A stretch of DNA of 58,265 nt, from NCBI GenBank assembly GCA_019459325.1, contig JAIBFA010000012.1:1-58265 (forward strand), read 5' to 3'. Below are positions 1 to 58,265 of the stretch, in pieces. The notes beneath the pieces are model-generated. The model was not told where the DNA came from, did not search any database, and saw only the letters and a program-made list of their open reading frames with translations. The position numbers were made by a program, and so were the translations under genes. This DNA comes from Thiobacillus sp. Lineage in GTDB: Bacteria > Pseudomonadota > Gammaproteobacteria > Burkholderiales > Thiobacillaceae. Every line of letters starts with the position of its first letter. Position 1 is the first letter of the stretch.

Positions 1-150
1 AGATCGATTCCTATCGTGATAATGCTCATGGACTTCCCCTTCCGTGGTCTTGATGAGGTTCGGAAAATCCATCATGGCACTTGTTGCCGATCGCGGCTTC
101 CGCCGCAACCTCGGGACGGGGAAGTCCCTTTCATTCGTTAGAGGGCAGAG
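1..150 (+). other. Left edge: hairpin ending in an integron core site
   Basis: No gene is visible here. The stretch ends in GTTAGAG at 137-143, a cassette core site (GTTRRRY). Before it lie two perfect 10-bp arms (30-39 and 118-127) enclosing a second hairpin with arms 93-97 and 102-106. This nested layout is like an attC, but I find no inverse core (a TAAC-type R'' box) on its left. It could be a damaged attC, or an attI site next to an integrase gene beyond the left edge. Confidence 0.4.
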
Positions 151-498
151 ATGAGGGCGCTATCCATCCAAGTGCAACCTGCTCGCTCACCAGGTATCGA
201 TATGGCCGGAGTCCTTGCGGAATTTGAGGCTATAGCGGGTGCCACAGAGCTTGTGAAACATCACGCCTTCGACAGCGGCGATGACCAAGGGGCATATTTC
301 AACTTCACCTTTGGCACTCCTGATGCCAAGAAGTTATGGCAACTACTTCAGAGTCGGCTGTATAACTCTGGCAACTTTTCCAACCACATGCGTCAGGCCT
401 CAATGGCAATGTGCTCCAGCGAAGAGGGGTGGGATGATTACTTGTTGCTGTACCACTACGATCCGGCCGTCGGTTTGGATGATGCCAATGCCCTCTAA
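151..498 (+). CDS. Integron cassette protein, unknown function (cassette 1)
   Basis: This is a 115-residue, acidic, apparently soluble protein with no signal peptide or membrane segment. I do not recognise a domain. The ATG lies seven bases after the core site at 137-143, whose purine-rich end (AGAGGGCAGAG) probably also serves as the ribosome binding site. The stop codon TAA sits inside the inverse core of the next attC, as is usual for cassette genes. Its base composition is lower in GC than the housekeeping genes further right. Expression probably depends on read-through from a promoter to the left of the window. Confidence 0.7.
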   Translation: MRALSIQVQPARSPGIDMAGVLAEFEAIAGATELVKHHAFDSGDDQGAYFNFTFGTPDAKKLWQLLQSRLYNSGNFSNHMRQASMAMCSSEEGWDDYLLLYHYDPAVGLDDANAL

Positions 499-572
499 CA
501 CTGCGTTCCACCCGACCGGCTACAAGCAGCTTCGCTGCTCTCCGCCGTCGGGTGAACTTCGACGTTAGAGGG
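491..572 (+). other. attC recombination site 1 (family A)
   Basis: The ends are complementary: CCCTCTAAC at 491-499 and GTTAGAGGG at 564-572. Between them lies an imperfect palindrome with a central AGCAGCTTCGCTGCT hairpin. Size (about 82 bp) and layout fit an attC. The core shares its sequence with sites 3 and 4. Confidence 0.9.
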
Positions 573-575
573 CAT

Positions 576-1013
576 ATGAATTTACGAAAAATTGCCTTAT
601 ATGGTCTGGCCGGAATCGGAGGCGCATATATTCTAATGTTGACGTTCGTCTCCTTTGTTTCAAGCAATGTAGTCACCCCTTTACGCTCAGCGATATCTCC
701 CGACCAGCAGAGAGTCGCAGAACTAGTAATTGAGCAATCTGATGAACCTCCGAGCAAGTTAGTTAAGCTCTGGATACATCGAAGTGATGTTCCAAGACGC
801 AAAATTGGTGTGGAGTTGTCCGGCGCCTCAACAACTGACATCGATTTAACCTGGCGAACGGAACGCCAGCTAGAGGTGGTCTACCCGATATCCTTAGAAA
901 TATTAAATGATCCCGCCAGGCTAGATGATGTGGAAATTCTTTACTCTGCGCGACTGCCCTCTAACCCTGCGGTCAAGCGGGACGCGCCGCAAGCTGCGCG
1001 CCCCTTACCTTGA
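576..1013 (+). CDS. Integron cassette membrane-anchored protein, unknown function (cassette 2)
   Basis: A protein of about 145 residues begins with a single hydrophobic segment (residues about 8-30, rich in Ala, Gly, Ile, Leu, Val) that looks like a signal anchor. A polar domain that should face the periplasm follows. The ATG at 576 comes three bases after the preceding attC, whose GAGGG end can act as the ribosome binding site. The reading frame does not stop at the inverse core of the next attC. It runs through nearly the whole site, so the last 17 or so residues are encoded by attC sequence. I do not recognise a family. Confidence 0.7.
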   Translation: MNLRKIALYGLAGIGGAYILMLTFVSFVSSNVVTPLRSAISPDQQRVAELVIEQSDEPPSKLVKLWIHRSDVPRRKIGVELSGASTTDIDLTWRTERQLEVVYPISLEILNDPARLDDVEILYSARLPSNPAVKRDAPQAARPLP

Positions 1014-1022
1014 ACGTTAGGG
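959..1022 (+). other. attC recombination site 2 (family B)
   Basis: The inverse core CTCTAAC (959-965) and core GTTAGGG (1016-1022) enclose a palindrome with a GCGCCGCAAGCTGCGCGC centre. The same family recurs at sites 5 and 8. The cassette 2 reading frame stops inside it, at 1011-1013. Confidence 0.88.
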
Positions 1023-1028
1023 ATCACC

Positions 1029-1355
1029 GTGCGTCGAGCACTTGTCATCGTTCAGCAAGTTACGGTTTCCTTTGTATTGGTTTGCGTGGCAACTATCTCG
1101 GCAATGGTTTCAGCGATCGGAGTAGATTGGTTCTACTGCGGTGAGATTAATGGTTCCGAAGCTGCGGGAGGTGGCGCAGCCATGGGAATGTTTGTAGTTT
1201 TTCTGGTTGGGCTACCAACTGTAATCGCTTGCACAGTAAGTGAAATCACGAGGGCTTTCGTACCAATTTCCTTCAGCGCGAGGACTGGATTTTTGATCGC
1301 CCCTACAATCCTAGCCGCAATCTTCACTTATATGGTCACTGGCTCAAAGTGCTGA
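1029..1355 (+). CDS. Integron cassette small membrane protein (cassette 3)
   Basis: This 108-residue protein has about three hydrophobic segments (roughly residues 8-30, 48-70 and 84-104) separated by short polar loops, so it is probably an inner-membrane protein. It would begin with GTG, six bases after the core site GTTAGGG, which leaves the core AGGG plus following purines as the ribosome binding site. The stop is a TGA just before the next attC. I do not recognise a family. Small hydrophobic proteins are common in cassette arrays, but nothing in the sequence shows what it does. Confidence 0.65.
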   Translation: MRRALVIVQQVTVSFVLVCVATISAMVSAIGVDWFYCGEINGSEAAGGGAAMGMFVVFLVGLPTVIACTVSEITRAFVPISFSARTGFLIAPTILAAIFTYMVTGSKC

Positions 1356-1362
1356 TAGCCAT

Positions 1363-1440
1363 CCCTAACACTGCATTCCACCCGACCGGCTACAGCGGGC
1401 TTCGCCCGCTTCCGCCGTCGGGTGAATTTCAACGTTAGTC
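1363..1440 (+). other. attC recombination site 3 (family A)
   Basis: Inverse core CCCTAAC at 1363-1369 and core GTTAGTC at 1434-1440. The interior carries a perfect AGCGGGCTTCGCCCGCT hairpin and the CCCGACCGG / CCGTCGGGTG arms shared with site 1. Confidence 0.9.
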
Positions 1441-1457
1441 GGCAAAGGTCTAAGCCA

Positions 1458-1763
1458 ATGGACGCTTTAATCGGTTGTTGGCATCTCGAGTATGCCGATC
1501 CAGCTCTGGGCATGGACGAGCCCGCGGAGATCGAGTTTATGCGTGATGGCCAACTGATCTACTCCATCGACGCAAGCGATAAGTGGCAGATCATGCGGCT
1601 ACGCTATCGCATCGAAGGATCGGATCTCGTGACTGATCAGCCGTCCTCTCCGAAGGAGGAACGCACGGCCTTCTTCTTAGAAGGCATCGACAAACTGGTG
1701 CTGGACTACGGCGGTGCAAAAGCGTCTTTTGTGAGGGGCGATAAGCGTGCGCCAGCCGTCTAA
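1458..1763 (+). CDS. Integron cassette protein, unknown function (cassette 4)
   Basis: A soluble protein of about 101 residues begins MDALIGCWHL and contains alternating strand-like segments. The opening resembles small beta-barrel, lipocalin-like cassette proteins, where 'GCW' often marks the first strand, but I would not assign it. I prefer the ATG at 1458 over in-frame codons upstream because those lie inside the preceding attC. The stop TAA lies in the inverse core of site 4. There is no signal peptide. Confidence 0.68.
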   Translation: MDALIGCWHLEYADPALGMDEPAEIEFMRDGQLIYSIDASDKWQIMRLRYRIEGSDLVTDQPSSPKEERTAFFLEGIDKLVLDYGGAKASFVRGDKRAPAV

Positions 1764-1826
1764 CATCTCATTCCACCGGACCGGCGCAAGCTGCGCTTGC
1801 CCGGCGGGTGAATTCAAACGTTAGCC
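1758..1826 (+). other. attC recombination site 4 (family A, shorter)
   Basis: Inverse core GTCTAAC at 1758-1764 and core GTTAGCC at 1820-1826. It keeps the family A arms but has a shorter central hairpin (GCGCAAGCTGCGCTTGC region). Confidence 0.87.
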
Positions 1827-1833
1827 GCCACAT

Positions 1834-2223
1834 ATGAATTCAGCGCTTGAATTTCATGACTCAGAGGTGTCGCTGGTTGAGGGAACTAATGGCACACTTC
1901 GCCTCCTTTTCTCGTCAGCGTATATCCATCGCTCAGCGGGTCGTCCCGGTCGTGATCCAGGTGCTGGTTATATGCAAGCGGCAGAGCTGATCTTCACCGA
2001 CGCATCGTGGCAGGGTTTATCGTCCGAATGTAGCGGATACCTATACGACGGTTCGCTAAATGTAGATGGTGAGTCTTTGTCACTTATTCCAATCCCCTTC
2101 ACTACTACCGGGAACATAACTGCAGTATTTTCCTTTTTGTCTGCAGTCTTATCGGTTTCAGCAGGCTCGGTAGTTTGCTCCGTTTCCGGCGAACCACGGT
2201 TCGTGGAAAATTATGTCGGCTAA
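1834..2223 (+). CDS. Integron cassette protein, unknown function (cassette 5)
   Basis: A 129-residue protein opens with ALEFHDSEV, an opening I associate from memory with small cassette-encoded and genomic proteins annotated only as hypothetical. The second half has hydrophobic stretches around ITAVFSFLSAVLSV that may be buried strands or one membrane segment. The ATG follows the preceding attC by seven bases, and the stop TAA overlaps the inverse core of the next site. No catalytic motif is visible. Confidence 0.65.
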   Translation: MNSALEFHDSEVSLVEGTNGTLRLLFSSAYIHRSAGRPGRDPGAGYMQAAELIFTDASWQGLSSECSGYLYDGSLNVDGESLSLIPIPFTTTGNITAVFSFLSAVLSVSAGSVVCSVSGEPRFVENYVG

Positions 2224-2298
2224 CCCTGCGGTCAAGGCGCTCCCTTTGGTCGCTGGGACGCGCCGCAAGCGGCGCGCCCCTTACCTTGCACGTTAGGG
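2218..2298 (+). other. attC recombination site 5 (family B)
   Basis: Inverse core GGCTAAC at 2218-2224 and core GTTAGGG at 2292-2298. The interior is nearly the same as site 8 and a longer version of site 2. Confidence 0.9.
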
Positions 2299-2300
2299 CT

Positions 2301-2897
2301 ATGAAGCACCTCATCGCTTTGCTGGTCATCTTGGCAACATCTTGTAGCAGCGCATTCGCGTGTGGTTCCAATGACGCGATTTGTGAGCTCATGCATCAAG
2401 TCGAATCTGGCTCGACTCCCTTGGCACTTGAAAGGGTGGAAGCTCTTGCAAAGACAGGGAATCTGAAAGCGCAATTGATGCTTGGCCTACTCTACGCTGC
2501 CGGTAAGGGTGTGCCGCAAGACGATGCCAAAGCATTGCCGTGGTTACTTCAAGCTGCGCATTCTGGAAATCCCACAGCACAATCATTAGTGGGCGGTTTC
2601 TACGCAGCTGGTCGAGCCGGCCCCATTGATCTCGTTGAGGCAAAGAAATGGTATGAACTCGCCGCTATCGCTGGCGAGCCTGGCGCTCAATTAATGCTCG
2701 GATTTATTTACGCCCGCGGCCAAGGTGGTCCGCTCGATTACTCGGCTGCCTATCTATGGTTTTCACTCGCGTCGCTCGGCGGCGACACCGATGCTGCAAA
2801 ATATCGAGATATGGCACGCCTACAGCTATCGCCGTCTGAGCGCGAAGCGGTTGAGGAAAAAGTAAAAACTTGGAAGCCCGTTCGTCGTGAGCCCTAA
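2301..2897 (+). CDS. Secreted Sel1-repeat (tetratricopeptide-like) cassette protein (cassette 6)
   Basis: A 198-residue protein has an N-terminal signal peptide (MKHLIALLVILATSCSSAFA), so it should be periplasmic or a lipoprotein-like exported protein. After it come at least three Sel1-like repeats (around residues 50-155), each with the A.(L/A)(M)LG..Y..G.G...D...A..W...AA..G pattern. Sel1 repeats form an alpha-solenoid used for protein-protein contacts. It starts two bases after the preceding core site, so the ribosome binding site must come from attC sequence. The stop TAA overlaps the next inverse core. Partners cannot be told from sequence. Confidence 0.8.
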   Translation: MKHLIALLVILATSCSSAFACGSNDAICELMHQVESGSTPLALERVEALAKTGNLKAQLMLGLLYAAGKGVPQDDAKALPWLLQAAHSGNPTAQSLVGGFYAAGRAGPIDLVEAKKWYELAAIAGEPGAQLMLGFIYARGQGGPLDYSAAYLWFSLASLGGDTDAAKYRDMARLQLSPSEREAVEEKVKTWKPVRREP

Positions 2898-2969
2898 CCC
2901 GGCGCTCAACCTCGCTCCCTTCGGTCGCTGGACGGCGCTAAAGCGCCGCCGGTTAGCTCTACGTTAGCG
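2892..2969 (+). other. attC recombination site 6 (family C)
   Basis: Inverse core CCCTAAC at 2892-2898 and core GTTAGCG at 2963-2969, with a GGCGCTAAAGCGCC hairpin inside. It is almost identical to site 7. Confidence 0.9.
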
Positions 2970-2978
2970 CGCAAAACC

Positions 2979-3332
2979 ATGCGAAAGCAGTCACTCTATC
3001 TTGGGGCCCTTTTCTCGCTGTCTGTCGTGGCGGCAATCTATCAGGCAATCCTTTACTGGCATGGGGTTGCTGAGTCAGAAAACCTACTGGCTACTTGGCA
3101 ATTTATTTTCATCGTGCTGATCGTTCTTTGGGTCGATGCAGACAGCAAAAACTTCCCAAACATCTATCGCCCGTTTGAGTATGGTCAACTGGTTTTCTTC
3201 TTTTGGTTGCCCTACTTGCCGTTTTATCTGTGGCGCACTCGACGCGCATTTGGTTTATTGCTGCTATTAGGATTTGTACTCTTGTTCTTCCTTGGTTATT
3301 TTGCACAACTGGTCATTTACCTTGCTCGCTAA
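2979..3332 (+). CDS. Integron cassette membrane protein (cassette 7)
   Basis: A 117-residue protein has about four hydrophobic segments: residues about 6-25, 38-52, 68-86 and 90-115. It contains the short motif WVDADSKNFPNIYRPFEYG, which resembles a family of small cassette-borne and genomic membrane proteins with a 'D(A/S)...R.F..G' loop. I cannot give it a function. ATG follows the core site by nine bases, and the stop TAA lies in the inverse core of site 7. Confidence 0.68.
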   Translation: MRKQSLYLGALFSLSVVAAIYQAILYWHGVAESENLLATWQFIFIVLIVLWVDADSKNFPNIYRPFEYGQLVFFFWLPYLPFYLWRTRRAFGLLLLLGFVLLFFLGYFAQLVIYLAR

Positions 3333-3404
3333 CCCGGCGCTCAACCGCGCTCCCTCCGGTCGCTGGACGGCGCTAAAGCGCCGCCGGTTAGCTCTACGTT
3401 AGGC
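3327..3404 (+). other. attC recombination site 7 (family C)
   Basis: Inverse core CGCTAAC at 3327-3333 and core GTTAGGC at 3398-3404. It differs from site 6 at only a few positions inside, which suggests the two cassettes came from the same source array. Confidence 0.9.
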
Positions 3405-3414
3405 AGACACACTA

Positions 3415-3834
3415 ATGAGTACCGCATCATTAGAATTTCCGCTCTACATTAGCTTTGATCCTGTCCAGGTAACGATCCTTAACACCATGCCTAGCCCAAC
3501 GATTCGGTTCTCTTATCTCTCTAGGAACCAATATGGACCACTTGAGATTGCTCACGACCTCCCATTGCCCCACAACACACTTTCTCTGTTCATCAAGCTT
3601 ATTGAGCGTCTTCCGGAGAATAACTACAGAGGAAACCTATTCTTGCCCCAAGGAAGTTGGATCATAAAGTTTATAAAACACTCCCCGTCCGAGAACCCTT
3701 ATCTTGATCTCGTTCGTGGGAGGCTATACAGAAAACTCCTTTTTTTTAATGTGCCCGTCAGACCATTTAAGGTGCGCGTAAAGAGTCTTGAAACACTCTT
3801 GATAGCACTGCGAGCACTCAGCCATGCTGCCTAA
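3415..3834 (+). CDS. Integron cassette protein, unknown function (cassette 8)
   Basis: A 139-residue protein without signal peptide or clear membrane segment. It is rich in Leu, Pro and Phe and is noticeably AT-richer than the flanking chromosome, which supports recent transfer. I recognise no domain. ATG is ten bases after the core site, and the TAA stop overlaps the inverse core of site 8. It is the last cassette with an evident gene. Confidence 0.65.
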   Translation: MSTASLEFPLYISFDPVQVTILNTMPSPTIRFSYLSRNQYGPLEIAHDLPLPHNTLSLFIKLIERLPENNYRGNLFLPQGSWIIKFIKHSPSENPYLDLVRGRLYRKLLFFNVPVRPFKVRVKSLETLLIALRALSHAA

Positions 3835-3909
3835 CCCTTCGGTCAAGGCGCTCCCTTCGGTCGCTGGGACGCGCCGCAAGCGGCGCGCCCCTTACCTTCA
3901 ACGTTGAAT
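3829..3909 (+). other. attC recombination site 8 (family B), last clear site of the array
   Basis: Inverse core GCCTAAC at 3829-3835 and core GTTGAAT at 3903-3909, which still fits GTTRRRY. The interior is nearly the same as site 5. No further cassette gene with an attC follows, so the array probably ends here. Confidence 0.85.
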
Positions 3910-4345
3910 GGTGCTTTGACTGGTAAGCGCCGAACACCGGTCATATGGAGCGGTCAGCCTGACAGGCCGCTTAGGCCGACGACCGGCCGATCAGCGCATT
4001 GCACACGAATGACGGCAACGGGTCGGGTGCTGCCCCTCGCCGGTGTCGAAAGCAGCCATTTAGCCCGAACTTCGTGCCGGAGTCGGCAAGCTGCTCCACA
4101 CCAACCGCTCGTCGGCTTACGGGCACCACGTCGAACTCACACAATCGGCCAGAAGCCGCCACCCGATGCTGACCGGGCCAGAACCGCTTCAGAATGGGAG
4201 CGGCCATTCAACGTTTCGAGCACACTGTCAAGCCGGCGGCTTGCTAACTGGGGCCTCACTTATGGTCTGAGGTTAGCCAGCCAGCATGATTACAATCACA
4301 AACAACAGTAAGCTGCGTCAATCAGATGGCAGCAAGGGAGGATGG
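3910..4345. other. Gene-poor stretch between the cassette array and Gabija
   Basis: No convincing gene. A frame open over much of it lacks a start with a ribosome binding site and has no protein-like composition. It contains short GC-rich motifs such as AGCGGCCATTCAACG (4200-4214) and an attC-like hairpin with GCTAAC at 4243-4248 and GTTAGC at 4272-4277. It may be a decayed non-coding cassette, or the leader and promoter region of gajA. Confidence 0.45.
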
Positions 4346-6055
4346 ATGTATCTGGCAGAGTTGGGGGTCAAGGGTTTTCGTAGGGTGTCGGAGCTTAAAC
4401 TACGGTTCAAGGCCGGGCTCAATGTCCTCGTCGGCCCGAACAACGTGGGCAAGACGGCGGTCGTCGACGCGCTTCGGGCGTTGCTAACAACGTCCGAAGA
4501 AGGCTCGCTTCGAGTTGACGGCTACGACCGCCATGCTTCGGCTGGATCGACCGTGTCGGACATCACCTTTCACTATGTGTTTCGAGACCTTAGCCTAGAT
4601 GAAGAGGCCGACTTCCTACCAGCGCTGAAGCCCATGCCAGGCCAGCCGGATAAGTATGAGGCGCACCTGTGGGTCCGCTACAGCGCATCAGGCGTCTCTA
4701 GCCGTATGCGTCCCAAGCGCTGGTGCGGCGACCACGAGGAAAACAGCATTACATCGGAGATGCTGGAAGACCTCCGTGCGGTATATCTGCCACCCTTGCG
4801 TGACCCGGCTTCCGGTCTGCGTCCGAGCCGGACCAGCCAGCTCGCGCGGCTTATCGACCGGCTCGCCAGCGACGCCGAGAAAGCCAAGCTTGTGGATCTG
4901 CTGACCGCTTTCGAGGCAAAGCTCGAAGCCGAAGCTCCGGTCTCTAACACGCAGCAGGCGATTGACAAGCGCCACGGCGCAATGCTCGGCGCTACGCTCA
5001 AGCAAGCGTTGAAGGTCGGCCTTACGCCGCCGGAGTTTCAACGCCTCGCCGCGCGTCTGTCCCTCGCAGTGGAGGGACTCGATGTTGAGCAGAACGGGTT
5101 GGGCTACAACAACCTCATCTACATGGCGGTCGTGCTCAGCGAACTCACGCTGAACCCAGACGCCGCCTACAAGGCACTGATCGTCGAGGAACCCGAGGCA
5201 CACTTGCACCCGCAACTGCAGGTAGTCCTGCTTGATCACCTACAGTCGATCGAACAGCCAGTTGCCGGGCAGAAGCCGGTGCAGGTCTTCGTCACCAGCC
5301 ACTCGCCCCACTTCGCCAGCGCAGCCAAGCTCGACTCGCTGACATGCCTACACCAGGTTCAAGGCAAGGTCGGCGCATTCTTTCCGCGCGAGGCCCCCTT
5401 TGGTCCGAAGAAGAAGGAGAAGCTGCAGCGATACCTTGATGTCACCCGCGCGGACCTCTTTTTTGCGAGACGCCTCATCCTGGTGGAGGGTGCGGCCGAA
5501 CGCTTCTTGGTGGGCGCCATGGCAGCCAAACAGGGCATCAAGCTTCGCGAGCACTCCGTCACCATCCTGAGCACAGAAGGTTTGAACTTCGACTGTTTCG
5601 CGCCGCTGTTCGGTGAGTCTGCCATCCCGATCCGGGTCGCGATCATCACGGACTCCGACACGGCTACCTTTCCGCAACTCGCCGACACGCCAACGCTGTC
5701 GGCGGCGGCGACCGCGATCAGTGCGCTGAGCAACACATGCATCAAGACATGCTTCGCGAAGAAGACCCTGGAGTACGACTTAGCACTGCATCCAGAGAAT
5801 CAGGCTGCCATGCTAGCCGCGCTCGCTGAGATCCATCCCGGCATCAGCGCAGCGCTCAAACTTAAAGTCGATGCAGCGAAGGCTGCCGACAAACCGCAGA
5901 TCCTGTTCTGCGGCATGTTTGACAGGGGGACGAGTGGCAATGTGAAGAAGGGAGAATTCGCGCAGTCCCTCGCCGAGTACCTGGCTGCACCCGCCGTCAC
6001 GTTCACAGTGCCACCCTATATCCAGAGCGCGCTGGATTACGTGACGGCGCCATGA
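4346..6055 (+). CDS. gajA: Gabija anti-phage protein GajA (OLD-family ATPase-nuclease)
   Basis: Product of 569 residues, close to the usual GajA length. The N-terminal ABC-type ATPase has a Walker A motif (GPNNVGKT, residues about 30-37), a Q/signature region (GYNNLIYM, about 253), Walker B (LIVEEPEAHLHP, about 280) and an H-loop (TSHSP, about 317). The C-terminal TOPRIM nuclease domain shows LILVEG (about 378) and the acidic IITDSD motif (about 433). In characterised Gabija, GajA is a DNA-nicking endonuclease held off by cellular NTPs and released when phage replication depletes them. I chose the ATG at 4346 because AGGGAGG lies just before it. An in-frame ATG at 4286 would add 20 residues. 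gajB starts within its stop codon. Confidence 0.9.
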   Translation: MYLAELGVKGFRRVSELKLRFKAGLNVLVGPNNVGKTAVVDALRALLTTSEEGSLRVDGYDRHASAGSTVSDITFHYVFRDLSLDEEADFLPALKPMPGQPDKYEAHLWVRYSASGVSSRMRPKRWCGDHEENSITSEMLEDLRAVYLPPLRDPASGLRPSRTSQLARLIDRLASDAEKAKLVDLLTAFEAKLEAEAPVSNTQQAIDKRHGAMLGATLKQALKVGLTPPEFQRLAARLSLAVEGLDVEQNGLGYNNLIYMAVVLSELTLNPDAAYKALIVEEPEAHLHPQLQVVLLDHLQSIEQPVAGQKPVQVFVTSHSPHFASAAKLDSLTCLHQVQGKVGAFFPREAPFGPKKKEKLQRYLDVTRADLFFARRLILVEGAAERFLVGAMAAKQGIKLREHSVTILSTEGLNFDCFAPLFGESAIPIRVAIITDSDTATFPQLADTPTLSAAATAISALSNTCIKTCFAKKTLEYDLALHPENQAAMLAALAEIHPGISAALKLKVDAAKAADKPQILFCGMFDRGTSGNVKKGEFAQSLAEYLAAPAVTFTVPPYIQSALDYVTAP

Positions 6056-7776
6056 GTGAAGCGTTCGATCCGTCGCCCGAGCAGAGAAAGATCATCGAGG
6101 CAGCCCTGGTCGGTCAGCAGGTGATCGCCTGCGCCGGCAGCGGGAAGACGGCTACCGCCGTTCGGCGGCTGGCCGAGATCCGACGTCAGATGGGCGCATC
6201 TCGCCAATACGCGGCTTTGCTTTCCTATTCCAACGTTGCGGTGGACACTTTCCGCTCGGAGTACACAGCACTGACAGCGGCGCAACCAGACTTGTCGAGT
6301 CGAGTGTTGATCTGCACCGTCGACTCCTTCGTTGCGTCACACATCCTCGCCCCTCACGCAGCGCCCACGATGCAGTGCATTGGGCGGCCATACCTCGTGC
6401 ACGGCCACGAGCCCTTCCTGAAGGGGTTCACTTTCTTTAACGGAACGTATGGCGAGGAGATCCACAACCTTTCGATCACTTTCTCGGCATCGGAAGGCTG
6501 GCAGTACTTCAACACCGCGCTGCGCGGGAAGGCGGTGTCCGTCGACAGCTCCGTCGCGGTGGCTGCGATTCGAAAGCTGGGAAAGACAGGGGCATACACC
6601 CACGAGATCGGACGCTATTGGGCGCTTAAGGCCCTAGTCGATCGACCACGCTTGCTCCAGATACTGTCGTACCGCTACCCCTACCTCCTCGTCGACGAAG
6701 CACAAGACATCGGCAGCGTACATGGAGCGCTTTTGCAGATTCTCATCGAGGCCGGCTCTACGGTGTCCCTCGTGGGTGATCCGAATCAGGCCATCTATGA
6801 ATTCGCCAACGCGGACGGCAGCTTTCTGCGCGACTTCGACCCTGGCACGGATGGCCTTAAGCAATCGTTGTTGGAGAACCGCCGCTCGATACAGTCCCTC
6901 GTGGATGTGACCAACAAGCTTGGCGGCACCTCCTATTCTGCGACCCGCTCAGCCCCGAGTCGGAAGTGCGGTCCTTTTCTGCTGACCTATCAAGATACCG
7001 AACTTGCAAAAATCCGCTCAACTTTCGCGGAATTGCTGGCGACTCACGGGCACTCGCACGAATCGGCGGCCGTGCTTTGCAGAGCCAGAGACACCGTGCC
7101 GCTGATCGCTGGTGCTGGCGATCAATGGGGTCAGGGGGCCACCGAGCACTTTGCCCGTGCGGCGCTCTGCCGTGACAGGAGGGGAGATATCGCGGACGCA
7201 TTCGCGCATGCTGTCGATGGCGTCATTCGGCTCTTAGCCTCGCCGCCGGCAACGATTCGTTCAGCGGTACTGGGTGGCAGCGCCGAGATACCCGCGAGAG
7301 TGTTGCGCCGACTGATCTGGGCCTTCTTGAGGTCCCCGACGATCGGACTCCCATCGGCATCCAGGAAGGCCAAGACCGACTGGCTCCCCGCGTTGAAGTT
7401 GCGCCTGAACGGTCTGCTTGCCAACATCGGTGTCCAGTGCGGTCTGGTGAGAAGTCCGAAATGGACATACGCCGTGACGGCGAGGCTACTGTCCGATGCC
7501 CCCCTTTGGGCCCAGGACCTTGCTTCGACCAATGCGCCACTTCCTGAGGTGAAGACGGTACATCAAGCTAAAGGGCAAAGCATTGATGCCGTGCTCTATG
7601 TGCTCAGGCCCAAGGACGTGAAGAATCTTCTTGACGGGCCCGTCGACGAGGAAGGACGGATCGGATACGTCGGGCTCACCCGCGCGAGGGATCTCCTTTT
7701 GGTCGCCGTGCCAAGTACAACAAAGCCCGCGGCACTTAAGAAGTTCAATGACATTGGCTTCACCTACTGGTCCTAG
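6052..7776 (+). CDS. gajB: Gabija anti-phage protein GajB (UvrD-like helicase)
   Basis: A 574-residue superfamily 1A helicase-like protein. Visible motifs are I (CAGSGKT, residues about 27-33), II (DEAQD, about 214), III (GDPNQAIYEF), IV (ENRRS), V (HQAKGQSIDAV) and VI (YVGLTRARDLL), so all ATPase elements look intact. In Gabija systems GajB binds GajA tetramers and takes part in sensing or processing DNA ends. Its ATG overlaps the gajA stop (ATGA), so the two are translationally coupled. It is somewhat longer than the best known GajB (about 494 residues), through extra sequence between motifs IV and V. Confidence 0.9.
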   Translation: MSEAFDPSPEQRKIIEAALVGQQVIACAGSGKTATAVRRLAEIRRQMGASRQYAALLSYSNVAVDTFRSEYTALTAAQPDLSSRVLICTVDSFVASHILAPHAAPTMQCIGRPYLVHGHEPFLKGFTFFNGTYGEEIHNLSITFSASEGWQYFNTALRGKAVSVDSSVAVAAIRKLGKTGAYTHEIGRYWALKALVDRPRLLQILSYRYPYLLVDEAQDIGSVHGALLQILIEAGSTVSLVGDPNQAIYEFANADGSFLRDFDPGTDGLKQSLLENRRSIQSLVDVTNKLGGTSYSATRSAPSRKCGPFLLTYQDTELAKIRSTFAELLATHGHSHESAAVLCRARDTVPLIAGAGDQWGQGATEHFARAALCRDRRGDIADAFAHAVDGVIRLLASPPATIRSAVLGGSAEIPARVLRRLIWAFLRSPTIGLPSASRKAKTDWLPALKLRLNGLLANIGVQCGLVRSPKWTYAVTARLLSDAPLWAQDLASTNAPLPEVKTVHQAKGQSIDAVLYVLRPKDVKNLLDGPVDEEGRIGYVGLTRARDLLLVAVPSTTKPAALKKFNDIGFTYWS

Positions 7777-8097
7777 TCCCCTCCTCACATGACCGGCAGC
7801 AGGTGTCGCCGGCCGGAACGCCGACATGCCGAGCGTCACTCCGTTGGAACGCAAAATAAGGTGACTTCAACCGTCCGATTCGGCCGAACATGGGCCGGCC
7901 GCGCCACTCACCCGGCGCGCCCGTTTAGGGTCGGGAGTACGCATTCGAGGAAATCTGAAGCGGACATTCGGCGTTACTGATCCGCGATCGACAGGTCAGA
8001 AGCCCATAGTGGACGTATATTCCATACAGGGCAAAAGACCGCTTCGGCCGAATAAGAGATGGTCGGACTCCCCACCTAGCGCGGCCCGGACCCTCTG

Positions 8098-8145
8098 ACT
8101 ACTTTGGTGCTGTACCAAACCACTACTTTGATGCTGTACCAAATC
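8098..8145. repeat. Two tandem 24-bp repeats, each carrying a TTTGGT-N5-ACCAAA palindrome
   Basis: Unit 1 (8098-8121) and unit 2 (8122-8145) differ at two positions. In unit 1 the arms TTTGGT (8103-8108) and ACCAAA (8114-8119) are perfect; in unit 2 one arm base differs. Two adjacent palindromes 24 bp apart, about 40-85 bp upstream of a TATAAT box, look like paired operator sites for a dimeric regulator. Confidence 0.6.
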
Positions 8146-8182
8146 ACAAGTTAAGAGCTGTGCTGCGGCGCTGCCAGGAACC

Positions 8183-8188
8183 TATAAT
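8183..8188 (+). promoter_or_regulatory. Possible -10 box (TATAAT)
   Basis: A perfect TATAAT lies 37 bases before the GTG at 8226. The -35 region 17 bases upstream is poor, as expected for a promoter needing an activator; the tandem palindromes sit just upstream. Confidence 0.4.
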
Positions 8189-8225
8189 GGATCGGATGCC
8201 GTCGAAATCTCATGGGGTGGAAGCA

Positions 8226-8502
8226 GTGAAACACTTGCAAGCAGGGCTAGCGATCGCACTGCTCATGCTCTGCAGAAGTCACCGCCAGCGGTGGCAACGG
8301 ACGATCGAACAGGTCGACGACGCGTTGGATGCCGTCGACGCCAGCAATCGCCGAATCGAGGCGCTTGAAAATGGCGGTAAGCCCAAGCTCCGAGCGGTTG
8401 ACGCCGTGAGCCCCCGTTGTCTTTGAGCCTGCAGCCATAGTGTCAGCCGACCTCACCACCTTCCAGCAGTACTACGCCCTCGCAGACCAACCAGTCCAGT
8501 AA
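8226..8502 (+). pseudogene. Small signal-anchor plus coiled-coil gene, probably frameshifted
   Basis: From GTG 8226 (preceded by GGGTGGAAG) the frame encodes 66 residues: a short hydrophobic segment (AGLAIALLML) and then a charged helix (about residues 18-48, heptad-like Leu/Ile/Val spacing), ending at 8424-8426. The neighbouring frame then continues open with protein-like sequence (PAAIVSADLTTFQQYYALAD) to a TAA at 8500-8502. A single-base change near the C-run at 8411-8415 would join them into a protein of about 91 residues. I recognise no family. Alternatively only the 66-residue form is real, or neither. Confidence 0.35.
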
Positions 8503-8682
8503 GGAAGTGTGCCCCCCCCCAGCCGGGGAGATCGAGCTCAGATCAAGGCGTCCCCAAGGATGCCACGGTCAATAACCGACTCATGGCCTCCACAGAATCA
8601 GTCTTGATCCACTGGTGATCCACAGCCGTGCTTGAGGGGGCTGTAGCCAATTATCAATTCACGGATAATTTTGGATAATTGA

Positions 8683-8988
8683 TGTTGTTTAGGAAGCGCG
8701 CCAGTGTATGGCTGGTACCGTTTCGAACGGATGCCGTTTGGCCACGAAGCCATCGCTCTGTCTCGATGGACGGCGAGTCAGGGAACCGTTCGCTATCTGG
8801 GCGAATGGCACACCCATCCGGAAGACTATCCCCATCCTTCTGGTCTCGATAGATCGGCATGGAACCGCTTATCAGCGAAGCGTCGCGACAAGAGGCCTAT
8901 GCTTGCTGTCATCGTGGGGCGAAAAGCTCTGTATGTCGAATTGGTTCCGAGTTCAGGCCGCGGTTCGGTGCTTACCCCTGTGGAATAG
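8683..8988 (+). pseudogene. N-terminally truncated JAB/JAMM metallopeptidase (Cap3/Mov34-like) remnant
   Basis: The frame from 8683 to the TAG at 8986 encodes about 95-101 residues, including EWHTHPEDYPHPSGLD, the zinc-binding H-x-H-(x)n-S-xx-D core of JAMM proteases, followed by a plausible C-terminal strand region. Family members of this type, such as Cap3 of type II CBASS and JAB proteins of ubiquitin-like defence operons, run to about 150-170 residues and carry a catalytic Glu in the missing N-terminal part. There is no start codon with a ribosome binding site and no E1 or E2 partner next to it. I read it as the tail of a deleted defence gene. Confidence 0.6.
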
Positions 8989-9247
8989 GGGCCAATCAAA
9001 CCAATGCCGTCCCGCATTCCGCCGTCGGGTTCGCGGCCTGTGCCACGCGCCTCGTGCCGAGTCCAACTTTTATTTGTCACACGGACGTGCAACATGAACG
9101 CGGTCGGTCCAACTTATACTTGTTAGCCTTTTTGAGCCAGGATCCGGCTGTCTTGTTAAAACAAGCGGTTACGTGATTTTTCAGTCCAGCTTTTATTTGT
9201 TCGTTACCACGGCAGTGAGCCGCGCTTTTTGCTGGCAAGCTGTGTGC
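8989..9247. repeat. Three imperfect copies of a 19-bp repeat in a gene-free stretch
   Basis: Copies of the form GTCCAACTTTTATTTGTCA lie at 9061-9079, 9107-9125 and 9184-9202, all in the same orientation. No gene is seen. The stretch marks the junction between accessory DNA on the left and conserved chromosome on the right. Confidence 0.5.
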
Positions 9248-9880
9248 TCAATGCCGCTTGTGGTCTTCCTTCAGCGCCAGGGTGGCGACCTGGACGCGGT
9301 TTCTGAGGCCGAGCTTTTCCATGATGTTGCGCAGATGATTGCGCACGGTGTTTTCCGATAGCGTCATCTTGTAGGCGATGGCCTTGTTGGACAGCCCTTC
9401 CTTCACGTGGTCGACGATTTCCATTTCGCGTGCGGTCAGCGCCGACAGCGCGCTGTTGTTGAGTTCGCCGCGTGCCATCTTCTGCATGATGTTGAGCGGG
9501 AAGCTGCTCTGGCCGTCGCAGACGCTGCGGATGGCGGCGAGTACCTGGTCGGGGTCGCTGGATTTGATGACGTAGCCGTCGACCCCGGACGAGATGGCTT
9601 CGGAGATTTCCTCGTCGGAATCGGCAATGGTGAGCATGATGACCTTGATGCCGAGGTCGCGCAGGTCGGAGACGAGGTCCAGCCCGTCCGCATCGGGCAG
9701 CGAGCGGTCGAGCAGGGCGGCATCGGCGCGGTTGCCCGCTGCCAGCCAGGTGCGCAACTCGGCGGCATTGGCGAGCTGCGCGATGAGCGTCAGATCCGGC
9801 TCCTGCTGGATGTAGCCCGCCACGCCCATGCGCAGCAGAGGGTGATCGTCGATCAGGATGATGTTCAAGGGGGTGGGCAT
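9248..9880 (-). CDS. NarL/FixJ-family response regulator
   Basis: A 210-residue two-domain regulator. The receiver domain (residues 1-120) has the acidic pair DD near residue 11, the phosphorylatable Asp in LLDRSLPDADG (about 58), and the conserved Lys in VIKSS. A LuxR-type helix-turn-helix (about 145-205) shows LTAREMEIVDHVKEGLSNKAIA and NTVRNHLRNIMEKL. I prefer the ATG at 9880, which has GGAG five bases before it, over a start 27 bases upstream. No sensor kinase lies next to it, so it is an orphan in this window. The signal and targets are unknown. Confidence 0.88.
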   Translation of the reverse strand: MPTPLNIILIDDHPLLRMGVAGYIQQEPDLTLIAQLANAAELRTWLAAGNRADAALLDRSLPDADGLDLVSDLRDLGIKVIMLTIADSDEEISEAISSGVDGYVIKSSDPDQVLAAIRSVCDGQSSFPLNIMQKMARGELNNSALSALTAREMEIVDHVKEGLSNKAIAYKMTLSENTVRNHLRNIMEKLGLRNRVQVATLALKEDHKRH

Positions 9881-9910
9881 GGCGTCTCCGTTGAATAGGT
9901 GCGGCACGTT

Positions 9911-10678
9911 TTATGTGGGCAGGCCCCGCGGTTTGCGCGGTGCTTTTTCGAATAGCGAATCATAGACTGGAATGGGCAGCCATTTCAGCAAGGGCGCCAC
10001 CCAGGCCATTTGCCAGGGGATGACGCTATAGGCGCGGCGCCGGGCGATGCAGCGCGCAACCTTGGCCGCGGCGGTTGCGGCGGTCATTTTGAACGGCATG
10101 GCATACGGATTCACCTGCGTCATCGGCGTGTCGATGTAGCCGGGCACCACGGTGACCACATGGATGTCGCGCGCTTTCAGCTCCAGCCGCAAGGCTTCGA
10201 GATAAACGGTGGCCGCGGCCTTGGAGGCCGAGTAGGCACCGCCGCCCGGCAACCCGCGCACCCCGGCCACGCTGGAAACGCCGCACAGCACGCCGCCGTT
10301 TTTCTGCATGGGCGCGATGAAGGGCTGAAAAGTATGCACCAGCCCCAGCACGTTGGCGTCCATCACGGCGCGAAACACCGCTGCGTCCTCCGAGGCTTCG
10401 GTGAGCGTGCCGACGCTGATGCCCGCCGCCGCAATCACGATGTCGGGCGCGCCGATCTCGCTCAAAAACGCGTTGGCCGCCGCCTGCATGGCGGCCGCGT
10501 CGCGCACGTCAGCCTGATACAGCCGCGCATCGAGTCCGGCGGCGGCGTCCTGCAGGCCGTCGAGCCGGCGTCCGGCCAGTCCCAGTTGTGCGCCCATCGC
10601 GCCGTAGTGCCGCGCCAGCGCCGCGCCGAGACCGGAACTGGCGCCGGTGATGAAGATCTTGAGCTGGGTGGACGGCAA
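9911..10678 (-). CDS. Short-chain dehydrogenase/reductase
   Basis: A 255-residue classical SDR. It has the cofactor loop TGASSGLG near the N-terminus, an NAG-like AAAG strand, the catalytic Ser in VSSVAGVRG, the YSASK catalytic Tyr/Lys pair (about residue 150) and a PGYIDTPM loop. GRR after the second strand suggests NADP(H). The C-terminal extension with a hydrophobic stretch (MAWVAPLLKWLPI) resembles SDRs that associate with membranes. The best start is a TTG at 10678, five bases downstream of the dsbA stop on this strand, so it is probably co-transcribed with dsbA. The substrate cannot be inferred. Confidence 0.85.
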   Translation of the reverse strand: MPSTQLKIFITGASSGLGAALARHYGAMGAQLGLAGRRLDGLQDAAAGLDARLYQADVRDAAAMQAAANAFLSEIGAPDIVIAAAGISVGTLTEASEDAAVFRAVMDANVLGLVHTFQPFIAPMQKNGGVLCGVSSVAGVRGLPGGGAYSASKAAATVYLEALRLELKARDIHVVTVVPGYIDTPMTQVNPYAMPFKMTAATAAAKVARCIARRRAYSVIPWQMAWVAPLLKWLPIPVYDSLFEKAPRKPRGLPT

Positions 10679-10683
10679 CCGGT

Positions 10684-11334
10684 TTACTTCGCGGGCTTCT
10701 TGCTGCCGCGTTCGGCGCGCGCTTTGACGATCAGCTGATCGAGCACTTCGAACAGACGCGCTTCGCCGCCGGTCATCGATACCGAGGTGGCGTATTTGCC
10801 GTCGATGATGAAGGCGGGCACGCCGGTGATGGCATAGGTGGTGGCCAGGCGCGCACCCTGGGTGGCCTTCGACTGCGTCGAGAACGAATTGTAGATGCCC
10901 TCGAATTTCTTGCGATCCGCGCCCTGCTTGGCGATCCAGTCGCCGAGCACGGCCGGGTCGTTGAGGTTGATGTTTTCCAAGTGATAGGCATCGAACACCT
11001 TGTTATGCAGCTTGCCGAGGAGATTCATCTGCTCCAGTGTGTAATACAGCTTGGCGCCCGGCATCCAGTCGTCGCGGAACACTGCCGGCACACGGCGCAG
11101 CTGAGCATCCTTGGGCAGCGTTTTCAGCCATTTGTTGAGTCCGGGTTCGAGTTGGAAGCAATGCGGGCAGCGATACCAGAAAAACTCCAGCACTTCGACC
11201 TTTTTGCCGGTCGCGACCGGCTGTGCGTTCTTCAGACGGGTGTAATCGTGTCCTTCGAAGGCTTCCGGGCCGGCGGCCAGGGCAGACAGGGAAAATATGG
11301 CGGCGGCGGCAAAAGCCAAAGCGCGGGTAAACAT
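10684..11334 (-). CDS. dsbA: Thiol:disulfide interchange protein DsbA
   Basis: A 216-residue periplasmic oxidoreductase that introduces disulfide bonds into exported proteins and is reoxidised by DsbB. A signal peptide covers residues 1-22 (ending ALAAG). The thioredoxin-like fold carries the active-site CPHC at residues 56-59, a helical insert, and the cis-Pro loop TGVPAFIID. Its ATG overlaps the stop of the SPOR-domain gene upstream, so translation is coupled. The genes run argS, SPOR protein, dsbA, SDR on the minus strand with gaps of a few bases, suggesting one operon. Confidence 0.93.
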   Translation of the reverse strand: MFTRALAFAAAAIFSLSALAAGPEAFEGHDYTRLKNAQPVATGKKVEVLEFFWYRCPHCFQLEPGLNKWLKTLPKDAQLRRVPAVFRDDWMPGAKLYYTLEQMNLLGKLHNKVFDAYHLENINLNDPAVLGDWIAKQGADRKKFEGIYNSFSTQSKATQGARLATTYAITGVPAFIIDGKYATSVSMTGGEARLFEVLDQLIVKARAERGSKKPAK

Positions 11335-11870
11335 CAAGGCGTCTCCTGAGGGGTGGGAACTTCTTTGACCAGCGTGGCCGGGATATTGTTCTGCGTCAGC
11401 AGGCTACGCGTGCGATTGACCTCGTCGAGGGCGCGGAAAGGGCCGACGCGCACGCGATGGAAGACGCCCTTGTCGGCCACTTCGCCGGTCTGAATGACCG
11501 CTTCGACGCCCAGCATCGCCAATTGCGCCTTCAGGTTGTCGGCGTCGTCCGCATTCTGGAACGCGCCTGCCTGGAGGTAATAACGCGCGGCGGGCGTGGC
11601 AGGCACGGTGGACGGCGGCAACTCGCCCTGGGCGCCGCCCGGCAGGACCTTGTAGAAATCGAAACTGGGCGCAGCCTCAGGGCCTTCAGCAGCGGGCGCC
11701 GCCGGGCGAGGCGTCTCCGCCGGCGTGGCAGGCTTGAACGGATTGTTGCCGGTGGCCCATAGCGCCACGCCGACGGCAAGAATCGCGCCGACGATGAGGC
11801 CGATCAGCACGCCGGTGAAGACCGAGCTGCCGCCCGAGCGGCCGGTTTTGCGGGAAGCGGGTTTTGCCAT
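11334..11870 (-). CDS. SPOR-domain cell division/envelope protein (FtsN-like)
   Basis: A 178-residue protein with a short basic cytoplasmic tail, one membrane segment (residues about 18-41, SSVFTGVLIGLIVGAILAVG), a Pro/Ala-rich linker (about 45-90) and a C-terminal SPOR domain (about 93-172: YYLQAGAFQNADDADNLKAQL and the FHRVRVGPF strand). SPOR domains bind septal peptidoglycan lacking stem peptides, so the protein likely acts at the division site. It starts two bases after the argS stop. The size and layout fit the FtsN-like SPOR proteins commonly found between argS and dsbA in betaproteobacteria. Confidence 0.88.
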   Translation of the reverse strand: MAKPASRKTGRSGGSSVFTGVLIGLIVGAILAVGVALWATGNNPFKPATPAETPRPAAPAAEGPEAAPSFDFYKVLPGGAQGELPPSTVPATPAARYYLQAGAFQNADDADNLKAQLAMLGVEAVIQTGEVADKGVFHRVRVGPFRALDEVNRTRSLLTQNNIPATLVKEVPTPQETP

Positions 11871-11872
11871 GG

Positions 11873-13546
11873 TTACATTTTCTCCGGAGCCGACACGCCG
11901 AGCAAGGCCAGGCCGTTGACGATCGCAATGCGGGTGGCATCGGCCAGAGCCAGTCGGGCGAGCTTGGTCGGCTCGTCATCGACGAGGAATTTCTCGGCGT
12001 TGTACCAGGCGTGGAAATCGCCCGCCAGCATCTGCAGGTAATGCACCAGCAGGTGCGGTGCCAACTCGCGCGCGGCGGTGGCGACGGTTTCCGGATACTC
12101 GGCCAGGCGCTGCATCAGATCGAGTTCGTGCGACGCGGTCAGCGGCGCGAGGTCGGCGCCGTCGAGCGCGTCGGCCATGCCGCCCCATTCCTCGAACACG
12201 CGGCAGATGCGCGCGTGCGCGTACTGCACGTAGTACACCGGGTTGTCGGTATTTTTGGCGATCGCGAGGTCGACGTCGAAGATGTATTCGGTGTCGGCCT
12301 TGCGCGAGAGCAGGAAGAAGCGCACCGCGTCCTTGCTGGTCCAGTCGATGAGGTCGCGCAGGGTGACGTAGCTGCCGGCGCGCTTGGAGATTTTCACCTC
12401 CTCGCCGCCGCGCATCACGCGCACCATCGTATGCAGCAGGTAGTCGGGGTAGCCCTGCGGGATGCCGACGTTCGCCGCCTGCAGGCCTGCCCTGACACGG
12501 GCAATCGTGCCGTGGTGGTCGGTGCCCTGGATATTGATCGCGCGTTCATAGCCGCGCTCCCACTTGGCGATGTGGTAGGCGACGTCGGGCAAGAAATAGG
12601 TGTAGGTGCCGTCGGACTTCTTCATCACGCGGTCCTTGTCGTCGCCGTAGTCGGTGGTCCTGAGCCACAGCGCGCCGTCCTGCTCGTAGGTCTTGCCGGC
12701 ATCGACCAGCTTCTGCACCGTCGCTTCGACGCGCCCGCTGGTGTACAGGCTCGACTCCAGGTAATAGTGGTCGAAGCGCACCGCGAAGGCCTGCAGGTCG
12801 AGGTCCTGTTCGTGGCGCAGGTAGGCGACGGCGAACTGGCGAATCGAGTCGAGATCGTCGACGTCGCCCGACGCGGTGTACTCGCGGTCGTCCGACTTGA
12901 CGGTTTTCTTCGCCAGGAAATCCGCCGCGATGTCGGCGATGTAGTCGCCGTTGTAGGCCGCTTCCGGCCAGCCGGCGTCGCCCGGCTTGATGCCGCGCGC
13001 GCGCGCCTGCACGCTGTTGGCCAGCGTGGCGATCTGCACGCCGGCATCGTTGTAGTAGAACTCGCGGAATACGCCCCAGCCCTGCGCCGCATACAGATTG
13101 CAGATCGCATCGCCGAGCGCGGCTTGGCGGCCGTGGCCGACGTGCAGCGGGCCGGTCGGGTTGGCGGAGACGAACTCGACCAGCATCTTGTGGCCTTTGC
13201 CTGCGTCGCCACGGCCGAACTGCGCACCGGCCGTACGGATCTGCGGCACGAGGCCGTGCCAGGCCGCGGGGGTGAGATGGAAATTGATGAAGCCGGCGCC
13301 GGCGATTTCCGCCTTGGCGATCAGCGGCGACGCCGGCAGTTCGGTGAGGATCAGCTGCGCCAGTTCGCGCGGGTTCTTCTTCAGCGGCCGCGCCAGCTGC
13401 ATCGCGGCGTTGCTGGAGAAGTCGCCGTGGGCGGGGTTTTTTGGGCGCTCGATTTCGAGGCTGACCGGGGCGTCGGGCGCCACGGTTTCGAGGGCGATGC
13501 CGATCAGCAGGGCGAGTTGTTCTTTGAGCGGATGGGTGTTGGACAT
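11873..13546 (-). CDS. argS: Arginyl-tRNA synthetase
   Basis: A 557-residue class I aminoacyl-tRNA synthetase that charges tRNA-Arg. The N-terminal additional domain (about 1-110) is followed by the HIGH-type motif in [12 protein letters not shown] (about 130), the Rossmann catalytic domain, a KMSKS-like [15 protein letters not shown] motif (about 380) and the C-terminal anticodon-binding helical domain with the typical DALRF-type DAVRFF and final MG-like helix. ATG at 13546 is followed at once by typical N-terminal sequence. It heads the argS-SPOR-dsbA-SDR run. Confidence 0.96.
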
Positions 13547-13627
13547 GGTTACAAAGCGGACAGGAAGACGCGCGCGTCTTCGGTGTCGAATGGGTAGCCC
13601 GCGATTATAAGCGCCGCGCGCAAGGCC

Positions 13628-15784
13628 TCAAAACACCAGCGGGTCGACATCGAGCGACCAGCGCGCCACGCGCGGCTTGATGGTGTCGAGCTGCGGCCGC
13701 CAGTCACGCACGAAGGCCTGCAGGGCCTGACGCTGCGCCGACTGGATCAGCAGCTGTGCGCGTTCGAGATTGGCCACGCGGGCCATCGGCGCGGGCGTGG
13801 CGCCGAATACGCTGACGTTGGCATCGTCTGGTGCAAGTTGCGCGGCGTGTTTAAGGAAGGCCAGTGCCGCATCCATTGTTGTCGCTTCGGCCCGCAGCAG
13901 CACCTGCCGGGTGAACGGCGGCAGCTCGAGCTGCTTGCGTTCGGCCAGCAGTTCGCGCGCATAGCCGGGGTAGTCGTGGCGCTGCAGGTAGCGGAACAGA
14001 GGATGGCCCGGGAAGGCGGTCTGGATCAGCACGCGCCCCGGCTTGTCGGGGCGCCCGGCGCGCCCGGCCACCTGCATCAGCTGGGCGAACAGGCGTTCGG
14101 TGGCGCGAAAGTCGGGGCTGTAGAGTGCGCCGTCGGTATCGAGGATCAGCGCCAGCGTCATGTTGGGGAAGTCGTGCCCCTTGGCCAGCATCTGGGTGCC
14201 GACCAGGATGTCGATTTCGCCGCCATGCACCGCCTCGCCGAGTTCGGCCCAGGCGCGCGGCCGCATGGTGTCGCGGTCGATGCGGCGGATGCGCGCGGCG
14301 GGCAGCAGGGCGGTGAGCGTCTCCTCCAGCCGCTGGGTGCCCTGGCCCAAGGCTTTCAAATCGGGGTTGCCGCAGCTCGGACATTCGGGCGGGATGCGGG
14401 TCTCGAATCCGCAGTGGTGACACTTCAGGCGATGCGAGGTGCGGTGCAGCACCAGCCGCGCCGAGCAGCGCGGGCAGGGCGATACCCAGGCGCAGCTCGG
14501 GCAGTACAGCGCGGGGGCGTAGCCGCGCCGGTTGAGAAACACCAGGCCTTGCTCGCCGCGCGCAAGGGTTTCGGTGAGTGCCGTGATTGCGGGGCGGGTC
14601 AGGCCGTTGTCGACCGGGATATGTTTCAGGTCGACCAGCTCGATGTCCGGCAGCTGCGCCTGGCTGATGGCGCGCTGTTTCAGTTCGATCAGTTGGTAGC
14701 GCCCATTCAGCGCCTGCGCATAGCTTTCAAGCGAGGGTGTGGCGGAACCGAGTACGACGGGAACATTCCCCTGCTTGGCGCGCGCGATGGCGACGTCGCG
14801 CGCCGAATAACGCAGGCCGTCCTGCTGCTTGAACGAGGCGTCGTGCTCCTCGTCCACCACGATCAGTCCCAGCCGCGGCAGCGGCGCGAACACCGACAGC
14901 CGGGTGCCGAGCAGCACGTCGCAGTCGGGTGCGGCGAGCCAGTTTTCGGTGCGCGCCGCCTCGGCCAGGCCACTGTGCAGGGTGGCGAAACGACGGCCGG
15001 GGAAACGACGGCGGAAATGCTGCTCCAGCTGCGGGGTCAGCGCGATCTCGGGAATCAGCACCACGGCCTGCTTGTTCGACGCCAGCACCGCGTCGATCAG
15101 GCGCAGATAGAGCTCGGTCTTGCCGCTGCCGGTGACGCCGTGAATCAGGTGCACGCCGAATTGCCCCAGTGTGGGCAGCAGCGACTCGAGCGCGGCCTGC
15201 TGCTCGGCGGTGGCCGGGGGCGCATCGGCGGTCTGCGGCGCGCTGGCCGGCTGAGGAGGGACGCGCGACCAGGTGGCCCAGCCCGCTGCCACCAGTGCGG
15301 CGGCGTGGCGGCTTTGCTTTTGCGCACGCAAGGTTTCGCGCGATTGCGGCGTTGTCCGCAAGGCGTCGAGCAGCGCACGCTGCGCCGTGGCGCGGGCGGG
15401 CGGCTCCGCCAGCCGTCCGGCGTCGGTCACCGCCAGCCACGGTGTCTCCGCGACAAACGGCGTGGCGTTCCTCAGGCGGGGCGGCAGCGTGGCCAGCAGG
15501 ATCGCGCCCAAGGGATAGTGGTAATAGTCGGCGCAAAACTGCGCCAGGCGAAGGATGTCGGGAGACAGGGCAGGGCGATCGTCCAGGATGCGAATCACAT
15601 CGCGCAGTTTGTCTGCCTCGACCCGGCTGTCGGCCGGCTCGCCCAGCGCGACGCCGACCTGGAGGGTACGGCCGAAGGGAACTTCGACCAGGCTGCCCGG
15701 CTGCACCCCCAGGCCATCCGGCAGACGATAGTCGAACAACCGGTAGAGCGGCGTGTCGAGCGCGACCTGCAGAATGTGAGGCAT
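13628..15784 (-). CDS. priA: Primosomal protein N' (replication restart helicase PriA)
   Basis: A 718-residue 3'-5' superfamily 2 helicase that reloads the replisome at stalled forks. It shows the N-terminal 3'BD fold (RLFDYRLP.. EVPFGRT), Walker A GVTGSGKTELY (about 222), DEEHD (about 315), and a zinc-binding insert with the CPSC, CPRC, CHHC and CPSC pairs (about 430-475). Then come VGTQMLAKGHDFPNMTL and QVAGRAGR, the later helicase motifs. Length is normal. The upstream stretch (15785-16123) carries an inverted pair of DnaA-box-like sequences, so its expression could be tied to replication. Confidence 0.95.
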   Translation of the reverse strand: MPHILQVALDTPLYRLFDYRLPDGLGVQPGSLVEVPFGRTLQVGVALGEPADSRVEADKLRDVIRILDDRPALSPDILRLAQFCADYYHYPLGAILLATLPPRLRNATPFVAETPWLAVTDAGRLAEPPARATAQRALLDALRTTPQSRETLRAQKQSRHAAALVAAGWATWSRVPPQPASAPQTADAPPATAEQQAALESLLPTLGQFGVHLIHGVTGSGKTELYLRLIDAVLASNKQAVVLIPEIALTPQLEQHFRRRFPGRRFATLHSGLAEAARTENWLAAPDCDVLLGTRLSVFAPLPRLGLIVVDEEHDASFKQQDGLRYSARDVAIARAKQGNVPVVLGSATPSLESYAQALNGRYQLIELKQRAISQAQLPDIELVDLKHIPVDNGLTRPAITALTETLARGEQGLVFLNRRGYAPALYCPSCAWVSPCPRCSARLVLHRTSHRLKCHHCGFETRIPPECPSCGNPDLKALGQGTQRLEETLTALLPAARIRRIDRDTMRPRAWAELGEAVHGGEIDILVGTQMLAKGHDFPNMTLALILDTDGALYSPDFRATERLFAQLMQVAGRAGRPDKPGRVLIQTAFPGHPLFRYLQRHDYPGYARELLAERKQLELPPFTRQVLLRAEATTMDAALAFLKHAAQLAPDDANVSVFGATPAPMARVANLERAQLLIQSAQRQALQAFVRDWRPQLDTIKPRVARWSLDVDPLVF

Positions 15785-15857
15785 AAGTTAGCCGAGAGTC
15801 TTGATTGGGTGTCGGGGAAAGCTCACTAAGTGGCTGTTAGCCCAGACATATTCCGCA

Positions 15858-15880
15858 TTATCCACGTAAGCTGTGGATAA
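15858..15880. promoter_or_regulatory. Inverted pair of DnaA boxes
   Basis: TTATCCACG (15858-15866) and TGTGGATAA (15872-15880) face each other across five bases. The second is an exact match to the reverse of the consensus TTATCCACA; the first differs at the last base. They lie 74-96 bases before the priA start codon. Confidence 0.6.
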
Positions 15881-16081
15881 TTGTGTGAGTGATTTGTGCC
15901 GATGGTCTTCTATGGCCCGTATTCAGGTGGGTTGGCCCCGCAGGCTAAAAAGCAGGCAGGCCATCAAGCTTTTATTATTCAATGACTTATAAAGTCGACC
16001 TGACTGTCAAGCGTTTGACACAAAAAAAGTTCCCATGCTCTCTTATTGTGCATAAGTCAAGGCTTCTAAAGGCGCCAATAC

Positions 16082-16114
16082 GGCTTTGCGCGCGGCGAGC
16101 AGGCGCGCAAAGCC
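16082..16114. terminator. Hairpin downstream of the Tim44-like gene
   Basis: Perfect 12-bp arms GGCTTTGCGCGC (16082-16093) and GCGCGCAAAGCC (16103-16114) with a 9-base loop. It lies just after the stop of the minus-strand gene at 16124. No T-run follows on the minus strand, so it may act as an RNA end stabiliser or weak terminator. Confidence 0.6.
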
Positions 16115-16123
16115 TTGTTTCTC

Positions 16124-16957
16124 TTAGGTTTGTTGCTGTTGTATTCCTGCAATGACCCAGCCACCCTGGCCGCTGGCCGGTTTGGTAAGGTGCCAGACTT
16201 CGTCGAGCGGCGTGGCACCTAGATCGGCGGCTTCGCGAACCAGACCGGTGAAGCGCACGCTGACAACGTGGCGGTTACCCTCATCGACCGCTTCCAGAAC
16301 CTCGGCATCGAGCGTCATCACGTCGGTGGTCTGCGCCACGTCGCCGCGTTCGGCCAGTTGCATGCGGATTTCGGCAAATACTTCGGGTGAAGTAAACGCG
16401 CGAAGATCGTCCAGGTTGCCGGCGTCAAACGCGGCCTGCAGGCGGATGAAGTTGAGCTTCGCTTCGCGCGCGAAGGCGTCGGCGTCGAACCCGGGCGGAA
16501 AGGCACGGGTGGCCGTGCCGCTGCCCAGCGCTATGGGCGTCTGGTCAAATGCCGCAGGGGTGTACTGCGGCATGCCGGCGTACTGCACCGCCGGCGTGGC
16601 GGGCGTACTGCGACGCATGAAGAAGCGGAACAACATGAACGCGACCATCGCCAGCAGCGCCAGCATCAGGAAGTTGGCCATTTCTTCCCCCATTCCCAGG
16701 TGCGAAAACAGCGCGGCCAGGCCCAGGCCGGCGGCGAGACCGGCGATCGGACCCATCCAGGAGCGCTTCTGCGGCGCGCCCGTCGGCGCGGCGCCTTGCT
16801 GCTGGCGCTGCGGCGTGGGGGCGGCATCCTGCTTGGCGGGCGCGCTGCGCTGCATGCCGAATGACTTGCTGCCGCCCAGACGCTTGGCCTCGGCATCGTG
16901 CGCGACGAAACCGAAGCTGATGAAAAGGGCAAACAGGCTGATCAAAATGCGGTTCAT
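16124..16957 (-). CDS. Tim44-like domain membrane protein
   Basis: A 277-residue protein with an N-terminal signal or anchor segment (ILISLFALFISFGFVAHDAEA), a low-complexity Lys/Gln/Pro/Ala linker (about 30-65), two closely spaced hydrophobic segments (about 68-88 and 92-112), and a C-terminal Tim44-like domain (about 150-275: FAREAKLNFIRLQAAFDAGNLDDLRAFTSPEVF and TPLDEVWHLTKP). In mitochondria this fold tethers the import motor to membranes; the bacterial homologues have no agreed role. A good ribosome binding site (AGGATTCACC) precedes the ATG at 16957. Confidence 0.88.
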   Translation of the reverse strand: MNRILISLFALFISFGFVAHDAEAKRLGGSKSFGMQRSAPAKQDAAPTPQRQQQGAAPTGAPQKRSWMGPIAGLAAGLGLAALFSHLGMGEEMANFLMLALLAMVAFMLFRFFMRRSTPATPAVQYAGMPQYTPAAFDQTPIALGSGTATRAFPPGFDADAFAREAKLNFIRLQAAFDAGNLDDLRAFTSPEVFAEIRMQLAERGDVAQTTDVMTLDAEVLEAVDEGNRHVVSVRFTGLVREAADLGATPLDEVWHLTKPASGQGGWVIAGIQQQQT

Positions 16958-17024
16958 GGTGAATCCTGGTCAATAAAAGGCTGAAGTTAGGGGGTGGCTG
17001 CGCGGAAAAGTTCGCCCAGGGGCG

Positions 17025-18104
17025 CTATGCAGAAAGCGCTGCGGTGCGTACGGCGCGGCTGTGGCTGTGCACCGCCTCGACCAGTACGCTGACGTTGTCC
17101 GGATTGGTGAACTGCGAAATGCCGTGGCCGAGGTTGAACACGTGGCCGGGGTGGTTGCCGTAGCTGTCGATGATGCGTGTGGCTTCGGTGCGGATACTGT
17201 CCGGTGTGCCGTGCAGGGCGCAGGGATCGAGGTTGCCCTGCAGCGCCACCTTGCCGCCGACCCGGCGGCGCGCCTCGCCGATGTCGAGTGTCCAGTCGAG
17301 GCCCACTGCGTCGGCGCCGATGCCGGCCATGGCTTCCAGCCAATTGCCACCGCCCTTGGTGAAAACGATGCTCGGCACGCGCCGGCCTTCGCGCTCCTTG
17401 ATCAGGCCGGCGACGATGCGCTCCATGTAGGCGAGCGAGAACTCCTGGTACGCATGGGGCGTGAGGCTGCCGCCCCAGGAATCAAAAATCATCACCGCCT
17501 GGGCGCCGGCTTCGATCTGTGCATTCAGGTAGTCGGTTACCGCGCGGGTGTTGACCTCAAGGATGCGGTGCAGCAGATCGGGACGGCTGTACAGCATGGT
17601 CTTGATGTGGCGGTAATCGTCCGAGCCGCCGCCTTCGATCATGTAGCACGCCAGCGTGTAGGGGCTGCCGGAAAAACCGATCAGCGGCACCGAGCCATCA
17701 AGCGCGCGGCGGATGCTCTTGACCGCATCCATCACATAGCCCAGCTTGTCGTTCGGATCGGGCGCCGAGAGGTCGCGGATTTCCCACTCGTCGCGCAGCG
17801 GGCGCTCGAAGCGCGGGCCTTCGCCGGCGGCGAAATAGAGGCCCAGGCCCATGGCGTCGGGCACGGTGAGGATGTCGGAAAACAGGATCGCGGCATCGAG
17901 CGGGTAACGCGCCAGCGGTTGCAGCGTGACTTCGGTCGCCAGATCGGGGGTCTTGCACAGCGTGAGGAAATCGCCGGCACGGGCGCGGGTGGCGTTGTAT
18001 TCCGGCAGGTAGCGCCCGGCCTGGCGCATCAGCCACAGCGGTGTGTAGTCAGTAGGCTCGCGCTGCAGCGCGCGCAGGAAGGTATCGTTCTTGAGAGCAG
18101 ACAT
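17025..18104 (-). CDS. hemE: Uroporphyrinogen decarboxylase
   Basis: A 359-residue cytosolic enzyme that converts uroporphyrinogen III to coproporphyrinogen III in haem synthesis. It has the signature [13 protein letters not shown] (about 28-40) with the substrate-binding Arg residues, the [10 protein letters not shown] motif with its catalytic Asp, [16 protein letters not shown], and the C-terminal NLGHGI motif. I chose ATG 18104 (MSALKND) because homologues begin there. A GTG 12 bases upstream is also in frame but neither has a strong ribosome binding site. The gene stands alone between unrelated neighbours. Confidence 0.96.
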
Positions 18105-18185
18105 GGCTGTAGCCACAAAATAGGGCCAGGACGCAAAGCCGGCATTTTAGCAGGCTTGGCGTCGCTGGCCCGGGGCACCGCGAGA

Positions 18186-18761
18186 TCAGCTGCGGCGGAA
18201 GGCCCATTTCCCGCGTCCGGCCGGGCAGGCCAGCACGTCACGCGGTGTGCGGCCGTCGACCACCAGTGTGGCGTGGCGGCAGTCGTCGCGCGCATCGCCG
18301 CGCGGGGTGAAATGGTAATCGTGGCCGCCGCTGTGCCAGACCACCGGCGCGCCGGGGCGGCCCAGTTCCAGCGCGTGGCCCATGCAGGCGCGGTCGCGGT
18401 TGTCCATGCTGTCGCCAATGGCGTGTCCCACCACCGCGCCAAGCACGCCGCCGATCACCATGCCGACCACGCGATCGTCGCGGCTGGCGACCTGGCCACC
18501 GATCACCGCGCCGGTCACGCCACCGATCACCGCACCGATTTCGTCGCGGTTGCAGCGGCCGGACGGGATTCCGTAATCCTGGGCATACACGGCCCCGCTT
18601 TTGCCTTGGTAATGCTTGGCTTTTTTGTATTTCTTGCGGTCGTGGCCGTCGTCGTAATGCTTCTTGTAATAGCCATGCGCAGGCGCGTGACCGGGGGGGT
18701 CGGCGAGCGCCGTACCGGCACCCACCAGCGTGGCGAGGGTCAGGGCGGCAGGGAAGTTCAT
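18186..18761 (-). CDS. Exported glycine-zipper 2TM-domain protein
   Basis: A 191-residue protein with a signal peptide (MNFPAALTLATLVGAGTALA). A Lys/Tyr/His-rich stretch follows (about 28-58, YYKKHYDDGHDRKKYKK). A glycine-zipper region (about 75-118) has repeated GAVIGG / GxxxG spacing (EIGAVIGGVTGAVIGGQVA, VGMVIGGVLGAVVGHAIGD), typical of the 17 kDa surface antigen/SlyB-type 2TM domain. The C-terminal part is polar with two Cys. The ATG at 18761 is preceded by AAGGAG. It is probably anchored to the outer membrane or periplasm. Function unknown. Confidence 0.85.
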   Translation of the reverse strand: MNFPAALTLATLVGAGTALADPPGHAPAHGYYKKHYDDGHDRKKYKKAKHYQGKSGAVYAQDYGIPSGRCNRDEIGAVIGGVTGAVIGGQVASRDDRVVGMVIGGVLGAVVGHAIGDSMDNRDRACMGHALELGRPGAPVVWHSGGHDYHFTPRGDARDDCRHATLVVDGRTPRDVLACPAGRGKWAFRRS

Positions 18762-18841
18762 TGTTTTTTCTCCTTCGCGAGCGGGATGATTCGGATCGTT
18801 AACGGCCGGGCGCCGGCCAACTATAGCGGCGCCCGCCTGGC

Positions 18842-19246
18842 TCAATTGAACCGGGACGCGTAGCCGTAGGCATGGCGCGCCTGACGATCATGCTTTTCCA
18901 TCCGGATATTGCGATCCGCCATGTCGAGCGCACGGTCCAGGCGTTGAAATTCGCGCGTGCCGATTCTGCCATCTGCACGGAAACGCTGTTCCATGGCATG
19001 GATTTTGTGCTGTTCTTGCATCAACACGCGGAATTCGGCGCGGGTAAGCTGGCCCGAGCGCATACCAACCCGGATGCGATCCTGCTGTCGATCCTGGCGT
19101 GCGTCGATCTGCTGGTTATAGGCCTGGCTTTGCAGGTAAGCCTGCTTGTGACCGTAGCCGCCCCGCTCCCAGTCGGCCTGCGCGCCGGTTGCGATCAGGC
19201 CCAGTGCCAGCATACCGAGGGTTTTTTTCATCAAGGTGTTTTTCAT
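18842..19246 (-). CDS. Small exported helical protein, unknown function
   Basis: A 134-residue protein with a signal peptide ending in ATGAQA (about residue 23). The mature part is short, very rich in Gln, Arg and Asp and probably all helical (QDRIRVGMRSGQLTRAEFRVLMQEQHKIHAMEQRF). Its 'G.LT..E...L..' segments resemble those in periplasmic stress proteins, but I would not assign it to the Spy/CpxP family. ATG at 19246 has AGGAG seven bases before it. Two TGTAAC repeats and a facing GTTAC lie 100-125 bases upstream and may control it. Confidence 0.78.
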   Translation of the reverse strand: MKNTLMKKTLGMLALGLIATGAQADWERGGYGHKQAYLQSQAYNQQIDARQDRQQDRIRVGMRSGQLTRAEFRVLMQEQHKIHAMEQRFRADGRIGTREFQRLDRALDMADRNIRMEKHDRQARHAYGYASRFN

Positions 19247-19556
19247 GGTGTTACTCCTGTTCAGTTGGGGGGTGTCGCCGGGATTGAACTGCTTCAGCGG
19301 ACACCTGCACAGTAGGAGTGCTGTGTAAGCGGGGTGTTTGGGGCGGGTTACGAGGTGTAACGCAATGTAACTGCCGGTTAAGGGCTCAGGTATGGCCGAA
19401 ACTTGCCGATACAGCGTGGAGATCAGGGTGTGGACCCTGTTCCACGACACTTTTCTTGCTTTTTCCTCGCCGTTTCGGTGGAAACAAGCGGCTCTGTGCA
19501 TTAATAGGTTAGAATTTTCGGTTTTGCTAAACCAACCCGCGTCGTAGGAGACCCTG
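19247..19556. other. Divergent promoter region between the small exported protein and the FadL-type porin
   Basis: About 310 bases without a gene. It holds regulator-like TGTAAC repeats (19347-19371), a second AT-rich area at 19500-19530 probably carrying the porin promoter, and GTAGGAG just before the porin ATG. Confidence 0.6.
19347..19371. promoter_or_regulatory. Candidate response-regulator binding site (TGTAAC repeats)
   Basis: Direct repeats TGTAAC at 19356-19361 and 19366-19371 are exactly 10 bp apart, with an inverted GTTAC at 19347-19351. Half-sites one helical turn apart are typical of OmpR/PhoB-family regulators. Confidence 0.45.
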
Positions 19557-20717
19557 ATGCAACTGAAGAAACTCGCGGCCACCCTGGCCGCGGTGGGAAT
19601 GACTGTGCCTGGCCTGGCACTTGCCACCAACGGCATGCTGATGGAAGGCTACGGCCCCATCGCCGCAGGCATGGGCGGAGCGGCCATGGCGTACGACAAC
19701 GGCACCGCTGCCATGGCCAACAACCCGGCAACGCTGGGTCTGATGGCGGACGGCAGCCGCATCGATCTCATGCTGGGCCATGTCGGCCCCGACGTCTCGG
19801 TCCCGGCAATGATGGGGGCCTCCGAGGCGGACGCCTTCTACATGCCGGCCTTCGGCTACGTCAAAAAACAGGGCAAACTGGCCTACGGCGTCGGCATCTA
19901 CGGCCAGGGCGGCATGGGCACCGAGTACGCCAGCGGCGACATGGCGCAGGTGAGCGTGGGCCGTGTGATCTTCCCGCTGGCCTATTCCGTCAACGAGCGC
20001 TTCAACATCGGCGGCAGCGTCGACATCGTGTGGGCGGGGATGGATCTGGTCGCCGATCTTAATCCCGCCAATCCGGGTAAAGAGATAGATTTCAAGGACG
20101 ACAGCGATTTCAGCGGCCAGGCCAAGGGCTACAGTGTGGCGGCCAAGCTCGGCTTCACCTACAAGCTCAACGATGCCCTTAGCTTGGGCGGCGTCTACCA
20201 GACTGCCGGCAATCTGCCCGACCTCAAGGACGGCGGCTACAAGGTGGAAGGCTTCGACATGCCGCCCATCGTCGGCTTGGGCCTGGCCTGGCAGGCGAAC
20301 GACCGCCTCATGGTCGCGGCCGACGTCAAGGACGTGATGTGGGGCAGCAGCATGAATACCGTGACCATTTACAACAATGGCGCAGTTGTGGCTCCGTTCC
20401 AGCAGGACTGGGACGACCAGATCGTGTTGTCGCTGGGCCTGGCCTACAAGTTCACCGACGCCTTCACCGGTCGTGTGGGCTACAACCGCGGCAAGAATCC
20501 GATCCCGGATCAAAACGTCAGCTACCTGTGGCCGGCGATCGTCGAAGACCATTACACGGTGGGTTTCGGCTATGCCTTCAGCAAGCAGTCGCAGATCAAC
20601 TTCGGACTGAGCTATGTGCCGGAGGTCTCGGTGACCGGAACAGGCGCGCAGAATGGTGGCATGACCATCGAACACAGCCAGATGAACTGGCAGCTGATGT
20701 ATAGCTACGCGTTCTGA
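19557..20717 (+). CDS. OmpP1/FadL/TodX-family outer-membrane transporter
   Basis: A 386-residue protein with a signal peptide ending LALA (residue about 22), then TNGMLMEGYGPIAAGMGGAAMA, the N-terminal hatch signature of FadL-type channels (N-terminal plug plus NPA at NNPATLG). The rest alternates amphipathic strands typical of a 14-stranded barrel and ends in aromatic YSYAF, as outer-membrane proteins do. FadL-type channels move hydrophobic compounds such as fatty acids or aromatics across the outer membrane. This copy is shorter than E. coli FadL. GTAGGAG precedes the ATG, and a strong terminator follows. The substrate cannot be told. Confidence 0.88.
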   Translation: MQLKKLAATLAAVGMTVPGLALATNGMLMEGYGPIAAGMGGAAMAYDNGTAAMANNPATLGLMADGSRIDLMLGHVGPDVSVPAMMGASEADAFYMPAFGYVKKQGKLAYGVGIYGQGGMGTEYASGDMAQVSVGRVIFPLAYSVNERFNIGGSVDIVWAGMDLVADLNPANPGKEIDFKDDSDFSGQAKGYSVAAKLGFTYKLNDALSLGGVYQTAGNLPDLKDGGYKVEGFDMPPIVGLGLAWQANDRLMVAADVKDVMWGSSMNTVTIYNNGAVVAPFQQDWDDQIVLSLGLAYKFTDAFTGRVGYNRGKNPIPDQNVSYLWPAIVEDHYTVGFGYAFSKQSQINFGLSYVPEVSVTGTGAQNGGMTIEHSQMNWQLMYSYAF

Positions 20718-20736
20718 TCGACGGATTCGATTGCAC

Positions 20737-20767
20737 AAGGCCGGGGGCGCGAGTCCCCGGCCTTTTT
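20737..20767 (+). terminator. Rho-independent terminator after the FadL-type gene
   Basis: A GC-rich stem (AAGGCCGGGG paired with CCCCGGCCTT) with a short loop is followed by a T-run. It also lies at the end of the minus-strand gene at 20783, and its A-rich left side may let it work both ways. Confidence 0.85.
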
Positions 20768-20782
20768 TATTGAAGCGGCCGC

Positions 20783-21145
20783 TTACGGTTTCTGCAGATC
20801 TTCGCCCAGCTGCTCGATCTTTTCGCCGGTCTGTTCACGCGCCTCGTCCAAGCTGCGCCCGGCCTCTTCCGCCGGTCCCGGTCTGGCTGTGGCGCCGTCA
20901 TACAACGGTTCCGCCTCTTCCTTCATTTCTCTGACGGCCTGATCGACCTGCTCACCCGCCTGTTCGGCCGGGCCCTTGTTGTCGCAAGCATTCAGCACCA
21001 GCAGACTGGTCAGCAGCGCCAGCACGCCGTAAGAAGCATGCCAGGGGTGGGTGCGTTTCGAGCCAGCCGGGATCGCGTGCTGCGTGCCGCTCCATTCGTA
21101 CAGTCGCATGTGTTCGTCGTTGAGATGTTGCGTGGTCTTGCGCAT
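20783..21145 (-). CDS. Small predicted lipoprotein with a charged helical tail
   Basis: A 120-residue protein. A hydrophobic segment with a lipobox-like end (LLTSLLVLNAC, Cys near residue 56) is followed by an acidic helical region (EQAGEQVDQAVREMKEEAE.. EAREQTGEKIEQLGEDL). About 40 residues precede the hydrophobic segment, which is long for a lipoprotein signal, so the true start may be internal. The ATG at 21145 does have AGGAG in the right place. It follows the BON-domain gene by 73 bases on the same strand and may share its sigma-54 promoter. No recognised function. Confidence 0.65.
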   Translation of the reverse strand: MRKTTQHLNDEHMRLYEWSGTQHAIPAGSKRTHPWHASYGVLALLTSLLVLNACDNKGPAEQAGEQVDQAVREMKEEAEPLYDGATARPGPAEEAGRSLDEAREQTGEKIEQLGEDLQKP

Positions 21146-21218
21146 AGATTCTCCTGGGAGTCGGTCGGGAGCCGGCGGTGGCGAATGCTGCCGCCCCGCC
21201 GGATACTGCTGAGGGCGT

Positions 21219-21704
21219 TTAGCGCTTGATCTGCAGGGCGCTGCTGACATCCTTAACGCCCTCGACACTGCGCGCGAGTTTTTCAGCCTGGGCGATCTGT
21301 GTCGGGCTGTTGACCCAGCCGGACAACTGCACCGTGCCCTGGTGGGTTTCCACGTTCACGTCCAGCCCTTTCACGCTCTCGTCTTTCAGCAGCAGCGCCT
21401 TCACCTTGGCGGTAATCCACGCGTCCTCGACGTACTTGCCCGCCTTGATCCGGTCGTTGTTGGCGCCCGCCTTGGTGTACTCATCATTGCTCAGGCGCTT
21501 GTCACGGTTGGCGTCGCCTTCCGTGAAGGCCTGTTCCTGGCCGCCCTGGGCTTGGAACTCCTTCAGACTGATCATGCCGTCGCCATTGCTGTCCGTGGTC
21601 TGGAAGTTGGGCGTCGCCGGTGCGGCGAGGACCGTCGTTGCGGTGAACGCGCCCAGAGCGCCAGCGAGAGCCAGATTAAGAATGCGATGGTTAATGGATT
21701 TCAT
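21219..21704 (-). CDS. Periplasmic EF-hand plus BON-domain protein
   Basis: A 161-residue exported protein. The signal peptide ends ATTVLAA (about residue 28). Next come one canonical EF-hand calcium loop (DSNGDGMISLKEF, about 38-50) and a second, weaker one (DANRDKRLSNDEY, about 64-76). A C-terminal BON domain (about 92-160: DAWITAKVKALLLKDESVKGLDVNVETHQGTVQLSGWV) resembles OsmY, which binds phospholipid and responds to envelope stress. A sigma-54 promoter sequence lies 55-70 bases upstream and two QseF/GlrR-type operators lie farther up, so this is the best candidate target of the nearby QseF. Confidence 0.88.
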   Translation of the reverse strand: MKSINHRILNLALAGALGAFTATTVLAAPATPNFQTTDSNGDGMISLKEFQAQGGQEQAFTEGDANRDKRLSNDEYTKAGANNDRIKAGKYVEDAWITAKVKALLLKDESVKGLDVNVETHQGTVQLSGWVNSPTQIAQAEKLARSVEGVKDVSSALQIKR

Positions 21705-21758
21705 GTTCTATCTCCTGTAATGAGTCGATTCGAATGCAGGTGCACTCAGGCCAATTAC

Positions 21759-21774
21759 AGCGATGATCGTGCCA
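21759..21774 (-). promoter_or_regulatory. Sigma-54 promoter for the BON-domain gene
   Basis: On the minus strand TGGCACGATCATCGCT matches the sigma-54 consensus TGGCACG-N4-TTGC(A/T) with one mismatch. The GG and GC elements are in the right -24/-12 spacing. The predicted start near 21748 gives a 5' leader of about 44 bases. Confidence 0.82.
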
Positions 21775-21859
21775 GTAGTATTTTTATAAATTAAATCAGA
21801 TAGATAGATCATCTTCATGCGGGAGGTGAGCGAGCGGGCCCAAGTTTTTGGGCTTCAAC

Positions 21860-21877
21860 TGTCGCCAAGAGGCGACA
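21860..21877. promoter_or_regulatory. QseF/GlrR-type operator (TGTC-N10-GACA), site 1
   Basis: A perfect TGTC-N10-GACA, within a larger 26-bp palindrome (arms 21856-21866 and 21871-21881). TGTC-N10-GACA is the operator described for E. coli GlrR (QseF). The centre lies about 120 bp upstream of the predicted sigma-54 start. Confidence 0.8.
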
Positions 21878-21922
21878 GTTGTGGACGGAGTTTTTCAACG
21901 GACTGTTTTAATTGATTTTTTT

Positions 21923-21940
21923 TGTCATGCATCAGAGACA
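21923..21940. promoter_or_regulatory. QseF/GlrR-type operator (TGTC-N10-GACA), site 2
   Basis: A second perfect TGTC-N10-GACA with an unrelated spacer (ATGCATCAGA). It is centred 63 bp, six helical turns, from site 1, so both would sit on the same face of the DNA. Confidence 0.8.
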
Positions 21941-21966
21941 GCCGAAAAGCCGTCTGCTCCAGGCCC

Positions 21967-21988
21967 AAAAAAAGGGAGCCTCGCTCCC
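21967..21988 (-). terminator. Rho-independent terminator of the DUF1328 gene
   Basis: On the minus strand GGGAGC-GAG-GCTCCC is followed by seven T, starting about 22 bases after the stop codon. Confidence 0.9.
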
Positions 21989-22009
21989 TCAATGAATGCG
22001 TTGCGAGGG

Positions 22010-22177
22010 TTAAACCGTGGGTGGGCGGCGACCCAGGACCAGCAACAGCAGAAACACCACCAGACCCACGACAAACAGCACTTTGGCGACCCAGGCGGCG
22101 GTGCCCGCTATGCCGGCAAAGCCGAAAATCCCGGCAATGATGGCAACGATCAGAAACGAAACGGCCCATCCAAACAT
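22010..22177 (-). CDS. Small DUF1328 (YtjA-type) membrane protein
   Basis: A 55-residue protein that starts MFGWAVSFLIVAIIAGIFGF and has two hydrophobic segments (about 5-24 and 29-48) joined by a Gly/Ala turn (AGIAGTAAW), ending in a short basic tail RRPPTV. This is the typical layout of the DUF1328/YtjA family of small stress-associated inner-membrane proteins. The function is unknown. GGAGAAC precedes the ATG at 22177. A sigma-54 promoter lies 53-68 bases upstream, and a strong terminator follows, so it is a single-gene unit next to the sigma-54 activator gene qseF. Confidence 0.88.
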   Translation of the reverse strand: MFGWAVSFLIVAIIAGIFGFAGIAGTAAWVAKVLFVVGLVVFLLLLVLGRRPPTV

Positions 22178-22229
22178 GGTGTTCTCCTATCAGGTTGATA
22201 AACGCGCACGAAGGCACAGTCCCCTCCCA

Positions 22230-22245
22230 TGCAGGGGATGTGCCA
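22230..22245 (-). promoter_or_regulatory. Sigma-54 promoter for the DUF1328 gene
   Basis: On the minus strand TGGCACATCCCCTGCA matches TGGCACG-N4-TTGCA at all but two positions and keeps the GG and GC elements in correct spacing. The predicted start near 22219 gives a leader of about 40 bases. I find no perfect TGTC-N10-GACA upstream of it. Confidence 0.75.
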
Positions 22246-22338
22246 GATGAAAATTTCCTTTTGAATCAATACCATGACTTCGCAGCGTGGGGCCGAGGCC
22301 ATCGCTGGGAACGCCACGCGTCGCCCGTGCCCGACGAA

Positions 22339-23697
22339 TCAGGCGGTGTCGTCGCGGTCCTTGAACAGGGCAGGGGTGAGGCCGTGGCGTTGCAGCAGCC
22401 GATAGACCTCGGTGCGATTGCGTCCGGCCAGCCTGGCCACCTCGCTGACCTGGCCGCGGGTGAGCTTCAGGAGCGTGATGAGGTAATCGCGCTCGAATGC
22501 CGAACGCGCCTCGGCCAGTGGCTGGATCTCGGCCGGCTTGTCGCGCAGGGCGCGCGCCACCAGCGTGGCCGGAATGGTGGGGGTGGTGCACAGCGCACAG
22601 CATTGCTCCAGCACGTTGTGCAACTGGCGGATATTGCCCGGCCAGTCGGCGGCCACCAGCATGTCCAGCGCGTCGGGGGCGAAGCCGTGGATGCGGCGGC
22701 GGTATTTTTCCGTCAGCACGGTGAGGAAATGCTGGGCCAGCAGCGGAATATCCTCGCGCCGCTCGCGCAGCGGCGGCAGCGTCAGGGTGACCACGTTGAG
22801 GCGGTAATACAGATCTTCGCGGAATTCGCCGCTGATGATCGCCTCCTCCAGGTTGCGGTGGGTGGCGGACAGGATGCGCACGTCAACGGGACGCGTTTCG
22901 GTCGCGCCGACCGGACGTACCTCGCCTTCCTGCAGCACGCGCAGCAGCTTGACCTGCAACTGCGGGGGCATGTCGCCGATTTCGTCGAGGAACACGGTGC
23001 CGCCCTCGGCGCTCTGGAACAGGCCGGGGTGATCGCGCCCCGCCCCGGTGAAGGCGCCCTTCACGTGGCCGAACAGTTCCGATTCGAGCAGCTCGGCCGG
23101 AATGGCACCGCAGTTGATCGCAACGAAGGGCTTGGCGTGACGCGGGCTGGCGCGGTGGATGGCGCGCGCCAGCAGTTCCTTGCCGGTGCCCGATTCGCCC
23201 TGGATCAAGAGCGACGCCTCACTTTGTGCGGTCAGCCGGGCTTCCGCCAGCAGGGCGTCCATCGCCGGGCTGGCGGTAACGATTTCACTGCGCCAGCTGT
23301 CGCTGTCCTGGCTGGCTTCGGGGCTGCTGCCGGCGAGGCGGGTGGCGCGTTTCAGCAGATCGATCAGCGTGGGGGCGTCGTAGGGTTTGGTCAGGTAGCC
23401 GAACAGCCCCTGCTGGGTGGCCGCCACCGCGTCCGGAATGGTGCCGTGCGCAGTCAGCACGATCACCGGCAAGGCCGGGTCGCGCGCATGGACGGCGCGA
23501 AACAGCGCCATCCCGTCCATGCCCGCCATCTGCATGTCGGTCAGCACGGCGTCGGGGCGGCTCAGCGCCAGCTGCGCCAGCGCGGCTTCGCCGCTGTCGA
23601 CTGCCTCGACCCTGAAGCCATTGGCCTCCAGCCGCAGCGTGATCAGCTCGCGTAGCGCCGCGTCGTCGTCGACCACCAGAATGCAGGGTTTTTTCAT
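22339..23697 (-). CDS. qseF: Sigma-54-dependent response regulator QseF/GlrR
   Basis: A 452-residue NtrC-type activator. The receiver domain (about 1-120) has DDD at 10-12, phospho-acceptor Asp54 (VLTDMQM) and Lys in TKPYD. The AAA+ domain (about 145-375) has Walker A GESGTGKE, the sigma-54-contacting GAFTGA loop and Walker [12 protein letters not shown] Fis-type helix-turn-helix sits at the C-terminus ([26 protein letters not shown]). It starts within the qseG stop (ATGA) in a qseE-qseG-qseF order, the same as glrK-qseG-glrR in enterobacteria, where the regulator drives glmY. Two matching operators lie about 400 bases downstream of this gene. Confidence 0.92.
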
Positions 23698-24164
23698 GGG
23701 GCTTTAGGCAATCCGTTGCGTTGCTGCAGGGATTTTTCCAGCGCCTTGATCTGGTCGAGCTTGTCCTGCAATTCCTGCACCTGCGCAGTCTGCTGCTTGA
23801 GCTCGATGCGCGTCTTGAACGATTTTTTCATCAGCTCGAGCAGGGGCCGCGCACGGGATTCGATCTCGGCGATTGCGCTCACGCTTTTCAGGCCGCGTTC
23901 GAGGGCCTCCACGCTGTCCTCGCGCTCCAGCAGGGCGGCCAGCTGAAAGCGCCGGGCGTCGTCGAGGCGGCGTTCGCTGTCCAGCCTGTCCAGTTCGCGG
24001 CGCCGTTGCTCGGGCGACAGCGACGCCACCCGTGACAGCTCGTTCAACAGGGCTGTCGCGTCCAGTCCGGTCTGCGCGGCGTGAAAAGATGGGCGTTCGA
24101 GCGGGGCGGCACAGGCCCCCAGCATCAGCAGCAGCCCGGCAAGAAATACGGATTTGAATGTCAT
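23694..24164 (-). CDS. qseG: QseG-like lipoprotein of the QseE/QseF system
   Basis: A 156-residue lipoprotein: hydrophobic signal with lipobox LMLGAC (Cys about residue 18), then helical, strongly charged sequence with a coiled-coil end (about 115-150: KTRIELKQQTAQVQELQDKLDQIKALEKSLQQ). In E. coli the outer-membrane lipoprotein QseG binds the sensor QseE (GlrK) and is needed for its activity. Sequence similarity in this family is low, so the call leans on position: ATG overlaps the kinase stop (ATGA) and its own stop overlaps the qseF start. I chose ATG 24164 over an in-frame start 39 bases upstream inside the kinase gene. Confidence 0.78.
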   Translation of the reverse strand: MTFKSVFLAGLLLMLGACAAPLERPSFHAAQTGLDATALLNELSRVASLSPEQRRRELDRLDSERRLDDARRFQLAALLEREDSVEALERGLKSVSAIAEIESRARPLLELMKKSFKTRIELKQQTAQVQELQDKLDQIKALEKSLQQRNGLPKAP

Positions 24165-25600
24165 TGCGGCATCGGCCAGGTTAAACAGAAACAGGTCGAC
24201 CACGGGGGGCAGTCAGCCACTTCGACGCTGCCGCCTGCAGCCAGCAGCGATTCGCGCACGATCGACAAGCCCAGTCCGCTGCCCTTGACGGTGCTGGCGG
24301 GCTGGCGCGCGCCCTGGAAAAACGGCTCGAAGACGCGGCGGCGCTCGGCTTCAGGGATACCTTCACCCTGGTCGCACACCCATACCGCAACCGCGCCTTC
24401 GGCAGGCGCGCTCTTCACCAAAATGCGCCCACCCTCGGGGCTGAATTTGACCGCATTGGACAGCAGATTGTCGAGTACGGTTTCCAGCTGGCTGCGATCG
24501 GCGTGCACGGCAGCGGCGTCCAGTTGCGCCTCGACCCGGATGCCGCGTGCGTCGAGTGCCAGCCGTTGCCGCGCCAGCACGCCGGCAAGTACGTCAGCCA
24601 GCGCATGCGGGGCGGCGGGCGGCAGGGTGGTGTCGCGCATCATGCCGCTGTAGCGGATCAGATCCTCGATGCGCTTCTGCAGGTCGCGGCTGGCGCTGTC
24701 CATGATGGCGACGATGCTGCGCTGGCGCGCGTTGAGACTGCCCGCCAGTTCGTCGTTCAGCAAGGCCACGCCTTCGCGCAGCGAGGCCAGCGGGGTTTTC
24801 AGTTCGTGCGACACATGGCGCAGGAAGCGCAGTTTCTGCTCCTCCAGGGCCTGCAGGCGCTGGCGCAACCAGTCGATTTCGCGCCCCAGCTCGACGATGT
24901 CCTGCGGTCCGCTGATTGCCGGCAGCGGGGAGAGGTCGGCCTGGCCGAGTTGCTGGATCGAGGTCTTGAGCTGTTTGATCGGGCGGTTGATCATCCAGGA
25001 GAACACCCCGGCCAGCAGCAGCGTCAGCGGAATCAGCGCCAGCGCCAGCACGATCAGCCGCTGCCGGGTGGCTTGCACGGTCGCCTCCAGCGCCTGCAAT
25101 TCGCGCTGCACCGCGGCGTCGGCCTGACGGAGCAGGGTGCGTGCGCCCGCATCCAGCGCATCGAATGCGGGGTCGAGCGCATGGAAACGGTCGCTGTCGA
25201 GAAATACGCCCGGTTGCAGCTGGCGATACAGCGTGCGGCTGCGTGTCCCGAGCGCGGCCAGCGTGGCGCGCGCCGGCGCGTCGACGAGTTCAGCGTCGAG
25301 CCGCGCAAGCTGGGCCTGCAATTCGTCGAAGCGGGTCCGCAGGGCAGGACCGAATTCGGCGTCCTGCAGCAGATGGTATTGCCCGGCGGCGCGCTGCAGC
25401 TGGCTGACCGATTCGACGATCTGCCGCACGTCGCGCGTGATGGCGAGGCTGTTGCGGGTGAACTGGCGCTGGGTGTCGACCACGCCCTGCAGCACATGCA
25501 CCGCGTTGATCAGACCACTGGCCAGCGGCACGATCAACACGCCCATCGCGACGATGACGAGGATGGTGAACGAGCGGGGGTAATAAGGGCCCGGAAGCAT
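24161..25600 (-). CDS. qseE: Sensor histidine kinase QseE/GlrK
   Basis: A 479-residue inner-membrane kinase. Membrane segment 1 (about 10-32) and segment 2 (about 180-203) flank a helical periplasmic sensor domain. Next come HAMP (MINRPIKQLKTSIQQLGQADLSPLP), a HisKA helix with the phospho-acceptor HVSHELKTPLASLREG (about 268) and an HATPase domain with N box (LDNLLSNAVKFSP), G1 (VCDQGEGIP) and G2 (GSGLGLSIV). It heads the qseE-qseG-qseF operon. The stimulus cannot be read from sequence; in enterobacteria, envelope signals relayed by QseG are proposed. Confidence 0.9.
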   Translation of the reverse strand: MLPGPYYPRSFTILVIVAMGVLIVPLASGLINAVHVLQGVVDTQRQFTRNSLAITRDVRQIVESVSQLQRAAGQYHLLQDAEFGPALRTRFDELQAQLARLDAELVDAPARATLAALGTRSRTLYRQLQPGVFLDSDRFHALDPAFDALDAGARTLLRQADAAVQRELQALEATVQATRQRLIVLALALIPLTLLLAGVFSWMINRPIKQLKTSIQQLGQADLSPLPAISGPQDIVELGREIDWLRQRLQALEEQKLRFLRHVSHELKTPLASLREGVALLNDELAGSLNARQRSIVAIMDSASRDLQKRIEDLIRYSGMMRDTTLPPAAPHALADVLAGVLARQRLALDARGIRVEAQLDAAAVHADRSQLETVLDNLLSNAVKFSPEGGRILVKSAPAEGAVAVWVCDQGEGIPEAERRRVFEPFFQGARQPASTVKGSGLGLSIVRESLLAAGGSVEVADCPPWSTCFCLTWPMPQ

Positions 25601-25633
25601 CTGGACAGGAGATCGGTGTGATGTTGCAGCATA

Positions 25634-25680
25634 CCCCGATGGTGCAGCGCGATGGCGACGCCATCGCGCATGCAGCGGGG
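25634..25680 (-). terminator. Long hairpin after gltD
   Basis: Nested perfect arms (25647-25656 with 25660-25669, CCCCG 25634-25638 with CGGGG 25676-25680) form a stable stem just downstream of the gltD stop. There is no T-run, so it could be a stabilising 3' end or an intrinsic terminator of weak type. Confidence 0.55.
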
Positions 25681-25681
25681 T

Positions 25682-31614
<5,933 letters not shown>

Positions 31615-31869
31615 GGTTCCGTGTGCTCAGGCAACAGCGGCCTGCCCACCGGGCAAGCCGCAAAATTTAAGCGAAAAGTGCAGCATTTTAATCCCTCAGG
31701 CCGCGTGCGGCAATGATTGCCTCTGGCAAGGCCTTGCTGGGGCAAGGGTTTCCGTACAGCCCGGGACCTAAGTGTGGGAGTCGGATTGCCTGCGGAAATT
31801 CCTGGCGCTCCAAATGAACGCCCGGCTTTCCTATCCTGTGAAGAGGACCCAAGCTGAAGGAGCCAAGAC

Positions 31870-32718
31870 GTGAAGCTGTTGAGCTGGAACATTCAATGGG
31901 GCCGTGGCCTGGACGGCCGGGTCGACCTGGCGCGCATCCTGCGGACCATTCAACGAGTGGGCGATTTCGACGTCATCTGCCTGCAGGAAGTCGCGGTCAA
32001 CTTCCCTGGCCTGCCCGGCAGTCGTGGCGAGGACCAGGTCGCCGAACTGTCCGTCGGCTTGCCCGGCTACACCGCGATCTACGGCGCCGCGACCGACGTG
32101 CCGGACGGTCGCGGCAGCCGCAGCCAGTTCGGCAATGCCATTTTCTCGCGCCTGCCCGTCGGCCAGGTGTGGCGGCATCTGCTGCCGTGGCCGGCCGAGA
32201 CGGACACGCCCAGCATGCAGCGGGTGCTGATCGAAGCCGTGGTGACGGCCCATATCGGCCCGCTGCGGGTGATGACCACCCACCTGGAGTACTACTCGCA
32301 GCGCCAGCGCCAGGCCCAGATCGACGCCATCCGCCGCCTGCACGCCGAGGCCTACGCCATGTCGGCGCGCTCGCCACTGACGGAAGAGGAGGGCGGTTCC
32401 TTCGAGGTGTTTCCCCGGCCCGCGCAAGCGCTCTTGTGCGGCGACATGAATTTTCCCGCATCGGCGCCCGAGCGATCGCAGATCCTCGCGCCGGTCGCAG
32501 GCGGCGAACCTGGCTTTCGCGATGCCTGGGACGTGCTGCACCCCGGCGAACCGCATGCCCCCACCGTCGGCATCCACCCGGTCGATTTCGTCAAACAGCC
32601 CGAATGCTTCGACTTCGTCTTCGTCACCGAGGGACTGGCGGGCCGCCTCCGGGCGCATGGCATCGATGCCGCGACCGAGGCGTCGGATCATCAGCCGGTG
32701 TGGGTTGAGTTGGCTTGA
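31870..32718 (+). CDS. Endonuclease/exonuclease/phosphatase (EEP) family hydrolase
   Basis: A 282-residue protein of the metal-dependent EEP fold: N-terminal LLSWNIQWG, the metal-ligand Glu in ICLQEV (about 40), [11 protein letters not shown], the TTHLEYYS His motif, CGDMNFP (catalytic Asp and Asn, about 198), and the final FDFVFVT...[10 protein letters not shown] motif. The family includes DNases, phospholipases and phosphatases acting on lipids or nucleotides, so the substrate is open. The start is a GTG at 31870 preceded by GAAGGAG. No signal peptide is present, so it is probably cytosolic. A bidirectional terminator follows. Confidence 0.88.
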
Positions 32719-32732
32719 GCCCGGGCAAAGAA

Positions 32733-32762
32733 AAAGCGCTTCCAATCATTCGGAAGCGCTTT
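32733..32762. terminator. Bidirectional terminator between the EEP gene and tRNA-Ala
   Basis: Perfect arms AAAGCGCTTCC (32733-32743) and GGAAGCGCTTT (32752-32762). T-rich ends on both strands let it stop the plus-strand EEP gene and the minus-strand tRNA transcript. Confidence 0.88.
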
Positions 32763-32773
32763 TGTCGTTGTGA

Positions 32774-32849
<76 letters not shown>

Positions 32850-32868
32850 GACAGGACGAATTATAGCT

Positions 32869-33234
32869 TTAGCGATGCGGTGCGGGAAGCATGGCAAGGC
32901 GCTTAGGCAGGTTGGGCAGGAGACGCGCGGCGAGCCAGCCGAGCATGACGCCACCGCTGTTGGCCAGAGCGTCGAGCAAGTCGGGCATGCGGTTGGGTGT
33001 GAGGCCTTGCAGCCCTTCGATGCCGATGCCGAATAACGCCACCGCAAGAGCGAGTTTCCAGCGTTGCCGGATGACGAGTTGCGCCCACCAGAACATCAGC
33101 ACGGCATAACCCGCCAAGTGGACGATCTTGTCGGTGTGGCCGGCGCTGTCGCCCAGTGGGGGCGGCATCAGCGAAACAACGAGGGTGGTGGCGACGCCGA
33201 GCCAGCCGCCCGCCAGCCAGAGACGCTCGATCAC
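32869..33234 (-). CDS. VanZ-like small membrane protein
   Basis: A 121-residue membrane protein with about three hydrophobic segments (residues about 6-26, 45-65 and 68-85, plus a weaker one near 95-112). The motif [21 protein letters not shown] and the later [29 protein letters not shown] are hallmarks of the VanZ family, named after a teicoplanin-resistance protein. Most chromosomal members have no proven role. The start is a GTG whose bases overlap the lgt stop (GTGA), so it is coupled to lgt. A longer reading through lgt is a shadow. Confidence 0.8.
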
Positions 33235-34013
33235 GCCTGACGCTGCGCCCAGCGCAGCATGACGACACCAGCGACGATCATCGGCAGGCTCAGCCACTGC
33301 CCCATGCTCAAACCCAGCCCCAGCAGGCCGAGGAAACTGTCGGGTTCGCGTGCGAATTCGGCGAGGAAGCGGAACGCCCCGTAGCCGATCAGGAAGACGC
33401 CGGAGACGGCGCCGACCGGGCGCGGCTTGCGCGCAAACCACCACAGGATGATGAACAGCAGCAGGCCCTCGCCGGCGAACTGGTAGAGCTGCGAGGGGTG
33501 ACGTGCAATGCCGTCGCCCGCCTGCGGGAACACCATGCCCCAAGGCAGATCGGTGGCGCGCCCCCACAGTTCACCGTTGATGAAGTTGCCGAGGCGGCCG
33601 GCGGCGAGTCCCAGCGGCACCAGTGGGGCGATGAAATCCGTGACGGCGAGCCAGCGCAGCTTGTGACGATGCGCGAACAGCGCCATGGCAATGATCACGC
33701 CGAGAAAGCCGCCGTGAAAGCTCATGCCGCCTTCCCACAGCTTGATGATGTCGAGCGGATTAGCCAGGTAGTCCATCGGCTTGTAGAACAGCACATAGCC
33801 CAGCCGCCCGCCGAGGATGACGCCGAGCACGCCGTAGAACAATGCATCGTCGAGCATTTTCACGGTCCACCCCGACCATGGCCGGTGGGCGATGCACCAG
33901 CGTCCCAGCACGATGACCTGTACGAAGGCGATGAGGTACATGAGGCCATACCAGTGTATGGCGACAGGCCCGAGCTGCAGGGCGACGGGATCGAATTGCG
34001 GATGGATGAGCAT
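33231..34013 (-). CDS. lgt: Prolipoprotein diacylglyceryl transferase
   Basis: A 260-residue inner-membrane enzyme that adds diacylglycerol to the lipobox Cys of prolipoproteins, the first step of lipoprotein maturation. It has seven hydrophobic segments, the HWYG motif near residue 18, the [10 protein letters not shown] stretch, the FHGG motif (about 97-105), and the Lgt signature with Arg in [18 protein letters not shown] (about 133-150). I chose ATG 34013 (MLIHPQFDP) over an upstream start that would overlap ilvD. Divergent from ilvD with only about 67 bases between. Confidence 0.94.
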
Positions 34014-34080
34014 GAGGTGTCCGGGTGGGGGCGCGGCAGGTAAAATGGCCGACTGATTATAAATTGCCTGAGTGACCATC

Positions 34081-36858
34081 ATGCCTGACTACCGTTCCTG
34101 GACCACCACCCGCGGCCGCAACATGGCCGGAGCCCGTGCGCTGTGGCGCGCCACCGGCATGAAGGACGGCGACTTCAACAAGCCCATCATCGCGATCGCC
34201 AACTCGTTCACCCAGTTCGTTCCGGGCCACGTGCACCTCAAGGACATGGGCCAGCTGGTGGCACGCGAGATCGAGGCGGCGGGCGGCGTGGCGAAGGAAT
34301 TCAACACCATCGCGGTCGACGACGGCATCGCGATGGGCCACGGCGGCATGCTGTATTCGCTGCCGAGCCGCGACCTGATCGCCGACTCGGTCGAGTACAT
34401 GGTCAACGCGCACTGCGCCGACGCGCTGGTGTGCATTTCCAACTGCGACAAGATCACCCCGGGGATGCTGAACGCCGCGCTGCGGCTGAACATCCCGACG
34501 GTGTTCGTGTCCGGCGGACCGATGGAAGCGGGCAAGGTGGTGTGGGAATCCAAGACCATCAAACTCGACCTGGTCGACGCCATGGTGTCGGCGGCCGATG
34601 CGAGCTTCAGCGACGCGAAGGTCGACCAGCTCGAACGCTCGGCCTGCCCGACCTGCGGTTCGTGCTCCGGCATGTTCACCGCCAACTCGATGAACTGCCT
34701 GACCGAGGCGCTGGGGTTGTCCCTGCCCGGCAACGGCTCGCTGCTGGCGACCCACGCCGACCGCCGCAACCTGTTCCTCGCCGCCGGCCGCCTGATCGTG
34801 AAGAATGCGCGGCGCTATTACGACGACGGCGACACCCGCGTGCTGCCGCGCGCGATCGCCAGCTTCGACGCCTTCGAGAACGCCATCGCGCTCGACATCG
34901 CGATGGGTGGATCGACCAATACCGTGCTGCATCTGCTGGCCGCGGCACATGAGGCCGGCGTCGACTTCACGATGCAGGACATCGACCGCATGAGCCGTCG
35001 CGTGCCGCACCTGTCGAAGGTCGCGCCGTCGATCCAGACCTACCACATGGAAGACGTGCACCGCGCCGGCGGCGTGATGGCGATTCTCGGCGAGCTCGAG
35101 CGCGGCGGCCTGATCCACCGCGACGTGCCGACCGTGCTGAGCCCGTCGCTGGGCGAGCAGATCGACACTTACGACATCCGTCGCACCACCGACAAGGATG
35201 TGAAGGACTACTTCCGCGCCGCGCCCGGCGGCGTGCCGACGCAGACCGCGTTCTCGCAGGACCGCCGCTTCGCCAAGCTGGACGACGACCGCGTGAACGG
35301 CTGCATCCACGACCTCGAGCATGCGTACTCGAAAGACGGTGGTCTCGCCGTGCTGTACGGCAACCTCGCCCAGGATGGCTGCATCGTCAAGACCGCCGGC
35401 GTCGACGAACACATCCTCAAATTCTCCGGCCCGGCGCGCGTGTTCGAGTCGCAGGATGCCGCGGTCGAAGCGATCCTCGGCGACAAGATCGTCGCCGGCG
35501 ACGTCGTCGTGATCCGTTATGAAGGCCCGCGTGGCGGGCCCGGTATGCAGGAAATGCTGTACCCGACCAGCTACATCAAGTCCAAAGGCCTGGGCAAGGC
35601 TTGCGCGCTGGTCACCGACGGTCGCTTCTCCGGCGGCACCTCGGGCCTTTCCATCGGTCATGCCTCGCCGGAAGCGGCGGAAGGCGGCAACATCGGCTTG
35701 GTCGAGGAGGGCGACACGATCGAGATCGACATTCCCAAGCGCAGTATCAACGTTGCGCTGAGCGAAGCCGAACTCGCGCGCCGTCGCGCCGCGATGGACG
35801 CCAAGGGCGCGCAGGCGTGGAAGCCGGTCAACCGCGTGCGCGAGGTGTCAGCCGCGCTGCGTGCCTACGCCGCGATGACGACGTCCGCCGCATTCGGCGC
35901 GGTGCGCGACGTCAGCCAGGTCGAACACCCGACCGAGGCGCAGGCGCACGCCGACCCGCTCGCTCGCTTCGCCATTCCCGGCCAACTGAGTTTCAGAATT
36001 GGAGCAGGCGGTCTCACTTACGCCGACATCGACAACCACGGCGGCCGCGCGACCATCTGTCTGCAGGGTGCGCACGTGGTGAGCTTCCGCCCCAAGTCGC
36101 AGCACGAGCCGGTGGTGTGGGTGTCCGACGCCGCCAAATTCGCGCCGGGCAAATCCATCCGCGGCGGCGCCCCGGTGTGCTGGCCATGGTTCGGCGCACA
36201 TGACAGCCAGGCGTCGTTCCCGGCGCACGGTTTCGCGCGCACCGTGGCGTGGGATGTGACCGGCACGCGCCGCCGCAACGACGCCAAAACCGAGATCACC
36301 CTGCAGCTCGTCGAGAACGAGCAGACGCGCGCGCAGTGGCCGCATCGCACGCTGCTGACGTTGACCGTGGTGGTGGGCGACAAGCTGGAGATGCGGCTAG
36401 CCACCACCAATACGGGCGAAGCGCCGGTGCAGATCGGCGAGGCGCTGCACACCTATTTCCACATCAGCGATATCGGCACGGTGAAGGTCACGGGCCTGGA
36501 GGGCTGCGACTTCCACGACAAGGTCGACCACTTCGCGCGCAAGAAGCAGACCGGTGCGATTGGTTTTGATGGCGAGGTCGACCGCGTCTACGTGAATACG
36601 CCGGCCGACTGCGTGATCGAGGATGCGGGTCTCAAGCGACGCATCCGCATTGCCAAAACCGGCTCGCTGTCCACTATCGTCTGGACGCCCTGGACCGAAA
36701 AGGCCGACAAGATGGGCGACATGGGCCGCGGCAAGTCCGGCGCCGGCTGGCGCGAAATGGTCTGCGTCGAATCGGCCAACGCGATGGACAATGTCGTCAC
36801 CGTGGCGCCGGGCGAGACGCACACGCTGGCGGTGACGTACAGTGTGGAAGCGCTGTAG
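34081..36858 (+). CDS. ilvD: Dihydroxy-acid dehydratase fused to a hexose-6-phosphate mutarotase-like domain
   Basis: A 925-residue reading frame. Residues 1 to about 613 are a complete IlvD, which dehydrates 2,3-dihydroxy acids in valine and isoleucine synthesis. It shows the [11 protein letters not shown]ys (about 121), the [12 protein letters not shown]ys (about 189-195) and VPGHVHLK, which marks the oxygen-sensitive 4Fe-4S type. Its usual end ([18 protein letters not shown]) is followed without stop by about 300 residues like D-hexose-6-phosphate mutarotase (YeaD, galactose mutarotase fold): [40 protein letters not shown]. coli IlvD alone is 616 residues, so this is a fusion of two full proteins. 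ATG 34081 is favoured by homology. Confidence 0.92.
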
Positions 36859-36876
36859 TCGACAGGGAGAGCAAGC

Positions 36877-37482
36877 ATGCGCGTGATTCTGGTGGCCAAC
36901 CCCAAGGGCGGCAGCGGCAAGACGACGCTGTCGACCAATCTGGCCGGCTATCTGGCCTCAAGGGGCGAGCGTGTGGCCATGCTGGATCTCGACCGGCAGA
37001 AATCCGCCACCCACTGGCTGGCGATGCGCGATCTGGCGCTGCCTGACATCGAGCTGATGCGCGAGGGCCAGAAGGAAGATTCAGACTGGCTGGTGATCGA
37101 CTCACCCGCGGGGCTGCACGGCAAGAACCTCGAGCGTGCGCTGAAGCTCGCCCACAAGGTGGTGGTGCCGATCGCGCCGTCGCTGTTCGACATCCGCGCC
37201 AGCCAGGAATTTCTCGCCGCGCTGCACGCCGAAAAAGCGGTACGCAAGGGCCACGCCTTCGTCGGCGTGGTCGGCATGCGCGTCGATCCGCGCACCCGCG
37301 CCGGCGTCACGCTGGAACAGTTCATGGAACAGCAGGACCTGCCGGTGCTGGCGCATCTGCGCAACACCCAGCATTACGTCAACGCCGCGTTCGAGGGCAA
37401 GAGCCTGTTCGACCTGCCGCACCATATCGCCGAGCGCGACATCGAGCAGTGGCAGGGATTGCTCGACTGGCTGGACCGCTGA
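36877..37482 (+). CDS. ParA/MinD-family ATPase
   Basis: A 201-residue deviant Walker ATPase: VANPKGGSGKTTLSTNLA (about 6-23, with the signature first Lys), the LDLDRQKSATHW switch, and IDSPAGLHG. It is shorter than chromosomal ParA and resembles the small orphan ParA-like proteins that position cargoes other than chromosomes, and similar MipZ/ParC-type proteins. No ParB or centromere-like repeat is nearby. The ATG is preceded by GGGAGAGC and follows the ilvD fusion by 18 bases, so co-transcription is likely. Confidence 0.85.
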   Translation: MRVILVANPKGGSGKTTLSTNLAGYLASRGERVAMLDLDRQKSATHWLAMRDLALPDIELMREGQKEDSDWLVIDSPAGLHGKNLERALKLAHKVVVPIAPSLFDIRASQEFLAALHAEKAVRKGHAFVGVVGMRVDPRTRAGVTLEQFMEQQDLPVLAHLRNTQHYVNAAFEGKSLFDLPHHIAERDIEQWQGLLDWLDR

Positions 37483-37585
37483 TTCCGTTCCCAGATCAAA
37501 AATATCTTTGTCGGCTTCGCCTTGCCGTACTGATTTGTACTGTCTGCGGCTCGCCTTCGCGATCTTTTTGATCTGGGAACGGAAT
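37482..37585. repeat. Long inverted repeat between convergent genes
   Basis: Two perfect 21-bp arms (37482-37502 and 37565-37585) enclose 62 bases that contain GCCGTAC-TGATTT-GTAC and partly self-complementary CGGCTTCGCC / GGCTCGCC segments. It overlaps the last base of the ParA gene and precedes the stop of the ankyrin gene, so it likely serves as a bidirectional terminator and is probably one copy of a dispersed repeat. Confidence 0.75.
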
Positions 37586-37604
37586 AGGTCAGTGGGGCGC
37601 TGTC

Positions 37605-38183
37605 TTAGTGCGTGGTCGGCTTCATCAGGTTGACCACCTGCGGCTTCACCACGCTCTTGGTCGACGAGCATGAGCCGTCTTCCTGCACGCCGAGTTGGCG
37701 CTCGGCTTCGGTCAACAGGTTGATCACATCCACATAGAACTTGTCGTTCGCCATCAGGCGCGCGGTGCGGCCGCCTTCGTTGGTGGCGAGTACGTCGGCG
37801 CCGGCGTTGATCAGCCATTCCACCACCGAGGCGTCGCCGCCGCCGGCCGCCAGCATCAGGGGCGTGATGCCGAAGAAGATGCGCTCGTCGAGCGTGGCGC
37901 CGGCGTCGGCCAGGACTTCGATGACCTCGACATAGCCGCGCTCGGTTTCGCCGTTGTAGGCGGCCTTGGCGAGTGCGGTCCAGCCCTGTGGCGTTTTGGC
38001 GTTGACATCGGCGCCCGCAGCGATCAATACCTGCACCGCCGCGACATGGCCGCGATGGGCTGCGTGCATCAGCGCGGTTTCGCCGGCTTCGTCGACGGCG
38101 GCATGATCGGCGCCGGCCTCAAGCAGCTTCTTGATCTGGGCGGCATCGCCCGACTGGGCGGCGGCGAATAATTCCTGGGACAT
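37605..38183 (-). CDS. Ankyrin-repeat protein
   Basis: A 192-residue protein of about four to five ankyrin repeats: AAQSGDAAQIKKLLEAGADHAAVDEAGETALMHAAHRGHVAAVQVLIAAGADVNAKTPQGWTALAKAAYNG..., then VEVIEVLADAGATLDE and SVVEWLINAGADVLATNEGGRTA, and a C-terminal helical tail with one Cys. No signal peptide, so it is probably a cytosolic protein-binding scaffold. The ATG at 38183 has AGGAG five bases upstream; an in-frame GTG six bases earlier is less likely. Convergent with the ParA gene. Confidence 0.88.
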   Translation of the reverse strand: MSQELFAAAQSGDAAQIKKLLEAGADHAAVDEAGETALMHAAHRGHVAAVQVLIAAGADVNAKTPQGWTALAKAAYNGETERGYVEVIEVLADAGATLDERIFFGITPLMLAAGGGDASVVEWLINAGADVLATNEGGRTARLMANDKFYVDVINLLTEAERQLGVQEDGSCSSTKSVVKPQVVNLMKPTTH

Positions 38184-38270
38184 GGGCACTCCTGCGTTTT
38201 TTACGATTGGCAGTGAGCGTACAATTGTTGACCGATTTAATCAACTATTAGCCCGCCGGCTTCCTTCATC

Positions 38271-40286
38271 ATGTCCAATCGTCTTGCTACCGAACCCAGC
38301 CCCTATCTGCTGCAGCACGCCGACAACCCGGTCGACTGGTATCCCTGGGGTGAAGAAGCGCTGGAAAAAGCGCGCCGCGAGGACAGGCCCATCCTGCTGT
38401 CGATCGGCTATTCGGCCTGTCACTGGTGCCACGTGATGGCCCACGACTGCTTCGAGGACGAGGACGTGGCTGCGGTGATGAACCGGCTCTTCGTCAACAT
38501 CAAGGTCGACCGCGAGGAGCGCCCGGATCTGGATCAAATCTATCAGACGGCCCATCAACTGTTGACGCAGCGTGGCGGCGGCTGGCCGCTGACGGTGTTT
38601 CTGGCGCCCGATCAGACGCCGTTCTTCGCCGGCACTTTTTTTCCGAAGACGGCGCGCTACCAGTTGCCGGGCTTCATCGACCTGATGGAAAACATCGCCC
38701 GCGCCTGGCACGAGCGGCGCGGCGAGGTGCTGGCGCAGAACGAAGCGGTGCGCGACGCGCTCGCCCGCCAGCAAGCTGCGCCCGGCCGGCAGCCTGCCTT
38801 GAGCGATGCGCCGCTTGCCGACGCGGTGCGCGATCTCGCCGAGGCCTTCGACCCGGTGTGGGGCGGCTTTTCGCGCGCGCCCAAGTTCCCGCGCCCGGGC
38901 GAGCTGTTCTTCCTGCTGCGTCAGGCGCAGGGCGGCAATGCGCAGGCGCGCGAGATGGCGCTGTTCTCGCTGAGAAAAATGGCGTCCGGCGGGGTGCGCG
39001 ACCAGCTGGGCGGCGGGTTTTGCCGTTACTCGGTCGACGAGCAGTGGGCGATTCCGCATTTCGAGAAAATGCTCTACGACAACGGCCCCTTGCTGCATCT
39101 GTATGCCGACGCCTGGGCGCTGACCGGCGAGGCGCTCTTTGCCGACACGGCCGAAGGCATCGTCGGCTGGCTGCTGCGCGAGATGCGCGCGCCGGAAGGC
39201 GGTTTTTATTCCGCGCTCGATGCCGACAGCGAAGGCCACGAGGGCAAGTTCTATGTGTGGACGCCGGACCAGGTGCGCGCGCAGCTTTCCGCCGAGGAAT
39301 ACGCCGTGGCCGAGCCGGTGTATGGCTTCGACCTGCCGCCCAATTTCGAGAACGTCAGCTGGAACCCTATCCTCGCGCGCCCCTTGAATGACGTCGCGGC
39401 CGAGTTGGGGCTGTCCGCGGATGCGGCGGCCGCACGGCTTGCGACTGCGCGTGCCAAGTTGTTTGCCGCGCGCGAAACCCGCGTGCGGCCGGGGCGCGAC
39501 GACAAGCAGCTCACCAGCTGGAATGCCCTGATGATAGGCGGGCTGGCGCATGCCGGACGAGTGATGATGCGTCCCGACTGGGTCGATGCCGCGCATGCGG
39601 CGCTCGATTTCCTGCATGCAAAGCTATGGCGCGACGGACGTCTGCTGGCCAGCGTCAAGCACGGCGAAGCGCGGCTCAATGCCTATCTGGACGACTATGC
39701 GTTTTTGCTGGACGCACTCCTGGAAACCATGCAGGCCGGCTACCGCGAGGCAGACATGAAGTGGGCGCGTGAACTCGCCGATGCCATGTTGCTGCATTTT
39801 GAAGACCCCGAGCAGGGCGGGTTTTTCTTCACCAGCCATGACCACGAAGCGCTCATCACCCGGCCGAAACCCGGCCATGACAACGCCCTGCCGTCAGGCA
39901 ATGGCGTGGCGGCGTTTGCCCTGCAGCGGCTGGGCCATCTGTTGGGCGAGGCACGTTACCTTGACGCCAGCGCGCGTTGCCTGCGCCTGTTCCAGACGCA
40001 CCTGACCCAGCAGCCTATCGCCTATCCCACCCTGCTTGCCGTGCTGGACGAGGCGTTGTCGCCGCCGCGCGTGATCCTGCTGCGCGGGCCGGCGGGGGCA
40101 TTGCGTGAGTGGTCTGCGGCGCTGGCCCCGAAGCTCGGCGCGCGCGACATGGTGCTGGCCCTGCGCAACGGGCTGGACGTGCCGGCTGCACTGGCCAAAC
40201 CGGAATCGGATCGCCCCGTTGCCTGGATCTGCAGCGGCACCGCCTGCCAGCCGCCCGTGACCGATCTCGCCGCAGTGCTTGATTAA
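38271..40286 (+). CDS. YyaL/SSP411-family protein with N-terminal thioredoxin-like domain
   Basis: A 671-residue protein (DUF255 family, relatives of bacterial YyaL and human SPATA20). The N-terminal thioredoxin-like domain (about 1-165) begins [28 protein letters not shown] and carries the CHWC motif (SACHWCHVM, about 46-49). A long alpha/alpha six-barrel-like domain related to N-acylglucosamine 2-epimerases and glycosidases follows ([52 protein letters not shown]). The biochemical role is not established. The gene stands alone with its own upstream gap. Confidence 0.9.
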
Positions 40287-40372
40287 GGGCGGGGTCCATC
40301 AGCATTTGCTATTTGGACCCCGCGGAAGCGCCTGCTATCTAGAAAACAGTCGGTTTGTCTTCGGGAGCCATC

Positions 40373-41170
40373 ATGAGCACACATACTGAACCCGCTGTTT
40401 TCCGCCCGCACGCCGCGCGCATGAATCTGCCGGGCATCCGCAACGTGACGTTCGAGCAACCGCTGCACTGGCTGCGCGACGGCGCAAAGGACATGGCGAA
40501 GGCGTGGCCGCTGAGCCTGGTCTACGGCATCGTGTTTGCGCTGCTGGGTTATGGACTGGTACATGGCGCATGGGGCAGGCCGCATCTGGCGATGGCGCTG
40601 ACTTCCGGGTTCCTGTTCGTTGCCCCGCTGCTGGCCACCGTGTTCTATTGCGTGAGCCACCGGCTGGAGCATCACCACAAGCTGCCCAATTTGTGGGTTC
40701 CCCTGATTTCGTGGCGCGCCAATCCGGCCTCGCTCGGGCTCTACGCCCTGATGCTGGTGTTCGTGCTCTCGGTATGGGAGCGTATTTCGGCGATCCTGGT
40801 CGGGCTGTTTCTCGGCGGCTCGGGCATCGGCGGCCTTGCCGACCTGCTGAGCGTCAGCGCGGTTCAGCAGCACACCGATTTCGTGCTGGCCTATCTGGCG
40901 TTCGGCGGCGTGCTGGCGCTGATGGTGTTCAGCCTGTCGGTGGTGTCGCTGCCGATGCTGCTGCATCGCAAGGTCGATTTCGCCACAGCGCTGGTGACCA
41001 GCTTCATGGCGACCAAACTTAATTTTGCGGTAATGCTGCTGTGGGGCGTCCTGATTGCCGCTTTGGTTGCGGTCGGCATAGCGACCGATTTCATCGCCAT
41101 GGCCGTGATTTTCCCCTGGCTGGGACACGCCAGCTGGCATGCCTACCGTGAACTGGTAGAACGGGAGTAG
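40373..41170 (+). CDS. DUF2189-family integral membrane protein
   Basis: A 265-residue inner-membrane protein with about six hydrophobic segments (first near residue 43, last near 245). The N-terminal region RMNLPGIRNVTFEQPLHWLRDGAKDM is the typical entry of DUF2189 proteins (predicted membrane proteins that often lie near cytochrome or copper genes). ATG 40373 has CGGGAG before it; a start 18 bases upstream lacks such a site. The next gene encodes a small cytochrome c, which may hint at an electron-transport link, but the two have separate leaders. Confidence 0.82.
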   Translation: MSTHTEPAVFRPHAARMNLPGIRNVTFEQPLHWLRDGAKDMAKAWPLSLVYGIVFALLGYGLVHGAWGRPHLAMALTSGFLFVAPLLATVFYCVSHRLEHHHKLPNLWVPLISWRANPASLGLYALMLVFVLSVWERISAILVGLFLGGSGIGGLADLLSVSAVQQHTDFVLAYLAFGGVLALMVFSLSVVSLPMLLHRKVDFATALVTSFMATKLNFAVMLLWGVLIAALVAVGIATDFIAMAVIFPWLGHASWHAYRELVERE

Positions 41171-41305
41171 CAAGCCAAATCATTGTTTACCGAAATTAGT
41201 AGCAAACAACCAAGCTCCCGGCTTGCGCGGGGGGGATTTTCCCTTAATATGGCAAGCGCGATGTTGTCGCGAATGCGCCTAACCCCGACCTCCACGGAGA
41301 TTGTA

Positions 41306-41617
41306 ATGATGAATAAATTGATGTTGATCGCTGCGTCAGCAGCGCTGCTGGTGTCCGGCGCGGCTTCTGCCGACCAGGCGCTGGCCCAGAAGAACGCCTG
41401 CATGTCCTGCCACGGCGTCGACAAGAAAATCGTTGGCCCGGCCTTCAAGGAAGTGGCCAAGAAGTATGCGGGCGACAAGACCGCGCACGACACGCTGGTT
41501 GCCAAGGTGAAAACCGGCGGCAAGGGCGTGTGGGGCCAGATCCCGATGCCGCCGAATCCCAGCCTCAAGGCGGAAGATGCCAGCAAGATCATCGACTGGG
41601 TGCTGAGCCTGAAATAA
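41306..41617 (+). CDS. Small periplasmic class I cytochrome c
   Basis: A 103-residue precursor. The signal peptide ends at ASA (about residue 22), leaving a mature protein of about 81 residues. The haem motif CMSCH lies at 32-36, and the axial Met is in QIPMPPNPSL (about 79-83). The size and the GP(A/S)FK.VA.KY pattern match cytochrome c551/c552 (c8), electron carriers between the bc1 complex and terminal oxidases or denitrification enzymes. ACGGAGA precedes the ATGATG start; the second ATG (41309) is equally possible. A strong terminator follows. Confidence 0.92.
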   Translation: MMNKLMLIAASAALLVSGAASADQALAQKNACMSCHGVDKKIVGPAFKEVAKKYAGDKTAHDTLVAKVKTGGKGVWGQIPMPPNPSLKAEDASKIIDWVLSLK

Positions 41618-41636
41618 CAGCGCTGCTTGATGAAAG

Positions 41637-41669
41637 ACACAAGGCCGACCTTTGGGTCGGCCTTGTGTT
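41637..41669. terminator. Rho-independent terminator after the cytochrome c gene
   Basis: Fourteen-base arms (41637-41650 and 41656-41669) with a TTTGG loop are followed by TTTTC. Confidence 0.9.
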
Positions 41670-41751
41670 TTCTGCTCTCCGGGAAAGCCCGGGGGCAGCG
41701 GGCTTTGTGGTATAAATCCCGCGTTTCAGTTTGATTACGGGGAAGACCGAG

Positions 41752-42903
41752 ATGACGGGTCACACGCTAGGCTGGGTGGTGGTTGCGGCGGCGCTTGTTG
41801 CAGGATGCGGAGACAAGCCGCAACAGAATGGCGACAATGATGTGGTGTTGATCGGCCAGGTTTCCCCGCTCACTGGCCCCCAGGCGCATTTGGGCAAGGA
41901 CAATGAGAATGGCGTCCGCTTGGCGCTCGACGAAATCAACGCCGCCGGACTCACACTGGGTGGCAAGAAAGTCATGCTCGAACTGAAGAGTGAGGATGAC
42001 GCAGCCGACCCCAAAACCGCCACGACGGTAGCACAAAAACTGGTGGACGAAGGCGTGGTGGGTGTCATTGGCCACCTCAATTCGGGCTCGACCATCCCGG
42101 CTTCCAAAATCTATTCCGATAACGCCATTCCGCAGATTTCACCCTCGGCAACCGCAGTGGCTTACACGGCATCCGGTTTCCAGACGGCGTATCGTGTGAT
42201 GACCAACGACGCGCAGCAGGGTACCGTGCTGGGGAATTTTGCAGTGACCAAACTCGGCGCGAAGAAAATCGCCATCATCGATGACCGCACCGCCTACGGT
42301 CAGGGACTGGCAGACGAAGTGGAGAAAGCGGCCAAGGCGGCAGGGGGCGAAGTGGTGGCACGCGAATACACGTCCGACCGCTCGACCGACTTCATGGCGA
42401 TTCTCACCTCGATCAAGGGCAAGGCGCCTGACCTGGTGTTCTTCGGCGGGATGGATCCGCAGGCCGCGCCCATGATCAAGCAAATGAAACAGCTCGGCAT
42501 GCAGGCGAAGTTCCTCGGTGGCGACGGCGCGCAGACGCCCAAGCTGATCGAGCTGGCCGGTGCCGACGCCGAGGGCGCGTTGGCCTCCAATCCCGGTTTG
42601 CCGCTCGATGCGATGCCGGGCGGCAGCGCGTTCAAGGCCAAGTTCGAAGCCAAATACGGCAAGATCCAGAATTACTCTCCCTACGCCTACGACGCCATGC
42701 ATGTGCTGATCGACGCCATGAAACGCGCCGACTCCAGCGATCCCGCCAAATACCTGGCCGAGCTGCCCAAGACCGACTATCAGGGAGTGACCGGACGCAT
42801 CAGGTTCGACGCCAAAGGCGATATCACCGGCGGCGCGGTCACGCTGTATCAGGTGAAAGACGGTAAATGGCAGACGCTCGAAACCGTGCAAAGCGGCAAC
42901 TAA
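41752..42903 (+). CDS. livK: Branched-chain amino acid ABC transporter substrate-binding lipoprotein
   Basis: A 383-residue periplasmic binding protein of the Leu/Ile/Val type. The signal ends in a lipobox (LVAGC, Cys19), so unlike E. coli LivK it is probably membrane-anchored. The mature part shows the family pattern: IGQVSPLTGPQAHLGKDNENGVRLALDEINAAGLTLGGKKV, VVGVIGHLNSGSTIPASKIYSD, IDDRTAYGQGLADEVEKAAKAAGGEVV. ATG 41752 is chosen, and GGGGAA lies ahead of it; a TTG 21 bases earlier also exists. It leads the livKHMGF operon. The exact ligand could be amino acids, urea or amides. Confidence 0.92.
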   Translation: MTGHTLGWVVVAAALVAGCGDKPQQNGDNDVVLIGQVSPLTGPQAHLGKDNENGVRLALDEINAAGLTLGGKKVMLELKSEDDAADPKTATTVAQKLVDEGVVGVIGHLNSGSTIPASKIYSDNAIPQISPSATAVAYTASGFQTAYRVMTNDAQQGTVLGNFAVTKLGAKKIAIIDDRTAYGQGLADEVEKAAKAAGGEVVAREYTSDRSTDFMAILTSIKGKAPDLVFFGGMDPQAAPMIKQMKQLGMQAKFLGGDGAQTPKLIELAGADAEGALASNPGLPLDAMPGGSAFKAKFEAKYGKIQNYSPYAYDAMHVLIDAMKRADSSDPAKYLAELPKTDYQGVTGRIRFDAKGDITGGAVTLYQVKDGKWQTLETVQSGN

Positions 42904-42945
42904 GCTGAGCTGAATTCAACCGGGCTGGGCGCGCTGCGCGCAAAG

Positions 42946-43875
42946 ATGGACATCTTCCTGCAACAACTCATCAACGGCCTGGTGCTGGGCAGCGTCTATG
43001 CGCTGGTGGCGCTGGGCTACACCATGGTGTACGGCATCCTCGAACTTATCAATTTCGCCCATGGCGAAATCACCATGATGGGCGCGATGGTTTCGCTGGC
43101 GGTGATCGGTGCGCTGGCGCTGGCGGCGCCCGGCCTGCCCGGCGTGCTGGTGCTGGGGGCGGGGCTGGCGGTGGCGATTCCGGTGTGCATGGCGCTGGGC
43201 CTCCTGATCGAGCGCGTCGCCTATCGCCCGTTGCGCCACGCGCCGCGCCTGGCGCCGCTGATCACGGCGATCGGCGTGTCGATCATCCTGCAGAACATCG
43301 CCATGCTGATCTGGGGCAAGCAGTACATCCCTTTCCCTGCGATCCTGCCGCAGGGCCGGCACGAGATCTTGGGCGCGAGCATCAGCGACACACAGATCGC
43401 CATCCTCGTGTTGGCGGTGCTCATCATGATGACGCTGATCCTGGTAGTGCAGAAAACCCGGCTCGGCCGCGCCATGCGCGCCACTGCGCAATCGCGGCAG
43501 GTTGCGAGCCTGATGGGGGTGGACGTGAATCGGGTGATCGCGTCCACCTTCGTGATCGGCTCGGCGCTGGCGGCAGTGGCAGGTGTGATGGTCAGCGCGT
43601 ATTACGGCTTGGCGCACTACTACATGGGTTTTTTGCTCGGCCTCAAGGCCTTCTCGGCGGCGGTGCTGGGCGGCATCGGAAATCTGGGCGGGGCGATGCT
43701 GGGCGGCCTGCTGCTAGGGCTGATCGAATCGTTCGGCGCGGGTTACATCGGCGACCTCACCGGGGGGTTCCTCGGCAGCCATTATCAGGATGTGTTCGCG
43801 TTTTTCGTGTTGATCGCGGTGCTGGTGTTCCGGCCTTCCGGTCTTCTGGGAGCGCGCGTTGTCGAGCGTGCTTAA
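42946..43875 (+). CDS. livH: Branched-chain amino acid ABC transporter permease LivH
   Basis: A 309-residue inner-membrane permease with about eight hydrophobic segments. It has the family start QQLINGLVLGSVYALVALGYTMVYGILELINFAHGE and the cytoplasmic EAA-like loop TRLGRAMRATAQSRQVASLMGVDVNRVIASTFVIG (about 180-215) that contacts the ATPase. It pairs with LivM to form the pore. Its last 17 bases overlap livM. No strong ribosome binding site precedes the ATG at 42946. Confidence 0.94.
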   Translation: MDIFLQQLINGLVLGSVYALVALGYTMVYGILELINFAHGEITMMGAMVSLAVIGALALAAPGLPGVLVLGAGLAVAIPVCMALGLLIERVAYRPLRHAPRLAPLITAIGVSIILQNIAMLIWGKQYIPFPAILPQGRHEILGASISDTQIAILVLAVLIMMTLILVVQKTRLGRAMRATAQSRQVASLMGVDVNRVIASTFVIGSALAAVAGVMVSAYYGLAHYYMGFLLGLKAFSAAVLGGIGNLGGAMLGGLLLGLIESFGAGYIGDLTGGFLGSHYQDVFAFFVLIAVLVFRPSGLLGARVVERA

Positions 43876-44913
43876 GTCGCGCTGGTTCACGTTCGGATTG
43901 CTGGCGCTCGGGCTGGCGCTGCTGCCGTTTCTGGTGGATGCGGGTCTGGGGCGCTCGTGGGTGCGCTTGCTCGATCTGGCGCTGCTGTATGTGATGCTGG
44001 CACTGGGGCTGAACATCGTCGTCGGCTATGCCGGCCTGCTCGATCTCGGCTACGTCGCGTTCTATGCTCTCGGCGCCTACGTCTACGCCTGGCTCGCCAG
44101 TCCGCATTTCGGCCTTCACCTGCCGTTCTGGGCGATCCTGCCGCTGGGCGCGGCGCTGGCCGGGTTGTTCGGCGTGCTGCTGGGGGCGCCTACCCTGCGA
44201 CTACGAGGCGACTATCTCGCCATCGTCACGCTGGGCTTCGGGGAAATCATCCGCATCTTCATGAACAACCTGAATGCCCCGGTCAACCTCACCAATGGTC
44301 CGCAGGGCATCAACCTGATCGACCCGGTGCGTCTGGGCAGCTTCAGCCTGAGCCAGCCGCATGAGCTCTTCGGTTATACCTTCACCGGCGTCCACCTCAC
44401 CTATTACCTGTTTCTGCTGCTGACGCTGGCGGTAATTTTCATTTCGATGCGACTAGAAGACTCGCGCATCGGGCGTGCCTGGGTGGCGATTCGCGAGGAC
44501 GAGACCGCCGCCGCCGCGACCGGAATCAATACGCGTAACCTCAAGCTGCTGGCATTCGCCATGGGCGCCACTTTCGGCGGGCTGGCCGGTGGTCTGTTCG
44601 CCAGCTTTCAGGGCTTCATCAGCCCCGAGTCGTTCAATCTGATGGAATCGATCATGATTCTGTGCATGATCGTGCTCGGCGGCATGGGGCATATTCCCGG
44701 CGTGATCTTCGGCGCACTGCTGCTGACGCTGTTGCCCGAAGCGCTGCGCTATACCGGCGACTGGCAGCGCAACCTGTTCGGCCAGATCTACGTCGACCCG
44801 GCGGATCTGCGCATGCTGCTGTTCGGCATGGCGCTGGTTGCGGTGATGCTGTATCGCCCCGCAGGGATGTTCCCCTCGACGCGTCGCCGCCGCGAATTCG
44901 CCGACGCCAAGGG

Positions 44914-44917
<4 letters not shown>
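43859..44917 (+). CDS. livM: Branched-chain amino acid ABC transporter permease LivM
   Basis: A 352-residue permease with eight to nine hydrophobic segments. It contains the LivM pattern ALGLNIVVGYAGLLDLGYVAFYALGAYVYAWLAS and the ATPase-contact loop EDSRIGRAWVAIREDETAAAATGINTRNLKLLAFAMGA. The start is taken as TTG 43859, six bases after GGGAG and inside the end of livH; a GTG at 43868 is an alternative. Its stop overlaps the livG ATG. Confidence 0.93.
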
Positions 44918-45677
<760 letters not shown>

Positions 45678-45681
<4 letters not shown>

Positions 45682-46391
45682 GCGCGCTGCTTTCAATCAG
45701 CCAGTTGTCGGTGGCCTACGGCGGGATTCAGGCGGTACGTGATCTCAGCCTGGAGGTCGCTCCGGGTGAAATGGTCTGCCTTATCGGCGCCAACGGCGCA
45801 GGCAAGACCACCACCCTCAAGGCCATCAGCGGACTCATTGCGCCGCAGGCGGGTAGCGTGCATTTTGACGGACAGGCGCTCACCCGGCTGCCCGCACACG
45901 AAGTGGCGCGGCGCGGACTGACGCTGGTGCCCGAGGGGCGTGGCGTGTTCCCGCGCATGTCGGTCGTCGAAAACTTGATGATGGGCGCCTACACCCGGCG
46001 CGATCGCGCCACGATTGCCCGCGACCTCGACCAGGTCTATGCGCTGCTGCCGCGCCTGACCGAGCGCCGTGCGCAACTCGCCGGGCTATTGTCCGGCGGC
46101 GAACAGCAGATGCTGGCCTTGGGACGTGCGATGATGGCGCGTCCGCGCCTGCTGTTGCTGGATGAGCCGAGCATGGGCTTGGCCCCTCTGATGGTGCAGG
46201 CGGTGTTTGACATCATCCGCCAGATTGCGGCAGGCGATGTGGCGGTTTTGTTGGTCGAGCAGAACGCCCATCTGGCGCTGAAAACCTGCGCGCGCGGCTA
46301 TGTGCTGGAAAATGGAGTCGTCACCCTCAGCGGAATGTCTGCCGACCTCTCAGCCAACCCCGCCGTGCGCCAAGCTTATCTGGGCGAGTGA
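45678..46391 (+). CDS. livF: Branched-chain amino acid ABC transporter ATPase LivF
   Basis: A 237-residue ABC ATPase: Walker A GANGAGKTTTLKAISGL, the LVPEGRGVFPRMSVVENL segment typical of LivF, ABC signature LSGGEQQMLALGRAM, Walker B LLLLDEPSMGLAP and H-loop VEQNAHLAL. Start is a GTG overlapping the livG stop (GTGA). Last gene of livKHMGF; a long imperfect palindrome separates it from the convergent ygfA. Confidence 0.95.
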
Positions 46392-46392
46392 A

Positions 46393-46532
46393 CTAGGGCC
46401 TGTTAACGTTGATTTCGCACATGCGTTGCCGCGAGCCGCTTGCAGTACCCGCACTGCGGCACGTCTCGCTTCGTGGCCTGCATCCCGAATCGGCCCCGTC
46501 GCACGCGTGAAATTAGCGTTAACAGGTCTTAG
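46393..46532. repeat. 140-bp palindromic element between convergent livF and ygfA
   Basis: Arms of 33 bases (46393-46425 and 46500-46532) match at 26 positions. All seven mismatches are transitions, so an RNA copy could still pair through G-U. The interior has its own GCAGT/ACTGC hairpin (about 46442-46457). It overlaps the ygfA stop codon. It looks like a small dispersed (REP or MITE-like) element used as a bidirectional terminator. Confidence 0.65.
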
Positions 46533-47119
46533 GTGTGGTTTGAGTTGAAGCGGTACAGCTGGCGCTCGGTCAGCACCGCGTCGAGCGGCATGTCCCAGGG
46601 CTCGTGCGGCAGCGCGTCCACCCGCTGGCACTCGTAGGCTATTCCCACCAGGCGCGGCTTGCGCCACAGGCGCCGGTGCCGCATGAAGGCCAGCGTCGCG
46701 TCGTAGAAGCCGCCGCCCATCCCCAGCCGGTGGCCCTCGAGATCGAATCCCACCAGCGGCATCAGCAGCAAGTCCAGTTGGCGCGCGCGCAAGGGCCTCG
46801 CATCGATGGGTTCGGGAATGCCGTAGCGATTCTTCGTCATGCGCGTATTGCGGCCCACTTGCCCGAACCGCATCACCCGTCCGCGGCGCGGCAGCACCGG
46901 CAGATAACACTCGCGTTGCATGCAGAGGGCCTGGTTGAGCAGGGGGTGGGCGTCGAATTCGCCGCCTTGCGGCAGATAAAAGCCGATGCGCTGGGCGCGC
47001 AGCAACAGGCCGTGGCGCAGCGCCAGTCGCAAGGAGGCGCGCGCGGCATGGCGGCGCGCAGCCGGTTTGAGCGCGTTGCGCGCGGCCTTGAGTTGACGCC
47101 TGAGGGTGTATTTGTCCAT
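46529..47119 (-). CDS. ygfA: 5-formyltetrahydrofolate cyclo-ligase
   Basis: A 196-residue cytosolic enzyme that converts 5-formyl-THF to 5,10-methenyl-THF using ATP, recycling stored folate. It shows the N-terminal basic helix KYTLRRQLKAARNAL, the IGFYLPQGGEFD segment, RYGIPEP (substrate loop), the LLMPLVGFDLEGHRLGMGGGFYDATL signature (about 117-140) and VGIAYECQRV. ATG 47119 is used. As in E. coli, it lies directly downstream of 6S RNA and zapA, and is probably transcribed with 6S RNA. Confidence 0.92.
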   Translation of the reverse strand: MDKYTLRRQLKAARNALKPAARRHAARASLRLALRHGLLLRAQRIGFYLPQGGEFDAHPLLNQALCMQRECYLPVLPRRGRVMRFGQVGRNTRMTKNRYGIPEPIDARPLRARQLDLLLMPLVGFDLEGHRLGMGGGFYDATLAFMRHRRLWRKPRLVGIAYECQRVDALPHEPWDMPLDAVLTERQLYRFNSNHT

Positions 47120-47128
47120 CAAGAAATA

Positions 47129-47312
47129 AGGCTCCCCGCCTGTGCCGTGACTGGCCGCAGACTCTTGAACCTGGGTCCAAGACGGCCGCGCTCAAAGACG
47201 CTTTGGGCACATGAGACGTGTCACGCGCACACCCGCATCGGAATAGATCGCAGCCTTGCACGTATGCATTGGTTCAGAGAAATAGCAACCAGCCTCGAAC
47301 ACCGCAGGGAGC
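47129..47312 (-). ncRNA. ssrS: 6S RNA
   Basis: About 184 bases on the minus strand between zapA and ygfA, the place of ssrS in many proteobacteria. The ends pair (GCTCCCTGC near the 5' end with GCGGGGAGC near the 3' end). The 5' half has CCTGCGGTGTTCG and a CTCTGAACC segment, and the 3' half has GGACCCAGGTTCAAGAGTCTGCGGC, close to the conserved E. coli arm. 6S RNA mimics an open promoter and binds sigma-70 RNA polymerase in stationary phase. The ends are approximate. Confidence 0.85.
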
Positions 47313-47318
47313 ACAACT

Positions 47319-47324
47319 AGTGTA
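47319..47324 (-). promoter_or_regulatory. -10 box of the 6S RNA promoter
   Basis: TACACT on the minus strand ends seven bases before the predicted 5' end of the 6S RNA at 47312. Confidence 0.5.
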
Positions 47325-47451
47325 TTCCATTTTCAGATGAAAAACCGCGAAAACCAGAAGGGCAACAAGGCAGGCGCGCAGCGCGCCCTCACGGTCTATT
47401 GCTTGCCGGCAGGGAGAGGCCGACAACGAGTCTTTGGATCTGTAGAGGGAA

Positions 47452-47754
47452 TCAGAAAAGCGTGTCCTGATCTTCCAGCACCGAATCGAGCAGGGTGTTG
47501 CAATGGGTCAGCCGGGTGCGTGCCGCCTCGATCTGGCCGCCGCCGCCCTGGGTCAGCAATTCGTGCGCCAGATTCAGCCCCGCCATGATGGCGATGCGCT
47601 CGGCGCCGATCACCTTGCTGCTGTCGCGGATCTCGCGCATTTTCTCGTCCAGATAATCGGCTGCCGCAATCAGCGCCGATTCCTCCTCGCGCGAACAGGC
47701 CACCTTGTAGGCGCGGCCCAGGATGTGGATCTCGATCGAGCGCGGGCCGGCCAT
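47452..47754 (-). CDS. zapA: Cell division protein ZapA
   Basis: A 100-residue FtsZ-associated protein that bundles FtsZ filaments at midcell. It has the N-terminal SIEIHILGRAYKVACSREEESALIAAADYLDEKMREIRDSSKVIGAERIAIMAGLNLAHELL (beta-alpha globular domain) and a C-terminal coiled-coil helix. ATG 47754 shares one base with the stop of the upstream ZapB-like gene (TGATG), so the two are coupled. Longer upstream reading is not protein-like. Confidence 0.93.
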   Translation of the reverse strand: MAGPRSIEIHILGRAYKVACSREEESALIAAADYLDEKMREIRDSSKVIGAERIAIMAGLNLAHELLTQGGGGQIEAARTRLTHCNTLLDSVLEDQDTLF

Positions 47755-47951
47755 CACACATCCTCCGGCAGGGTTTCGAGCAGCGCCTGCAGCCGAGTCT
47801 TGGCGGCTTCCAGGCGGGTCGTCAGCTGCTTGTTGTCCTGCTGCGCGGCGAGCAGCTGCTGGCGCAGGGCGATGTTGTCCTGCCGCAGCGTATGGCACAG
47901 CTCGGCCACCTGGCGGATTTTGGCTTCGAGGATATCGAGTTCGGCGTGCAT
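47754..47951 (-). CDS. Small ZapB-like coiled-coil protein (TIGR02449 type)
   Basis: A 65-residue protein that is almost one continuous coiled coil: LDILEAKIRQVAELCHTLRQDNIALRQQLLAAQQDNKQLTTRLEAAKTRLQALLETLPEDV. Proteins of this TIGR02449 type sit directly upstream of zapA in many beta- and gammaproteobacteria and resemble ZapB, which links ZapA to the chromosome terminus. Overlap with the zapA start supports joint function. The function of this family is inferred mainly from context. Confidence 0.82.
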   Translation of the reverse strand: MHAELDILEAKIRQVAELCHTLRQDNIALRQQLLAAQQDNKQLTTRLEAAKTRLQALLETLPEDV

Positions 47952-48040
47952 GACGCGACTATAGGGGGCGATGTGCGGACGGTCAATCGGCGGTCCAGGG
48001 CACGCGCAGGCCGCGCCTGCATGGTTATAATGCGCGGCTT

Positions 48041-48215
48041 CAGGTGCCGACGCGGCTTTCCGCCGCCGAGGATAAACGGGAAACAGGTGCGCGACTTTTG
48101 TCGCCATGCCTGTGCTGCCCCCGCAACGGTAAGCGCTAAACGGTCCATCACACCGCCACTGGGTTCGCCCGGGAAGGCGATGCACTTCAAGCGCGAGCCC
48201 GGATACCGGCCTGAG
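48041..48215 (+). promoter_or_regulatory. Cobalamin riboswitch
   Basis: The conserved parts appear in order: AGGTGCC, GGGAAACAGGTG, the B12-box-like GCTGCCCCCGCAACGGTAA, CCACTGGG with GGGAAGGCG, and GCGAGCCCGGATACCGGCC. It lies in the leader of btuB and should shut down the btuB-btuM-cob operon when adenosylcobalamin is plentiful. Confidence 0.95.
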
Positions 48216-48290
48216 CCCTGCATGGCGCACGTCATGCAGCGGATCGTGCAACGCGCCCGCGGGGAACCGGGCGCCCAACCGGACTACATC

Positions 48291-50180
48291 ATGCGTCAAA
48301 CCCCTCTCGCGCTCGCCCTGGGCCTTGCATCCGTCACATTCGCCCATGCGGAAACCCTGCCGGAATTTGTCGGCGAAACCATAGTCGTGACGCCGACGCG
48401 CACGGCGCAAACCGCGGATGAGAGTCTGGCTTCGGTCACGGTCATCACCCGTCGGGACATCGAGCGCAGCCAGGCTGGCGATCTGATGGCGCTGCTCGAT
48501 CAGCAGGCCGGCATCAACGTTGCCCGCACCGGGGGCGAAGGCAAGAGCACCGCCATCTTTGTGCGCGGCGCCGCCGCCAAGCATGTTCTTGTGCTGGTCG
48601 ACGGTGTGCGCGCCGCTTCCGCGACCCTCGGCGAATACGACTGGAATGCCCTCTCGCCGGAACAGATCGAACGCATCGAAATCGTGCGCGGCCCCTTCTC
48701 CAGCCTGTACGGTTCCGATGCCATCGGCGGGGTGATCCAGATCTTCACCCGTCGTGCCGTCGGCCCCGGCGTCAAGCTGACCGCAGGCAGCCGCGGCACC
48801 CGCGCCCTCGATTTCAGCTTCGGCGGCGGCGATGCCTGGCGCTACAGTGTGGAAGCCGGACGCGAAAGCACGGATGGCCTGCCTACCTTTTCGACCGACA
48901 GCACTGCCTACGGCTTCAACCGCAATCATCTGGCGATCGGCGTCGACGGCCGCCTCGCCCCCGACCTGGCGCTTGTCGCCAAACTTGCCCAGTCCTGGGG
49001 GCGCAACGAGCTTGATGCCAACACGGGCGACAACGATTACAAGAACCGCACCGCCAGCCTCAGGCTCGACCATCGGGTCAGCGCGCAATGGCGGCACAGC
49101 CTGACTCTGGGCAATAGCCTCGACCGCTACACGTCTTACAGTCCCTTCGTTCCCGCCCGCATCGAGACCAAGCGCAACAGCCTGTCCTGGCAGCACGACC
49201 TCTCGTTCGAGCCGGGACAACTCAGCCTGGGCCTCGACTACTGGACGGATCACGCCAGCAAGGACAACAGCGGCCTGCTCGACGCGCGTCTCGAAAACAC
49301 CGGGCTGTTCGCGCAGTACCGCTTTGCGGCCCTGGGCGGCGAAGCGCAGCTTGGCGCGCGCCGCGACAAGCACGACGCTTTCGGCAGCCAGGACACCTGG
49401 AACCTGCGCTGGGGCCGCGAACTGGCGCCGGGCCTGCGTGTCACGGCCGGACATGGCACCGCCTTCAAGGCCCCCACCGTCAACGATCTGTACTGGCCCA
49501 ACAGCGTGGACGGCCCCTACACCTATGTCATCGGCGCAGACACCTACAGTGATACCTACCTTACCCACGGCAATCCGACCCTGAGGCCGGAAACCTCGCG
49601 CACCAGCGAACTGGGCCTGAGTTACCGGCAGGCAGACTGGGGTACGGCGGTGAACCTGTACGAGACGCGGGTGGATGACCTGATCGAGTGGAAGCAGACC
49701 GTCATTTCCGGCGGCGCCGGGCCGGGAATCGCCACCACCTACGACTGGCAGCCGGAAAACGTCAGTTCGGCGCGGATGCGCGGCCTGGAGCTCAGCGGGC
49801 AGGCGCGCTGGCTGGATTGGGACTGGCGCGCAGGGCTGACACGATTGCTGGCCGTCAATCTCGGCACCGGTACGCAACTGGATCGGCGCCCGCAAAACAG
49901 CTTCACCCTCAGCGCCGCGCGCACTTTCGGCAGCCATGGTCTGCGCATCGAAGGCAGCGCCTATTCGCCGCGTCTGGATGTGAATGGAACGACTCAGCTG
50001 GCCGGCTACGGCCTCGTCAACGCCGCCTACGAATACGCGCTGAACAAGGACACCCGGTTCGGGATCCGTGTCGACAACCTGTTCGACAAGGACTACGCGT
50101 TGGCGCGAACCACTACGCGCTTCTACGAAACGCCGGGGCGCAGCCTGTTCGTGAGCTTGCGCTACCAGCCGGGCAAGTAA
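48291..50180 (+). CDS. btuB: TonB-dependent cobalamin receptor BtuB
   Basis: A 629-residue outer-membrane receptor. The signal peptide ends TFAHA (about 19). The TonB box ETIVVTPTRT (about 27-36) is followed by the plug domain (SLASVTVITRRDIERSQAGDLMALLDQQAGINVARTGGEGKSTAIFVRG, ... IERIEIVRGPFSSLYGSDAIGGVI) and a 22-strand barrel that ends in SLRYQPGK rather than the usual aromatic residue. ATG 48291 begins a proper signal peptide; longer reading would extend into the riboswitch. Function follows from family and from the riboswitch. Confidence 0.93.
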   Translation: MRQTPLALALGLASVTFAHAETLPEFVGETIVVTPTRTAQTADESLASVTVITRRDIERSQAGDLMALLDQQAGINVARTGGEGKSTAIFVRGAAAKHVLVLVDGVRAASATLGEYDWNALSPEQIERIEIVRGPFSSLYGSDAIGGVIQIFTRRAVGPGVKLTAGSRGTRALDFSFGGGDAWRYSVEAGRESTDGLPTFSTDSTAYGFNRNHLAIGVDGRLAPDLALVAKLAQSWGRNELDANTGDNDYKNRTASLRLDHRVSAQWRHSLTLGNSLDRYTSYSPFVPARIETKRNSLSWQHDLSFEPGQLSLGLDYWTDHASKDNSGLLDARLENTGLFAQYRFAALGGEAQLGARRDKHDAFGSQDTWNLRWGRELAPGLRVTAGHGTAFKAPTVNDLYWPNSVDGPYTYVIGADTYSDTYLTHGNPTLRPETSRTSELGLSYRQADWGTAVNLYETRVDDLIEWKQTVISGGAGPGIATTYDWQPENVSSARMRGLELSGQARWLDWDWRAGLTRLLAVNLGTGTQLDRRPQNSFTLSAARTFGSHGLRIEGSAYSPRLDVNGTTQLAGYGLVNAAYEYALNKDTRFGIRVDNLFDKDYALARTTTRFYETPGRSLFVSLRYQPGK

Positions 50181-50237
50181 ACAAGGGGCAGGGATTTCGC
50201 CTTATACAATGACCTCAACGCGGACGAAGGAGCACCC

Positions 50238-50816
50238 ATGCTGAACCTCACCCCCCGTCAACAAATCGCGATCGGCCTCGCGTTGACCCTGCTGATGCTG
50301 CTCACCCGCAGCCACCACTGGGCCAGCCTCCATTCCCTACCCGACGCCTCGTGGGCGATTTTTTTCCTGCTGGGCGTGTACGTGCGGGCGCTGTGGGTGA
50401 TTCCCGCGCTGATCGCCGCCAGCGTGGCGATCGACTACCTCGCCATCACCTGGGGCGGGGTGTCGGATTTCTGCGTGTCGCCGGCCTACTGGATGTTGAT
50501 CCCGGCTTATCTCGTGCTGTTTGCCGGGGGGCGCTTATACGCCCGTCGCCCTAGCCCGTCGCTGCTGGGACTGGCCAGACTGACTGGCGTTGCGCTGGCG
50601 GTCGGGGTGGTCGCCGAGCTGCTCACCAGCGGCGGGTTCTACTTCTTCTCCGGGCGCTTTGCCGAGCCGACGCTGGCCGGCTTCTTCCCGCGCTTCTCAC
50701 ACTATTTCCCGCCTATGCTGGGCTCGTTCGCTTTGTATCTAGGGGCGGCGGCGATCACGCATATCGCACTGGCGGCAGCCTTCCGGCGCCGCCGGCCTGA
50801 CGGGTACGCGTCGTGA
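50238..50816 (+). CDS. btuM: Cobalamin transporter BtuM (ECF S-component-like)
   Basis: A 192-residue membrane protein with about six hydrophobic segments. It closely resembles, from memory, BtuM of Thiobacillus denitrificans, a small cobalamin transporter related to ECF S-components whose conserved Cys binds cobalt and removes cyanide from cyanocobalamin. The matching Cys here is residue 79 in GGVSDFCVSPAYW. AAGGAG precedes the ATG at 50238. The stop overlaps the next gene (GTGA). No ECF ATPase or EcfT gene is adjacent, as in other BtuM loci. Confidence 0.85.
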   Translation: MLNLTPRQQIAIGLALTLLMLLTRSHHWASLHSLPDASWAIFFLLGVYVRALWVIPALIAASVAIDYLAITWGGVSDFCVSPAYWMLIPAYLVLFAGGRLYARRPSPSLLGLARLTGVALAVGVVAELLTSGGFYFFSGRFAEPTLAGFFPRFSHYFPPMLGSFALYLGAAAITHIALAAAFRRRRPDGYAS

Positions 50817-51430
50817 ACGCTGAATCCGGGACGCGCGAGCGCAGCGCGCGCCATGCCGCGCGCATGGCGCGAAAGAAAGCGCTGATCGACGCCGCGATCG
50901 ACGCCGCCACCGACGAGCGCGGGCTGCTCATCGTCATCACCGGCAACGGCAAGGGCAAGAGCACCTCGGCCTTCGGCACGGTGGCGCGCGCACTCGGCCA
51001 CGGCATGAAAGTCGGCGTGGTGCAGTTCATCAAGAGCCGCACCGACACCGGCGAGGAGGCCTTTCTCGGCCGCCAGCCCGGCGTCGAATGGCACGTCACC
51101 GGCGACGGCTTCACCTGGGACACGCAGAACCGCGAACAGGATATCGCCACCGCCGAGCGCGGCTGGGCGATTGCCGCGCGCATGCTTGCCGACCCGTCGT
51201 ACCAGCTGGTGGTGCTGGACGAGCTGACCTATCTCTTGAGCTACGGCTACCTCGACGCCGACGACGTACTCGACGCGCTGGCGCACCGGCCCAGGGATCA
51301 GCATGTGATCGTCACCGGGCGCGCCGCGACCGATGCGCTGATCGAACTGGCCGACACGGTGTCGGTCATTGCCGACGAAAAGCATGCGTTCCGCGCCGGC
51401 GTCAAGGCGCAGCGCGGCATCGACCTGTGA
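50813..51430 (+). CDS. cobA: Cob(I)yrinic acid a,c-diamide adenosyltransferase
   Basis: A 205-residue ATP:corrinoid adenosyltransferase of the CobA/BtuR (CobO) type, which places the adenosyl group on reduced cobalt. It has P-loop GNGKGKST (about 43-50), VVQFIKSR, the [11 protein letters not shown] motif and [15 protein letters not shown] (Walker B). The start GTG overlaps the btuM stop, and the end overlaps cobQ (GTGA). The N-terminal basic helix ([15 protein letters not shown]) is usual for this family. Confidence 0.93.
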
Positions 51431-52908
51431 GCAAGTCGATGGGGCAGGGCAGCGCCACGCTCATGGTGCAGGGCTGCACGTCCGACGCCGGCAAAAGCGC
51501 GCTGGTGACGGCGCTGTGCCGCTGGCTGGCGCGGCAGGGGGTGAACGTGGCGCCCTTCAAGCCGCAGAACATGGCGCTCAACAGCGCGGTGACCGCCGAC
51601 GGCGGCGAGATCGGCCGGGCGCAGGCGGTGCAGGCGCAGGCAAGCGGATTGCCTGCGCACACCGACATGAACCCGGTGCTGCTGAAGCCCAACTCCGACA
51701 CCGGCGCGCAGGTCATCATCCAGGGGCACGCCATCGGCAACATGCACGCGCTGGATTACCACGCCTACAAGGCGACGGCGCGCGCGGCGGTGTTCGACTC
51801 CTACCATCGGCTGGCGGCGCGGCACGATGCCGTCATCGTCGAAGGCGCGGGCAGTCCGGCGGAAATCAATCTGCGCGCCAACGACATCGCCAACATGGGA
51901 TTTGCCGAGGCTGCCGACTGCCCGGTGATCCTGGTCGCCGACATCGACCGCGGCGGCGTGTTCGCGCATCTGGTCGGCACCCTGGCCCTGCTGTCCGAGA
52001 CCGAGCAGGCGCGCGTCAAGGGCTTCGTCATCAATCGCTTTCGCGGCGACCTTGCGCTGCTGCAGTCGGGGCTCGACTGGCTCGAAGCGAAAACCGGCAA
52101 GCCGGTGCTCGGCGTGCTGCCCTATCTGCACGGCCTGCACCTCGAAGCCGAGGATGCGCTGCCCGCCGCGTCGGTGCCGGCCGCGGCCGACGCGCTGCGC
52201 GTGGTGGTGCCGGTGCTGCCGCACATTTCCAATCACACCGACTTCGATCCGCTGCGCACCCATCCGCAGGTGGACCTGCGCTTCGTCGCGCTGGACCAGC
52301 CGCTGCCGCCCGCCGACCTGGTCATCCTGCCGGGGTCGAAAACCGTGCGCGCCGACCGCGCCGCGCTGGCCGCCCACGGCTGGGACGCCGCGCTGGATCG
52401 GCATCTGCGCTACGGCGGCAAGCTGCTCGGCATCTGCGGCGGCTTCCAGATGCTGGGGCGCGCCCTGCACGATCCGGCGGGCATCGAAGGCGAAGCGGGC
52501 AGCAGTCCCGGCTTCGGCTGGCTCGACTTCGAAACCACGCTCGCCAGCGGCAAGCAGTTGCGCACGGTCGCGGGCACGCTGGCCGGCGGCACGACGCCGG
52601 TGGCGGGCTACGAAATCCATGCCGGGGTGAGCAGCGGCGCGGCGCTCGCGCAGCCGATGTGCTGGCTCGATGGCCGACCCGACGGCGCAATGTCGGACGA
52701 CGGCCAGGTGCGCGGCACTTATCTGCACGGGCTGTTCGATACCCCCGCCGCGGCCGATGCGCTGCTGGCGTGGGCGGGCCTGCGCGGCGCCACCAGCCCC
52801 GACATCGCCGCGCTGCGCGACGCCGCCATCGACCGCCTGGCCGACGCGGTGGAGGCCCACCTCGATACGCATGCCCTGCGCCGTCTCTTGGGGGTGGCGC
52901 CATGCTGA
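51427..52908 (+). CDS. cobQ: Cobyric acid synthase
   Basis: A 493-residue glutamine-dependent amidase that amidates four side chains of adenosylcobyrinic diamide to adenosylcobyric acid. The N-terminal synthetase domain has [41 protein letters not shown] and [13 protein letters not shown]. The C-terminal class I glutaminase-like domain has the Cys in [10 protein letters not shown] (about 336) and the YEIHAG His. Start GTG 51427 overlaps the cobA stop; ATG 51439 is an alternative. Confidence 0.94.
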
Positions 52909-53420
52909 CGCTGATCCTCGGCGGCGCGCGCAGCGGCAAAAGCCGCCTCGCCCTGCACCGCGCCGAAGCGACCGGCAAGCCCGTTTCCTTCATCGCCACC
53001 GCCCAGGCGAATGACGCCGAAATGGCTGCCCGCATCGCGCGCCACCAGGCCGAGCGTCCGACGCACTGGAACACCATCGAGGCGCCGCTCGATCTTGCCG
53101 GAGCGATTCGCGCGGCAGGGGCGGGCTGCATCGTCGTGGATTGCCTCACGCTGTGGCTGACCAACTGCCTGTGCCAGCCGGACCCCGCCGCGTTCGACGA
53201 CGCACGCACCGCGCTGCTCGCCGCGTTGGCCGCGCGCCGCGACGACGAGCTGATCCTGGTCAGCAACGAAACCGGGCTCGGCATCGTCCCGCTGGGCGAA
53301 CTTACGCGCCGTTTTGTCGATGAAGCCGGCTGGCTGAACCAGGACATCGCGCAGCTTGCCGACGAAGTGGTGTTTGTGGCCGCCGGGCTGCCGCTCGTCC
53401 TCAAAGGCAACCCACGATGA
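52902..53420 (+). CDS. cobU: Adenosylcobinamide kinase / adenosylcobinamide-phosphate guanylyltransferase
   Basis: A 172-residue bifunctional enzyme that phosphorylates adenosylcobinamide and then adds GMP to make adenosylcobinamide-GDP. It has P-loop GGARSGKS (about 7-14), the guanylylated-His region ([11 protein letters not shown]), [10 protein letters not shown] and [11 protein letters not shown]. It overlaps cobQ by seven bases and cobT by four. Confidence 0.94.
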
Positions 53421-54463
53421 ACCCCTTCGCAGCTGCCAAACCGCTGGACGAGGCCGCGCGCGCTGCCGCGCTGGCGCGCCAGGCCCAGCTCACCAAGCCG
53501 CCCGGCAGCCTGGGGCGGCTGGAAACGCTGGTTGCCACGCTTGCCGCGATGCAGGGCAGGACGCTGCCGCGCATCCAGCAGCCGTGGATCAGCATTTTTG
53601 CCGCCGACCACGGCGTTGCGGCAGAAGGCGTGTCGGCGTTTCCGCAGAGCGTCACCCAGCAGATGCTCGCCAACTTCGTCGGCGGCGGCGCGGCCATCAG
53701 CGTGCTCGCGCGCGAAGCCGGGGCGACGCTGGAAGTGATCGACGTCGGCACGCTCGCCCCCTCGCCGGTGGCGGGCGTGATCCAGGCGCAGGTGGCGTGC
53801 AGCACCGCCAATTTTTGCCAGCAGCCCGCGATGAGTGCGGCGCAGGCGCACGCCGCGCTCGATGCCGGGGCGGCCGCGTGCGTGCGCGCCCAGGCCGGCG
53901 GGGCGGATCTCGTCATCGGCGGCGAAATGGGCATTGCCAACACCACGGCGGCGGCGGCGCTGGCGTGCGCGCTGCTCGGATTGCCGGGTGGGGCGCTGGC
54001 CGGTGCGGGTACCGGCGTCGATGCCGCCGGCGTGATGCGCAAGGCGGCACTCATCGACCACGCGCTGGCGCTGCACGGCCTGGCGCCGCCGCCGTCCGAC
54101 CCGCTGCAGGCGCTGTGCGCGGTCGGCGGCTTCGAGATCGGCGCGCTGGCAGGGGCCTATCTGGCGGCGGCGCAAGCGGGGGTGCCGGTGCTGGTCGATG
54201 GCTTTATCTGCAGCGCGGCGGCGCTGCTGGCGGTGCGCCTGAACCCGGGCGCGCGCGACTGGATGCTGTTTGCCCACGTCTCCGCCGAGTCCGGCCACGC
54301 CGCCATCCTGCGCGCGCTCGATGCGCAGCCGCTGCTTGCGCTTGACATGCGGCTGGGCGAAGCCAGCGGGGCGGCGGCCGCCATCCCGCTGTTGCGGCTG
54401 GCGTGCGCGCTGCATGCGGGCATGGCGACGTTTGCCGAAGCCGGGGTGGCCAATAATGCTTAA
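53417..54463 (+). CDS. cobT: Nicotinate-nucleotide--dimethylbenzimidazole phosphoribosyltransferase
   Basis: A 348-residue enzyme that makes alpha-ribazole phosphate, the lower-ligand nucleotide of cobalamin. It shows [12 protein letters not shown] (about 26-37), [30 protein letters not shown] (about 173-182), GTGVD and the C-terminal active-site Glu in [15 protein letters not shown]. Start ATG overlaps the cobU stop. Confidence 0.94.
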
Positions 54464-55064
54464 GCCCGCCGCCGAGCCGCTGTTGCTCGGCTTTTTGCGG
54501 CACGGCGAAGTGGCCGGGCCGCCGCATGTGTACCGTGGGCGCAGCGATGCGCCGCTCACTGCGCTCGGTTGGAAGCAGATGCACGCCGCGCTTGTGGCCA
54601 TGCCGCGCTGGGGCGCGGTCGTGAGCAGCCCTGCGCGGCGCTGTCTCGATTTTGCGCGCGAGGTTGCTGCCGAGCGGCATATCGGTTGCCGCGTCGATGC
54701 GGACTGGCACGAACTCGATTTCGGCGCCTGGGAGGATCTGCGCCCGGACCAGGCCGCCGCGCGCGATGCCGATGCGCATTCGGCCTTTGTGCGCGATCCG
54801 CGCCGCTCCGCGCCGCCTGGCGGGGAAACGCTGGCTGCGCTGGATGCGCGGGTGAACGCGGCGCTGAGCCGGCTGGGCGAGACGGCCCGCACGCCCACGC
54901 TCGTCGTCACCCACGCCGGCGCGATGCGCGCGGTGCTGGCAAGCGTGCTGGGGCTGACCGACCCCTACCGCGCGCGCGTGGCGCTGACTCCCGGCTCCAG
55001 CTTCGTCGTGTCGTGGCTGGCCGGGGCGCCGCCGCTGTTGATGGCCTTGCGATGCGCGGACTGA
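54456..55064 (+). CDS. cobC: Histidine phosphatase, probable alpha-ribazole phosphatase
   Basis: A 202-residue member of the phosphoglycerate-mutase-like histidine phosphatase family: FLRHGEV (catalytic His, about 15), the [10 protein letters not shown] segment, [23 protein letters not shown] and [11 protein letters not shown] (second His). Between cobT and cobS this is almost surely the phosphatase that removes the 5'-phosphate of alpha-ribazole phosphate or of cobalamin phosphate. It overlaps cobT by eight bases and cobS by 13. Confidence 0.88.
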
Positions 55065-55783
55065 TTCTTGCCCTCGGATTCCTGACGCGGCTGCCGCTGC
55101 CTGCGGTGCGCGATTACCAGCCTGCCGAATTCGCGCGTGCGCTGGTGTGGTTTCCGGCGGCGGGGCTGGTCGTGGGTGCGGCGGTGGCGCTGGCCGCCGC
55201 CCTGGGCGCGGCATTCGATCCGTGGCTGGGCGCGCTGGCCGGCGTCGTGATGTGGGCCTGGATCACCAGCGGGCTGCATCTCGACGGCCTGGCCGACACG
55301 GCGGATGCGCTGGGCGCAGCGCACCGCGACCCCGAACGCTTTCTCGCGGTGCTCGCCGATCCGCACGTGGGCAGCTTCGGCGTCATCGCATTGGTGCTGC
55401 AGCTGGCGGCCAAGCTGGTGCTGCTGCACTGGCTGCTGATGCTCGAATCGCCGTGGCTCGTGCTCGTGCTGATTCCGGCCTGGGCGCGTTGGTCGGCGGC
55501 TGGCTGGGCGCTGCTGCTGCCTCCGCTGAAACCCGGCCTGGGCGAGCGCGTATCCCGGAACGGCAAGCGCTCGGGCTGGATCGCGGGCGGACTGGCGCTG
55601 GCGGCAATCAGCGCCGCTTCGCCGTTTGCTTTCGCCGCCTTGATCCCTGGCGTGCTGTGGGGTGTCTGGATGCGGCTCAAGCTGGGCGGTCAAACCGGCG
55701 ACATCCTGGGTGCGGGCATCGAGTGGTGCGAATCCGTGGCCTTGCTGCTGACGGGTGTTTTTTTCGCGGTCATCATTCTGTAA
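55052..55783 (+). CDS. cobS: Cobalamin synthase (adenosylcobinamide-GDP ribazoletransferase)
   Basis: A 243-residue inner-membrane enzyme that joins adenosylcobinamide-GDP to alpha-ribazole in the last steps of cobalamin synthesis. It has the start LALGFLTRLPLP, the metal-binding GLHLDGLADTADALGA (about 71-86), RDPERFLAVLADPHVGSFG and several hydrophobic segments. It closes the cobalamin operon. The gene for cobinamide-phosphate synthase (cbiB/cobD) is not in this cluster. Confidence 0.93.
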   Translation: MRGLILALGFLTRLPLPAVRDYQPAEFARALVWFPAAGLVVGAAVALAAALGAAFDPWLGALAGVVMWAWITSGLHLDGLADTADALGAAHRDPERFLAVLADPHVGSFGVIALVLQLAAKLVLLHWLLMLESPWLVLVLIPAWARWSAAGWALLLPPLKPGLGERVSRNGKRSGWIAGGLALAAISAASPFAFAALIPGVLWGVWMRLKLGGQTGDILGAGIEWCESVALLLTGVFFAVIIL

Positions 55784-55828
55784 CCGTCATGCCATACAAC
55801 GCAGACTTTGCCTTGGGCGGAGTCTGCC

Positions 55829-57034
55829 GTGCGTATCCTGATGGTGACCGACGTGTATTTTCCGCGCGTCAACGGTGTGTCCACGTCGATCCAGACCTTG
55901 CGTCAGGCGCTGGCCGAAGCCGGGCACGAGAGTGTGCTGGTGGCGCCGGATTATCCGGCGACGCTGCCGCAGGCCGAGATTAAAGCAGCGGAAGCCGATA
56001 TCGTGCGGGTGCCAGGCTGGCCGATTCCGCGCGACCCGGAAGACCGGCTGATGCATCCGCGCGCGCTGGCCGCCGCGCTGGATGAACTCGATCCGGCCGA
56101 CTTCGACCTCGTCCACATCCATACGCCCTTCCTCGCGCACCGCGCCGGGGTGCGCTGGGCGCGCCGGCATGGGCTGCCGTGCGTCGAGACCTACCACACG
56201 CTGTTCGAGGAATACTTCCACCACTACCTGCCGTTCCTGCCGAAGGCGTGGCTGGCGGCAGCGGCGCGCATGATCTCGCGCAAGGAGTGCGACGGCGTCA
56301 CCGCGGTGATCGCGCCGTCGTCGGCGATGAAGCAGGCGCTCCTGACATACGGCGTCAGCCGCCCCATCCACATCATTCCGACCGGGCTCAATCTAGCCGA
56401 CTTCGCCAACTGCGACGGCCCTGCATTCCGCGCCCGCCACGGCATCGCGCCGGAGCGCCCGGTGATGGCCTACGTCGGACGGGTGGCGTTCGAGAAGAAC
56501 CTGGATTTCCTGTTGCGCGTGACCGACCAGGTGCGGCGCGAGCTGCCCGACGTACTCCTGGTGATCGCCGGCGAAGGGCCTGCGAGAACGTCGCTGGAGC
56601 GCGCGGTGGCAAAACGGCAGCTCGCCCACAACGTGCGCTTCGTCGGCTACCTCGAACGCAAGACCGAACTGCCCGCGTGCTACTGCGCGGCGGATGTGTT
56701 TGTCTTCGCCTCCAAAACCGAAACCCAGGGGCTGGTGCTGCTGGAGGCGATGGCGCTCGGCGTACCGGTGGTGGGCCTGGCCGAAATGGGGACGAAGGAT
56801 GTGCTGCAGGAAGGCGCGGGCTGCCGCATTGCGCCGGACGATGTCGCAGGCTTTGCCGAGGTGCTGATCCCGCTGCTGGCCAATCGCGCGGCGGCGCAGG
56901 CGCTCGGGGCGGCAGGCAAAACCTACGCCGCGGGCTGGAGCGAGTCGCGCATGTGCGACGCCGTTCTCGCGCTCTATCACACCCTGCATCCGGCATACGA
57001 AATGGACACTGCGCGCGGCATAATCGCGGGGTGA
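55829..57034 (+). CDS. Family 4 (GT-B) glycosyltransferase
   Basis: A 401-residue retaining glycosyltransferase. The N-terminal half has VTDVYFPRVNGVSTSIQTLRQALAEAGHES and the HIHTPFLAHRAGVRWARRHGLPCVETYHTLFEEY motif. The C-terminal nucleotide-sugar domain has YVGRVAFEKNLDFLL, the RFVGYLERKTELPACYCAADVFVFASKTETQGLVLLEAMA segment with the E-x7-E motif, and no signal peptide. It resembles enzymes that glycosylate diacylglycerol (monogalactosyl or glucosyl type) and mannosyltransferases. The GTG at 55829 has GGGCGGAG before it. It overlaps gluQ by four bases. Confidence 0.88.
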   Translation: MRILMVTDVYFPRVNGVSTSIQTLRQALAEAGHESVLVAPDYPATLPQAEIKAAEADIVRVPGWPIPRDPEDRLMHPRALAAALDELDPADFDLVHIHTPFLAHRAGVRWARRHGLPCVETYHTLFEEYFHHYLPFLPKAWLAAAARMISRKECDGVTAVIAPSSAMKQALLTYGVSRPIHIIPTGLNLADFANCDGPAFRARHGIAPERPVMAYVGRVAFEKNLDFLLRVTDQVRRELPDVLLVIAGEGPARTSLERAVAKRQLAHNVRFVGYLERKTELPACYCAADVFVFASKTETQGLVLLEAMALGVPVVGLAEMGTKDVLQEGAGCRIAPDDVAGFAEVLIPLLANRAAAQALGAAGKTYAAGWSESRMCDAVLALYHTLHPAYEMDTARGIIAG

Positions 57035-57966
57035 TCCCTGCATCCTATGTCGGGCGCTTCGCGCCGTCCCCCACTGGTCCCCTGCACGTCGGCTCGCTCG
57101 TCGCCGCGGTGGCGAGCTGGCTCGATGCTCGCGCGGTCGGCGGACGCTGGCTCGTGCGCATGGAAGACCTCGATGTTCCCCGTTGCGAACCCGGTGCGGC
57201 CGATACCATCCTGAGCCAGCTGGAGGCCTACGGTTTGCATTGGGACGGCGCGGTGCTGCTCCAGTCGCAGCGCGACGACGCCTATGCCGAAGCGCTCGCC
57301 GCGCTGCAATCCATCGGTGTGGTCTATCCCTGCGCCTGCACCCGCAGCCAACTCGCCGACGCATCGCGCAACCATGAAGGCGAGATCATCTATCCCGGTA
57401 CCTGCCGCAACGGTTTGCCGGCCGGCACGGTTGCCCGCGCCTGGCGGGTGAGCGTGCCGGATGTGAGCACCTACTTTCACGACCGCATCCACGGCGACTT
57501 GCAGCAGAACCTGGCCCATGAGGTCGGCGACTTTATCGTCAAGCGCGCCGATGGCCTGTACGCCTACCAACTGGCGGTGGTGGTGGACGATGCCTTCCAG
57601 GGCATCACTCACGTCGTGCGGGGTGCCGACCTGTTGTGGAACACCCCGCGCCAGATTTATCTGCAAAGCCTGCTCGGCCTGCCGACCCCGGTCTACGCCC
57701 ACGTGCCGCTCATCACCAACGCCGCCGGCCAGAAGCTGTCCAAGCAGACCCTGGCCCCCGCCCTGCCCGAGACCGGGTGCGGTGCGGTGCTGACGCGGGC
57801 ATTGGCCACGCTCGGCCACCCGCCGCCGGATGAACTGGCGGGCGCCGAACCGTCCGAACAGCTGGCGTGGGCAAGCGCGCACTGGCATATCGAAAACGTG
57901 CCGACAGAGGCCGCGATTGCCAATCCCGTCAGCACACCGGAAAATTGCCTGACCCCTGACCCCTGA
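57031..57966 (+). CDS. gluQ: Glutamyl-Q tRNA(Asp) synthetase
   Basis: A 311-residue truncated relative of glutamyl-tRNA synthetase without anticodon-binding domain, which attaches glutamate to queuosine in tRNA-Asp. It shows [28 protein letters not shown] (HIGH-type motif), a zinc site (YPCACTRSQL ... YPGTCRNG), VVDDAFQGITHVVRGADLL and the KLSKQ motif. Its start GTG overlaps the glycosyltransferase stop (GTGA). The last residues CLTPDP come from a heptamer repeat. Confidence 0.93.
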   Translation: MIPASYVGRFAPSPTGPLHVGSLVAAVASWLDARAVGGRWLVRMEDLDVPRCEPGAADTILSQLEAYGLHWDGAVLLQSQRDDAYAEALAALQSIGVVYPCACTRSQLADASRNHEGEIIYPGTCRNGLPAGTVARAWRVSVPDVSTYFHDRIHGDLQQNLAHEVGDFIVKRADGLYAYQLAVVVDDAFQGITHVVRGADLLWNTPRQIYLQSLLGLPTPVYAHVPLITNAAGQKLSKQTLAPALPETGCGAVLTRALATLGHPPPDELAGAEPSEQLAWASAHWHIENVPTEAAIANPVSTPENCLTPDP

Positions 57967-57982
57967 CCCCTGACCCCTGACC
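57948..57982 (+). repeat. Five perfect tandem copies of the heptamer CCTGACC
   Basis: Five uninterrupted copies cover the last codons and the stop of gluQ and run up to the ATG at 57983. Seven bases is not a multiple of three, so each gain or loss of a copy changes the reading frame at the gluQ end. Confidence 0.95.
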
Positions 57983-58265
57983 ATGGCCCAGCTCCCCACC
58001 GCCGTCTAACAAGTCCTGCGCGTCCACGCTTCCTTCATCCACACCTTCGTCAATGCCCTGCGCGACCGCAGCCAGCTGCCCGACCTGATGAAGCAGCTCG
58101 ACGCCGCCGAGCAGGCCGGCCGGGCGCGGCTGGGCGGCGCGCTGCGTCATGTGATCAACGGCCGCCGCGCCGCCCCTGGCCTGGCCGCCCTGATCGACGC
58201 CTCGGCGCGCGGCGATGCACAGGCGATGTCAGTACTCGCCAACATGGCCGAACAGATGATGAAGG
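57983..58265 (+). pseudogene. Start of an unrecognised gene with an in-frame stop at codon 9 (cut by the window edge)
   Basis: From ATG 57983 the frame reads MAQLPTAV, then TAA (58007-58009), then stays open to the window end with protein-like, helical sequence (VLRVHASFIHTFVNALRDRS ... GDAQAMSVLANMAEQMMK). A CAA-to-TAA change would explain it, giving AVQQVL. Alternatively the gene starts at a later codon such as ATG 58088. No ribosome binding site precedes 57983, which directly follows the heptamer repeat. I do not recognise the family. Confidence 0.5.

Follow-up and report, generated by a model that had tools for sequence, protein, structure and literature searches.

The QseE-QseG-QseF system encoded on a Thiobacillus sp. 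contig very probably drives the expression of two neighbouring genes, for a BON-domain protein and a DUF1328 protein, through two sigma-54-type promoters, and such a module would be a regular output of QseEGF across betaproteobacteria. The stretch analyzed, here called the window, comprises 58,265 nucleotides, and the relevant features all lie on its minus strand:

24161 to 25600, minus strand: qseE-like sensor histidine kinase gene (Pfam HAMP, HisKA, HATPase_c)
23694 to 24164, minus strand: qseG-like lipoprotein gene with a lipobox, between qseE and qseF
22339 to 23697, minus strand: qseF, a GlrR-type sigma-54 activator gene (Pfam Response_reg and Sigma54_activat)
22319 to 22336, minus strand: degenerate QseF-type site CGTC-N10-GACG, two of eight letters off, 91 bp upstream of the DUF1328 promoter
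22230 to 22245, minus strand: sigma-54-type promoter of the DUF1328 gene, TGGCACATCCCCTGCA
22010 to 22177, minus strand: DUF1328 (YtjA-like) small membrane protein gene, 55 aa (PF07043, E 8.3e-14)
21972 to 21990, minus strand: terminator-like hairpin after DUF1328, separating the DUF1328 unit from the BON unit
21923 to 21940, minus strand: distal putative QseF operator TGTCTCTGATGCATGACA, perfect TGTC-N10-GACA
21860 to 21877, minus strand: proximal putative QseF operator TGTCGCCTCTTGGCGACA, perfect TGTC-N10-GACA
21759 to 21774, minus strand: sigma-54-type promoter of the BON gene, TGGCACGATCATCGCT, 70 bp before the BON ATG
21219 to 21704, minus strand: EF-hand/BON protein gene, 161 aa (BON 1.4e-20, EF-hand_1 3.6e-6, both over the cut-off)
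20783 to 21145, minus strand: small ORF after the BON gene, a reading frame that may share the BON transcript

The initial annotation had proposed the qseE-qseG-qseF order, a sigma-54 promoter before the BON gene and the two perfect sites 63 bp apart, and all of these are found. It had overlooked the DUF1328 gene, its sigma-54-type promoter and the weaker site upstream.

The product of qseE shares 32.8% identity (156 identical residues) with E. coli GlrK. That of qseG has neither a Pfam nor an NCBIfam match; a 48-row QseG profile, built from the window, family, order and named betaproteobacteria, aligned to four enterobacterial rows with a probability of 91.6 (E 8.2e-7), and an ORF with a lipobox sits between qseE and qseF in 68 of the 79 loci examined, the window and E. 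coli included. We abandoned a proposed link between a QseG motif and the contacts of QseE known from mapping in Salmonella, since the numbered residues could not be located. For QseF, the top NCBIfam model is GlrR, at 579.6 bits; as this does not reach the equivalog cut-off of 763, we call the protein a QseF-type orthologue and not an enterobacterial GlrR equivalog. It shares 54.8% identity and the AGRNRTE helix with E. coli GlrR, has a C-terminal HTH_8 match below the Pfam cut-off only, and is placed within the QseF clade in our tree. Of 89 QseF orthologues, 86 have RNRT[ED] in the recognition helix, compared with none of 49 paralogues. RpoN is present in the Thiobacillus genome. The BON domain of the 161-aa protein scores 73.8 bits against a Pfam cut-off of 27, and its N-terminus has a signal-like stretch, as judged by eye. 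The small ORF downstream has no Pfam or NCBIfam match.

The two operators of the BON gene lie 63 bp apart, with the start of the proximal one 103 bp upstream of the promoter. Both sigma-54-type promoters carry a conserved GG-N10-GC at -24/-12, and the DUF1328 promoter is among three sites sharing the top score in the window. The palindromes had been offered as evidence in their own right, which does not hold: the genome contains 45 copies of TGTC-N10-GACA, and among 100 shuffled versions of the window 15 have at least two. As the bare motif is so common, we dropped its counts, and the case rests on arrangement and conservation. When the window was resampled 300 times with a first-order Markov model, no resampling held even a single operator plus promoter in this geometry; the combination is not due to chance. 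No perfect match to WATCAANNNNTTR, which we take to be the IHF consensus, occurs in 21701-22400; of four one-mismatch matches there, none falls between the operators and the BON promoter and one (22264) falls between the DUF1328 operator and promoter. A hairpin in the 5'-UTR was not significant (z -1.3; 18 of 200 shuffles equally good), and terminator-like matches across 20600-25800 were no more frequent than in shuffles (5 versus a mean of 4.4, sd 2.1).

The arrangement is conserved among relatives, as the initial annotation had predicted for betaproteobacteria. Within the family, 25 of 30 loci have operators 62-64 bp apart, and 25 of 30 have an operator 102-104 bp before the sigma-54 site on the BON side; both counts include the window. 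At the DUF1328 promoter, 23 of the 26 family loci having it show a site with at most one mismatch starting 90-101 bp upstream; the three exceptions are the window, L012 and L015. The operator-plus-promoter pattern occurs in 59 of 117 family genomes, with 72 matches listed, compared with 5 for the reversed pattern and 9 when the promoter spacing was off by one; 30 of the 72 listed lie within 3 kb of qseF. With eight TGTCATGACA-type matches left out, genomes with a match co-occur with QseF (40/13/19/45, p about 1e-6). Listed matches far from qseF show no significant association (20/13/39/45, p=0.22), and reading these distant matches as a regulon is thus without statistical support. One genome (G092) retains such modules, yet has no QseF above threshold (14 of 54 candidates scored there).

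For loci beyond the family we applied one rule unchanged: a score threshold, one mismatch and a distance of 75-115 bp, set after the family loci were viewed, together with a sigma-54 consensus and weights. We picked 45 order-level qseF loci by family (45 genomes, 36 families) from 120 QseF-positive genomes among 300. Site and promoter were present in 24 of the 45 (23 of 44 without L204 in genome G439, whose match was already known when picked), whereas nine control motifs gave 0-1; in 20 of the 24, the module lies just after qseF. By the same rule, 14 of 31 named QseF orthologue loci (those of 80 kept, at 53% identity or more) carry the module, with controls at 0-2, against 1 of the remaining 49, which served as paralogue control. 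The 21 order loci and 17 named loci lacking a module by this rule include some false negatives, because the rule misses two (L085, L088) of the four loci where Rfam finds GlmY. Distances from site to promoter are phased at about 10.2 bp, with none of 5000 random draws as strong (L065 and L172 are counted twice in the distance lists). A class-wide scan listed 39 matches versus 15 control matches; as this is only about 2.6-fold, the class loci (L141-L160, L207-L215) were left out of the frequency evidence, although the tree includes seven of them.

What follows the switch varies. First genes after the order-level modules include BON, EF-hand, glycine-zipper and glucan-synthesis (MdoG) genes. Targets at L165, L174, L176 and L186 resemble glycine-zipper proteins without a Pfam match, the L201 target has no Pfam match, and at L173 and L184 Pfam gives glycosyltransferase family 2 only, which we take to be OpgH; the scan covered the order targets other than L194, L197 and L199. 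Relatives also carry a bactofilin gene divergent from qseE. The Thiobacillus genome has its own bactofilin gene elsewhere, with an operator at -170, a two-mismatch one at -92 and a sigma-54 site, and this gene is probably a third QseF target. The bactofilin module is patchy, found in 5 of 30 loci read, and Dechloromonas (L065) has it as well as BON. The circuit, described at first as self-contained, would thus extend to this distant module and to the DUF1328 unit. Orphan copies of the BON-type promoter (L248, L250, L251) were considered as sRNA promoters, a reading left unsupported: hairpins before the T-runs are weak, and none had an Rfam match near its family's gathering score.

The sequence itself shows the components, how they are spaced and conserved, and their positional association with qseF. 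From this we infer binding and phosphorylation of QseF, sigma-54 dependence, looping and a physiological role along the following lines. QseE, together with the lipoprotein QseG, would sense the envelope and phosphorylate QseF. QseF would then occupy its TGTC-N10-GACA operators, a pair before the BON gene and a weaker one before DUF1328, and reach, through a DNA loop, the sigma-54 polymerase poised some 103 or 91 bp downstream, so that both promoters open. One unit would yield an EF-hand/BON protein of the periplasm, the other a small membrane protein with DUF1328. The payload varies by lineage and, where assignable, has an envelope or extracytoplasmic function, while in enterobacteria this kind of module drives the sRNA glmY.

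It is quite improbable that the sites serve another sigma-54 activator, such as a PrsR-type EPS/PEP-CTERM regulator, with qseF merely a neighbour. Among NCBIfam models, the PrsR-type PEP_resp_reg gives one of the better matches to the window's QseF, the eight TGTCATGACA-type matches among the 72 listed resemble another regulator's sites, and distant matches do not follow QseF presence. Against this, the sites adjoin qseF in many families, are similar to the glmY UAS of E. coli in both sequence and spacing, occur at 14/31 orthologue but 1/49 paralogue loci, and accompany a recognition helix peculiar to QseF orthologues.

Expression of BON and DUF1328 mainly from housekeeping or RpoS promoters, with QseF input minor, is unlikely. 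The two genes are neighbours in E. coli too, as osmY-ytjA, distant from qseEGF, and osmY is presumably expressed from a housekeeping or RpoS promoter; strong, conserved sigma-54-type sites nevertheless precede both genes here, and a simple sigma-70 scan of 20600-25800, of a kind that misses many promoters, returned no match. It is hardly credible that the palindromes represent hairpins in RNA or GC-rich repeats that arose by chance. By eye the proximal site could form a 7-bp hairpin, and the 45 genomic copies speak for chance, but the distal spacer is non-palindromic, half-sites are kept while the middle of the spacers drifts, and both sites precede the expected start of transcription and follow the terminator-like hairpin.

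In the tree, glmY is confined to a single clade embedded among loci whose outputs are proteins; outputs switch often and deep forks are weak. Two loci with GlmY, Ewingella (L085) and Arsenophonus (L088), are labelled as having none, and Dechloromonas is labelled BON despite its bactofilin module. An envelope output as the ancestral state is only suggestive. There is perhaps an even chance that QseEGF was at root a Pseudomonadota envelope-protein switch with a transferable cassette (an operator pair of constant spacing, a sigma-54 promoter in helical phase with it, and an exchangeable extracytoplasmic payload of BON, EF-hand, glycine zipper, bactofilin or periplasmic-glucan synthesis), with enterobacterial glmY a late payload that left the 63-bp operator spacing intact. 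The data suggest a switch that kept its control sites while exchanging the controlled genes, which would make it a clear example of a control module that is conserved while its output has been replaced. QseEF is commonly viewed via enterobacterial virulence and GlmY; a position-linked, conserved betaproteobacterial output would give QseEGF a testable general role in envelope homeostasis. From the module, direct targets can be predicted in many species, each with defined sites; its variants form a natural series in which enhancer-promoter distance and payload differ but the helical face stays the same.

E. coli QseE-QseG-QseF (GlrK/GlrR) has the same three-gene order, recognition helix and TGTC-N10-GACA operators 63 bp apart, in keeping with the earlier assignment of the palindromes as GlrR-type operators. 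The promoter follows the proximal operator start by 107 bp at glmY and 103 bp in the window, and glmY has three operators where the BON gene has two. The target differs, being a protein gene downstream of qseF in the window and the sRNA gene glmY upstream of qseE in E. coli. No GlmY match was found in 20000-27000 at E up to 1, with the same library positive at 4/4 enterobacterial loci. The envelope output other than glmY predicted by the initial annotation is well supported from the sequence. As in E. coli osmY-ytjA, the BON gene adjoins a DUF1328 gene; osmY, a 606-bp gene, lies far from qseEGF, whereas the window's BON gene is beside qseF. The OsmY NCBIfam model covers residues 59-160 of the window protein (1.8e-21; 76.7 bits, below the equivalog cut-off of 174 bits). 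E. coli rpoE, which presumably does not lie beside qseEGF, encodes a regulator, whereas the predicted targets in the window are structural envelope genes beside qseF.

The qseEGF genes of betaproteobacteria have been published (PMC12691602, accessible part). PrsK-PrsR/RpoN control of PEP-CTERM genes likewise involves an RpoN-dependent surface-protein gene in a betaproteobacterium, with a regulator different from QseF; the accessible part of PMC9850573 gives no binding-site sequence. The UAS consensus of E. coli QseF, TGTN12ACA in the accessible text of PMC6075780, is found upstream of the sigma-54-type promoter of the BON gene, and the same text has IHF assisting QseF. An envelope output of QseF is not new as such, because E. 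coli QseF also activates rpoE, whose P2 is likewise a QseF-activated sigma-54 promoter of an envelope-stress gene (Klein et al., 2016, as cited in the accessible part of PMC6075780).

The qseEGF genes lie on the minus strand of the window in the order gltB, gltD (both named from sequence), qseE, qseG, qseF, a DUF1328 gene, an EF-hand/BON gene and a small ORF:

25600-24161, minus strand, qseE
24164-23694, minus strand, qseG
23697-22339, minus strand, qseF
22245-22230, minus strand, DUF1328 sigma-54-like site, TGGCACATCCCCTGCA
22177-22010, minus strand, DUF1328 gene
21704-21219, minus strand, EF-hand/BON gene

qseEGF is immediately preceded on its strand by the gltB-gltD pair (31614-25682, minus strand), with 81 bp from the gltD stop to the qseE start, and genome G053 (L060) retains the gltD-qseE adjacency. 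An RpoN gene is present in the same genome.

The initial annotation had placed two perfect TGTC-N10-GACA operators, 63 bp apart, and a sigma-54 promoter before the BON gene. On re-measuring, all are present: the predicted operators start 103 and 166 bp before a sigma-54-like site that itself lies 70 bp before the ATG. A degenerate CGTC-N10-GACG, just past the qseF stop, starts 91 bp upstream of the DUF1328 sigma-54-like site. An IHF-like site with one mismatch (22264-22276) falls between this operator and its promoter; no IHF consensus site was found in the stretch from the window's BON operators to their promoter, which counts against QseF control of the BON gene. At the expected BON mRNA start (21749-21704, minus strand), the family alignment reveals a conserved inverted repeat, GAGTGCA...TGCATTC, and folding of this region did not exceed that of shuffles (z -1.3).

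Could these sites be fortuitous? The bare motif is not more frequent than chance: the genome holds 45 copies, and when the window was shuffled 100 times, 15 of the shuffled sequences had two or more. Site plus promoter in the window's geometry appeared in none of 300 sequences resampled from the window by a Markov model. Across Thiobacillaceae genomes, the operator-plus-promoter pattern was found in 59 of 117 (72 matches listed), and control searches gave 5 matches for the reversed pattern and 9 with the promoter spacing shifted by one base. Two results in these genomes count against QseF control of such sites: operator matches at a distance from qseF show no significant co-occurrence with QseF, and one genome (G092) retains modules with no QseF found at threshold.

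The arrangement is conserved within the family. Among the 30 loci with the best BON homologues, which include the window and one locus (L018) with just 110 bp upstream, 25 have an operator pair 62-64 bp apart (at most one mismatch in eight), and 25 an operator start 102-104 bp before the BON-side promoter. The DUF1328-side promoter is present in 26 of the 30, with an operator start 90-101 bp before it in 23 of these 26; the window, with two mismatches in its site, is not counted among the 23. Aligning 26 loci shows nearly invariant GTC/GAC half-sites and promoter GG/GC alongside drifting spacers, and 30 of 52 element columns reach at least 90% identity vs 22 of 178 other columns. At several family loci, EF-hand-only paralogues intervene between promoter and BON gene. 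Extra BON-type operator-promoter copies, with no evident BON gene close by, occur at L250 (1760-2310, tandem; before an unclear 69-aa ORF), L248 (near 5122; before a cytochrome-like reading frame) and L251 (near 1039), as though the regulatory cassette were duplicated independently. Three family genomes (L045, L046, L047) have, behind QseF-type modules, small proteins that begin with a signal-like stretch and have an N-rich AQWQ motif in common.

We then define a module as an operator and sigma-54-type promoter passing a score threshold, with at most one operator mismatch and 75-115 bp between them, a rule set on family loci and reused unchanged. In Burkholderiales, 120 of the 300 genomes searched had QseF, and 45 loci from 36 families were read (one, L204, already known to have a match). 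Modules lie near 24 of these 45 qseF genes; of nine control motifs, four with a wrong operator spacing, two with a wrong promoter spacing and three with half-sites scrambled or everted, each matched 0 or 1 of 45. In 20 of the 24 modules the promoter follows qseF, 121-581 bp from where the qseF match ends, and in the other four it is divergent from qseE. A scan of named genomes gave, among the matches listed, 80 loci, with modules at 14/31 QseF orthologues (53% identity or more) vs 1/49 paralogues. About half of qseF loci lack a module by our rule, which also weighs against QseF control; the rule misses two of four GlmY loci and so accounts for some of them. Across named and order loci, 31 of the 39 operator-pair spacings listed fall at 63-68 bp, and 41 proximal operator-to-promoter distances cluster near 82, 92, 103 and 112 bp. 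Periodicity is strongest at 10.2 bp and was not equalled in any of 5000 random draws; these draws treat the loci as independent, which does not fully hold for relatives. Given this periodicity, the phased distances fit an activator that would need to sit on one helix face.

The genes behind the modules vary. After the 20 qseF-side order promoters, the first gene encodes BON (6, one exactly at the Pfam cut-off), glycine zipper (3), EF-hand (1), MdoG (1) or glycosyltransferase family 2 (1, presumably OpgH-like); four more resemble glycine zippers without a Pfam hit and four have no assignment. The four divergent promoters precede bactofilin (2), a glycosyltransferase (1) and an unassigned gene (1). 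At named loci, BON follows qseF in Herbaspirillum, Chitinimonas, Dechloromonas, Janthinobacterium, Duganella and, with EF-hand, a Methylophilaceae bacterium; MdoG follows it in Rubrivivax and EF-hand in a gammaproteobacterial assembly (L071). Bactofilin is divergent from qseE in Dechloromonas, Propionivibrio and L066, and GlmY lies at the module in one Enterobacteriaceae genome. The window also carries a glycine-zipper 2TM protein gene (PF05433; 18186-18845, minus strand), a Pfam family that recurs as payload in order loci. In the window's own genome, the single bactofilin gene found (G000:C84) is preceded by a sigma-54-type site, with one perfect operator 170 bp before that site and another, with two mismatches, 92 bp before it. 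Family genomes gave 52 bactofilin matches in 51 genomes; by the same test, 5 of the 30 loci read have a module, and bactofilin is therefore a patchy target. A pattern search gave seven family bactofilin loci, one shared with these five. Another uniform type of site, TGTCATGACANCATGACA and its small variants, precedes a sigma-54-type promoter on eight family contigs (G060:C95, G061:C53, G071:C136, G076:C77, G080:C9, G088:C13, G099:C79, G103:C110); in two loci read (L056, L057) a small protein and, by eye, a rhodanese-like gene follow. These sites are probably another activator's regulon.

To place these outputs, we used a quick QseF tree of 93 rows, 7 of them chosen for having a match. All output labels together need 32 changes vs 47.9 when shuffled (BON 8, EF-hand 5); glycine zipper, with 7, is not clustered, shuffles being equal. 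Rfam GlmY occurs in the four enterobacterial rows, which form one clade. Because protein outputs are widespread and glmY is nested, the tree favours, without proving, a model in which protein outputs came before glmY. For the 'possibly ancestral' output of the initial annotation this pattern is suggestive, with 25 of 90 inner branches open and the gammaproteobacteria nearest Enterobacterales mostly lacking a module by our rule.

Published accounts, in the portions available, describe a UAS consensus TGTN12ACA, glmY and rpoE targets and IHF (PMC6075780), qseEGF in Gamma- and Betaproteobacteria and Acidithiobacillia (PMC12691602), GlrK-GlrR in beta- and deltaproteobacteria and Nitrospira (PMC8895600), and a QseF-like group of sigma-54 activators (PMC3162934; see also PMC12194929, PMC9850573). 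The available text of PMC12691602 lacks 'BON domain' and has 'regulon' solely in a reference title; that of PMC3162934 lacks osmY, BON domain and DUF1328. Among the matches listed, titles and abstract starts, with subscription journals mostly uncovered, named no BON, DUF1328, bactofilin, opgG or osmY output of QseF/GlrR.

Window QseF is 54.8% identical to E. coli GlrR, with the helix AGRNRTE common to both, and falls below the NCBIfam GlrR cut-off, a further point against QseF control; RNRT[ED] is present in 86/89 QseF orthologues vs 0/49 related activators. Window QseG (156 aa) is shorter than, and weakly similar to, E. coli QseG, and a 48-row profile combining the window with family, order and named betaproteobacterial sequences matched a profile of four enterobacterial rows at 91.6% probability. 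In E. coli, qseEGF adjoins glnB. E. coli K-12 glmY has three TGTN12ACA sites, at -230, -197 and -134. Its two proximal sites are 63 bp apart, as is the BON pair, and 107 bp separate the start of the proximal site from the sigma-54 promoter TGGCACAGTTACTGCA, compared with 103 bp in the window. The layout before the BON gene is nearly that of glmY.
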